Assembly: GCA_003155655.1 (NCBI GenBank)
Contig: PMDS01000103.1
Span: forward strand, 1,738 to 44,984
DNA length: 43,247 bases
Source: Melioribacter sp.
GTDB taxonomy: Bacteria > Bacteroidota > Ignavibacteria > Ignavibacteriales > Melioribacteraceae
Direction of reading: 5' to 3'
Made by a program: the position numbers and the translations under genes. The notes below the pieces were generated by a model. It saw only the letters and a list, made by a program, of their open reading frames with translations. It was not told the origin of the DNA and did no database searches. Below are positions 1 to 43,247 of the stretch, in pieces. Numbering within the stretch: position 1 is the stretch's first letter; each line of letters begins with the position of its first letter.

Positions 1-253
1 ATAAAAAATGTCTTTCGTAAGAATATGGGTTCATATCGTTTTTGGTAAAAAAAATAATTCTGCTATCCTATAAATTTAACAGTAATTCAAATTATTGTGA
101 CCCATATCTCATATAGTAAAATAAAATAAAAAAACAATAGTAACTTAGAAGATAATTTCATTAAGTTGCACCTGTCTCCAAAATAAACCATTTGGGCAAT
201 TTTTATGTTTATTACTCAACTCATTGCTTAAAAATCTTTTTTTTCTTATGTTG

Positions 254-277
254 TTTCGCCCTCAAGGGAGGACGAAA
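254..277 (+). promoter_or_regulatory. Hairpin in the nrdJ leader
   Basis: TTTCG (254-258) pairs with CGAAA (273-277). After one C/A mismatch, CCTC (260-263) pairs with GAGG (268-271) around an AAGG loop. It lies about 77 bases before the nrdJ start and is not followed by a T-run, so it is not a typical terminator. It may be a leader-RNA structure or a protein-binding site. The pairing is visible in the sequence; the function is unknown. Confidence 0.4.
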
Positions 278-278
278 G

Positions 279-287
279 TTTTCCACA
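279..287 (+). promoter_or_regulatory. DnaA-box-like nonamer upstream of nrdJ
   Basis: TTTTCCACA fits the relaxed DnaA-box consensus TTWTNCACA. It lies directly after the 254-277 hairpin and 67 bases before nrdJ. In Escherichia coli, DnaA boxes upstream of nrdAB tie nucleotide reduction to replication. A single site in AT-rich DNA can occur by chance, so this is only a candidate. Confidence 0.25.
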
Positions 288-353
288 AGTTTTACTAGAT
301 CTTATTAATTATTTAAAAAATTAGTATTTGCTTTTCTAAGATTGGAGTTATAG

Positions 354-3300
354 ATGAAAATAAATCGTCTCTTCACTTCTGCGGGAAAAGACCCGCTCGA
401 ATCTGTTGAGTTTGTTAAAAGAACCTCTGAGATTAAAAATCCGGATGGCTCTGTTGTTTTTAGAATGGAAGATGTATTAGTCCCAAAAGATTGGTCGCAA
501 GTTGCTACTGATGTACTTGCACAAAAATATTTTCGTAAGGCGGGAGTTCCAAGACTTCTTGGAAAAGTTGATGAAAAAGGAATTCCTGGTTGGCTGCAGC
601 CTTCTGCTGCAGATAAAAAATTAGAAGAGCTCCCTGAAAAAGAAAGATTTGGTTCAGAGACTGATGCTCGTCAAGTTTTTTATCGTTTAGCTGGTACATG
701 GACTTATTGGGGATGGAAAGCAGGATATTTCGATAGCGAAGAAGATGCTAAAGCATTTTATGATGAACATGTTTATATGTTAACCTGTCAATTTGCTGCA
801 CCCAATTCTCCGCAATGGTTTAATACCGGATTAAACTGGGCCTATGGTATTAACGGGCCATCGCAAGGTCATTATTATGTTGATTATCAATCAGCTAAGC
901 TGACTTCTTCGGAAGATGCTTATACACATCCGCAGCCGCATGCTTGTTTTATTCAATCTATAAAGGATGATCTGGTTAATGAAGGAGGAATCATGGACCT
1001 GTGGGTTCGTGAAGCGCGCCTCTTTAAATATGGTTCAGGAACAGGTTCAAATTTTTCTGAGTTGAGGGGATATAATGAACCATTAAGCGGTGGTGGTAAA
1101 TCTTCCGGACTGATGTCATTCCTAAAAATTGGTGACCGTTCTGCTGGGGCAATTAAATCAGGCGGCACTACAAGACGTGCCGCAAAAATGGTTACTCTGG
1201 ATATAGACCATCCCGATATACAAGAGTATATTAATTGGAAGGTTGTAGAAGAACAAAAAGTTGCTGCGCTTGTTACAGGTTCCAAAATAATAAACTTTCA
1301 TCTGAACAATATTATTAAAGCTTGCTATGATGAGCATCCGGAAAATGACCGTTTCAATAAAAAAGCAAATTTGAAATTGCGCAAAGCAATTATTGAAGCT
1401 CGGAAAATGAATGTTTCGGAAAACTATATTGATAGGGTTATCAAACTTGCTAAACTTGGTTTTAGATCAATTGAAATTCCTGTATACAATGAGGACTGGA
1501 ACTCTGAGGCTTATTTAACTGTCTCCGGGCAGAATTCAAATAACTCTGTACGTGTTACTAATGATTTTATGCAGGCTGTTTTAAATGACAGCGATTGGAA
1601 TTTGTACTGGCGCGTTGATAAGAAAAAAGCTGAAAAAGACAGTGTTGTTGTAAAACCGTGCAAAACTTTGCCTGCAAAAGAACTTTGGGATGATATTGCT
1701 TATGCTGCATGGTCAAGTGCAGACCCCGGTCTTCAGTTTGACACTACTATTAATGAATGGCATACTTGTCCTGAAAGCGGAAAGATCAGAGCTTCGAATC
1801 CCTGTAGTGAATATATGTTCCTGGATGATACTGCTTGCAATTTAGCTTCGCTAAATCTCGTAAAATTTTATGATGATGAAAAAGAAATTTTTGATATTGA
1901 CGCTTATCGTCATGCAACACGTTTGTGGACGATAGTACTGGAAATTAGTGTATTGATGGCGCAATATCCCAGCAAGGAAATTGCACAAAGAAGTTATGAG
2001 TTTAGAACATTAGGACTCGGTTATGCAGATCTTGGTTCTTTATTAATGAGGCAGGGAATTCCTTACGATAGCAAAGAGGCATTGGCTATTTGTGGTGCAT
2101 TAACTGCTATAATGCATATGCGCGCATATGCTACTTCAGCAGAAATGTCTAAAGAGCTCGGACCTTTTGAAAGATTCAAAGAAAATTCAGATACTATGCT
2201 TAGAGTTATACGGAACCACAGACGTGCTGCTTACAACGTTCCAAAAGAAGAATATGAAGCATTGACAATTTTTCCTGTTGGTATCAACCCGGAATATTGC
2301 CCGTCAGATTTATTGAAAGCTGCTCGTGAAGATTCTGACTATGCATTAGAAATGGGCGAACAATACGGCTTCCGAAACGCACAGGTTACCGTAGTTGCAC
2401 CTACAGGTACAATTGGACTTGTAATGGATTGCGATACAACCGGAATTGAACCGGACTTTGCTCTTGTAAAATTCAAAAAGCTTGCCGGAGGCGGATATTT
2501 TAAAATAATTAACCAGTCTATTCCTCCGGCATTAAAGAGACTGGGTTATAATGATGATCAAAGCCGGGAAATAGTTAAGTACGCTAAAGGTGCCGGAACT
2601 CTCGTTGGTTGTCCTCACATCAATTCCGAATCTTTGAAAGCAAAAGGCTTTTCTGAGGATATTCTTAATAAAATCGAAACTATTCTGCCTTCTGTTTTTG
2701 AATTAAGCTTTGCATTTAATAAATATACCCTTGGGGAAAAATTCTTAAAGAGCAGTCTTAATTTTACCGATGAACAGATAAATGACTTTTCGTTTGATGT
2801 TTTAACGGCGCTTGGTTTTTCAAAAGAAGAAATTGCTTCTGCAAATGATTATGTCTGCGGAACAATGACTATTGAAGGTTCCCCATTCTTGAAGCATGAA
2901 CATTACCCGGTGTTTGATTGTGCCAATAAGTGCGGTAAAAAGGGTACACGCTTTATAAAAGCTGATGCTCATATTTATATGATGGCTGCCGCTCAACCTT
3001 TCATTTCTGGCGCTATTTCAAAAACAATTAATCTTCCCAACAACGCTTCTATTGAAGATATTAAATATGCCTATCTTCAATCATGGAAACTTGGCACTAA
3101 AGCAAATGCACTATATCGCGACGGCTCTAAACTTTCGCAGCCGTTAAATACTATGACCGATGAAGAAGTTGAAGATCTAATTGAGAAAAAAGAAGAGAAT
3201 GATATTGTTAAAATTGCAGAAAGAATTATTCACCGCTATATTGCAAAAAGAAGAAGATTACCCGACCGCAGAACAGGCTACACGCAAAAAGTTAAGATCA

Positions 3301-3914
3301 ACGGGCAGACTGTTTATATTCGTACCGGTGAATATGAGAATGGTCAGATAGGGGAAGTATTTATAGATATGCATAAGGAAGGTGCTGCATTCAGAAGCCT
3401 GTTAAACTGTTTTGCAATTTCAATATCTTTAGGTTTACAGCATGGTGTTCCTCTTGAAGAATTTGTTGATGCATTCGTCTTCACTCGGTTTGAGCCAAGC
3501 GGTGTTGTATCGGGTCATAGTAGAATAAAAATGGCTACTTCTGTAATTGATTTTATTTTTAGGGAACTTGCTGTAACATATCTTGGTAGAAATGATCTTT
3601 CTCATGTTGATGAAACCGAATTAGTTAAGAAAATTGACCATCGTTCAGTTGCTGAACCGGATTTTGAAAGTGAAGAAATTGTTAGTGAAAGAATGATTGA
3701 ACTTGATAATGCTAAAGAAATTGTAAATGGGTATCCCGGAGATACTCCAGGTGAGCAAAAAGCGCGTGCAATTACTCTTCACAAGAGTGTTCAGAAAGCA
3801 CGCGAAAGAGGTTACACCGGAGATATATGTCCGGAATGCCAGAGTATGACTATGGTACGTAATGGCACTTGTCTAAAATGCACAACTTGCGGTTCTACCA
3901 CCGGTTGCAGTTAA
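354..3914 (+). CDS. nrdJ: Adenosylcobalamin-dependent (class II) ribonucleotide reductase
   Basis: Reduces ribonucleotides to deoxyribonucleotides with a cobalamin-generated radical, so it works with or without oxygen. The 1186-residue length matches the long class II form. The redox-active cysteine in the PHACF segment is near residue 198. The finger-loop motif NPCSE gives catalytic Cys484 and Glu486, followed by the conserved ACNLASLNL segment. A TSCPD-type domain lies around residues 990-1100, including the segment [14 protein letters not shown]. The last about 25 residues carry CxxC and CxxCxxC clusters, the zinc-ribbon tail that re-reduces the active site. GGAG at 344-347 supports the ATG start. 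The gene stands alone and ends in a strong terminator. No cobalamin riboswitch is visible upstream. No other reductase class is present in the window. Confidence 0.95.
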
Positions 3915-3950
3915 ATTTTTTTTGTAGAATTTAACTTTTTCATAATAAGA

Positions 3951-3976
3951 AAGGGGCTTAACCAAAGCCCCTTTTT
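3951..3976 (+). terminator. Rho-independent terminator after nrdJ
   Basis: AAGGGGCTT (3951-3959) and AAGCCCCTT (3965-3973) form a perfect 9-bp stem with a five-base loop, followed by a T-run to 3976. It lies 37 bases after the nrdJ stop codon and separates nrdJ from the long operon that starts at 4050. Confidence 0.9.
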
Positions 3977-4049
3977 CGTTATATTTCAGGTTGGAATTCG
4001 TTGACTTTAATAACTCAATAGGATACATTTTCACCCTCATTTTTGAAAG

Positions 4050-4724
4050 ATGATTCTAGATAATCTTAAAAAAATTGAAGATCAGGTTAGTTCATCCTGC
4101 GTAAAGAGTGGGAGAAATCGTTCAGAAATTAAGCTGATAGCAGTTAGTAAAACTCAGCCTGTCGATATCATTCAGGAGGCTTTAAAAGCCGGTTTGAAAG
4201 ATCTTGGGGAGAATAAAGCTCAGGAGTTAAGAGATAAAGCTGAACTGGTTAAAGGTGATTTTTATTGGCATTTTATTGGGCATTTGCAGGCTAATAAAGT
4301 AAAATATATTATTAATACTGCTGAATATATTCATGCTGTCGACTCAATAAAATTAGCAGAAGAAATTAATCTCAAAGCTGAGAAAATAAATAAAAAGCAA
4401 AATGTTCTTTTAGAAATTAAGACTTCTGACGAGCCGGCAAAGTTTGGCTTCGAGTTAGAAATTGATATCTTTAATGCAGCGGATTTTTGCAAAAAGAGCT
4501 CTAATTTGATTCTTGTTGGGCTGATGACTATGGCTCCTTATTCTGATGATGAAAAATTGATTAGAAATTGCTTTGCTAGATTGAGACAAATTAAAGATAA
4601 TCTGAATAGAAACGGTTTAGATTTGAATGAGCTATCAATGGGAATGACTAATGATTTCCAATTTGCCATTGAAGAAGGTGCTACTATGATTAGAATTGGT
4701 ACGGCATTATTTGGGAACAGATAA
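4050..4724 (+). CDS. PLP homeostasis protein, YggS/PROSC family
   Basis: Single-domain alanine-racemase-fold protein that binds pyridoxal 5'-phosphate and helps balance free vitamin B6 and amino-acid pools; the family has no confirmed catalytic activity. At 224 residues it matches the family length. The PLP-binding lysine is Lys34 in the motif LIAVSKTQ. Other family hallmarks are LGENKAQEL, WHFIGHLQANK, the AKFGF segment and the C-terminal MGMTNDFQFAIEEGATMIRIGTA region, with MTND where SMSxD is more usual. It opens the long plus-strand gene run, 42 bases before the DivIVA-like gene. In many bacteria yggS homologues sit near divIVA-type division genes, and the same arrangement is seen here. 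Confidence 0.9.
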   Translation: MILDNLKKIEDQVSSSCVKSGRNRSEIKLIAVSKTQPVDIIQEALKAGLKDLGENKAQELRDKAELVKGDFYWHFIGHLQANKVKYIINTAEYIHAVDSIKLAEEINLKAEKINKKQNVLLEIKTSDEPAKFGFELEIDIFNAADFCKKSSNLILVGLMTMAPYSDDEKLIRNCFARLRQIKDNLNRNGLDLNELSMGMTNDFQFAIEEGATMIRIGTALFGNR

Positions 4725-4766
4725 ACTGTACAATAAAAATTAATTTATCAATTAAAACGGTGAAAA

Positions 4767-5315
4767 ATGAAGTTCACCCCGTTTGGAATTAAAAATCAAG
4801 AATTTAACCGCGCAGTCCGCGGGTATGACCGGGATGAAGTGCGTGCTTTTCTTGAAAGACTTTCTGACGAATTTGAAGTATTGCAGAATGATAGCGAAAA
4901 ACATAAAACAGAATTAGAACGGCAGGAAGATCAATTAAAAGAATTCAAGCGGATTGAGAAAAATTTACAGCAGGCTATGCTGAACCAGACAGAATCAACT
5001 TCAAGAGCTGTTGATTCTGCTAAAAAACAAACTGCATTGATTTTGAAAGAAGCTGAATTGAAGGCTGCGCAGTTTATTGAGAAAGCAAAAGAAAATGCCA
5101 ACTCAATAAGAGACTCGGTACTAAAATTACGCGAGGAAAGGAAATTGCTTATTGCACGTTTGAAGGCGTTAATAGACTCTCAATCCAGCTTGCTGGAAAT
5201 GAACGTACAGAATATTGAAACTCGTCCAAAGAAAAAAGAAGCAACTAAAGAACATATGAACCAGGATGAACAAACAGAAATTAATGTGGATGATATATTG
5301 GAGAAACTTTTATGA
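4767..5315 (+). CDS. DivIVA-domain coiled-coil protein
   Basis: 182 residues. The N-terminus starts with MKFTPFGIKNQEFNRAVRGY followed by DRDEVRAFLERL, the standard DivIVA membrane-targeting domain that senses negative curvature or polar membrane. Residues from about 35 to 145 form a long coiled coil, including the segment ALILKEAELKAAQFIEKAKE. The acidic C-terminus ends in VDDILEKLL, a short helix that may be a partner-binding peptide (inference). The stop overlaps the next start as ATGA at 5312-5315, so translation is probably coupled. DivIVA proteins scaffold division, polar or growth-zone machinery, and the target here is unknown. The coiled-coil tail resembles that of the membrane protein at 6130-6747. 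Confidence 0.88.
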   Translation: MKFTPFGIKNQEFNRAVRGYDRDEVRAFLERLSDEFEVLQNDSEKHKTELERQEDQLKEFKRIEKNLQQAMLNQTESTSRAVDSAKKQTALILKEAELKAAQFIEKAKENANSIRDSVLKLREERKLLIARLKALIDSQSSLLEMNVQNIETRPKKKEATKEHMNQDEQTEINVDDILEKLL

Positions 5316-6133
5316 GTACACTTATTGAAAAAATTAATGAAACTCTGAATGTTATTCGCAAAAAAACAACTAAAAATTATGAAGTTGGTATTATACTCGG
5401 AACAGGGCTTGGCGGTTTAGTTAGAGATATTTCTATTGAACATGAAATTGATTATGCCGGTCTGCCGCACTTTCCGCTTTCTACTGTTGAATCTCATCAA
5501 GGGAAGCTGATTTTTGGAAAGATTGGCGGTAAAGATGTTGTAGCAATGCAGGGTCGTTTTCATTATTATGAAGGATATTCAATGCAGCAAATTGCATATC
5601 CGGTTCGTGTAATGAAATTCCTTGGTGTAAAAACTTTGCTTGTTTCAAACGCCTGCGGAGGTATGAATCCGCTTTACCGCCGTGGTGATATAATGGTTAT
5701 AGTTGATCATATAAATTTACTTGGCGATAACCCGCTGATTGGTAAAAATGAAGATGAGCTTGGTCCTCGCTTTCCGGATATGAGCGAACCTTATAGTCTT
5801 GAATTAATTAAACTTGCTGAAGAAGTTGCATTGGAAAATAAAATTAAAATTCAAAAAGGTGTTTATGTTGCTGTACCCGGTCCTAATTTGGAAACAAAAG
5901 CTGAATACAGGTTTCTTCGCGGAATTGGTGCAGATGTAGTCGGAATGTCAACAATTCCCGAAGATATTGTTGCTAATCATATGGGAATTAAGGTGCTTGG
6001 ATTCAGCATTATTACAGATGAATGTTTCCCCGATTCGCTTAAACCGGCTAAAGTTGAGGATATTATTGCCACAGCTATGGTAGCCGAACCCAAAATGACT
6101 TTAATAATGAAAGAGGTAATTAAAAAGCTGTGA
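5312..6133 (+). CDS. Purine nucleoside phosphorylase
   Basis: Cleaves purine nucleosides with phosphate to free base and ribose 1-phosphate in the salvage pathway. The 273-residue length fits the trimeric PNP/MTAP family. Visible motifs are the phosphate-binding GTGLGG at residues 30-35, ESHQGKLIFG, MQGRFHYYEGY, VSNACGGMN, GPNLETKAEYRFL, and GADVVGMSTIPE near the substrate pocket. It starts at the ATGA overlap with the DivIVA-like gene, and its stop overlaps the GTG start of the next gene (GTGA at 6130-6133). A salvage enzyme between two coiled-coil envelope genes is an odd neighbour and may simply reflect operon packing. Confidence 0.93.
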   Translation: MSTLIEKINETLNVIRKKTTKNYEVGIILGTGLGGLVRDISIEHEIDYAGLPHFPLSTVESHQGKLIFGKIGGKDVVAMQGRFHYYEGYSMQQIAYPVRVMKFLGVKTLLVSNACGGMNPLYRRGDIMVIVDHINLLGDNPLIGKNEDELGPRFPDMSEPYSLELIKLAEEVALENKIKIQKGVYVAVPGPNLETKAEYRFLRGIGADVVGMSTIPEDIVANHMGIKVLGFSIITDECFPDSLKPAKVEDIIATAMVAEPKMTLIMKEVIKKL

Positions 6134-6747
6134 TTGAAAGAAAAAAAACATATTATCTGACGCCGGGACTTTTAGCCGTAATCATTTTTGCGTCTAATTT
6201 TTTAAGTACGGATATTTTTAAAGCCGGCTATCAAAATTTTTCTGTCTGGTTTGTTCTTTCAATTTTTGCATTTGCTTGCGGTTGGCTTATTAACAAAACT
6301 CTTGCTTACAATCATGGCGGTAAAATTGTTTTTGCTGTAATTGTAGCCTCGTCGTTCATCAGCGTTATGCTTGTTTCAATGTTCAGCGGATATTTTGGGC
6401 TTAGCGAACTTCTTGTCGAAAATATGATCCTTTATATTCTGCGTACAATAACTCTTGGCGCAATGGCATTTTTCGGAATGGTTATTTGTGAATTAATTAT
6501 TTTGCAAAGAGAAGCAGGTCCGGCTAAACATAAAGAAGATGATTCAAAAAAAGTTTTAGCAAATGCACAAAGAGAAGCGCAAATTCTCCTTGAAGAGGCA
6601 AAACTGAAAGCCGATAAAATGATCTACCAGGTTCAGCAGGGCGTTAATGAAATGGTTGAAAGAAAAAATCAGGTTGAAAGACGGCTTAAAGAATTTATTG
6701 CCGCTGAGAGGGAATTAATTAAAAAATATGAGTCTGAAGAAGAATAA
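6130..6747 (+). CDS. Four-helix membrane protein with DivIVA-like coiled-coil tail
   Basis: 205 residues with a GTG start that overlaps the stop of the PNP gene. Four hydrophobic stretches (about residues 8-26, 36-56, 64-86 and 100-126) look like membrane helices. From about residue 135 to the end the protein is a charged, heptad-rich coiled coil including AQILLEEAKLKADKMIYQVQ. This resembles ALILKEAELKAAQFIEKAKE in the DivIVA-like protein encoded two genes upstream. I do not recognise a named family. From context it could anchor or recruit the DivIVA-like protein through coiled-coil pairing (inference). It lies 29 bases upstream of ileS. Confidence 0.75.
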   Translation: MIERKKTYYLTPGLLAVIIFASNFLSTDIFKAGYQNFSVWFVLSIFAFACGWLINKTLAYNHGGKIVFAVIVASSFISVMLVSMFSGYFGLSELLVENMILYILRTITLGAMAFFGMVICELIILQREAGPAKHKEDDSKKVLANAQREAQILLEEAKLKADKMIYQVQQGVNEMVERKNQVERRLKEFIAAERELIKKYESEEE

Positions 6748-6776
6748 TTTTTATTTCCATTTTTATTGAGTACAAA

Positions 6777-9700
6777 ATGTTCAAACAATTTGATGATAAA
6801 ATAAACTATCCAAAGATTGAAGAAGAAATTTTAAAATTTTGGCAGAAGAAAAAAATTTTTGAAAAAAGTATTTCAAGCCGCCCAAAATCAAAACCATTCA
6901 CTTTTTATGAAGGACCGCCAACTGTAAACGGACGGCCCGGTATTCATCATGTAATGGCTAGATCACTGAAAGATTTGGTTTGTAGATATAAAACTATGAA
7001 AGGTTTCCAGGTCCACCGCAAAGCGGGATGGGATACTCACGGCCTCCCAATTGAAATTGCTCTTGAAAAAGAATTGGGCTTTACACAGAAATCTGATATT
7101 GAAAAATACGGTGTCGCAGCTTTTAATCAGAAAGCAAAAGATCTGGTTTACAATCATATTGAAACGAAAGAAGGCTGGCGCACTTTAACCGAACGCATGG
7201 GTTACTGGATTAATCTTGATGACCCTTACATTACATGTACAAACAGTTACATTGAGTCTGTCTGGTGGGCGCTTTCAGAATATTTTAAAAAAGGTTTAAT
7301 ATACAAAGGTTTTAAAATTGTTCCTCAATGTCCGCATTGTGAAACACCGCTTTCTTCTCATGAGCTTGCTCTTGGTTATGAGGATGTTCAGGATCCCAAT
7401 GTTTATGTAAAATTCAAATTAAAGGATGAAGATGCCTCAATTCTTGTTTGGACTACTACTCCCTGGACTTTAATATCCAATGTTGCTCTGGCTGTGGGAC
7501 CGGAAATTAGTTATGTGAAAATTAAAACTGAAAAACATGGCATATTGTATCTTGCCGAAGCGCGCCTTTCTGTTATTAAAGAAGATTATGAAATTCTTGC
7601 AACTTTAAAGGGCGCTGATCTCCTGGATAAAGATTATGAACCGCTTTTCTCATATCTCTCTGTTGATAAACGTGCATGGTACATTGTTGCGGGAGATTTT
7701 GTTAGCACTGAAGATGGTTCAGGTATTGTTCATATTGCTCCGGCTTTCGGTGCTGATGATTATGAGGTATCCAAAAAATATAATTTGCCTTTCTTGCAGC
7801 CCGTTACAAAGGGCGGAAGATTTACTGATGAAATTACAGATTTTGTCGGCCGGCTTATGAAGACGATCCAATTCGATAATAGGGAAGAAAAGGGCGTTGA
7901 CCCGGACATTATTCGTAATTTGAAAGAACGTGGTTTAATTTACCGGGCAACTAATGATTATATTCACTCATATCCTCACTGCTGGCGCTGCGATAATCCT
8001 TTAATTTATTACGCACGCGATAGCTGGTACATTCGTACTACAGAAGTTGCAAAAAGAATGATAGAGCTTAACAATACAATTAATTGGTGCCCGCCTGAAG
8101 TTGGGTCAGGAAGATTTGGAAATTGGCTTATAGAAAATAAAGACTGGTCGCTTTCCCGCGATAGGTACTGGGGAACCCCGCTTCCAATATGGCTGAGTGA
8201 AGATGGTGATATGTTTGCTGTTGGGTCAATAGCAGAATTAAAAGAAGGATTTGTTGAAAGGAATAACAATAAAATTGTAGTTAAAGATTTACCCGAAAAT
8301 GAAATTGATTTGCATAAACCCTTTGTTGATGAAGTAATGTTTGAACGCAACGGCAAAATTTTCAAACGCACCCCTGAATTGATTGATGTTTGGTTTGATA
8401 GCGGCGCAATGCCTTTTGCTCAATATCATTACCCGTTCGAGAACCAGGAATATTTTAAGGAAAATTATCCTGCTGATTTTATTTGCGAAGGGATTGATCA
8501 AACCCGCGGATGGTTTTACACTTTACACGCAATAGGAACAATGTTATTTGACAGCGTTACATTTAAAAATCTAATTGTGAATGAACTGATATTGGATAAG
8601 AATGGATTCAAGATGTCTAAATCAAAAGGCAATACTGTTGATCCATTCCAGTTGTTTGATAAATATGGTGCAGATGCAACAAGATGGTATTTAGTAACTA
8701 CAAGCCCGCCTTGGAAACCTACACTCTTTGATGAAGATGGAATTCTTGAGGTCCAGAGAAAGTTTTTTGGAACTCTGGTAAATACGTATAATTTCTTCGC
8801 TCTGTATGCGAATATTGATAAATTTAAATTCAATGAAGATCAGATCCCATATTCTGAACGCCCTGAAATTGACCGGTGGATCATATCTAAACTTAATTCC
8901 GTTGTAAAAGAATATGATGAGTTGATGTCAAATTATGATGTAACAAAAGCTGCACGCCTTGTTTCAAATTTTACTATTGACCAGCTTTCTAACTGGTATG
9001 TTAGAAGATGCAGAAGACGTTTCTGGAAATCTGAGATCAATAAAAATAAAATTTCGGCATATCAGACTTTATATGAATGTCTGCTTACAATTTCCAAACT
9101 GGCTTCACCTTTTGCACCGTTTATATCTGAAGAATTATATCAGAAATTGAACACGATTACTAAAAAAGAAAAGTTTGATTCCGTTCACCTCGTTGATTAT
9201 CCTGAGACTTCCTATTTCGAACCGGAATTGGAAGAAAAAATGGATATTGCTCAAAGAATTGTATCTGTAACAAGGGCTATCAGGGCTAAAAACGATCTTA
9301 AAGTACGGCAGCCGTTAAATTTAATTATGGTACATGTTCCTGCGAATGATATGCTTTATGTTCAAGAGATGAAAGACATCATCCTTGAAGAAGTAAATAT
9401 TAAAAATCTCCTATTTGTTGACGAAAATTCAAATGTTGTTCAAAAAACAGTGAAATTGAATTTTAAGGTCGTCGGAAAAAAATATAAAGAGCATGTTAAA
9501 ACTTTACAGGAGTTTGTTAAAACTCTTTCAAACAAACAAATAGATGATCTTGAAAAATTCATTCAAATTGATACTCCGGTTAATGGGCTGCTATTAAGCC
9601 GTGACGATGTTGAAATATTCGCTAGTGGCATCGAAGGCTGGATTGTCGAAAGCGAAGGAAATATTACTGTTGCTGTTGATACGCATTTAAACGAAGAGCT

Positions 9701-10160
9701 AATTGCTGAAGGTTATGCTAGAGAATTTGTTAATCGAGTCCAGAATATGAGAAAAGACGCAGGATTTGATGTAATGGATAGAATACAGGTCAGTTTTATT
9801 AGTGACGCTAAAATGATTGAGTATATTTCAAAATATTCTGGTTATATTTCTAATGAAGTACTTGCTGATGATATTAATATAAAGACTGAAATTGTAGAAG
9901 TTAAAGAAGAATTTAAAATTGGCGATTATGATTGTACAATATCTGTTGAGAAAATAAAAAATAATAAGAAGCCGGTTAAAAAAGTAAAGATTGCAAAAAA
10001 GAATGTTATTGCAAAGAAGATTAAAATTAAAAAGTTGGTTAAAGCAAAAAAATCTAAAGCAAAAAAGATTATAGCAAGCAGGAAAGTAGTTAAAAGTTCT
10101 ATAAAAAAGACCGGTAATAAGAAAAAGATTGCCGGAAAACCTGGGAATAAAAAAAAGTAA
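6777..10160 (+). CDS. ileS: Isoleucyl-tRNA synthetase with lysine-rich C-terminal tail
   Basis: Class I aminoacyl-tRNA synthetase that charges tRNA-Ile and edits valine. At 1127 residues it is the long form. The HIGH signature appears as GIHH (residues 55-58) after PPTVNGRP, a variant I recall from Bacteroidota enzymes. KMSKS is at 612-616. The editing domain lies between, with VWTTTPWTL and GSGIVHIAPAFGADDYE, and the tRNA-binding helical domain follows. The last about 65 residues, from KIKNNKKPVKKVKIAKK onward, are almost only Lys, Ala, Ile and Val, like a histone-H1-type tail. That extension is not part of the core enzyme and may give nonspecific RNA or DNA affinity (inference). The next gene encodes a protein with a similar lysine-rich head. 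Confidence 0.95.
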   Translation: MFKQFDDKINYPKIEEEILKFWQKKKIFEKSISSRPKSKPFTFYEGPPTVNGRPGIHHVMARSLKDLVCRYKTMKGFQVHRKAGWDTHGLPIEIALEKELGFTQKSDIEKYGVAAFNQKAKDLVYNHIETKEGWRTLTERMGYWINLDDPYITCTNSYIESVWWALSEYFKKGLIYKGFKIVPQCPHCETPLSSHELALGYEDVQDPNVYVKFKLKDEDASILVWTTTPWTLISNVALAVGPEISYVKIKTEKHGILYLAEARLSVIKEDYEILATLKGADLLDKDYEPLFSYLSVDKRAWYIVAGDFVSTEDGSGIVHIAPAFGADDYEVSKKYNLPFLQPVTKGGRFTDEITDFVGRLMKTIQFDNREEKGVDPDIIRNLKERGLIYRATNDYIHSYPHCWRCDNPLIYYARDSWYIRTTEVAKRMIELNNTINWCPPEVGSGRFGNWLIENKDWSLSRDRYWGTPLPIWLSEDGDMFAVGSIAELKEGFVERNNNKIVVKDLPENEIDLHKPFVDEVMFERNGKIFKRTPELIDVWFDSGAMPFAQYHYPFENQEYFKENYPADFICEGIDQTRGWFYTLHAIGTMLFDSVTFKNLIVNELILDKNGFKMSKSKGNTVDPFQLFDKYGADATRWYLVTTSPPWKPTLFDEDGILEVQRKFFGTLVNTYNFFALYANIDKFKFNEDQIPYSERPEIDRWIISKLNSVVKEYDELMSNYDVTKAARLVSNFTIDQLSNWYVRRCRRRFWKSEINKNKISAYQTLYECLLTISKLASPFAPFISEELYQKLNTITKKEKFDSVHLVDYPETSYFEPELEEKMDIAQRIVSVTRAIRAKNDLKVRQPLNLIMVHVPANDMLYVQEMKDIILEEVNIKNLLFVDENSNVVQKTVKLNFKVVGKKYKEHVKTLQEFVKTLSNKQIDDLEKFIQIDTPVNGLLLSRDDVEIFASGIEGWIVESEGNITVAVDTHLNEELIAEGYAREFVNRVQNMRKDAGFDVMDRIQVSFISDAKMIEYISKYSGYISNEVLADDINIKTEIVEVKEEFKIGDYDCTISVEKIKNNKKPVKKVKIAKKNVIAKKIKIKKLVKAKKSKAKKIIASRKVVKSSIKKTGNKKKIAGKPGNKKK

Positions 10161-10192
10161 AGTTCTGAATTAAATTTGTATTGGAGGTATTA

Positions 10193-10804
10193 ATGGCTAA
10201 AAAACTAGTGAAGAAGACAGTAAAAAAGACCGCTGCAAAAACTCTTAAAAAAGCAGCGAGCAAACCAAAGAAAGCTTTAAAATCTAAGATCGCAAAAACT
10301 AAAGCTGCCCCCAAAAAGAAAATGAAAGTTCAGAAATTTTCGAAATCACGTAAACACGTAGAAGTGCTTTCTCCTACCAAAAAGGTTAAGAAAATTCAGG
10401 GCTATTCCAAAAAGGATCTCGAAGATTTTAAAAAAATAATCTTTGATAAGAGAAATGAAATTATTGAGCAGTTGCAAACGTTAAAAGATCAAATGATGGA
10501 CCCTACAACCGGTCAATACGTTAATGAAAGTTCGCCTTATTCTTTACATATGGCAGAGCAGGGTACAGATGCAATGGAAAGAGAAAAACTGTACTTATGG
10601 GCGCAGCGGGAAAATAAGTTCCTGGGATATCTTGATGATGCTCTTCAAAGAATTGATAATGGTACTTATGGTATTTGTATTGAGTGTATTGATGAACCTC
10701 AGAACTTATGCCCGACTTGTCCTCTGGTACCTAAGGACCGTTTAAGTGCTGTTCCGCATACTCAGCATTGTTTGCAGGTAAAACAAAAAATGAAGGCAAT
10801 CTAA
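10193..10804 (+). CDS. DksA/TraR-family zinc-finger protein with lysine-rich head
   Basis: I choose ATG 10193 because GGAGG at 10183-10187 is correctly spaced before it; an in-frame TTG at 10181 overlaps that site and is unlikely. The protein has 203 residues. Residues 1-60 are Lys/Ala-rich (KKTVKKTAAKTLKKAASKPK). After this come a coiled-coil hairpin with the tip MAEQGTDAMERE and a zinc-finger end with cysteines 162, 165, 173, 176 and 193. The finger is expanded compared with the classical four-cysteine form. DksA-like proteins enter the RNA polymerase secondary channel and modulate initiation. A dksA-like gene between ileS and lspA is, as I recall, common in Bacteroidota/Chlorobiota. Confidence 0.85.
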   Translation: MAKKLVKKTVKKTAAKTLKKAASKPKKALKSKIAKTKAAPKKKMKVQKFSKSRKHVEVLSPTKKVKKIQGYSKKDLEDFKKIIFDKRNEIIEQLQTLKDQMMDPTTGQYVNESSPYSLHMAEQGTDAMEREKLYLWAQRENKFLGYLDDALQRIDNGTYGICIECIDEPQNLCPTCPLVPKDRLSAVPHTQHCLQVKQKMKAI

Positions 10805-10823
10805 ATCTATAAGAGAGAACAAT

Positions 10824-11492
10824 TTGGTAGTTCTATACATATCGTTATTCATTGTTATTATTGATCAGATAACAAAATTTTTAGTGAAAGGGGGAACAAT
10901 TCCTTTGCTTGGTATTCATGCTAAAGGCATGGAATATGGGCAGAGTATAAATGTGTTTGGAGATTTTTTCAAAATTACTTTTGTCGAAAATCCCGGCCTT
11001 GCTTTTGGTATTAATGTAAATGAAATATCAAAACTTTTTTTATCAATCTTTTCACTTCTGGCAAGCTTAGGAATCTTATACTATATCTGGAAATCTAAAG
11101 AGCAGAAACTAATTGTTCGCATTGCGCTTGCATTTGTACTTGGCGGAGCAGTTGGTAATTTAATCGACAGATCTTTTTACGGAATATTCTATCATTATGC
11201 ACCGCTTTTTTACGGCAGGGTTGTCGATTTTTTTAATATGGATTTCTGGGACATCACTATTCTTGGAAGAACTTATGATAGATTCCCGATTTTTAACATT
11301 GCCGATTCTTCTGTAACTGTAGGAGTAATTCTTTTAATTCTTTTTTACAGGAGCCCTGCAAAAGAAAAATTGGTTGTTGATAGTGAAACACCTGATAATG
11401 TAAATATGCAGGGTCTTACCGGAATGCCGGATTTAAAACCTGAAAATGATTCAGTGAACAATGTCCAAATTAGTAACAGAAAAGAAATTTAA
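10824..11492 (+). CDS. lspA: Prolipoprotein signal peptidase (signal peptidase II)
   Basis: Integral membrane aspartyl protease that removes signal peptides from lipoproteins after diacylglycerol transfer. The start is TTG at 10824; the first helix begins immediately and no upstream alternative exists. Motifs are IIDQITKFLV in helix 1, VENPGLAFGI, VLGGAVGNLIDR with catalytic Asp115, VVDFFNMDF, and FNIADSSVTVG with catalytic Asp161. At 222 residues it is longer than the usual 160-170. The extra length is an insert after GNLIDRSFYG (a HYAPLFYG segment) and a hydrophilic tail of about 45 residues. Its end overlaps rluD by 32 bases. Substrates in this window would include the lipoproteins encoded at 20000, 24780 and 26588. 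Confidence 0.93.
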   Translation: MVVLYISLFIVIIDQITKFLVKGGTIPLLGIHAKGMEYGQSINVFGDFFKITFVENPGLAFGINVNEISKLFLSIFSLLASLGILYYIWKSKEQKLIVRIALAFVLGGAVGNLIDRSFYGIFYHYAPLFYGRVVDFFNMDFWDITILGRTYDRFPIFNIADSSVTVGVILLILFYRSPAKEKLVVDSETPDNVNMQGLTGMPDLKPENDSVNNVQISNRKEI

Positions 11493-12441
11493 AATTGATA
11501 TTCCTGAAGGAAAGAAAAAAGAAAGAATAGATATTTTTCTTGCCAACACAATAGAAAACGCCACCCGCTCTAGGATTCAAAAACTCATTAAGGCAAATTG
11601 TGTCATTGTAAACAATAAGATTGTAAAGCCAAATTATATTGTCACACCGTTAGATATAATTGAATTAACAATTCCAACTTCTCCGCGTCCTGAAGTTCAC
11701 GAAGCTGAAGACATTCCCCTAAACATTATTTACGAAGATGATTACCTGCTTGTTGTAAATAAACAGGCAGGGATGGTTGCCCATCCATCTTTAGGCAACT
11801 ATACAGGTACGCTTGTTAACGCATTGCTTCATCATACAAATAAACTAAGCCGGTTAAATGAACCCATCAGACCCGGAATTGTCCACAGGATTGACAAAGA
11901 AACTAGCGGATTATTATTAATTGCAAAAGATGAATGGACTCATGCCAAACTTGCTAAACAATTCTATGATCATACTATTGAACGGGAATACTGGGCAGTT
12001 TGCTGGGGCTTATTCAAACAATCAACTGGAGAAGTTGTTGGGAATATTGCTAGGTCAACAAAGGATAGAAAAATATTTTGCGTAAGCAATTCAGAAGGAA
12101 AACATGCTCATACTTTTTATGAAGTACTTGAAGAATTTGAATTTGCTTCACTAATAAAATTGAAATTAAAGACTGGCAGAACTCACCAAATACGTGTTCA
12201 TATGGCTCATATAAAGCATCCAATATTTGGTGATCCGGTTTATGGCGGCAGGGTAATTGTTTATGGTTCTCAACTGCCCAAAATGAAAGCCCGTGTTGAT
12301 AACTTGTTGGAGATAATGCAGCGCCAGGCTCTCCATGCTAAAACACTTGGATTCATTCACCCGAAAACTAAAGAAAAAATCTTTTTAGATTCTAATTTAC
12401 CGGATGATTTTGAAATGCTGTTAAAAAAACTGCGCGGTTAG
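11461..12441 (+). CDS. RluD-type 23S rRNA pseudouridine synthase
   Basis: Converts uridine to pseudouridine in large-subunit rRNA. The 326-residue protein has an N-terminal S4 RNA-binding domain (about residues 18-70) and the RluA-family catalytic core with GIVHRIDKETSGLLL, where Asp145 is the catalytic aspartate. The C-terminal motif GRTHQIRVHMAHIKHPIFGD is also typical. RluD and RluC cannot be separated confidently by eye; length and the S4 domain fit RluD. The start overlaps lspA by 32 bases. The stop overlaps the stop of the convergent hydF gene by 4 bases, and no terminator is visible between them. Confidence 0.92.
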   Translation: MSKLVTEKKFKIDIPEGKKKERIDIFLANTIENATRSRIQKLIKANCVIVNNKIVKPNYIVTPLDIIELTIPTSPRPEVHEAEDIPLNIIYEDDYLLVVNKQAGMVAHPSLGNYTGTLVNALLHHTNKLSRLNEPIRPGIVHRIDKETSGLLLIAKDEWTHAKLAKQFYDHTIEREYWAVCWGLFKQSTGEVVGNIARSTKDRKIFCVSNSEGKHAHTFYEVLEEFEFASLIKLKLKTGRTHQIRVHMAHIKHPIFGDPVYGGRVIVYGSQLPKMKARVDNLLEIMQRQALHAKTLGFIHPKTKEKIFLDSNLPDDFEMLLKKLRG

Positions 12442-13655
12442 TTTATTGATTTCCAGGCAGCAAAAGCCTCGCTAAAGGGCAATAAAGCTCTCGGTACAGC
12501 GCCATGCATGTATGATATGGCAACACCATAATTTACAATTGGCACATTCATATATTTTGCCTGTTTGATTCTTACCTGCATTGCTTTACGTGTTAACATG
12601 CATCCGCCGCAATGTACTATCAATTTGTATTCTGAAATGTTTTCCGGGAAATCATGACCGTTCACAACATCAATTTCAAGATTTTTTTTTGTGTGCAGCC
12701 TAAGCCAGCGTGGAATTTTAACCTTTCCTATATCATCTTCCTGTGCGTGATGCGAACAAGCTTCCGCTATTAATACTTTATCGCCATTCTTCAATTCATC
12801 AATCCTTTTTAGTCCGCGGACGTATTCTGGCAAATCTCCTTTGAGACGTGCCATCAAAATTGAAAATGTTGTTAGTTGAATTTCATCAGGAACATCTGCA
12901 ATCACACGCATTATAGCCTGGCTGTCTGTTACAATTAACTTGGGATTCTGCGATAATTTACTAAGTACAGCTCGTAATTCTTTATCTTTTGCCACAACTA
13001 CAATTGCATCTTCATCTAATGCTTCTCTTATTGTCTGAACCTGCGGCATGATTAATCTGCCTTTTGGTGCGCCAAGGTCTATTGGTACTACTAATACAAT
13101 TATATCATGCTGTTTAATTAAATCTCCAATTAATGAAGGATTCTCTTCTGAAGGCAGCAAACTTGAAACCTTTTCTTTAAGTTCATATATGCCTTCATCA
13201 TTTTTACATGATACAGGATGAAATTTAATACCTGCAGAATTTAATTCATCAATAAGTTCATAATTAATTCCAAGATCAGATTTATTTATTATAACAAGAC
13301 AGGGAAGCCCAAGCTCTTTCAAATTATTGATAAGATTTCGCTCTTGCTCGGAAAGTTTTTCCCGAGGCTCAACAACTAATGCAAAATCGGCTTCAGAAAT
13401 TATTTTAATTGTTTTAATGATTCTTTTTTCACCAAGTTCGCCAGTATCATCAATACCGGCAGTATCAATTAAAACAACAGGTCCAAACGGCAGAAGCTCC
13501 ATCGATTTTTTTACAGGGTCGGTTGTAGTGCCCGGTATCTCGCTAACTATTACTAAATCCTGACCAATGAATTTATTGACAAGTGATGATTTACCTGCAT
13601 TTCTTTTTCCAATAAAAGCAATGTGTAGTCTTTCAGATTGGGCTGCGTTACTCAA
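12438..13655 (-). CDS. hydF: [FeFe]-hydrogenase H-cluster maturation GTPase HydF
   Basis: HydF is the scaffold on which the two-iron subcluster of [FeFe] hydrogenase is assembled after HydE and HydG build its ligands. The 405-residue protein starts with an Era-like GTPase domain: P-loop GKRNAGKSS at 16-24, the segment PGTTTDPV, DTAG, and NKSD. The C-terminal cluster-binding domain has Cys300 (EACSHHAQ) and Cys349/Cys352 (HCGGC), the expected [4Fe-4S] ligands. The start overlaps the end of aspA by 8 bases, so the two form an operon. hydE, hydG and the hydrogenase are not in this window. Linkage of aspA with hyd maturation genes is known from other anaerobes. Confidence 0.93.
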   Translation of the reverse strand: MSNAAQSERLHIAFIGKRNAGKSSLVNKFIGQDLVIVSEIPGTTTDPVKKSMELLPFGPVVLIDTAGIDDTGELGEKRIIKTIKIISEADFALVVEPREKLSEQERNLINNLKELGLPCLVIINKSDLGINYELIDELNSAGIKFHPVSCKNDEGIYELKEKVSSLLPSEENPSLIGDLIKQHDIIVLVVPIDLGAPKGRLIMPQVQTIREALDEDAIVVVAKDKELRAVLSKLSQNPKLIVTDSQAIMRVIADVPDEIQLTTFSILMARLKGDLPEYVRGLKRIDELKNGDKVLIAEACSHHAQEDDIGKVKIPRWLRLHTKKNLEIDVVNGHDFPENISEYKLIVHCGGCMLTRKAMQVRIKQAKYMNVPIVNYGVAISYMHGAVPRALLPFSEAFAAWKSIN

Positions 13656-15057
13656 TGTCTATTCCTAAAATTTTTGATATTATTTTAAACAATTCTTTCT
13701 CATCAATAAGTTTACTTTTCTTCAAAGCTTCCATAAATGGCATCTTATTCTCGGAAGAATATTTCACTATATCTTGAATTGTTTCATATCCAAATGTAGT
13801 GATTAGTGAAGCGGCTATTGCTGATGAGTTAATAAGATTCTGCATGCAGCGTTCTGGGTTTGCAGTGATACCCTCTATGCAATTTTTTGCAAGATTGGAA
13901 TCTGAATCACGCAAAAATGTAAGTGATTTCAAAAAAAGATGTGATATTAAAGGAAGAAATGAGTTCAATTCCAGGTTCCCGGATGAAACAAGGTTGGAAA
14001 TTACCAGGTCATTTCCTTTAACTAATTCACAAATTTGGATTGAATTTTCCAAAACTACGGGATTGACTTTCCCCGGCATTATGCTGGAACCGGATTGCCT
14101 TGGAGGCAGGTTAATTTCACCTATTCCTCCATTAGGGCCGCTTGACATAAATCTAAGATCGTTGCATATTTTAATTACTGAAGTAGCTCCGGCTTTTACA
14201 ATTCCGTGAACTTCTACAAAAACATCCAGGTTTTGAGTTGAATCAATTAAATCTTCACCTTTAGCTAATGGTAGTTTTGTAATTTTTCTGAGGTTGTTTG
14301 TTACATTTAGAACATATTCTTTAACTGCTGAGACGGAGTTACCAACTGCAGTTCCGCCAAGATTTACAGAACGTAAACGTTCTTCAGCATTATTAAGACG
14401 CCATCTATCCCTTGCAATTGCCTGTGCATAAGCTCCAAACTCTTGTCCAAGTGTAATAGGTACGGCATCCTGAAACTGAGTTCTGCCTAATTTTATTATA
14501 CTGCGAAATTCATTCTCTTTTTTTTGCAAAGAATTCTGGAGTAAAGCAGCCGAATCAGCTAGTTCCCTTATCAAATATATTGCAGCAATCCGGAAGGCTG
14601 TTGGATACGTATCATTAGTTGATTGGCTTAAATTTACATCATCAAGCGGGTTGATGGCTTTGTAATCACCATATTCACGTCCAATAATTTTAAGAGCTGT
14701 ATTTGCTATTATCTCATTCACATTCATATTTAATGAAGTGCCGGCTCCGCCCTGGTACGGGTCAACAATTATTTTTTCATAGATATTACCGGCTCCATTT
14801 TTCATAAATTCGTCGGTTTCTGCAATTAATTTTTTTATTGCCTCTTCTATAGCTCTGAATTTATTCTCTTCAAGTATTCCAACATTGAAATTCGTTTCAG
14901 CGGATGCCAGCTTAACAAGGAAAAAAGATTTAATTAAATAAGGATTTATTTTTTCACCGGATTTTGGAAAGTTATTTACACTCCTTAAAGAATGTATGCC
15001 ATAAACAGCTTCATCCGGAATTTGTAGTTCACCTAATGAATCTTTTTCAGAACGCAT
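13648..15057 (-). CDS. aspA: Aspartate ammonia-lyase (fumarase/aspartase superfamily)
   Basis: Deaminates L-aspartate to fumarate and ammonia. At 469 residues it matches AspA. Family signatures are PYQGGAGTSLNMNVNEI, NLSQSTNDTYPTAFR, KLGRTQFQDAVP-type segment, and the flexible catalytic loop GSSIMPGKVNPVV (about residues 322-334). The class II fumarase relatives share these motifs, but the aspA-hydF overlap favours an aspartase of the kind found in [FeFe]-hydrogenase maturation clusters. It leads the two-gene minus-strand operon. Its promoter should lie in 15058-15130, which I could not resolve to a specific site. Confidence 0.88.
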   Translation of the reverse strand: MRSEKDSLGELQIPDEAVYGIHSLRSVNNFPKSGEKINPYLIKSFFLVKLASAETNFNVGILEENKFRAIEEAIKKLIAETDEFMKNGAGNIYEKIIVDPYQGGAGTSLNMNVNEIIANTALKIIGREYGDYKAINPLDDVNLSQSTNDTYPTAFRIAAIYLIRELADSAALLQNSLQKKENEFRSIIKLGRTQFQDAVPITLGQEFGAYAQAIARDRWRLNNAEERLRSVNLGGTAVGNSVSAVKEYVLNVTNNLRKITKLPLAKGEDLIDSTQNLDVFVEVHGIVKAGATSVIKICNDLRFMSSGPNGGIGEINLPPRQSGSSIMPGKVNPVVLENSIQICELVKGNDLVISNLVSSGNLELNSFLPLISHLFLKSLTFLRDSDSNLAKNCIEGITANPERCMQNLINSSAIAASLITTFGYETIQDIVKYSSENKMPFMEALKKSKLIDEKELFKIISKILGIDIE

Positions 15058-15130
15058 AAATTTATTTTAATTCTTTTTGATTTGGTAAATATACCAATAA
15101 TTGTTTTTTTTACTTTTTGAAATTGGATAA

Positions 15131-15160
15131 AAAAAAGATCCCGCAAAGCGGGACCTTTTT
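15131..15160 (-). terminator. Terminator after the multiheme cytochrome gene
   Basis: TCCCGC (15139-15144) pairs with GCGGGA (15148-15153) around an AAA loop. An A-run (15131-15136) and T-run (15156-15160) flank the stem, so it can act in both directions. On the minus strand it lies about 20 bases past the cytochrome stop codon and ahead of aspA. Confidence 0.88.
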
Positions 15161-15180
15161 CATTTAGGTATTTATTCAAT

Positions 15181-17370
15181 TTATTTCAGAAGAAGCATCT
15201 TACTGGCTTTTATAAAATTACCTGCTTCAATTCTGTAGATATAAAGTCCTGATGCCAAATTCTTTGCATTCCAGGAAACATCATGTGTGCCGGCAGCTAG
15301 CTGGTCATCTATAAGAGTAATAACTTCTCTGCCGGTTGCATCAAAGATTGTAAGCTTTACATGTGATTCTTTTGGTAATGCAAATTTAATGTTTGTAGAT
15401 GGATTAAACGGATTTGGGTAATTTTGGTAAACAACATAATCTGTCGGAATAGTTTGGTTATCTAATTTTTCATTAGCTGTTGGGACTGTTAGTCCTAAAG
15501 ACTTCATTGCGCCCCATAATGCTGTTACAACGTATTTTGGATTATGGATACCATTACTTTTATCTTCTTGAGCTGTTAACGCATTCCAATATGCGCTTAA
15601 TTGTGTCTTTGTCCAGGTGGAACTTGGTGTTGCCATTAGTCCTGTTTTAGGATCCTTTGGCATTTGAGCTAATATTTTTGCAATCATTCCTTGTACTTCA
15701 ACTTGTAAACCGTTAGTAATACCATCACCATCAAGATCACCATTACCATTATAGAAGAATTTTGCCTGGTCAAAACCTGTTCCAAACGTTGAACCGTGGC
15801 ATTGTGCGCATGCTGCTATATTATCAACATCAGGAATACGTTTTCCGGATGAATCTAATATATAATTACCATTACTATCTTTCTTTTCTGTTGACATGCT
15901 AAATGTATGACCACCGCTTGCGATTAGATTTCCCGATGCATCAATACGGTTGAGATTATACATATGGCAGGTCACACAAGCATCACCTGTTGCACCAAAA
16001 TGATTTGTCTTTGCTAATGATACTCCGCCAAGCGCTAACATATTGTTCCCGTACAAGATGTCTCCTTGAGGTCCATGATGGGGTCCAAAACGGTTATTAA
16101 TTGCTGATGTTCCTGCACCGGCAATTGATGCATTAGCTTCGTTTCTTGATTGATGGCAATTCATACAAACCGAACCTAAACCTGCTCCAGCTACACTCAT
16201 AGTAGTAGGTGATGCTGGGGTTGTTGTGTTTGCTTGCAATAATGTTACTGTTAATTTTCTTAATTGATGACCGGCATCATTCCCGGCATCATCTCTGGCT
16301 GGATAGAGTGAAGAAGCATTATGCGGATCATGACATGCTGCACAAGCTATTGGATAATATTGCGAATCAAAATATGGATCTGTCGTTGCAACACCGTCAA
16401 CATATTGTACAAAGCCTTTGCCTGTATGGCACTGAACGCAAGCTTCACGTCCAGGTCCGCTTTCATTTACAGTTACAGCATGGAGTGCAGATCTAAATTG
16501 TCTTGCTATTATATGATTAGTTCCGGATTCATGGCAGGAAGCACAAACATCAGGACTAAAGGTTGCTGTCATTCGTTCATCTTCTGTATTTCCAAGATGC
16601 CCGCTTGCAGGACCATGACAGCTTTCACACTGTATGTTAGCGCGCTTCATAGCATCTGGAAATTGTGTTACGAGTGAACTGTATGTAGTAGTTGTAATTA
16701 CTGTTGGATATACAAATCCTAAATCGTCAAAACCATCATTTTTAGCTGTTGTATTTGCATCATAGCCGGTTGTATGGCATTTAATACAACTTGCGCTATA
16801 ATGATCTGTAGGTCCGCTCAAACCGGGTGTTGCACTCATTGCTCTTGTAAACATTGTAGAATGATTTGTTTTTTGCCATGAAGTTACTGTTTCAGAGTGG
16901 CAGGTATTGCATGTTAATTTTGTATCTACACCATTAACTACTGAATTTTGAAATCCAAGATATTTTGCTGAGTTTATTACTACCATCGATGAATAAATAC
17001 CATCGGTAACAGTAACGTTATATGTACCTGGAAGATCAGGTGTAAAATAAACAACTTGTGTAGAATCGTTTTGTACGTCTTTTGTTGTTCCAAATGCTGC
17101 TTTAGAACCGGCAGGCATTCGGGTAACAGTATATGTTGGTGCTGTAAATTTTTTGCCGCGAATAGATGCAATTAAAAATGTCTTGGTGCCAACTCCAACA
17201 TTATGTAATCCTGTAAATGCAAAATCATAAATGTCGGTCGTTGATAAAGACACCATATATGGGGTAACACCATAAGTATCAAACGACAATGTTACTGTCT
17301 GCGCTTGATTTTTAAGTGTTATTGATAAGAAGGCAACGATAATAAATAATAGGGTAAATCTTTTTGACAT
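15181..17370 (-). CDS. Secreted nine-heme c-type cytochrome with T9SS sorting domain
   Basis: 729 residues. An N-terminal signal peptide (about 1-24, ending KNQAQ) is followed by a beta-rich domain to about residue 130. Nine CxxCH heme-binding motifs lie between residues 154 and 525: CNTCH, CIKCH, CESCH, CASCH, CVQCH, CAACH, CMNCH, CVTCH and CAQCH. A calcium-loop-like DLDGDGITNG follows near residue 545. The last about 85 residues are a type-A T9SS sorting domain beginning YQNYPNPFNPSTNIKFALP and ending with SKMLLLK. This predicts heme loading in the periplasm, then export to the cell surface. A role in extracellular electron transfer or surface oxyanion reduction is inference. A GGAGG site (complement of 17377-17381) supports the start. 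No partner cytochrome is nearby. Confidence 0.9.
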   Translation of the reverse strand: MSKRFTLLFIIVAFLSITLKNQAQTVTLSFDTYGVTPYMVSLSTTDIYDFAFTGLHNVGVGTKTFLIASIRGKKFTAPTYTVTRMPAGSKAAFGTTKDVQNDSTQVVYFTPDLPGTYNVTVTDGIYSSMVVINSAKYLGFQNSVVNGVDTKLTCNTCHSETVTSWQKTNHSTMFTRAMSATPGLSGPTDHYSASCIKCHTTGYDANTTAKNDGFDDLGFVYPTVITTTTYSSLVTQFPDAMKRANIQCESCHGPASGHLGNTEDERMTATFSPDVCASCHESGTNHIIARQFRSALHAVTVNESGPGREACVQCHTGKGFVQYVDGVATTDPYFDSQYYPIACAACHDPHNASSLYPARDDAGNDAGHQLRKLTVTLLQANTTTPASPTTMSVAGAGLGSVCMNCHQSRNEANASIAGAGTSAINNRFGPHHGPQGDILYGNNMLALGGVSLAKTNHFGATGDACVTCHMYNLNRIDASGNLIASGGHTFSMSTEKKDSNGNYILDSSGKRIPDVDNIAACAQCHGSTFGTGFDQAKFFYNGNGDLDGDGITNGLQVEVQGMIAKILAQMPKDPKTGLMATPSSTWTKTQLSAYWNALTAQEDKSNGIHNPKYVVTALWGAMKSLGLTVPTANEKLDNQTIPTDYVVYQNYPNPFNPSTNIKFALPKESHVKLTIFDATGREVITLIDDQLAAGTHDVSWNAKNLASGLYIYRIEAGNFIKASKMLLLK

Positions 17371-17463
17371 AAAGTTCCTCCGTCTATTAGAATTTTTTCA
17401 GATATTTTTCTCGCATTATAAGATAAAAAGAGTTAGTTCTTTTTTATACTATTTTACGCCGGA

Positions 17464-17491
17464 AATATAAAAATAATATTCAAGATGTCAA
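17464..17491 (-). promoter_or_regulatory. Candidate promoter of the nine-heme cytochrome gene
   Basis: On the minus strand TTGACA (complement of 17486-17491) is followed after 16 bases by TATATT (complement of 17464-17469). Read the Bacteroidota way it is TTG, 19 bases, TATATTTC, seven of eight positions of TAnnTTTG. It lies about 95 bases before the start codon. This is a pattern match only. Confidence 0.45.
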
Positions 17492-17538
17492 AGTCCTTTA
17501 ATTTTTTTTAATGGTTGATCTAGAAATGAACCTTTGAG

Positions 17539-17567
17539 TTGAATAACCGAAACCCTATTCGTATATT
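17539..17567 (+). promoter_or_regulatory. Candidate promoter of cysS
   Basis: TTGAAT (17539-17544) and TATATT (17562-17567) are separated by 17 bases, and the second element lies 24 bases before the cysS ATG. The spacing fits a housekeeping sigma factor and a very short leader. It is divergent from the cytochrome promoter candidate, about 48 bases away. Confidence 0.4.
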
Positions 17568-17591
17568 TTCGTATAACAAAATAGCTCCTAA

Positions 17592-19001
17592 ATGCAGATT
17601 TACAATACATTATCGAAGAAAAAGGAAATATTTCAACCCATTAATCCTCCCGTGGTAACTATGTACATGTGCGGTCCTACGGTATACAATTATTTCCATA
17701 TCGGAAATGCCCGTTCATTTATTATGGCTGATATTGTAAGAAGATATTTAGAATTTAAAGGATATCAATTAAAATTTGTTATGAATTTAACTGATATTGA
17801 TGATAATATTATCAAAAAATCAATTGAAGAAAACAAGAGCACAAAAGAACTTGCCGAATTTTATTCTAATATGTTTTTTGAAGATCTAAAGAATCTCAAA
17901 ATAAAAAAAGCTGATTTTTATCCAAAAGCAACCGACCATGTTCAGGAAATGATAGAAGTTATTAAAAAATTAGAGGAAAAAGGCTTTGTTTATGTGGTCG
18001 ATGAAACGGTCTTTTATAAAGTTAATAATTTCGAAAATTATGGCAGACTTAGTGGCAAAAATCTGAAGGACTTGGAATCTGGAGTCCGGGTTGAAATTAA
18101 CGAAGATAAAACCAACCCTCTGGATTTTGTCCTCTGGAAAAAAGCTAAGGAAAACGAACCTAGCTGGGATAGCCCATGGGGTAAGGGCAGACCGGGATGG
18201 CATATCGAATGTTCTGCTATGAGTACTAAACTCCTTGGCGAATCAATCGACATTCATGCCGGAGGCATTGACCTTATTTTCCCTCATCATGAAAATGAAA
18301 TTGCTCAAAGCGAAGCCTGCTTTGAAAAGAAATTTGTTAAGTACTGGATGCATTTTGGCTTCTTAAATTTTCAAAATGAAAAAATGTCTAAGTCATTGGG
18401 AAATTTTTTTACTGCACGCGATGTACTTAAAAGATACAATGCTGAAGTAATTAGATTATTTTTCTCGCAGACTTATTATGGCGGTCCTCTTAATTTTAGT
18501 GACGAACTGCTGGAGTCTGCAAAAAAAGGTTATGAAAAAATTTTGAACCTCGCAATTAAAATCGAAAGTGAATTGAAAATTCAGAATAAGAGTAATGTAA
18601 TACCTGATTTTAATCTTCAAAAATATTATGATGATTTCTCTTCTGTTATGGATGATGATTTTAATACCCCTCAGGCTATTGCAATAATATTTAATTGTAT
18701 TCACGATGCAAATAAGATTATTGCCGGTAATCAAAATATTGATGTTGCTTTTTATGTAGATTTGAAAAAATTTTTACAAGTTACTGCCGGGGGAGTTCTT
18801 GGTTTAATTCATTTCGATGAACTGATGGGCAATGCTAAAGTTTCTTTAGAAAATGATCTTATTCAATTACTTATCAAATTACGCAATTCATTAAAAATAG
18901 AAAAAAATTTCTTACTAGCTGATAAAATTCGGGAAGATTTAAACCAACTTGGAATTAAATTAGAAGACAGTAAAACAGGAACTACTTATAAAATTAAGTA
19001 A
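17592..19001 (+). CDS. cysS: Cysteinyl-tRNA synthetase
   Basis: Class I synthetase that charges tRNA-Cys and uses a bound zinc to recognise cysteine. The 469 residues match the family. Cys27 in MYMCGPTVYN is the first zinc ligand, followed by HIGN (36-39), GRPGWHIECSAM with the next cysteine, and the HAGGIDLIFPHHENEIAQSE segment supplying the remaining ligands. KMSKS is at 264-268. The C-terminal helical anticodon region ends in KLEDSKTGTTYKIK. No clear Shine-Dalgarno sequence precedes the ATG. The gene is probably transcribed on its own from 17539-17567. Confidence 0.96.
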   Translation: MQIYNTLSKKKEIFQPINPPVVTMYMCGPTVYNYFHIGNARSFIMADIVRRYLEFKGYQLKFVMNLTDIDDNIIKKSIEENKSTKELAEFYSNMFFEDLKNLKIKKADFYPKATDHVQEMIEVIKKLEEKGFVYVVDETVFYKVNNFENYGRLSGKNLKDLESGVRVEINEDKTNPLDFVLWKKAKENEPSWDSPWGKGRPGWHIECSAMSTKLLGESIDIHAGGIDLIFPHHENEIAQSEACFEKKFVKYWMHFGFLNFQNEKMSKSLGNFFTARDVLKRYNAEVIRLFFSQTYYGGPLNFSDELLESAKKGYEKILNLAIKIESELKIQNKSNVIPDFNLQKYYDDFSSVMDDDFNTPQAIAIIFNCIHDANKIIAGNQNIDVAFYVDLKKFLQVTAGGVLGLIHFDELMGNAKVSLENDLIQLLIKLRNSLKIEKNFLLADKIREDLNQLGIKLEDSKTGTTYKIK

Positions 19002-19087
19002 TTCATTGACATTTCTTTTAAATATTATTTGAGATATATTGATTCTGAAATGATCTAAATTAATTTTTAACAAACTAAAATTAGCGG

Positions 19088-19861
19088 ATGAAAAAAATAT
19101 TATATTCTCTTTGTATCCTTTTAATTATTTCTGAATTCAGCTATTCACAAGGTTCTGGCGGAACAAATGCCAAATTTGAATATCGGCAATTAATAGACTT
19201 ACCTACAGCTGGAATTCTTGAGAAAGGCTTTACTGCGGTATCTTTAGAAATTATGCCGATGGGAGTTTTAATTACAAAGATAGATGTTGGCGTCTTTTCT
19301 GGATTTAACATAGGAGTATCTTATGGGGGTGGTAATATTGTTGGTACCGGAAACATTGTTTGGTACAAGTTACCAGGTGTGAGCCTTAGAGGAAGAATAT
19401 TTGATGAAACTTCGGCCATTCCTGCTATTACAATCGGATTCGACTCGCAAGGCAAGGGGTCTTTTAATAGTGATGTAAACCGTTATGAAATAAAATCTCC
19501 TGGATTTTTTGCTGCTACTTCAAAAAATTTTGAATTTCTCGGCTATTTAAGTGTTCACGGAATTATTAATTATACATTAGAAAGAGATGATGATAATAAA
19601 TCAATTAATATTGGCTGTGGAGCAGAAAAAACTATTGGTGGTAAACTTTCCGTTATTGCGGAATACAATTTTGCAATAAATGATTTAGGAGATAAATCTT
19701 TCGGAAAAGGAAACGGATATCTTAATTTTGGTGCTCGCTGGTCTGTTGGTGATGGATTAACTCTTGGTATTAATTTCCGGGACCTTCTTGAAAATAAGAA
19801 GATTGTTGAATATAGGGCAGACCGCGGGTTATTTGTTGAATATGTCAAATCTGTGTTTTAA
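19088..19861 (+). CDS. Predicted outer-membrane beta-barrel protein, YjbH-like
   Basis: 257 residues with a signal peptide (MKKILYSLCILLIISEFSYS). The mature part alternates short hydrophobic strands with Gly/Asp/Asn turns and ends in phenylalanine (KSVF), as outer-membrane barrels usually do. The opening LIDLPTAGILEKG resembles the start of YjbH/YbjH-type barrels, which are linked to exopolysaccharide export, but I am not sure of that assignment. A TTGACA lies 77 bases upstream, without a well-spaced -10 element. It appears to be a single gene between cysS and the lipoprotein at 20000. Confidence 0.65.
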   Translation: MKKILYSLCILLIISEFSYSQGSGGTNAKFEYRQLIDLPTAGILEKGFTAVSLEIMPMGVLITKIDVGVFSGFNIGVSYGGGNIVGTGNIVWYKLPGVSLRGRIFDETSAIPAITIGFDSQGKGSFNSDVNRYEIKSPGFFAATSKNFEFLGYLSVHGIINYTLERDDDNKSINIGCGAEKTIGGKLSVIAEYNFAINDLGDKSFGKGNGYLNFGARWSVGDGLTLGINFRDLLENKKIVEYRADRGLFVEYVKSVF

Positions 19862-19999
19862 CGGCGCCTGTACTCAATTGCACACACATTAGTTTAATGA
19901 TTTAGACACTTTTCCAATAAAGCATTCCTTTTTGGACTTCATTTTAATCTTAATTAGGTATAATTTTTGCATGAACATATAAAACGGCTGAGGTAGCAA

Positions 20000-20929
20000 A
20001 TGAAAACATTAATAAAATTACTTATAGTTCTCCCGCTTTTGAGTTTGGGTGGATGTTATACCCAAATTGCTGTTAGGGATTATGGCAGACAAGACCGGGG
20101 TGACTCGAGAAATGATAATTACGCATATCAAGACCAGCAAGCTGATTCAAATTATTATTATGATAATAATGACAGCGTTGCAGTAAACAACTATGATTAT
20201 CCTGATTCGGATTTTCCAAGATACCATAGATATCTATGGGGTTACTATCCGTCATTTGGTTATGGATATGGACCTTATGATTATGGATTCTATGGATGGT
20301 ATCCATACATTTCTGCAGGTTATGCTTGGCCATGGTTTAATTCTTTCTATGATTATTACTCATATTACCCATATTATTATAATCATAACTCTTGGGGTTA
20401 TTATGGCTATGGAGGTAGGTATAGAAATAATACTTATACCTATAATCGTATAAGGAATAATAATGGTGATAGAGGTAGAAGTAATATTGCTAATGATCCG
20501 GGAAATCGAACTAGATCATCTGGTTCTTATTCTACTAGTGGTGGGGGCAGGTCTAGGGATGTTGATTTAACAAGAAACAGGGTATCAACAAGCAGCTCTT
20601 CTAATGCAAATGGTTCACCGGGTAATGTTTCAAATAAGTCAACATCTAAAGATACACGTGTACGTAATAGAGCAAATTCTACTCGTTCACAGCAGCCATC
20701 TGCAAATCATCCCCGTGATAATTCACGTGTTAGGAGTAATTCAGGAAGTTCATCGCATCAACGGCCGCCATCAAATGGGTCTTCAAATTCCGGAAGGAAT
20801 GGAAATTCAGCTCCTAGTTCTTCTCCACGGAGCGCACCATCAAGCAGCCCGGCACCATCTTCTTCTCCGCGTTCTGATGGAGGAGGTGGATCCCATTCTG
20901 GTAGCTCTGGCGGTGACAGAAGACGTTAA
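20000..20929 (+). CDS. Low-complexity Tyr/Gly- then Ser/Arg/Asn-rich lipoprotein
   Basis: 309 residues. The N-terminus ends in the lipobox LGGC (Cys19), so the protein should be a lipoprotein. Residues about 45-75 are Asp/Asn/Tyr-rich. Residues about 75-150 are dominated by Tyr, Gly, Trp and Pro (WGYYPSFGYGYGPYDYGFYG). Residues 150-309 are Ser/Arg/Asn/Gly-rich, ending in Ser-Pro repeats and Gly/Ser runs. No catalytic domain is visible. The middle looks amyloid- or adhesin-like and the tail looks disordered and basic. A surface-exposed role is inference. It lies 33 bases upstream of the OmpP1-like gene and may be co-transcribed with it. Confidence 0.75.
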   Translation: MKTLIKLLIVLPLLSLGGCYTQIAVRDYGRQDRGDSRNDNYAYQDQQADSNYYYDNNDSVAVNNYDYPDSDFPRYHRYLWGYYPSFGYGYGPYDYGFYGWYPYISAGYAWPWFNSFYDYYSYYPYYYNHNSWGYYGYGGRYRNNTYTYNRIRNNNGDRGRSNIANDPGNRTRSSGSYSTSGGGRSRDVDLTRNRVSTSSSSNANGSPGNVSNKSTSKDTRVRNRANSTRSQQPSANHPRDNSRVRSNSGSSSHQRPPSNGSSNSGRNGNSAPSSSPRSAPSSSPAPSSSPRSDGGGGSHSGSSGGDRRR

Positions 20930-20962
20930 GCAAATTTTGAAATGAAATTAGGGAGCGTTAAA

Positions 20963-22408
20963 ATGAAAAATTTATTGACTTTGGCTTTTGTATGCCTGAC
21001 GATAATTTGCAGTTCAAATATAAACCTTGCACAAAATGCTAGCGACGCATTAAGACTTAGTGAGCCGGGGATTATTTCCGGGGCTAGATCATTAGGTATG
21101 GGTAATGCTTATACTGCACTTAGTAATGATCTTTCAGCATCAGTTTTTAATCCTGCCGGTTTTGCTTTGAATAAAAAGATGGAACTTGACGTTACTTTCA
21201 ACTCCAATACTTTTAAAAATAATTCAACATTATTTGACCAGGTAACGGCATCTTCAAGTGATCAGACAAATTTTAGTCAGTTCGGTTTAATTTTACCTGT
21301 TCCTACAGTACAGGGCAGCCTTGTATTTGCTCTTGGATTTAACCAGTTGCAAGATTTTAACCGTTCGGTTCAATTTAATGGCTACAACGCAGGAAGCAAT
21401 TCTTATGTACAAGACCTGCTTCAATTTGGAAGTAATAATGAACTGGATATGCTTTATGCTTTAGGATTAACATATCTGGATGGAAATAATGTCGATCAGA
21501 CTAACATCAATGGCAAATTGAATCAAAGCGGAAATATTACACAGCAGGGAAGACTCAATAACTGGTTTTTATCCGGTTCAATGGAAATTGAACAGGATAT
21601 TTTCGCCGGTGTTACTATTGATATTTTAAGCGGTAACTATAAAAAGAATTTTGATTATTGGGAACAAGATTTGAGGAACAATTACCAGGGAATTCTTTTA
21701 GATGCTACCGATACCCGTACCAAAGGTTTTAAGTCATTTAATATCAATACAATTACAGACTGGGATATTTCAGGTTGGGATGCTAAACTTGGAATTCTGG
21801 CAAAAGTTGATGAACAGTTTAATCTTGGTGCCACAATTCAATTCCCTAAAACTTTTACAATTAAAGAAGGCTATTCTGTACAAGCGAGAACGGTATTTGA
21901 AAACAATCCTTTTTCTAGTGCGCCTGTTTACGACCCGGTTGAATATGATGTTACTACTCCTTATGAATTTACAATTGGAGCCTCATTTTCCCAAAATATT
22001 ATTACTGTAAGTGCAGATGCAAAATTGATTGATTACTCTTCTATGCAATTCACAAATGGCTTTGATTCCCAAAGTAGAAGTGATGAGAACAATTATATAA
22101 AGAATAACTTTAGATCAGTAATTAATCTGAACGGTGGTGTTGAGTTGTTAATTCCCCGCTCACATTTTGCAATAAGGGGCGGTTTTATGTATATGCCTTC
22201 CGCTTATAAAGATGATCCATCTGAATTTGACAAAAAATTTGTTACTGCTGGGGTTGGTTACCAGAGCACTAAAAATATGTCAATCAATTTTGCCTATGCA
22301 TATGGCTGGTGGCAAGATATTGGTGATAATTATGGAGCAAATTTATCAAGGACATATCAGGATATTAAAACTCAAAACGTAGTCTTATCTATGAAGTATA
22401 ATTTCTAG
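20963..22408 (+). CDS. OmpP1/FadL-family outer-membrane barrel
   Basis: I choose ATG 20963 because GGGAG at 20951-20955 fits it; an in-frame ATG at 20942 would add seven polar residues before the signal peptide. The 481-residue protein has a signal peptide ending near NLAQ. It continues with DALRLSEPGIISGARSLGMG and NAYTALSNDLSASVFNPAGF, a pattern typical of Bacteroidota OmpP1/FadL/TodX proteins. These form barrels for hydrophobic substrates. PorV of the T9SS belongs to the same wider superfamily, so a PorV-like role cannot be excluded. The protein ends in phenylalanine (MKYNF), the usual barrel-insertion signal. A strong terminator follows. Confidence 0.82.
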   Translation: MKNLLTLAFVCLTIICSSNINLAQNASDALRLSEPGIISGARSLGMGNAYTALSNDLSASVFNPAGFALNKKMELDVTFNSNTFKNNSTLFDQVTASSSDQTNFSQFGLILPVPTVQGSLVFALGFNQLQDFNRSVQFNGYNAGSNSYVQDLLQFGSNNELDMLYALGLTYLDGNNVDQTNINGKLNQSGNITQQGRLNNWFLSGSMEIEQDIFAGVTIDILSGNYKKNFDYWEQDLRNNYQGILLDATDTRTKGFKSFNINTITDWDISGWDAKLGILAKVDEQFNLGATIQFPKTFTIKEGYSVQARTVFENNPFSSAPVYDPVEYDVTTPYEFTIGASFSQNIITVSADAKLIDYSSMQFTNGFDSQSRSDENNYIKNNFRSVINLNGGVELLIPRSHFAIRGGFMYMPSAYKDDPSEFDKKFVTAGVGYQSTKNMSINFAYAYGWWQDIGDNYGANLSRTYQDIKTQNVVLSMKYNF

Positions 22409-22444
22409 TTCTAATAAACAATTTAAGTTTGACATCACTTATAG

Positions 22445-22471
22445 AGCGCCTTATTTTTAAGGCGCTTTTTT
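22445..22471 (+). terminator. Rho-independent terminator before rsgA
   Basis: AGCGCCTTA (22445-22453) and TAAGGCGCT (22458-22466) form a 9-bp stem with a TTTT loop and a T-run to 22471. It ends transcription from the OmpP1-like gene. Only four bases separate it from the rsgA ribosome binding site, so rsgA must be read through it or start from a promoter inside the preceding gene or hairpin. Confidence 0.92.
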
Positions 22472-22474
22472 ATT

Positions 22475-22488
22475 AGGAGGAATTTATA
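22475..22488 (+). promoter_or_regulatory. Ribosome binding site and AUA start codon of rsgA
   Basis: AGGAGG (22475-22480) is a perfect Shine-Dalgarno sequence. Five bases later comes ATA (22486-22488), in frame with all of rsgA. The stop TAG at 22474-22476 closes the frame just upstream. No ATG or GTG start with a comparable site is available: the first in-frame TTG, at 22657, would delete the N-terminal OB domain. Confidence 0.7.
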
Positions 22489-23439
22489 AAAGGAACTGTT
22501 TTCAAAATTGAAAGTAAAGATTATTACTTATTAGATCAGGATGGAAAAGAAATACGGTGTTCTTTAAGAGGGAAATTCCAAAAGGATTACAACCTTAAAA
22601 AAGATAAGCTCTTTGCTGTAGACATTGTTACTGTTGGAGACATTGTTTTATATGAATTGAATAAGGATGGAAGCGGTGTAATTAATGAAATCCTCCCAAG
22701 AAAAAATCATATCTCAAGAAAAGTACCGCGCATAAAAGGTGCTGGTTCCCGTGGTGAAAGACTTGAACAAATTGTCGCATCCAATATTGACAATCTTGTA
22801 ATAATTAGCAGCTGCAAAAATCCTAAATTTAATAACCGGTTAATTGATCGTCTCCTTGTATGCGCCGAAAGCTCCCATGTAAATTCTGTTATTGTAATAA
22901 ATAAAACCGATCTTGATATTGAAAATAATCGGGCCGGATGGATTGAACTATACCGGAAAATTGGCTACAATGTTATTGAAACTAGTGTAGTTAATAATGA
23001 AGGCATTGATAAATTACGTGATGCATTGAACACAAAAGTTAATTTGATCTGGGGGCAGTCTGGTGTGGGCAAATCCTCTCTGCTTAATTCTATCTATAGG
23101 GAACTAAACTTTAAGGTAGGTGAGATTAGTGAAAATACTTCAAAAGGGAAGCACACTACTGTAACAAGTATCCTAAAAAATGTCGGTAAAGGTACATTTA
23201 TTATTGATACACCCGGAATAAGAGAACTTGACCCGTACGGTGTACGTCAGGAAGACCTTGGACACTATTTTAAGGATTTCGTTCCATTCATTCACGATTG
23301 CAAATTTAACACTTGTACACACAACCACGAACCCGGCTGCAATGTAATAAATGCCGTCCGGGAAAAATTGATAAGTGAAGAACGTTACCATGGTTATCTA
23401 AATCTTCTTGAGACTATCGAGGATGATATGAATTTTTGA
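22486..23439 (+). CDS. rsgA: Ribosome small subunit GTPase RsgA with a probable AUA start
   Basis: RsgA is a circularly permuted GTPase that checks the decoding centre during 30S maturation. From ATA 22486 the product has 317 residues, normal for the family. It opens KGTVFKIESKDYYLLDQDG as expected for the OB domain. G4 is NKTD (139-142), the P-loop GQSGVGKSS is at 190-198, and DTPGIRELD is G3. The zinc finger uses Cys272, Cys277, His279 and Cys285. Starting at TTG 22657 would remove 57 residues, including most of the OB fold. The 3' end overlaps the convergent ATP-grasp gene by 26 bases. Confidence 0.9.
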   Translation: MKGTVFKIESKDYYLLDQDGKEIRCSLRGKFQKDYNLKKDKLFAVDIVTVGDIVLYELNKDGSGVINEILPRKNHISRKVPRIKGAGSRGERLEQIVASNIDNLVIISSCKNPKFNNRLIDRLLVCAESSHVNSVIVINKTDLDIENNRAGWIELYRKIGYNVIETSVVNNEGIDKLRDALNTKVNLIWGQSGVGKSSLLNSIYRELNFKVGEISENTSKGKHTTVTSILKNVGKGTFIIDTPGIRELDPYGVRQEDLGHYFKDFVPFIHDCKFNTCTHNHEPGCNVINAVREKLISEERYHGYLNLLETIEDDMNF

Positions 23440-24334
23440 TTTTCAAAACTTTCTTTTTCATATTGTCTATAAATTCAATTACTACGTCATCAGGTACACC
23501 ATCGCGATGATTTGTTCTTAACCTCATGTCGCATTGATCGTTAATATAATCTATAAGATAAAATTTATTGTCATTTGTAAATGCGATCTCCGTTGAAAAA
23601 TAATCTAGCAGTGTAATTCTGGCAAGTTTTTTTGATATGGCATTTAGTGGTTTGAGGCTGTATTTTTTTATTTCATTGTTAGTAACCCTGTTACAAATAT
23701 GTGTTAAATCATCCCACCAGGTTGGAATACTTGTTCCAAAAGCATAAAAAACTCTGAACCAGGCGCGTTTTCCAAGAATAATTTTCGGATAAATTTTCTC
23801 TTGAATTAAATATTTTTCCTTAATGTTTTTTCTACGCGACTCTTCTATTTGCTGTAAAGTTACGGCATTATTTATTACACCTAGCCCGCCGCCGGATGTT
23901 AATGCCGGTTTTATAATAAATGGAACTCCAATTTCGTCCATTTTCCTTGGGGGAATAAAAATACCTGCCTTTTTGTTAAAAGATGGAAGTAAAATGGTTT
24001 TTGGCAGAAAGAAATTTGTTTTTAACAGTCTTTTATGCATCGAAGCTTTGTCAATTGATCTGATAACTTTAAAATGTGGGTTGATTATGCAACTTTTTTT
24101 GAATGAAAGTAATTTAATAATAGGAAGGAATTCAGGGTCTTCATCGGAAGCCCGGTCTAAGAGCGCAAGGAAAAATATTTTTTTAGTCTTAAGGTCTTCT
24201 ATTACTTCTAAAACATTATGCCTTTCTATTAAAAAAGTCGTGAGCCTGGCTTCCTGGAATCGTTTTTCTATTAATTGTACAAATTCTTTGTCGTACTCCC
24301 AGACAAAAGATATAGCGAGGTCAAATATTACCAT
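23414..24334 (-). CDS. ATP-grasp protein of unknown substrate
   Basis: 306 residues with an ATP-grasp fold. The glycine-rich loop is FIIKPALTSGGGLGV (about residues 135-150), followed by YLIQEKI as the adenine-contact strand. The metal-binding end is FYLIDYINDQCDMR, with acidic and Asn residues in the expected place. Relatives include D-Ala-D-Ala ligase and RimK-type ligases that join a carboxylate to an amine, but I cannot name the substrate. No signal peptide is seen, so it should be cytoplasmic. It is convergent with rsgA and divergent from the TPR lipoprotein gene across a 445-base gap. Confidence 0.7.
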   Translation of the reverse strand: MVIFDLAISFVWEYDKEFVQLIEKRFQEARLTTFLIERHNVLEVIEDLKTKKIFFLALLDRASDEDPEFLPIIKLLSFKKSCIINPHFKVIRSIDKASMHKRLLKTNFFLPKTILLPSFNKKAGIFIPPRKMDEIGVPFIIKPALTSGGGLGVINNAVTLQQIEESRRKNIKEKYLIQEKIYPKIILGKRAWFRVFYAFGTSIPTWWDDLTHICNRVTNNEIKKYSLKPLNAISKKLARITLLDYFSTEIAFTNDNKFYLIDYINDQCDMRLRTNHRDGVPDDVVIEFIDNMKKKVLKIKNSYHPR

Positions 24335-24779
24335 ATTGTTCTATAGAGTTTAACGTAAAATAATAAATGAAGCTGTCAAATGAACAAATTAAAATAATAG
24401 TGCAACAAATAATATTCCTGTATGTATAAGGAACAAAATTACTAATTCGCGTTACGTTAATATAACTCCGCTGTTCACGGCTGAGGAAAAGAGCAACAAA
24501 AAAAAAGGGCTTTAGCCCAATTGATGGCTATGCCAAGCCAAATAAAATAGATGACGATGTAAGCTAATAACGAAATTATGTGTTCATTAAACAAAGAGTT
24601 GGGATTGGTATAGCCATACCTTTAGGAAAAGCCAAAATTTGTTTCTTTATATATTCAACGACTTAAAAATCGTGGTTTTAAATTATGCTTAAGGTAAATT
24701 AGTAATTCTAAAATGACATGATTATGATGCTTTACCCTTGTGATTCAAACCTCTATAAGCTATTTTTTGTCTCAAATAT
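24335..24779. other. Long intergenic region with structured repeats
   Basis: No coding region is supported here. The stretch separates two divergent genes, so promoters for both should lie in it. Its centre (24507-24620) holds several hairpins and an inverted repeat, described separately. The rest is AT-rich with nothing I recognise. No tRNA-like or other known RNA fold was seen by eye. Confidence 0.6.
24507..24620. repeat. Nested inverted repeats, possible REP or MITE remnant
   Basis: GGGCTTTAGCCC (24507-24518) is a perfect short hairpin preceded by a nine-base A-run. GGCTATGCCAA (24526-24536) is complementary, at ten of eleven positions, to TTGGTATAGCC (24605-24615). The right arm also folds on itself as GGTAT-agcc-ATACC (24607-24620). 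This resembles the palindromic ends of IS200/IS605-type or REP elements, but there is no transposase and no second copy in the window. Confidence 0.45.
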
Positions 24780-26591
24780 ATGGTGATTATGAAGTATAAA
24801 TTATTGCTGCTCTTTATTGCGTTTATTACTTTTGGCTGTAATTCAGAGATTGTAAAAAATAATCATTCTGAATCAAGGAAAAGTGATAATAAATTCTACA
24901 ATAAAAGAATTGCGCAGGAAAATTTCATTGAAGGTTCAATTCTTGAAACCAAAGGATTATTCAATGAAGCTATTGAACAATATCTTGGTGCATTAAATTA
25001 TGATCCTCAGCCTGGCATCTATTATACCCTTGCAAAAGACTATTTCCGATTGAACAAACTTTCTTCTGCGCTTAATTATATTCAAAAGGCTGTTAAAGGT
25101 GATAATAACAATACTGAATATTTAATGCTTCAAGCTACAGTTTATTCAGCTTCACATTTAGAAGATTCTTCTGTCTCGGTATACAGGAAAATTATTGCAA
25201 TTGACTCAACAAACATTACTGCTCTTTATGGTCTTGGACAATTAAATGAAGCTAAAAGACCTATTGAGGCAATTTCATACTATAATAAAATTATTAAATA
25301 TGTTGGTCCTGAATGGGATGTGCTTGTTAAAATTGCTGAAATCAATGAAAGAATGGGGAATGTTAATGAAACAATTAAAACCGTTGAAAATCTGATTAAA
25401 CTAAATCCGTCAAATTTACAACTCCAAAAACTTCTAATTGAATCGTACATTAAGACAAAAGATTGCGATAAAGCAATTGCAATGATAAACGAATCATTGG
25501 TGAGTTTCCCCGATGATCTGAACTTGATTGAGTTTAAAGGGAAAGCTTTAGTAATGCAGGGCAAATGGAAGGATGCTTCTATTGAATATATGAGGCTGGT
25601 GAAGGATAAAAATATAAGTTTTGAAACTAAGCTTAAGGTTGGAACATCATTCTTTTTAGAATCTGATAAAGACACTAATAATTTGGAAATTGCCAAATTA
25701 ATTTTCCTTCAGCTAAATCACGATTCACTGGATTGGCAGGTCAATGCTTCGCTTGGAGAAATTGAACTGAAGAAAAAAAATGACTCTGCTGCTGTCGAAT
25801 ATTTCAAGAAGTCAACCCAGATTGCGGAATGGAATGCACAGGTTTGGATTAGACTTGGAGGCACTTTATTTGATTCAAGACGGTATAAAGAAGCTATACA
25901 ATTTATGAGTAAAGCTTCAGAAAAATTTCCCAATGAGTTTGCTATTAATTTAATATATGGTTTGTCACTTTCTACGGAAAATGAACATATTAAAGCTAAA
26001 GATGCCTTGCAGAGAGCCTTAAACCTTAATCCTGATGATCTTACTGCTCTTTCCGCTATGGGTTATACACTCAATCAATTAAAAGAAGATGATGCTGCCC
26101 TCGTATCTTTACACAAAGCGCTGTCTATTGATCCAAACAATTTACAAGTTTTAAGTATAATGGGATTGATATATGAAACAAGAAAAGAATATCAAATTTC
26201 TGATTCTCTTTATGCAAGAGCGCTAAAAGTTGATACAACAAATATTCTTATAATGAATAATTTTGCATACTCACTGGCAGAACGTGGAATTAGATTGGAA
26301 GAGGCTTTGTCGATGTCTCAAAAATCTATTGATAAAGAACCTAAAAATGCTTCTTACCTTGATACCTTCGGATGGATATATTTTAAATTAGGTGATTATA
26401 ATAAAGCAAGGATTAATGTTGAAGAAGCCGCCAAAATGGAAGATAAGAATGCTACAATACTTGATCATCTTGGTGATGTATACTTAAAACTTGGAAATAA
26501 ATCTAAAGCAAAAGAGTATTGGGAAAAAGCATTTGAAGCTGATTCTTCAAAGACAGAAATTAAAATGAAAATTCAAAAAGGTGAGCTGTGA
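24780..26591 (+). CDS. TPR-repeat lipoprotein
   Basis: 603 residues. The start is ATG 24780 or the in-frame ATG 24789; the second gives a tighter signal peptide (MKYKLLLLFIAFITFGC) and lipobox cysteine at residue 17. About 12 to 14 tetratricopeptide repeats fill the rest, with typical patterns such as ALNYDPQPGIYYTLAKDYFR and ALQRALNLNPDDLTALSAMG. TPR proteins are protein-protein scaffolds. This one is expected in the periplasm or on the outer membrane. It overlaps the DUF4292 gene by 4 bases (GTGA), which in turn overlaps the EnvC-like gene. That order is, as I recall, recurrent in Bacteroidota, suggesting a shared envelope-biogenesis role. Confidence 0.88.
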   Translation: MVIMKYKLLLLFIAFITFGCNSEIVKNNHSESRKSDNKFYNKRIAQENFIEGSILETKGLFNEAIEQYLGALNYDPQPGIYYTLAKDYFRLNKLSSALNYIQKAVKGDNNNTEYLMLQATVYSASHLEDSSVSVYRKIIAIDSTNITALYGLGQLNEAKRPIEAISYYNKIIKYVGPEWDVLVKIAEINERMGNVNETIKTVENLIKLNPSNLQLQKLLIESYIKTKDCDKAIAMINESLVSFPDDLNLIEFKGKALVMQGKWKDASIEYMRLVKDKNISFETKLKVGTSFFLESDKDTNNLEIAKLIFLQLNHDSLDWQVNASLGEIELKKKNDSAAVEYFKKSTQIAEWNAQVWIRLGGTLFDSRRYKEAIQFMSKASEKFPNEFAINLIYGLSLSTENEHIKAKDALQRALNLNPDDLTALSAMGYTLNQLKEDDAALVSLHKALSIDPNNLQVLSIMGLIYETRKEYQISDSLYARALKVDTTNILIMNNFAYSLAERGIRLEEALSMSQKSIDKEPKNASYLDTFGWIYFKLGDYNKARINVEEAAKMEDKNATILDHLGDVYLKLGNKSKAKEYWEKAFEADSSKTEIKMKIQKGEL

Positions 26592-27376
26592 GTAAAAGTT
26601 ATATTCTTATACTGACAATTTCTGTATTTACAATTTTTTATATGGAAGGTTGTGCCCCTTCACAGCCGGTGGCTGTTGAAAGATCAATTGCACCGGACAG
26701 GCTTGTAAAACGGTTAGAGGCAAATAGAAGAAAAATAAAGACTTTTTCAGGCGCCGGGTCAATTACTATTAAGACAAATGATATAGATGCCAAGAGTAGT
26801 TTTCTTGTCGAAATTAAAAAACCCGATTCTGTTAAAATTTCTTTTTATGGCCCATTCGGTATTGATCTGGCATTTGCTTTAATAACTCCCCAAAATTTTC
26901 AGTTTTATGATGCTATTAACAATAAACTCTATCAGGGAAGAATGAAGCCCGGTGTGATGAAGGAGATTTTAAAAGTAAATATTGATTTTGAAAATCTTAT
27001 TAATATTGTTACTGGTTCTGTTAATCTTACCAGGGAGTTGACTGGTGACCCGGAAAAAGCCGAATTGATCGATGATCTTTATAGGCTTACTTATAACGAT
27101 CCTCTTAATAAGAATTTAAATGTGTATTACGTTAAAACGGATGATCTTGAAATACGTGAATACCGGCAAAACAGTCCTGATGGGAAGAACATAATCAGCG
27201 CAAAATATTCTGATTTCAAGAAAGTTGAGGATACTCCTATACCTGAAACTATTAATTTAAATGATTTGCAGAATAATCAAAAAATTAAAATTGAGTATAG
27301 AACAATTGATGTAAATAAAGAAATTGGAAAGCTAAAATTAGATATAGCTGATGATGCCAAAATCATTCAGTGGTAA
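26588..27376 (+). CDS. DUF4292 / LolA-LolB-like lipoprotein
   Basis: 262 residues with a GTG start overlapping the TPR gene stop. A signal peptide leads to the lipobox MEGC (Cys22). The segments FSGAGSITIKTNDIDAKSSF and SVKISFYGPFGIDLAFALIT suggest the half-barrel fold of LolA/LolB-type lipid carriers, as in DUF4292 proteins. A role in carrying lipid or lipoprotein across the periplasm is inference from fold similarity. Bacteroidota often lack a clear LolB, so this family is a reasonable substitute candidate. It overlaps the EnvC-like gene by 26 bases. Confidence 0.75.
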   Translation: MSKSYILILTISVFTIFYMEGCAPSQPVAVERSIAPDRLVKRLEANRRKIKTFSGAGSITIKTNDIDAKSSFLVEIKKPDSVKISFYGPFGIDLAFALITPQNFQFYDAINNKLYQGRMKPGVMKEILKVNIDFENLINIVTGSVNLTRELTGDPEKAELIDDLYRLTYNDPLNKNLNVYYVKTDDLEIREYRQNSPDGKNIISAKYSDFKKVEDTPIPETINLNDLQNNQKIKIEYRTIDVNKEIGKLKLDIADDAKIIQW

Positions 27377-28586
27377 AATCTTTATTATAATCTACCTCTC
27401 TGTTGTTACTTTTAATTTCGGGCAGACAGCAGATACAATCCGTTCTAAAAGCCGGGAGCTTATTGATCTAAAAAAAGAAATTTCTTCCCTTGAAACTCAG
27501 CTTCAATCAAAATCTAAAAAGGAAAAGGAATCACTTCAATCTCTTGAAAATATTAATCGTCAAAATCTACTTTTGAATAAACTCGTAAATAATCTTTTAA
27601 TCGAAGAAAAAGATAAAGAAAACGCAATTAAAGAAATCGAAGATGAGATCTATAAAGTTGAAAATAGAACTGTTGAGCTGAAAGATAAGTATTCCAAATA
27701 TGTTGTATGGCTATATAAAAATCGTGGTCTTTCTATTTGGAGATTTATATTTGATTCAGAATCTTTTAATCAGGCTATTAAGCGTTACCGTTATTTAAGG
27801 TACGTTTCAAATGAGAACGAAAAAACTTTAAAACAGCTCAATGAAAGCAAATTCCAGCTTAGCCAATTAAAAAGCAATCTTGAGGAGGAAAGAAGCCAAA
27901 AAGAAAATCTTGCAAAACAAAAAATTGATGAGCAGAGGGAATTGCAAAAAAAAGAAACTGAGAAAAAAGATTTATTAAATGTTTTAAAAAGAGATAAAAA
28001 ATCTATTACACAGGAAATTGAATTAAAGCGCAGGGCGGAAATAGCTATTAAAAGTGTCATTGCTAAATTGATTGATGCTGAACGTGAAAGGAAGGCAAGA
28101 CTTCTTGAAAGAAAGGCTACTAATAAGAATAACCTGGCATACAAAAAGAATGTTCAAATATTTGATTATAGCAGTTTTGAAAATTTTGCGCAGTTGAAAG
28201 GGCATCTTGGCTGGCCTATTAAAGAAGGAAAAATTGTTCGTCAATTTGGTGAAAACAAGAATGAAAGGTTGAATACAGTTACACTCAATTATGGAATTGA
28301 CATCGGTATAAGAGGTAATGATAATGTGCTTTCTGTTGCTGAAGGAATCGTCTCTGCAATTGACTGGATTCCGGGTTATGGTAGCATTGTAATTATTACT
28401 CACCGCGATGACTTTAGAACTGTCTATGGACACGTATCCAATATAAAAGTTAAAGAAGGGGATAAAGTAAATGGAGGAAGTGCAATTGGGAAAGTTAATG
28501 AAAGTCTTGAAGGAAATATTTTACATTTTGAAATATGGAATGAAAGAAATTATCAAAATCCTGAACTATGGTTGGCAAGAAAATAA
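27351..28586 (+). CDS. EnvC-like coiled-coil protein with degenerate LytM domain
   Basis: 411 residues. The start is ATG 27351 or the adjacent ATG 27354. A signal peptide ends near TFNFGQ. Residues about 30-270 form a long coiled coil, and residues about 280-405 are an M23/LytM domain. Compared with active M23 peptidases, the first zinc-ligand histidine of HxGxD is Asn313 (NYGID, Asp317 kept). His361 in YGH is kept, and the first histidine of HxH is Ile390 (ILHFE, His392 kept). The domain should not cleave peptidoglycan and, like E. coli EnvC, probably activates an amidase through its coiled coil (inference). Its last about 50 bases are duplicated at 28677-28728. Confidence 0.88.
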   Translation: MMPKSFSGKIFIIIYLSVVTFNFGQTADTIRSKSRELIDLKKEISSLETQLQSKSKKEKESLQSLENINRQNLLLNKLVNNLLIEEKDKENAIKEIEDEIYKVENRTVELKDKYSKYVVWLYKNRGLSIWRFIFDSESFNQAIKRYRYLRYVSNENEKTLKQLNESKFQLSQLKSNLEEERSQKENLAKQKIDEQRELQKKETEKKDLLNVLKRDKKSITQEIELKRRAEIAIKSVIAKLIDAERERKARLLERKATNKNNLAYKKNVQIFDYSSFENFAQLKGHLGWPIKEGKIVRQFGENKNERLNTVTLNYGIDIGIRGNDNVLSVAEGIVSAIDWIPGYGSIVIITHRDDFRTVYGHVSNIKVKEGDKVNGGSAIGKVNESLEGNILHFEIWNERNYQNPELWLARK

Positions 28587-28591
28587 TTTAA
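28541..28591 (+). repeat. Direct repeat, copy A, at the 3' end of the EnvC-like gene
   Basis: This copy covers the last codons, encoding RNYQNPELWLARK, the stop and a few bases after it. It matches 28677-28728 with four substitutions and one single-base gap over about 51 bases. It is the functional copy because it is fused to the gene. Confidence 0.85.
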
Positions 28592-28623
28592 TCTTTTATT
28601 TTACTTTCAAGGTTGCATTCTAT

Positions 28624-28636
28624 AACCTTTAAGGTT
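28624..28636. repeat. Palindrome AACCTT-T-AAGGTT between the direct repeats
   Basis: AACCTT (28624-28629) and AAGGTT (28631-28636) form a perfect 6-bp inverted repeat about a single T. A second AAGGTT lies just upstream at 28609-28614. The same palindrome, with similar flanks over about 35 bases, recurs at 43115-43127, so it is probably an interspersed intergenic element. Confidence 0.6.
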
Positions 28637-28676
28637 GCCGAAGTCGAAGTTCTTTTCAAGCATACCGTGTCTAACT

Positions 28677-28728
28677 TGAAAAGAAATTATCAGAATCCTG
28701 AACTATGGTTGGCTAAACAATAATTTAA
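28677..28728 (+). repeat. Direct repeat, copy B, orphan 3' end of the EnvC-like gene
   Basis: The bases still read RNYQNPELWLAKQ and a stop in one frame but are detached from any start codon. Copy B lies about 85 bases after copy A, with the palindromic element between them. It is a relic that neither neighbouring gene uses. Confidence 0.8.
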
Positions 28729-28748
28729 CTATAATATCATTTTATAAC

Positions 28749-30038
28749 ATGAATACTCATTTTCACATATTCAAGCCCTTTATTAAAAATATTCAATTAA
28801 TCGATACAATTAAAAAGGGGCAGTATTCTTTCTATACTAATGTTATAGAAAAAATTTCTTTTTTTATCTTTTTTGTATTTCTAGCACGGGTTTCGTCTTT
28901 AAACGATTATGGAAACATGATCGCTGTTTTTGCCCTGGCTAATATCTTAAGTTATATGCTTGAGTTTGGTTTTGGTGCCTATCTTCAAAGAGAGTCATCT
29001 TCGGATACTAATGTTTTAGCAGGGGAATATTCAATTATTGTCGTAGCTAAAATAATCTTGTTCCCTTTATACTTGGTTATTTGCACTGTATATATAATAG
29101 TCACAAATGGGGCTGGTATTTTTATTGTGTTTCTGGTATGTACATTAATCTATGTTCTAAATTTCAATTCTACGCTTAATGGCATCTTGTACGGCAAATC
29201 CCGTTACCGGGAATCTTTTATTGCACAAGCATCCGGTAAAATAATATTTGTAATTTTTACTCTTTTAACTTTGTTAGTTATAAGGAATTTTTACTGCTTA
29301 ATTATTCTTATGCTGCTTGGTGCTGTAATACAGTTAATTCTTATTCTACATTATTTAAGAAAGGAAAAACTAAAAATATCTTTACAAAAATTTCAATTTT
29401 CTATTTTAAAAAAAATATTATCAGCCTCTCTGCCAATTGGAATGGGAATCTTTTTTGTGTTTGTTTATGATAAGGTGGATATTCTGTTAATCCAAAACAT
29501 ATTAAACCCCGAAGCTGTAGCTGTTTATTCTGTTGGCTATTCAATCTACAAATTACCGCTTATTTTAATTTCAACAATTCTTATTCCTTTATTTACTGAA
29601 CTGTCTTCACAATATAAATCTTCTGGCGCAATCAATATTGGTACTATTAAAGCAGCAGGTTTTTATTTATTGATTTACTCCTTTATTGTTATTGCAGTAT
29701 TCTTTTTTTCTGCCGGTATTTTTGTAAATATAATTTTCGGAAGTAAATACTTCGCATCAATTAATGTTGCTAAAGTTCTTTCATTAGCTCTCCCGGGATT
29801 ATTCCTAAATAATCTTACCGGAGTAGTATTAAATTCGATCAGGAAAGAGAGGTTCCCTCTCTACACAACTATTCTGGGAATGTTAGTAAATATTTGTACA
29901 AATATTTTATTCATTCCCGTATTTGGAATTTACGGTGCTGTTTGGGCAACAATTCTTGCGGAATCAATCGTTTTTCTTTTGCAGGCATATTTGTTAAAAG
30001 ATTTATTAAAAATGATTAAAAACGGTCAAACTTCATGA
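28749..30038 (+). CDS. Polysaccharide flippase, Wzx/MATE-like
   Basis: 429 residues, almost entirely hydrophobic, with roughly 12 to 14 membrane helices. The N-terminal FFIFFVFLARVSSLNDYGNM and the conserved middle GMGIFFVFVYDKVDILLIQN match the oligosaccharide flippase family, which moves lipid-linked repeat units across the inner membrane. It is the first gene of the glycan cluster and overlaps the following glycosyltransferase by 4 bases (ATGA). No O-antigen polymerase is recognised nearby, so the glycan may be a short unit or the polymerase may lie elsewhere. Confidence 0.87.
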   Translation: MNTHFHIFKPFIKNIQLIDTIKKGQYSFYTNVIEKISFFIFFVFLARVSSLNDYGNMIAVFALANILSYMLEFGFGAYLQRESSSDTNVLAGEYSIIVVAKIILFPLYLVICTVYIIVTNGAGIFIVFLVCTLIYVLNFNSTLNGILYGKSRYRESFIAQASGKIIFVIFTLLTLLVIRNFYCLIILMLLGAVIQLILILHYLRKEKLKISLQKFQFSILKKILSASLPIGMGIFFVFVYDKVDILLIQNILNPEAVAVYSVGYSIYKLPLILISTILIPLFTELSSQYKSSGAINIGTIKAAGFYLLIYSFIVIAVFFFSAGIFVNIIFGSKYFASINVAKVLSLALPGLFLNNLTGVVLNSIRKERFPLYTTILGMLVNICTNILFIPVFGIYGAVWATILAESIVFLLQAYLLKDLLKMIKNGQTS

Positions 30039-31165
30039 AGATTGTTTTTCTGGGGAGATATAACACAACAGATTTCCTCACCGGTCCGGAGATAGTGGCA
30101 AAATGCGTCTATAGGGAACTGTATAAATACAATCTGGAAATATCTTTTATCGAATATTTTTTTGACGGAAGTAAGTATCCTGTATCAAAAAAGCTTTTTG
30201 GGATTGAAAAAACTATTGATGGTAATGTGACAATATTAAGAATGGGACTGCTGCCAATATTCTTTTATCTGATACGTTCTAAACCGGATGTAATCCATTG
30301 CATAACTTTCGAACGTTTCCAGGTTCTTGCTTTCATTTACCAGATATTTTCAAAAAGCAAGATTATTTATAATGTTAATGGAATTATTGCTTATGAAAAT
30401 TCGAGATTGAGGAATAATCTTGGAACATTTTATAAGTGGAAAGATAGTTTAGTTGAAAAAATAATATTTAAACACGCAGATATTTTATTGTTTTTATCCC
30501 GCCGGTCTATGGAAATAGCGGGGAATTATTATAAAATTAATAAAGTTAAATCAATTATTGTCCCAAATGGCTTTGATCCTGGCATCCTTAAACTAATACA
30601 TTCCATTGAATATTTGAGTGAAAAGCTGAGTATTGTTTTTGTCGGTGATTCTGATAGACCGGAAAAAGGTTTGGATTTTCTGATTACCTCTCTGCAAGAA
30701 TCAAATATTCCTGTTAAATTGTCTGTACTCGGAGATAAGGACTATTTAGCAAAGATTAACAATAATTTAGAGATTGAATATAAAATGAAAATGAGTAATC
30801 AGAATTTCATAAAATTCCTGTCGGATAAACTTGTATTTGTTTCTGCAAGTTTTTATGAACAATTTTCAATTTCTTCTCTGGAAGCCTTGGCTATGGGGTT
30901 AGTTGTTGTTCTTACTGAAAATACGGGACTTTCCGAGTTGTTAACGGATGGAAAAGATGCGTTTATTTTTAAATATGGAGATAAACTTCAGCTAATCGAC
31001 ATCATCCAAAAAATATATGATGATAGAAAATTGATTGATAAAATAAAAACGGTCTCAAGAAGAAAGGCCGAATCTTTAACATGGACAAATATTACAAAAA
31101 ACTATTATTTACCTTTATATAAAAACATTTGTGTTTCAAATGAAAATATTGATACTTACAAGTGA
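30035..31165 (+). CDS. GT4-family glycosyltransferase (first of cluster)
   Basis: 376 residues with the GT-B fold. The N-terminus MKIVFLGRYNTTDFLTGPE is followed by an acceptor domain. The C-terminal half has FVGDSDRPEKGLDFLI, the nucleotide-sugar start of GT4 enzymes. ASFYEQFSISSLEALAMG gives the EX7E-type signature, with Glu in YEQF and Glu in LEAL. No membrane helix is obvious. It probably adds one sugar of a lipid-linked glycan at the inner face of the membrane. Sugar and linkage cannot be told from sequence. Confidence 0.85.
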   Translation: MKIVFLGRYNTTDFLTGPEIVAKCVYRELYKYNLEISFIEYFFDGSKYPVSKKLFGIEKTIDGNVTILRMGLLPIFFYLIRSKPDVIHCITFERFQVLAFIYQIFSKSKIIYNVNGIIAYENSRLRNNLGTFYKWKDSLVEKIIFKHADILLFLSRRSMEIAGNYYKINKVKSIIVPNGFDPGILKLIHSIEYLSEKLSIVFVGDSDRPEKGLDFLITSLQESNIPVKLSVLGDKDYLAKINNNLEIEYKMKMSNQNFIKFLSDKLVFVSASFYEQFSISSLEALAMGLVVVLTENTGLSELLTDGKDAFIFKYGDKLQLIDIIQKIYDDRKLIDKIKTVSRRKAESLTWTNITKNYYLPLYKNICVSNENIDTYK

Positions 31166-32207
31166 ACTGAAAAATACTTGCGGCGTTTCAAACCATTTGT
31201 ACAATTTATGCATTGGCCTAAAGAAAAATAGTATAGATATTACTATTGCTTGCCCCGGTGGTGAATCAATTAAAAGATTTACTGATCTGGGTGTTAATGT
31301 TTGTACTATTCCTCAACTGATGCATGAAAAGAGAAATATCCTTAATTATATAAATGCCTATTTCAAATTATTTTATCTCATCAGGAAAAATAATTATAAT
31401 ATAGTTCATTCTCATAATCACTATTGTGCCAATATAGCAAAGAATGTCTGCCGGTTAACAGGAATAAAAACAATTCAGTCTAATCATGGTATTTTGCCAA
31501 AAATAGGAAGACTAAAGCATTTTGCAGCAGATTATTATGTAGCTGTTAATGATCACATAAAGGATTATATGATAGAACAAGAAAATATTCCCAAAGAGAA
31601 TATATTTCTTATTTATAATGGTATATGGAAGAAAACCAACAGTGGAAGGTTTCAAAGAGATAAAATAAAATTTATTGCTGCTTCACGTCTAATAAAAGAA
31701 AAAGGAATTCAGGATTTCATAAAGGCTGTTCATTTGTTAGATAAAAATATCTTTATGAAGGCAGAATTCTATATTGCCGGTGAAGGATATTATGAAGCAG
31801 AATTGAACAAGTTAAATGAAAAACTCGGCGGAAGAGTTACATTTCTTGGAAACGTTATCAATTTGAGTGAAAGATTAAACGATTACGATATTTTTGTTAT
31901 GGCAACAAGCGGAAAGTATGAAGGGCTGCCAATGGTTCTTATTGAGGCTGCATTTTCCGGTTGTATTATTATTTCCAGCTCATTTACGGAAATGAATAAA
32001 ATATTTTCTGAGGAAAATGGCTGCTTATTATATGATAAAGGAGATGCAGGTTCTCTATCAGTTAAAATCGAATATGTCATAGGTAATTATCCCGATTCAC
32101 TTTTAAAAGCAAAAAAACTGAATGAAATTGCTGTTAGAAATTTTGGCGCAGATTTAATGACAGAAAAAGTGATTCAATTATATTCAAAAGTAACTAATGA
32201 AAACTGA
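31140..32207 (+). CDS. GT4-family glycosyltransferase (second of cluster)
   Basis: 355 residues from ATG 31140, preferred over GTG 31131 because the GT-B fold starts at MKILILTSEL. The 3' end of the previous gene overlaps by 26 bases. The N-terminal motif is NTCGVSNHLYNL, where most GT4 enzymes have a Gly-Gly pair. FIAASRLIKEKGIQDFIKA and GKYEGLPMVLIEAAFSG form the donor site with the EX7E pair. The gene at 35178 encodes a paralogue with the same TCG motif. Confidence 0.85.
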   Translation: MKILILTSELKNTCGVSNHLYNLCIGLKKNSIDITIACPGGESIKRFTDLGVNVCTIPQLMHEKRNILNYINAYFKLFYLIRKNNYNIVHSHNHYCANIAKNVCRLTGIKTIQSNHGILPKIGRLKHFAADYYVAVNDHIKDYMIEQENIPKENIFLIYNGIWKKTNSGRFQRDKIKFIAASRLIKEKGIQDFIKAVHLLDKNIFMKAEFYIAGEGYYEAELNKLNEKLGGRVTFLGNVINLSERLNDYDIFVMATSGKYEGLPMVLIEAAFSGCIIISSSFTEMNKIFSEENGCLLYDKGDAGSLSVKIEYVIGNYPDSLLKAKKLNEIAVRNFGADLMTEKVIQLYSKVTNEN

Positions 32208-33339
32208 AGCTGCAAAATCCATTTTTTTTTGTTTTAGCAACTCTAACTGGTTTGGTTTACCTAACAGGGACCAGCATATTGCTTATCACATTGCTAAGCA
32301 TGGTTATTATGCATTGTTCATTGAGGAAATACCTTCACTGGCAATGAAGATTAAATCTGCATTAAAAAGTAATGTCGGAATTCAGCCATTCTATTCAGAA
32401 ATTCCCAAAAAACTTGAAATTGTAAAACCCCATATTATTCCAACATATTTTAGAAGCAGTTTCTCTCAGAGTATTGATAAAATTATAACCGGTTCGTGGT
32501 TTAATAAAAAGATTAAACCAAAACTTGGAGAATATAATGTAGCAATAATTTCAACACCTATATGGTTTTTCTTGTTAGGCGCTGCCATAGATTATTTTGA
32601 TATTGTGATATACGATATATATGATGATCTCAAAGTGTCAGCAAGAAATAACCATGCTTTAAGATATCTGAAAAGATCTGAACAAATGGGAATTAAAAAA
32701 TGTGATTTTGTTATTTGCAGCTCCCCAGGTTTACAAAAGTATATCAAAGAAGAATATGCACTAGATCCTTTTTTAATTAGAAATGCTATCGATAGCAATT
32801 TCTTTTTCGAAGATGTTCCGGGAAGAGAGTCAAAAAATATTATTGGGATAGTCGGGTTGCTTGATATACAGCCTGATAAATATAATTTTGACCTGTTGGA
32901 AATAATCATTAAAAAGTTTTTAAATTATGAAGTAGTAGTTGTTGGAAGAATGACAATAAACCAGATTAAACATTTTTCCAAATTTCCCAATTTTAAGTTC
33001 AATGGAATAAAAAAAAATAATGACCTCCGAAAAGAAATTGCAGAGATGACGGTTTGTTTGATTCCATTTTTAAGTAATACAATTACAGAGTCAGTCAACC
33101 CTTTAAAGTTATATGAATATCTTGCTTTTGGTAAACCCGTTGTTGCTACAAATAATTTTGATTTTGGAGATTCAAAAGATCTGATTTACCTTGCTGAAAA
33201 CAACCAAGATTTCATTCAAAAAATTGAAACAGCCCTAAAAGAGAATAATGTTGAAAAAAAACATCATAGAATGAATTGGGCAAGACATAACACATGGGAT
33301 CAAAGGATTATTCAAATTTTGAATCTATTGAGATTATAA
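32197..33339 (+). CDS. GT-B glycosyltransferase (third of cluster)
   Basis: 380 residues, overlapping the previous gene by 11 bases. The N-terminal segment FFCFSNSNWFGLPNRDQHIA resembles GT enzymes of the GumK/TuaH-like type. The C-terminal donor domain has IIGIVGLLDIQPDKYNFDLL and NPLKLYEYLAFGKPVVATN, typical of that group. The basic N-terminal domain suggests peripheral membrane binding. The sugar is unknown. Confidence 0.8.
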   Translation: MKTEAAKSIFFCFSNSNWFGLPNRDQHIAYHIAKHGYYALFIEEIPSLAMKIKSALKSNVGIQPFYSEIPKKLEIVKPHIIPTYFRSSFSQSIDKIITGSWFNKKIKPKLGEYNVAIISTPIWFFLLGAAIDYFDIVIYDIYDDLKVSARNNHALRYLKRSEQMGIKKCDFVICSSPGLQKYIKEEYALDPFLIRNAIDSNFFFEDVPGRESKNIIGIVGLLDIQPDKYNFDLLEIIIKKFLNYEVVVVGRMTINQIKHFSKFPNFKFNGIKKNNDLRKEIAEMTVCLIPFLSNTITESVNPLKLYEYLAFGKPVVATNNFDFGDSKDLIYLAENNQDFIQKIETALKENNVEKKHHRMNWARHNTWDQRIIQILNLLRL

Positions 33340-33366
33340 TAAATTGAACACCACTAATTATAATTT

Positions 33367-35151
33367 ATGAATTACAATAATTTCATAAAAATATTATGCA
33401 TAATTAGTTTTATTGTAATTGCGGCATTTATTTTAGTTAGCGAAACAGCATATATCGCTTCCGAATTGATGTCCGATGATTCATTCTATTACTTGCAGTC
33501 AGCGTGGTTATTTAAACATCATGGATTTTTTACATTCGATGGTATAAATCTTACTTATGGTTTTCAGCCCCTCTGGATGATTGCTTGCAAAGTGTTACGA
33601 TATATTTCTCCGGATAAAGTATTTTTTATGAAGTCCGTTTTATTGCTTTCATCAATTTTGTATTGTACAGTAGGATATTTGCTTTTTGTCCTATCTTCAT
33701 ATTTGTTTAAAGGAGTGTTTAAAGTAATACCTTCAATTATCTGGCTGTTCAATGCAAATTTTGTCTTTATTTTTATATCAGGTAAGGAAAACATCTTAGC
33801 GGTCTTTATTCTTGTTGTGATATTAATTATTCTATTTGAATATAAACTTAAACAACAAATGTTAGGAATAATTAATGTGGGGTTATTAACAGGATTATTG
33901 GTCTTGACAAGAATAAATACAATTATATTCGCAGCATTAGTACTATTTTATTTACTTTATGAAACCGACGGACTGCTTAATAAATTAAAAGCCTCTATCA
34001 TATTTCTATTCTTTGCATTTATAATTGTCTTACCATGGTGCTTTTATGCCTATTCAGAATTTGGAACAATATTCCCAAATAGCGGAACAGTTAAACTGCA
34101 AGGCTCATTTGCTGCACTTTTTTTATCTCTTCAAAAAAGCATTCCATGGATGAACCTGAATTGGGTAAAAAGTTTATTGCCTTTAAAGGAACAAATCTTA
34201 TTAAAAATGTCTGATAAGTTGAGTTTGCCTTCATCATCTCAATTATTAGATTTTACATTCGGCACTCTTCCGTCAATTTCACTGAGCTTTGGTTTGTTTG
34301 AATTCCTTAAAAATCTGCCTATTGCTATAAAAGAATTAATAAAACTGACTTACTATATTTTATTTAGTGCTGGATTTATTTCACTTGGTTCATTATTTCT
34401 ATTAAACATAAAGAAAATTCTGCCGGTATTACGGGACTTTAAAAAATATGCAAAAAATAAATTACCAATTATTTTACTGTTCATAAGTGCGGCTCTCAAT
34501 TTATCTATAAACGGATTATTGATGCCGAGATGGCTGGTATATAGTAAATGGTATGCATTTCAAGAAATATTATCAGTCATAGTCATTGCTGCTTTTATTC
34601 TGTATGTAGTTAATTTCTTGGTGAAGGATATAATAATTAATTGGAAGCTGAATTTTGTCGTCATTAAAACAATAGCATTAATATTTGTTATATTATTGTT
34701 CAGTCTGCAATTATTCCCTAAAAAATTTACAGAGAAAGAACAGTTTGGAAATGAGGCATGGATTGCAAAGGAATGGATTAATAAAAATCTGAAGGATTCT
34801 GTCAAAATTGCTTCGTGGAGCAGCGGATTACTAGGATATTTTGCTGAAAAAGATACTATAATAAATCTGGATGGACTTGCCAATTCACCTTCATTTTCTA
34901 ACGACATTGTTTTCGGATATACTTTGTTTCAAAATGGTTTATCAACTTATAATCAACTATGGGAGTATATTAAAAAGAATAAAGTGAAGTATATTTCTGA
35001 AATATGGTTCGAAGGTCAAAAGAATGAAAAATATTTCCATTGGACTATTCCGGTTGAGAATTATAGCCTTGTTTACATGGGAAATAAATCCGTCGATTGG
35101 AATGAAAGCCCTGGTAAAAGAAAATATATGATAATTAAGTTGAATTACTAA
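33367..35151 (+). CDS. GT-C membrane glycosyltransferase (ArnT/PMT-like)
   Basis: 594 residues with about ten membrane helices and a soluble C-terminal domain. The first loop has MSDDSFYYLQSAWLFKHHGF, where the Asp pair is the expected metal or catalytic site of GT-C enzymes using polyprenyl-phosphate sugars. TFDGINLTYGFQPLW follows, a motif typical of a bacterial GT39/GT83-like family. The C-terminal part (WIAKEWINKNLKDSVKIASW) is a periplasmic domain of the same family. It would add a sugar from a lipid donor on the periplasmic side of the membrane, after flipping. The acceptor could be the glycan or lipid A (inference). Confidence 0.82.
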   Translation: MNYNNFIKILCIISFIVIAAFILVSETAYIASELMSDDSFYYLQSAWLFKHHGFFTFDGINLTYGFQPLWMIACKVLRYISPDKVFFMKSVLLLSSILYCTVGYLLFVLSSYLFKGVFKVIPSIIWLFNANFVFIFISGKENILAVFILVVILIILFEYKLKQQMLGIINVGLLTGLLVLTRINTIIFAALVLFYLLYETDGLLNKLKASIIFLFFAFIIVLPWCFYAYSEFGTIFPNSGTVKLQGSFAALFLSLQKSIPWMNLNWVKSLLPLKEQILLKMSDKLSLPSSSQLLDFTFGTLPSISLSFGLFEFLKNLPIAIKELIKLTYYILFSAGFISLGSLFLLNIKKILPVLRDFKKYAKNKLPIILLFISAALNLSINGLLMPRWLVYSKWYAFQEILSVIVIAAFILYVVNFLVKDIIINWKLNFVVIKTIALIFVILLFSLQLFPKKFTEKEQFGNEAWIAKEWINKNLKDSVKIASWSSGLLGYFAEKDTIINLDGLANSPSFSNDIVFGYTLFQNGLSTYNQLWEYIKKNKVKYISEIWFEGQKNEKYFHWTIPVENYSLVYMGNKSVDWNESPGKRKYMIIKLNY

Positions 35152-35177
35152 TCGTGCCTAATAATCTTCTTATTGAT

Positions 35178-36242
35178 ATGAAAATTCTCCATCTCCATAC
35201 AGAACTAAATAAGACTTGCGGAATTACAAAAACTATTCTGTTATTGGCAAAAAATCCAGGCGGTGAAATCCGGTTCCTTGTTTTTACGCTAGGCGGAGAT
35301 AATGTTGGATTATTCAGTAAAAACGGAATCAGCACTTCAGTTCTGAGAGTAAATAAATATTCACCTTTCGGCATTATTAAAACCATTAAAACGATAATAA
35401 AGATTTGTAAAAAAGAAGAAATAGATATTCTGCATTCACACCATCGTTATTTTGATTTTCTTGCATTTATTATAAGTAAGATAGTTCAAGTGAAAAGAAT
35501 AACAACGGTCCAAAGTAAAGTGTTTGGTTATAAATGGTTTAGTTATAAATCTCCTTATCTTATAGCGGTAAGCAATGCTGTTAAAATCCATTTGCTTAAA
35601 AATTATAAAATATCTGAAAGCAGAATAACAGTAATCAATAATTTTGTTGAAGAAGATATTCAAGCGGATAGTTATTTAAATATTGAGAAAATATTCCCTT
35701 ATGATAAAAAAGTATTTCTGTTTATTGGCAGGTTCAGCAAAGAAAAGGGGGTAGATATCCTTGTTGAAGCATTCAAAATATTGCAAAGCAAGAGAAAAGA
35801 TGTGCATCTTGTTATGATTGGTTTTGGTGATAAAGAATCATATTTAAAATCTTTTATAAAAGAAAATAAGCTCAGCGCTGAAATAATTGCACCACAAGAA
35901 AATGTAAATGTTTTTTACAGGAAAGCTTTTGCTGTAGTGTTACCATCACGTGTTGATCCGTTCCCATTAGTAATGCTTGAAGCTGGAATAATGTCTAAAC
36001 CTTTTATCGGCGCCTCCGTTGATGGCATTGCAGAATTTATCGAAAGTGGTAAAGATGGTTTACTCGTTAGTCCCGGAAATATTAATGAGCTTTATGTTAC
36101 AATGAGAAAATTACTTGATGAGCCATTAATGGCGGATTCATTTGGGAAAAATTTATTCCTTAAGGTAAAACAAAAATGTTCTATTAATGTTGTATTGCCG
36201 CATTATTTGGATTTATATAGAAAGGTTATGTCAGGTGATTAA
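35178..36242 (+). CDS. GT4-family glycosyltransferase (fourth of cluster)
   Basis: 354 residues from ATG 35178. An earlier in-frame GTG at 35154 is possible, but the GT-B fold begins at MKILHLHTELNKTCGITKTI. The donor half has FIGRFSKEKGVDILVEAF and PSRVDPFPLVMLEAGIMSKP, the EX7E signature region. TCGIT matches TCGVS of the gene at 31140, so the two are likely paralogues acting in the same pathway. The sugar cannot be predicted. Confidence 0.85.
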   Translation: MKILHLHTELNKTCGITKTILLLAKNPGGEIRFLVFTLGGDNVGLFSKNGISTSVLRVNKYSPFGIIKTIKTIIKICKKEEIDILHSHHRYFDFLAFIISKIVQVKRITTVQSKVFGYKWFSYKSPYLIAVSNAVKIHLLKNYKISESRITVINNFVEEDIQADSYLNIEKIFPYDKKVFLFIGRFSKEKGVDILVEAFKILQSKRKDVHLVMIGFGDKESYLKSFIKENKLSAEIIAPQENVNVFYRKAFAVVLPSRVDPFPLVMLEAGIMSKPFIGASVDGIAEFIESGKDGLLVSPGNINELYVTMRKLLDEPLMADSFGKNLFLKVKQKCSINVVLPHYLDLYRKVMSGD

Positions 36243-36969
36243 GAAAGCTAAAATATTTGGCATACTTTTAAGTGATCTTGATTATAACAGCTTGCTGCAG
36301 CTAACAGTGGAAAGTATTTCTCAAAAGAAGAAAGTGGCAATTGGGTATTGTACGGCTCATATTCTAAATCTTGCATATAATAATAATTCTCTGAAAACAT
36401 TGCTAAATTCTTTTGAATATTTACACCCCGACGGAATTGGAACTTTCATTGCATTAAAAATTCTTTGTGGTAAAAAAAGTATCAAAGCTAAAATTACAGG
36501 TTCTGATTTTTATCCCATTCTAATTAGGGAAGCTATAAAAAATAATTGGAGTTTTTATTTTTTTGGAGACTCAAATGATGTGTTGAATTGCATCAATTTT
36601 AATTTTCCTATGCTTAATATTGTAGGTATAAAGTCAGGTTTCAATTTTGATGACAAAGAAATTATACTGGATATAAATAAAAAGGATGTAAATATTCTAA
36701 TAGTTGGACTTGGTACTCCGCTTCAGGAAGAATGGGTTGTAAAAAACAAGAATTTTCTTTTTGTAAATGTTATCTTTACTGTCGGTGATGGTATCAAAAT
36801 ATTTGCGGGTACCAAACAAAGAGGACCTATCATTGTTCAACGCTTAGGTTTAGAATGGTTGGTTAGATTAATTTCAAATCCGGTAAAAATGTGGAAAAGA
36901 TATTTAATTGGTATACCGCAGTTTTTACTAAGAGTAATTCTGAATAAATTTAGGATTATTAAACAATGA
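36235..36969 (+). CDS. WecG/TagA/CpsF-family glycosyltransferase
   Basis: 244 residues from GTG 36235; longer versions from ATG 36187 lie inside the previous gene and add residues unlike the family. AAAGG upstream supports the start. Motifs are YCTAHILNLAYNN, LHPDGIGTFIALK, ITGSDFYPIL, IVGLGTPLQEEWV, and the C-terminal GPIIVQRLGLEWLVRLISNP and KMWKRYL. In the family these enzymes transfer ManNAc or related sugars to an undecaprenyl-linked first sugar, as an early step in teichoic acid or common-antigen synthesis. It overlaps the C25 peptidase gene by 4 bases, so the two are probably translationally coupled. Confidence 0.9.
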   Translation: MIKKAKIFGILLSDLDYNSLLQLTVESISQKKKVAIGYCTAHILNLAYNNNSLKTLLNSFEYLHPDGIGTFIALKILCGKKSIKAKITGSDFYPILIREAIKNNWSFYFFGDSNDVLNCINFNFPMLNIVGIKSGFNFDDKEIILDINKKDVNILIVGLGTPLQEEWVVKNKNFLFVNVIFTVGDGIKIFAGTKQRGPIIVQRLGLEWLVRLISNPVKMWKRYLIGIPQFLLRVILNKFRIIKQ

Positions 36970-39900
36970 AAAAAAATGTACGAAATATTTTTATTCTCCT
37001 CTTCCTTTCTATACCATCATTTTATTTTGCACAGTTAAAGAATATAACTGAACAAAATGAAAAGGGTATTATTCTTACACTTCAAGACTTCAATTTCCAG
37101 TATAAAGATGAGCACAAAAATAATTTTATAATAAGGGACTATTATCAATTTAATGATCCCGGACAGGCAGGAAGATTTAAACTCCCTTTTAAGGTGGTTA
37201 CAGTTGCACTTCCTCCAAATGTCCATCCCGTTATTAAAGTAATTGAAAAGCAGGAAAATACGTTTGAAGGTATAATTCCGGCATTACAGAGAGGAGTGAA
37301 ACTTAATAACGATTCAACCCTTGCATTTGTTGATTATGACTACAAAAACATTACAACTTTTAATGATGAAGACCAATTGCTTGGAACCACTTCTTATTTT
37401 TGGTTAAAAGGCGTTTATTGTATCCAATTTAAAATTCATTCTCATTTATTTGATTCTAAAACCAATCAATTGCATGTTCTTAATAGGATTAAAATAAATT
37501 TAGAATTTGCAAACAATAGCTTTTTTGCAAATTCTAAAAAAGAAATTAAATACAATACTCAGGATTCTTTATTATCCCGGTATATCTATAATTATGGTTA
37601 TACAAGTCAGCTTAATCCTCAAAATCTAAAAGCAATTAAAGATTCATCATACGACTGGCTGGATTTTAACAGTCCACATATAAAATATTCCATTGCAGCA
37701 AATACAATATTTCGAATTTACAAGAAGGATTTAGTTGATAATGGATTGATTAGTTCTACAGTTGACCCAAGGACCTTCAAACTATTTGAGTCCGGTAAAG
37801 AAGTCCCAATTACTATCAAGGGGCAAGAAGATGGAACGTTTGACAATGGTGACTATATTGAATTTACCGGGGGAATGAATTACCCAAAAAAATCCTACAG
37901 AATAATTAATGCTGATACTGAAGAATATAATGAGTACCTGAACAGGTATACTGATTCCTTGTATTTCTTTTTAACCTGGGGCAACAAGCCCGGCAAAAGA
38001 GTCCCTGTGCAAAACTCTATTTTAATATCGAATGATACACTTGCCTACTATATGCAGAATGATCATTATGAAAAAAATATAATGCTGCAGAACCTAAATG
38101 GGGATGAGCTGGCAAATCAAAATCCTGATTGGAATAAAAATAAAACCTGGTACTCGGATTGGCTTTTTACTAATGCTTCATATACTGTTAAAATTAGTAA
38201 TATCTATAAAAATAAAAGTGCGAATATTTATTTCAAATCTGTTAGCGCAGGTTCCAATATAACTGCAAGAGCACATCAATTATTATTTAAATTCAACGGT
38301 GTTAAAATAGATTCTCAATCCATAGATAGATACAAACAGGTTGTGCTTAAAGGAACTGTAGATTCTAATTCTCTTATCGAAGGGAATAATCAAATATCTG
38401 TTACAAATATCGCCAACGGGTCTAGTCCTAACTACCTTGGGATTGACTGGTATGATATTGAATATCCAAGACAACTGATTGCGCAGAATGATTCTCTTAT
38501 CTTTACTCTTGACCCAAAACTTGATAAAAAAATTAGGATTGTAAAAATTAAAAATGTGGTAACTACCGATTTTGTTTTATATAAATCAAAACCGGTTGTT
38601 AAGAAAATTGAATCTTTCCAGAAGAATGGAACAAATCTGATTTTCAGTGATACTACATCCGGGGGTGATCAATATTGCTTGATCCCCGTACATAATATTA
38701 ATTCACCGCAGTTTATTTATAAGAAAAATTTTATTAATCTGAGAAACAGCAGCAACCATGCCGATTATATCGCTATTACACACAGTAATTTTTTAAGTAG
38801 TGTCCAGGTTTATACAAGTAGTATTTCCACATTATATAACGTTATGCCAATAGTTGTTAACATTAGCGACATCTTTGACGAATTTTCATTTGGTTATCCT
38901 TACCCTGAAGCAATTAAATCTTTTTTAATTGCCGCATCATCTTCATGGGGTTCACCAAAGCCTAAGAATGTTGTATTAATAGGCGATGCAGATTATGATT
39001 ATAAAAAATTTCGCTTTAAGAATGACGGGGTAATTGGCGGTGGTAATTTTGTACCTTCATATGGATTTCCTGTAAGTGACTATTGGTTCACAGTTTGGGA
39101 TAATAACAGTTTTATACCCCAGCTCGCAATTGGAAGGCTGCCAATAAATTCTGCATTAGAACTAAATAGATACGCTGATAAGGTAAGGAACAATTTTAAT
39201 AATCCTTTTACTGACTGGAATAAAAAATATATCTTTTTTTCAGGTGGTAATGGAAGTTCGGCCGATGAATTAACCCTGTTCAAATCAACAAATGATACTG
39301 TAATTAGTAAGTTTATTAAACCGGTACCGGTTGGCGGTAATGTAAATCATTTTTACAAAACTGCAAATCCGCAAAGTGATTTTGGTCCAATTACTTCAGA
39401 TCAATTTAATTCTGCTATTGATCAAGGCGCCGTTATAATTTCTTATCTTGGGCATAGCGGAACCGCAACGTGGGATAATAGTATAAATGACATAACACAG
39501 TTGAAAAATAAGCAGAACCGGAATCCATTAATTCTTGATTTTGGTTGTTCAACTGCAAAATTTGCTGAACCTGACGTTGTTTGTTTTGGTGAAAGGTTTA
39601 TTCTGGATGCCAATGGTCAGGCAATTTCATACATCGGGAATTCGTCACTTGGCTTCGTGTCAACTTCAACTTTCATCCCTCAGAAATTTTTTGAGCTACT
39701 CTCGTTGCAGCCTTCGCTTTCCATTGGTGAACTTATGCTTAATACAAAACAAACTATGCTTCTAACTTATGGAAATACTTCTCTTAGTAGGATTTTTGTT
39801 TTAACCAATTCTCTTTTAGGTGACCCGGTAATTAAATTGAAAATCCCTCAAAAAACTAACCTTTATCTCGATCAAAATAGTTTTCTTTCAAAGGATAATG

Positions 39901-42302
39901 TTTTTAATGAGAATAATGACTCCACGCAGGTGAAATATCAAGTGCAAAATCTTGGAAGAGCGGATCTAAAAAATTATCAAATCAATTTCGCACAAAAATT
40001 CAACGGTGGATTAATTTCCGGGAAGAATATCTCGCGCCCTTTGCCCTTATTGTATGATACTTTGTCATTCTGGATAAAAACAAAAAATTATCCGGGACAG
40101 CATACAATTGACCTTGTTCTTGATCCCTTAAATCAGATTGATGAAATTTATAAAAACGACAATAATTTGACATCATTAATAAATGTTTATTCGTCTTCGT
40201 TAAGAGATCTTTTAACCAATGTTATTGAGAATTCACTTAATAATTCATTTAACATTTTGAATCCGGCCCAAAATATTAACAAGCAGTTTAATATTATTTT
40301 TGAAATAGCTGACAACAATTCATTTCAAAATAGTAGTATTAAGAAGTTCCCTGCCGGACAAATGTTTACAAAAATTACTCTAAGTAATTTACTGACAAAT
40401 AAACGTTATTGGTTTCATTATAAAATGGATGATGTAAATTCTCAGAACTCTCCGGATAAGTCGTTTTACTATACAAATACTCCTGCTTTTTTAATAAATG
40501 ATCAATATTCGTTTACACTTCAAAAATATGTTCAGACGGCTTTTAGTTCAAATTCAATCCAGTTAGGAATTGATACATTGGACATAAAAGCATTCTCTGC
40601 AGGTACTTATGCCGGTTCAACATGTGTAATTTCTAAAAATGGATTAAACCTGCTTGTTAATAATTATTTTGCCGGCATTGGCATTGTCGTTTTTGATGAA
40701 ACCACACTTAATATGGATTATAGCGATTGGTACCAGTTGTTTAATGATCCTGCAAGAATGCAGCAGCTGGTAAATTATTTAAATTCAATTCCCGAAAAGA
40801 AAATAGTTGTTTTGGGGGTTTCTGATGATGCAGCAAACAATATTTCACTTGATTTAAAGAATGCTCTCAAATCTTTAGGTAGTACTAAAATTGATTCATT
40901 AAAATTTCAAGGCTCATGGGCAATGATAGGAAAAAGGAATTCAAAGCCCGGGGAGGTTGTTGAAAAAGTGGCTGGTCCATATAATGGGTCAGTTTTAGTC
41001 GAAAAAAAATATTCAAAGCAATTTGACACTGGAAAAATGATAACCCAAAAAATTGGCCCGGTATCCTCTTGGAAAAAACTTTACTATACATTGGATGCTG
41101 CCGGTACTCAGCTAATAAAATTTAGACCAATTGCCATTGATAAAAATGGTAAAACAGATACGCTTGCTGCCCTGCAGATTAATAACGGCATTGCTGATCT
41201 TTCTCAAATTGATCCCGGAAAATATCCTTTTATGCAAATGCAGACAGAATTTACATCAGCTCAGGGCATAAGCCCAATCCTAAAATCGGTAGGTGTAGAT
41301 TATGCCGGAGCTGCTGAGCTAGGGACTAACTATCAAGGAGTAACTTTGGATAAAGATACGCTCGAGCTTGGTGAAAAGGCGAATTTGTCATTTAATGTTT
41401 ATAATGCAGGTTCAGCACGCGCTGAAAATTTCAAAGTGATTGTCGATGCGATAAATAAAGATAACGTTCATGCAAAAATATTTGAGCAACTGGTTGATTC
41501 TATTGGTATTGGACAGAGCAGACTGTTTACTACTTCCTACTCAAGCGTAACAAATACCGGCAAGGTTCAGCTGGTAATCAGCATTGATTCCGCCAATAGC
41601 ATAACTGAAATGTTCAAAGATAATAATAGTTATAGTGTCCCAATATTTATAAAATCAAATACAAAGCCGGCAGCATTGCGTTTAACATTTGACGGTAATG
41701 ATATTATGAATGGAGACTATATTTCTTCATCGCCACATATTAAAATTGAATTAAATGATCAGTCGTTGCTTACAATTACTGATACGAATGCAGTTAAAAT
41801 CATTCTTAATAATAAAAGAATTTATTTTTTAAATAACCCTGCAATTAACTATTCTTTTTCTTCAAGCAATCCAAAGTTAAGTGTTGATTATAGACCATCA
41901 TTATCCAGCGGTACTTATATATTAAAAGTTGTTGGTTCTAATGCAGGCGGACAGGTAATTGACACAAACGGAGTGCAAAGGAAATTTTCTGTCCAAAATG
42001 AATTGCAGGTCAGTGAAGTATATAATTATCCGAACCCATTTGCTGTTGAAACGTATTTCACATTTAAGCTTACCCAGATACCGGATGAAGTTAGAATTAA
42101 AATATTTACAGTTGCCGGCAGAATCATAAAAGAGATAAGAATGAATTCCTTTGAATTAAAATATGATTTCAACAAAATATATTGGGATGGAAGAGACAAT
42201 GACGGTGATAACATCGCAAACGGTGTCTATATTTATAAATTAATATCTGTTAAAGGAAGTGAAACAGTTACGGCAACACAAAAACTTGTTAAAATGAAAT
42301 AG
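36966..42302 (+). CDS. C25-family (PorU/gingipain-like) peptidase with T9SS-type C-terminal domain
   Basis: 1778 residues. A signal peptide (about 1-23) is followed by a long N-terminal region. The C25 catalytic domain lies around residues 640-960, with VVLIGDADYDYKKF and QLAIGRLPINSALEL. The catalytic His830 is in YLGHSGTATWDN and Cys861 in ILDFGCSTAKF. CARDB-like beta domains (QVQNLGRADLKNYQINF near 1000; SFNVYNAGSARAENFKVIVD near 1480) follow. The C-terminus starts NYPNPFAVETYFTFKL near residue 1687 and ends QKLVKMK, an FlgD/T9SS-type sorting domain. PorU of Porphyromonas gingivalis is the T9SS sortase, which cleaves sorting domains and attaches cargo to A-LPS; it is about 1160 residues. 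The extra Ig-like modules here exceed that. A secreted peptidase is the alternative. Confidence 0.85.
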   Translation: MKKNVRNIFILLFLSIPSFYFAQLKNITEQNEKGIILTLQDFNFQYKDEHKNNFIIRDYYQFNDPGQAGRFKLPFKVVTVALPPNVHPVIKVIEKQENTFEGIIPALQRGVKLNNDSTLAFVDYDYKNITTFNDEDQLLGTTSYFWLKGVYCIQFKIHSHLFDSKTNQLHVLNRIKINLEFANNSFFANSKKEIKYNTQDSLLSRYIYNYGYTSQLNPQNLKAIKDSSYDWLDFNSPHIKYSIAANTIFRIYKKDLVDNGLISSTVDPRTFKLFESGKEVPITIKGQEDGTFDNGDYIEFTGGMNYPKKSYRIINADTEEYNEYLNRYTDSLYFFLTWGNKPGKRVPVQNSILISNDTLAYYMQNDHYEKNIMLQNLNGDELANQNPDWNKNKTWYSDWLFTNASYTVKISNIYKNKSANIYFKSVSAGSNITARAHQLLFKFNGVKIDSQSIDRYKQVVLKGTVDSNSLIEGNNQISVTNIANGSSPNYLGIDWYDIEYPRQLIAQNDSLIFTLDPKLDKKIRIVKIKNVVTTDFVLYKSKPVVKKIESFQKNGTNLIFSDTTSGGDQYCLIPVHNINSPQFIYKKNFINLRNSSNHADYIAITHSNFLSSVQVYTSSISTLYNVMPIVVNISDIFDEFSFGYPYPEAIKSFLIAASSSWGSPKPKNVVLIGDADYDYKKFRFKNDGVIGGGNFVPSYGFPVSDYWFTVWDNNSFIPQLAIGRLPINSALELNRYADKVRNNFNNPFTDWNKKYIFFSGGNGSSADELTLFKSTNDTVISKFIKPVPVGGNVNHFYKTANPQSDFGPITSDQFNSAIDQGAVIISYLGHSGTATWDNSINDITQLKNKQNRNPLILDFGCSTAKFAEPDVVCFGERFILDANGQAISYIGNSSLGFVSTSTFIPQKFFELLSLQPSLSIGELMLNTKQTMLLTYGNTSLSRIFVLTNSLLGDPVIKLKIPQKTNLYLDQNSFLSKDNVFNENNDSTQVKYQVQNLGRADLKNYQINFAQKFNGGLISGKNISRPLPLLYDTLSFWIKTKNYPGQHTIDLVLDPLNQIDEIYKNDNNLTSLINVYSSSLRDLLTNVIENSLNNSFNILNPAQNINKQFNIIFEIADNNSFQNSSIKKFPAGQMFTKITLSNLLTNKRYWFHYKMDDVNSQNSPDKSFYYTNTPAFLINDQYSFTLQKYVQTAFSSNSIQLGIDTLDIKAFSAGTYAGSTCVISKNGLNLLVNNYFAGIGIVVFDETTLNMDYSDWYQLFNDPARMQQLVNYLNSIPEKKIVVLGVSDDAANNISLDLKNALKSLGSTKIDSLKFQGSWAMIGKRNSKPGEVVEKVAGPYNGSVLVEKKYSKQFDTGKMITQKIGPVSSWKKLYYTLDAAGTQLIKFRPIAIDKNGKTDTLAALQINNGIADLSQIDPGKYPFMQMQTEFTSAQGISPILKSVGVDYAGAAELGTNYQGVTLDKDTLELGEKANLSFNVYNAGSARAENFKVIVDAINKDNVHAKIFEQLVDSIGIGQSRLFTTSYSSVTNTGKVQLVISIDSANSITEMFKDNNSYSVPIFIKSNTKPAALRLTFDGNDIMNGDYISSSPHIKIELNDQSLLTITDTNAVKIILNNKRIYFLNNPAINYSFSSSNPKLSVDYRPSLSSGTYILKVVGSNAGGQVIDTNGVQRKFSVQNELQVSEVYNYPNPFAVETYFTFKLTQIPDEVRIKIFTVAGRIIKEIRMNSFELKYDFNKIYWDGRDNDGDNIANGVYIYKLISVKGSETVTATQKLVKMK

Positions 42303-42346
42303 AATATCCAAATTTTTTATTCCTATGAAAAAGAAAAAAGTTAATT

Positions 42347-43105
42347 ATGTTTAGGAAAAATGGAATTAACCCGCAAAGTGCCGGCATAATTAAAACGCTT
42401 ATGGCAAATGTAATTGCAAAGATTGGAATTGCTATTGTTGTAATGTTGGGTGTAATTTATCTGGTTGTTCACGTGCTGGAAACCTCAAGTAAAGCATTGA
42501 AAGAAATTGCAGATGGATTCAATTCAGGAAAGGTCGTTTCTGAATTTCATGATTATATTACAAAAATGGAAGGGGTTAACAGGCTGCAAGTTGCTTTAAT
42601 TAAATCAGTTGATACATTCTCAAAAAAGGACTCAAAAAATATTCTTTGGGATTTAATCTCTCTGCCGGATGTTGAAGTTGAGATACAAGCCCCGGTAGAA
42701 TATTCATATTATCTTGAACTTAATGATAAATGGGAATTTAGATGGAATGATAGTAGTAGAACAATTGTAGCAATTGCTCCAAAAATAAAGTGCGGCACTC
42801 CTGCAGTAGATGTTTCCAATATGAAAATTATTGAGATATCCGGAAGTATATTGAGAAGTACGGACGAAGTTAAAGAAAAATTAAAAAGTGAATTGAGCCA
42901 AAAACTATCGGAAATTGCTGAATCTAAAATTTCTCTAATACGTGATACTGCACGCAACTATGCTAAACAATTTATAAAAAATTGGTTCATCAATTTTTAT
43001 TTCAAAGATGCAGCTTTAAAACCGGAATATTTAATTGTCTATTTTGCTGATGAAAATCCCCCAGCCGGAAATAATCAAATAATTAAATTGGAAAACAAAG
43101 AATAA
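42347..43105 (+). CDS. Membrane-anchored protein of unknown function (possibly DUF4230-like)
   Basis: 252 residues. One hydrophobic helix (about residues 20-44, IAKIGIAIVVMLGVIYLVVHVL) anchors it. The rest is soluble, with mixed beta and helix (VEVEIQAPVEYSYYLELND; a charged helix from about residue 170 onward). The overall shape, an N-terminal anchor then a compact domain, reminds me of DUF4230, but I am not confident. No catalytic motif is evident. It starts 44 bases after the C25 peptidase gene and may be co-transcribed with it. Confidence 0.6.
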   Translation: MFRKNGINPQSAGIIKTLMANVIAKIGIAIVVMLGVIYLVVHVLETSSKALKEIADGFNSGKVVSEFHDYITKMEGVNRLQVALIKSVDTFSKKDSKNILWDLISLPDVEVEIQAPVEYSYYLELNDKWEFRWNDSSRTIVAIAPKIKCGTPAVDVSNMKIIEISGSILRSTDEVKEKLKSELSQKLSEIAESKISLIRDTARNYAKQFIKNWFINFYFKDAALKPEYLIVYFADENPPAGNNQIIKLENKE

Positions 43106-43114
43106 TTCTTAGAT

Positions 43115-43127
43115 AACCTTCAAGGTT
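43115..43127. repeat. Palindrome AACCTT-C-AAGGTT, second copy of the intergenic element
   Basis: Same palindrome as 28624-28636 with C instead of T at the centre. The flanks ATAACCTT and GTTRCYGAA, and a following AGTTCTT, also match over about 35 bases. It lies ten bases after the stop of the gene at 42347. The remaining bases to 43247 are AT-rich, with no feature I can support. Confidence 0.6.
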
Positions 43128-43247
43128 ACTGAAAGCCAGTTCTTAAATCCTTCACAACTTTTATTAAAAAATCATTTCTTTAAAATTAGCATTAAGATAA
43201 TATGCTTTGGCAACAATATATCTAGTCGGTGCTGAAAAAGTAGATAG

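Follow-up and report, generated by a model that had tools for sequence, protein, structure and literature searches.

Conserved AUU, AUA and AUC starts of rsgA in the Ignavibacteriales and their possible dependence on IF3

The gene of the initiation factor IF3, infC, starts with AUA in Staphylococcus aureus. The Escherichia coli infC has an AUU start through which it is autocontrolled, as cited in PMC1780047 and in PMC9410913, and raised IF3 in vitro leads to a smaller share of full-length product from an AUU read by CAU (PMC10158994). The bacterial genes described in these sources as starting with AUU, AUA or AUC are few. An AUU start was suggested for lepA in two species (PMC1780047), and the staphylococcal genes ccpN (AUA) and cvfC1 (AUU) are conserved, carry extended Shine-Dalgarno sequences and were identified by retapamulin profiling and reporters (PMC13009471). 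In the case of the rpsU gene of Flavobacterium, a preference of bS21-less ribosomes for Shine-Dalgarno sequences has been proposed (PMC10783764, PMC9976891). RbfA, in turn, is reported to be released from the 30S subunit by RsgA and also by IF3 (PMC9032327).

The stretch of DNA analyzed here, called the window, comprises 43,247 nucleotides of a Melioribacter sp. genome (G000, 4.62 Mb in 137 contigs). It carries on its forward strand rsgA, the gene of the ribosome small-subunit-dependent GTPase A, as an open frame that begins with ATA (22486..23439). Throughout the text, AUH (ATH in DNA, with H being A, C or T) stands for the three codons AUU, AUA and AUC. Similarly to infC, rsgA of this order combines a non-AUG codon mismatched at its third position with a strong Shine-Dalgarno sequence, and both features are conserved in relatives. 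Contrary to the infC autocontrol, the control of rsgA by IF3 would act in trans, because rsgA encodes a protein other than IF3. The E. coli pcnB is similar in that it, too, is chromosomal and has an AUU start, by which it is limited (cited in PMC1780047), but it is described as a matter of expression limitation, whereas the product of rsgA assists 30S assembly and the AUH trait is common to rsgA and infC across an order. The conserved AUA and AUU starts of ccpN and cvfC1, with their extended Shine-Dalgarno sequences, are also alike (PMC13009471), but these are other genes, found in Bacillota and not involved in ribosome assembly. Finally, the initiation signals of rpsU in Flavobacteriales, also a 30S gene, are unusual and have been proposed to sense the state of the ribosome (PMC9976891, PMC10783764); this regulation acts through the Shine-Dalgarno sequence and bS21, whereas the candidate route for rsgA is a codon discriminated by IF3. 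As these sources describe them, conserved AUA or AUU starts with strong Shine-Dalgarno sequences are already known from infC, pcnB, ccpN and cvfC1. The novelty here is the AUH start of rsgA, which is unusually well conserved and has a mechanistically pointed partner in infC. No report of an AUH start for rsgA or for this order was found in the titles and abstract starts of the open-access papers searched.

The rsgA frame consists of 317 codons from ATA plus the TGA stop (23437-23439). The proposed initiation codon (22486..22488, forward strand as all features below unless stated) is preceded by the Shine-Dalgarno sequence AGGAGG (22475..22480) with five bases in between, and an in-frame TAG (22474..22476) closes the frame 12 bases before ATA. 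The first usual start downstream is the TTG at 22657..22659, that is, codon 58, and the window sequence contains no ATG, GTG or TTG in the rsgA frame between TAG and 22657. An AUH codon is thus the sole start available between the stop and the conserved coding sequence. Both the arrangement of AGGAGG, ATA and TAG and the position of the TTG agree with those described in the initial annotation. Translated from ATA, the protein begins with IKGTVFKIESKDYYL.

RsgA/YjeQ proteins are recognized by circularly permuted G motifs, in which NKxD comes before GxxxxGKS, and by a C-terminal zinc knuckle of cysteines and histidines. The translation of the window's gene, read by eye, has NKTD, GQSGVGKSS, DTPG and CKFNTCTHNHEPGC in this order, as in RsgA/YjeQ. 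In the profile search, TIGR00157 matched residues 49-309 with 230.7 bits (cut-off 100) and PF03193 residues 69-249 with 180 bits, while NF008931 and NF008932, which are longer-profile models, matched below their cut-offs. At 30.1 bits against a cut-off of 27, the RsgA_N profile (PF16745) covers residues 2-66, so that the stretch upstream of the TTG is part of the protein. Codons 2-57 change in the manner of coding sequence within the genus of the window: the differences by codon position are 685/571/1690 (2946 in total over 65 of 66 pairs, one out-of-register pair having been dropped). The 42 bases upstream of rsgA showed 320/370/351 differences in 66 pairs, with no codon periodicity.

In order to compare the starts among relatives, assemblies named as Ignavibacteria, Ignavibacteriales, Stygiobacter and Melioribacteraceae were included, and the order was taken as Ignavibacteriales from these names. 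Of the 57 near genomes, 54 gave orthologs, with G000 among them, and so did 20 further genomes of the order within a class sample of 294. In detail, 55 near genomes matched, one of them (G013) with a paralogue only, and two (G029 and G040) had no match. After the addition of seven named loci and the removal of the duplicates L031, L032 and L035, 78 non-duplicate loci remained. The rsgA start is ATT in 34 of them, ATA in 23 and ATC in 13, and the trait is conserved, as judged by these alignments, across most of the order (70/78). The remaining eight loci have ATG (five), TTG (two) or GTC (one). The initiation of rsgA at AUA, as it was initially proposed, is strongly supported by these orthologs, since the relatives were checked for ATG, the codon that would speak against AUA, and were found with AUU, AUA or AUC instead. 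An ATG turned into ATA by a sequencing or assembly error has a practically negligible probability. The window itself rests on a single assembly, but the AUH start recurs in the 70 loci, including those of the single-contig genomes G018, G045 and G047, and such an error is thereby ruled out as the cause of the ATA.

A Shine-Dalgarno match of at least four bases is located before 68 of the 70 AUH loci and one of at least five bases before 47; the two loci without a match of four (L052 and L079) both have ATT. An in-frame stop lies within 15 bases upstream in 19/70 loci, and in L017, L020, L065 and L066 it is merely 6 bases away. From -45 (or the stop) to +12, no ATG, GTG or TTG is present in 58/70 loci, and the first usual codons downstream are scattered among the relatives from +42 to +543. 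These distributions, together with the coding behavior of codons 2-57 and their match to RsgA_N, make it very improbable that translation begins at a usual codon elsewhere (a downstream TTG or ATG, an upstream ATG, or through a frameshift) and that the ATH is an ordinary isoleucine codon. In favor of such a usual start, the use of T, A and C at the start (34/23/13) resembles that of the internal isoleucine codons of these genes (1337/652/416), which means that there is no visible selection beyond "not G". Moreover, a usual codon stands in frame nearby at 12/70 AUH loci, where a usual start may be used. Among these, the codon lies 12-15 bases upstream in L009, L010, L021, L023, L025 and L040; for instance, ATG is found at -12 in L009 and L010 and at -15 and -30 in L025. 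In L045, a TTG at -3 directly precedes ATC, and this locus was counted as ATH because of its Shine-Dalgarno spacing only. Two more loci were placed by reading, namely L080, where ATG stands immediately before ATA (counted as ATG), and L039, where ATA is one codon earlier than the alignment position (counted as ATA).

The ATG loci within the order are L026, L041, L080, L087 and the divergent L061, and none of the five has a Shine-Dalgarno match of at least four bases. The two TTG loci (L034 and L070) are close relatives of each other, both with GGAG. As these two groups and the GTC locus (8/78) lack the device, it is dispensable. The GTC locus, L057 of the single-contig genome G048, has TGA 6 bases before GTC and no ATG, GTG or TTG until +126, so neither a usual nor an ATH start is available at its rsgA.

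The RsgA protein tree (85 rows, with the partial L037 and L089 and the duplicates left out) places ATH starts in each of the order's three families. The ATH label requires 8 changes on the tree, versus a shuffled mean of 14.8. Within the order, most of the ATG and TTG cases are surrounded by ATH rows and thus resemble reversals that came later, with some of the nearby forks being weak. The base of the tree is unresolved, 24 of its 82 inner branches being open, and a related lineage of the class (f13), a starred clade, joins the basal polytomy. All six f13 loci have ATG at the same codon, and a Shine-Dalgarno match of at least four bases was found before none of the six.

A second RsgA paralogue, divergent and with about 29-39% identity to the query, is present in many genomes of the order; the search of G000 gave one rsgA only. 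A usual start is available in all 20 loci of this paralogue that were read, and ATG is available in all 14 RsgA loci read from other Bacteroidota. Thus, the AUH start as a trait of RsgA in general was rejected.

The extent of AUH initiation within the window's genome was screened in 2.06 Mb (44.5% of G000), with 1,584 ORFs of at least 100 codons. Only rsgA and infC combined a Shine-Dalgarno match of at least six bases with a following ATH and with more than 40 codons free of usual starts. When the limits were relaxed to a match of 4 and to 20 such codons, 14 more ORFs appeared, which, except for one real gene with a GAF domain, were judged by eye to be spurious or chance codons inside genes. 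Behind Shine-Dalgarno sequences of at least five bases, ATH codons are as frequent as expected or slightly less so (seen/expected 92/96 for ATT, 50/56 for ATA and 18/22.5 for ATC), whereas ATG is enriched six-fold (282 seen versus 46 expected) and GTG and TTG about 1.8-fold. The lack of enrichment indicates that AUH initiation is no general habit, and a generally relaxed choice of starts in G000 was rejected on the same ground.

In infC, every one of the 30 loci read has ATC or ATT where ATG would be expected, mostly behind GAGAGG-type sequences; these loci were the top-scoring ones among 56 genomes with a match. The sequence is ATA-ATC in L112, and of the 30 loci L113 alone shows usual in-frame codons before the conserved part of the gene, one TTG and one GTG. 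The control genes rpmI and rplT, found by pattern in 1/30 and 13/30 loci, have ATG in all 14 cases. The initial annotation had named infC as the precedent for rsgA, and the choice was apt because in this order infC, too, begins with AUC or AUU. The AUH codon is kept in rsgA across most of the order alongside infC, and the screened 44.5% of G000 gave no further clear case.

The GAF-domain gene (PF13185) is located on the minus strand of a G000 contig (L299:5311-5805, G000:C58) and has a frame-closing TAA two codons before ATT. Its ATT start candidate is preceded by AAGGTGA, and matches were obtained in 41 of 43 other genomes searched (E<=0.001, some of them weak). As far as these signals indicate, it is a possible third AUH gene.

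Initiation at the AUH codon of rsgA is almost certainly performed by fMet-tRNA. The initiator would read AUU, AUA or AUC with a mismatch at the third position, while the good Shine-Dalgarno sequence would place the codon, and this would be the same device as the AUC or AUU of infC in the order. IF3 destabilizes and dissociates initiation complexes that contain a mismatch of this kind, and the yield of both RsgA and IF3 would accordingly fall when IF3 exceeds the 30S subunits. An excess of 30S particles over IF3 would in turn raise the translation of both infC and rsgA. In this way, the supply of RsgA, a GTPase of late 30S maturation, would be tied to the IF3/30S balance, and a joint supply of the two proteins would make sense because both release RbfA from the 30S subunit.

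The best explanation seems to be that rsgA, like infC, starts at a codon discriminated by IF3 and that the supply of RsgA follows the IF3/30S balance, a reading to which we incline modestly. To a similarly modest degree, IF3-dependent repression is favored as the main purpose of the AUH start of rsgA, with IF3 as the putative sensor. A throttle that is fixed is the main rival, with an appreciable but minor probability: the weak AUH codon would always keep RsgA low, without sensing the IF3/30S balance. Indeed, the AUU start of pcnB is described as reducing its expression in E. coli (cited in PMC1780047), and non-canonical starts in S. aureus are reported to have given about 10% of the expression of an AUG reporter, with ccpN reaching up to 30% in rich medium (PMC13009471). 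Moreover, a comparably low level could result in the five lineages where ATG stands without a Shine-Dalgarno match of 4. However, GTG, TTG or a weak Shine-Dalgarno sequence would suffice for this, and instead a good Shine-Dalgarno sequence is combined with IF3-discriminated codons, as in infC of the order. A regulatory effect is, we infer, somewhat more likely than a fixed low level of RsgA. The feedback function initially proposed for the weak rsgA start is plausible and now better motivated.

The Shine-Dalgarno sequence itself could be the sensing element, if ribosomes lacking bS21 favor mRNAs that carry it and the weak codon just enforces this dependence. In Bacteroidia, the anti-Shine-Dalgarno sequence is described as hidden with bS21 (PMC10783764, PMC9976891), and in this order rpsU, the gene of bS21, has a Shine-Dalgarno match of at least five bases before the start in each of the 30 loci read (L127-L156, out of 54 matched genomes), with TTG in 26, GTG in 4 and ATG in none. 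On the other hand, Shine-Dalgarno sequences are widely used in G000, where a match of at least five bases precedes the chosen start in 21% of 657 ORFs versus 2.6% of decoy positions. This is not far off the 32 at which Ignavibacteria are listed in PMC10783764, and on both grounds the anti-Shine-Dalgarno sequence does not look generally hidden. Sensing through ribosome composition is thus improbable as the explanation of the rsgA start. The 16S 3' tail, GGCTGGATCACCTCCTTTCT, has an intact CCTCC in the four relatives read. The pattern search for this tail gave a match in 21/57 genomes, some of them not 16S, and found no 16S end in G000.

Returning to IF3 as the factor behind the rsgA start, its role may extend to a small 30S regulon of the Ignavibacteriales, an idea put forward tentatively, at somewhat less than even probability. 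IF3 would be the trans-acting translational repressor of infC, rsgA, possibly the GAF-domain gene, and rpsU on its conserved UUG/GUG. The free 30S subunits relative to IF3 would then set the output of an initiation-fidelity factor and of a checkpoint GTPase of 30S maturation. The pairing of rsgA and infC points to a tie between ribosome assembly and start-site stringency, and it makes a coupling of ribosome assembly to the initiation-factor balance directly testable. At the level of annotation, gene callers restricted to ATG, GTG and TTG would drop the N-terminal domain of this core GTPase in many genomes.

The gene upstream of rsgA encodes an OmpP1/FadL-type outer-membrane protein (20942..22408; PF03349, 39.7 bits), and in the DNA available a homolog of it lies upstream in 65/78 loci of the order and in 4/6 f13 loci. 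It is followed by a hairpin (22443..22468), its probable intrinsic terminator, with a T run at 22466-22471; the fold of 22426-22477 has -16.4 kcal/mol. The hairpin and T run end directly before the Shine-Dalgarno sequence of rsgA. As a control element of rsgA, this leader hairpin was rejected: it is missing before the AUH loci L014, L016, L028 and L062, among others, and is therefore not part of the device.

A promoter-like TTGACA-N17-TATTTT (22429..22457) is probably that of rsgA, and its -10 box (22452-22457) falls within the loop that the terminator of the preceding gene forms. The pattern TTGA[CT]-N16-19-TA[TA]NTT occurs upstream of 41/78 loci, versus 1.2 expected from first-order Markov shuffles, and as the loci are related these matches are not independent cases. 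From such a promoter, rsgA would be transcribed with a short leader of its own, about 20-25 bases long, that holds the Shine-Dalgarno sequence. In L062 and L063, the boxes TTGACT and TATCTT are kept and the hairpin is gone.
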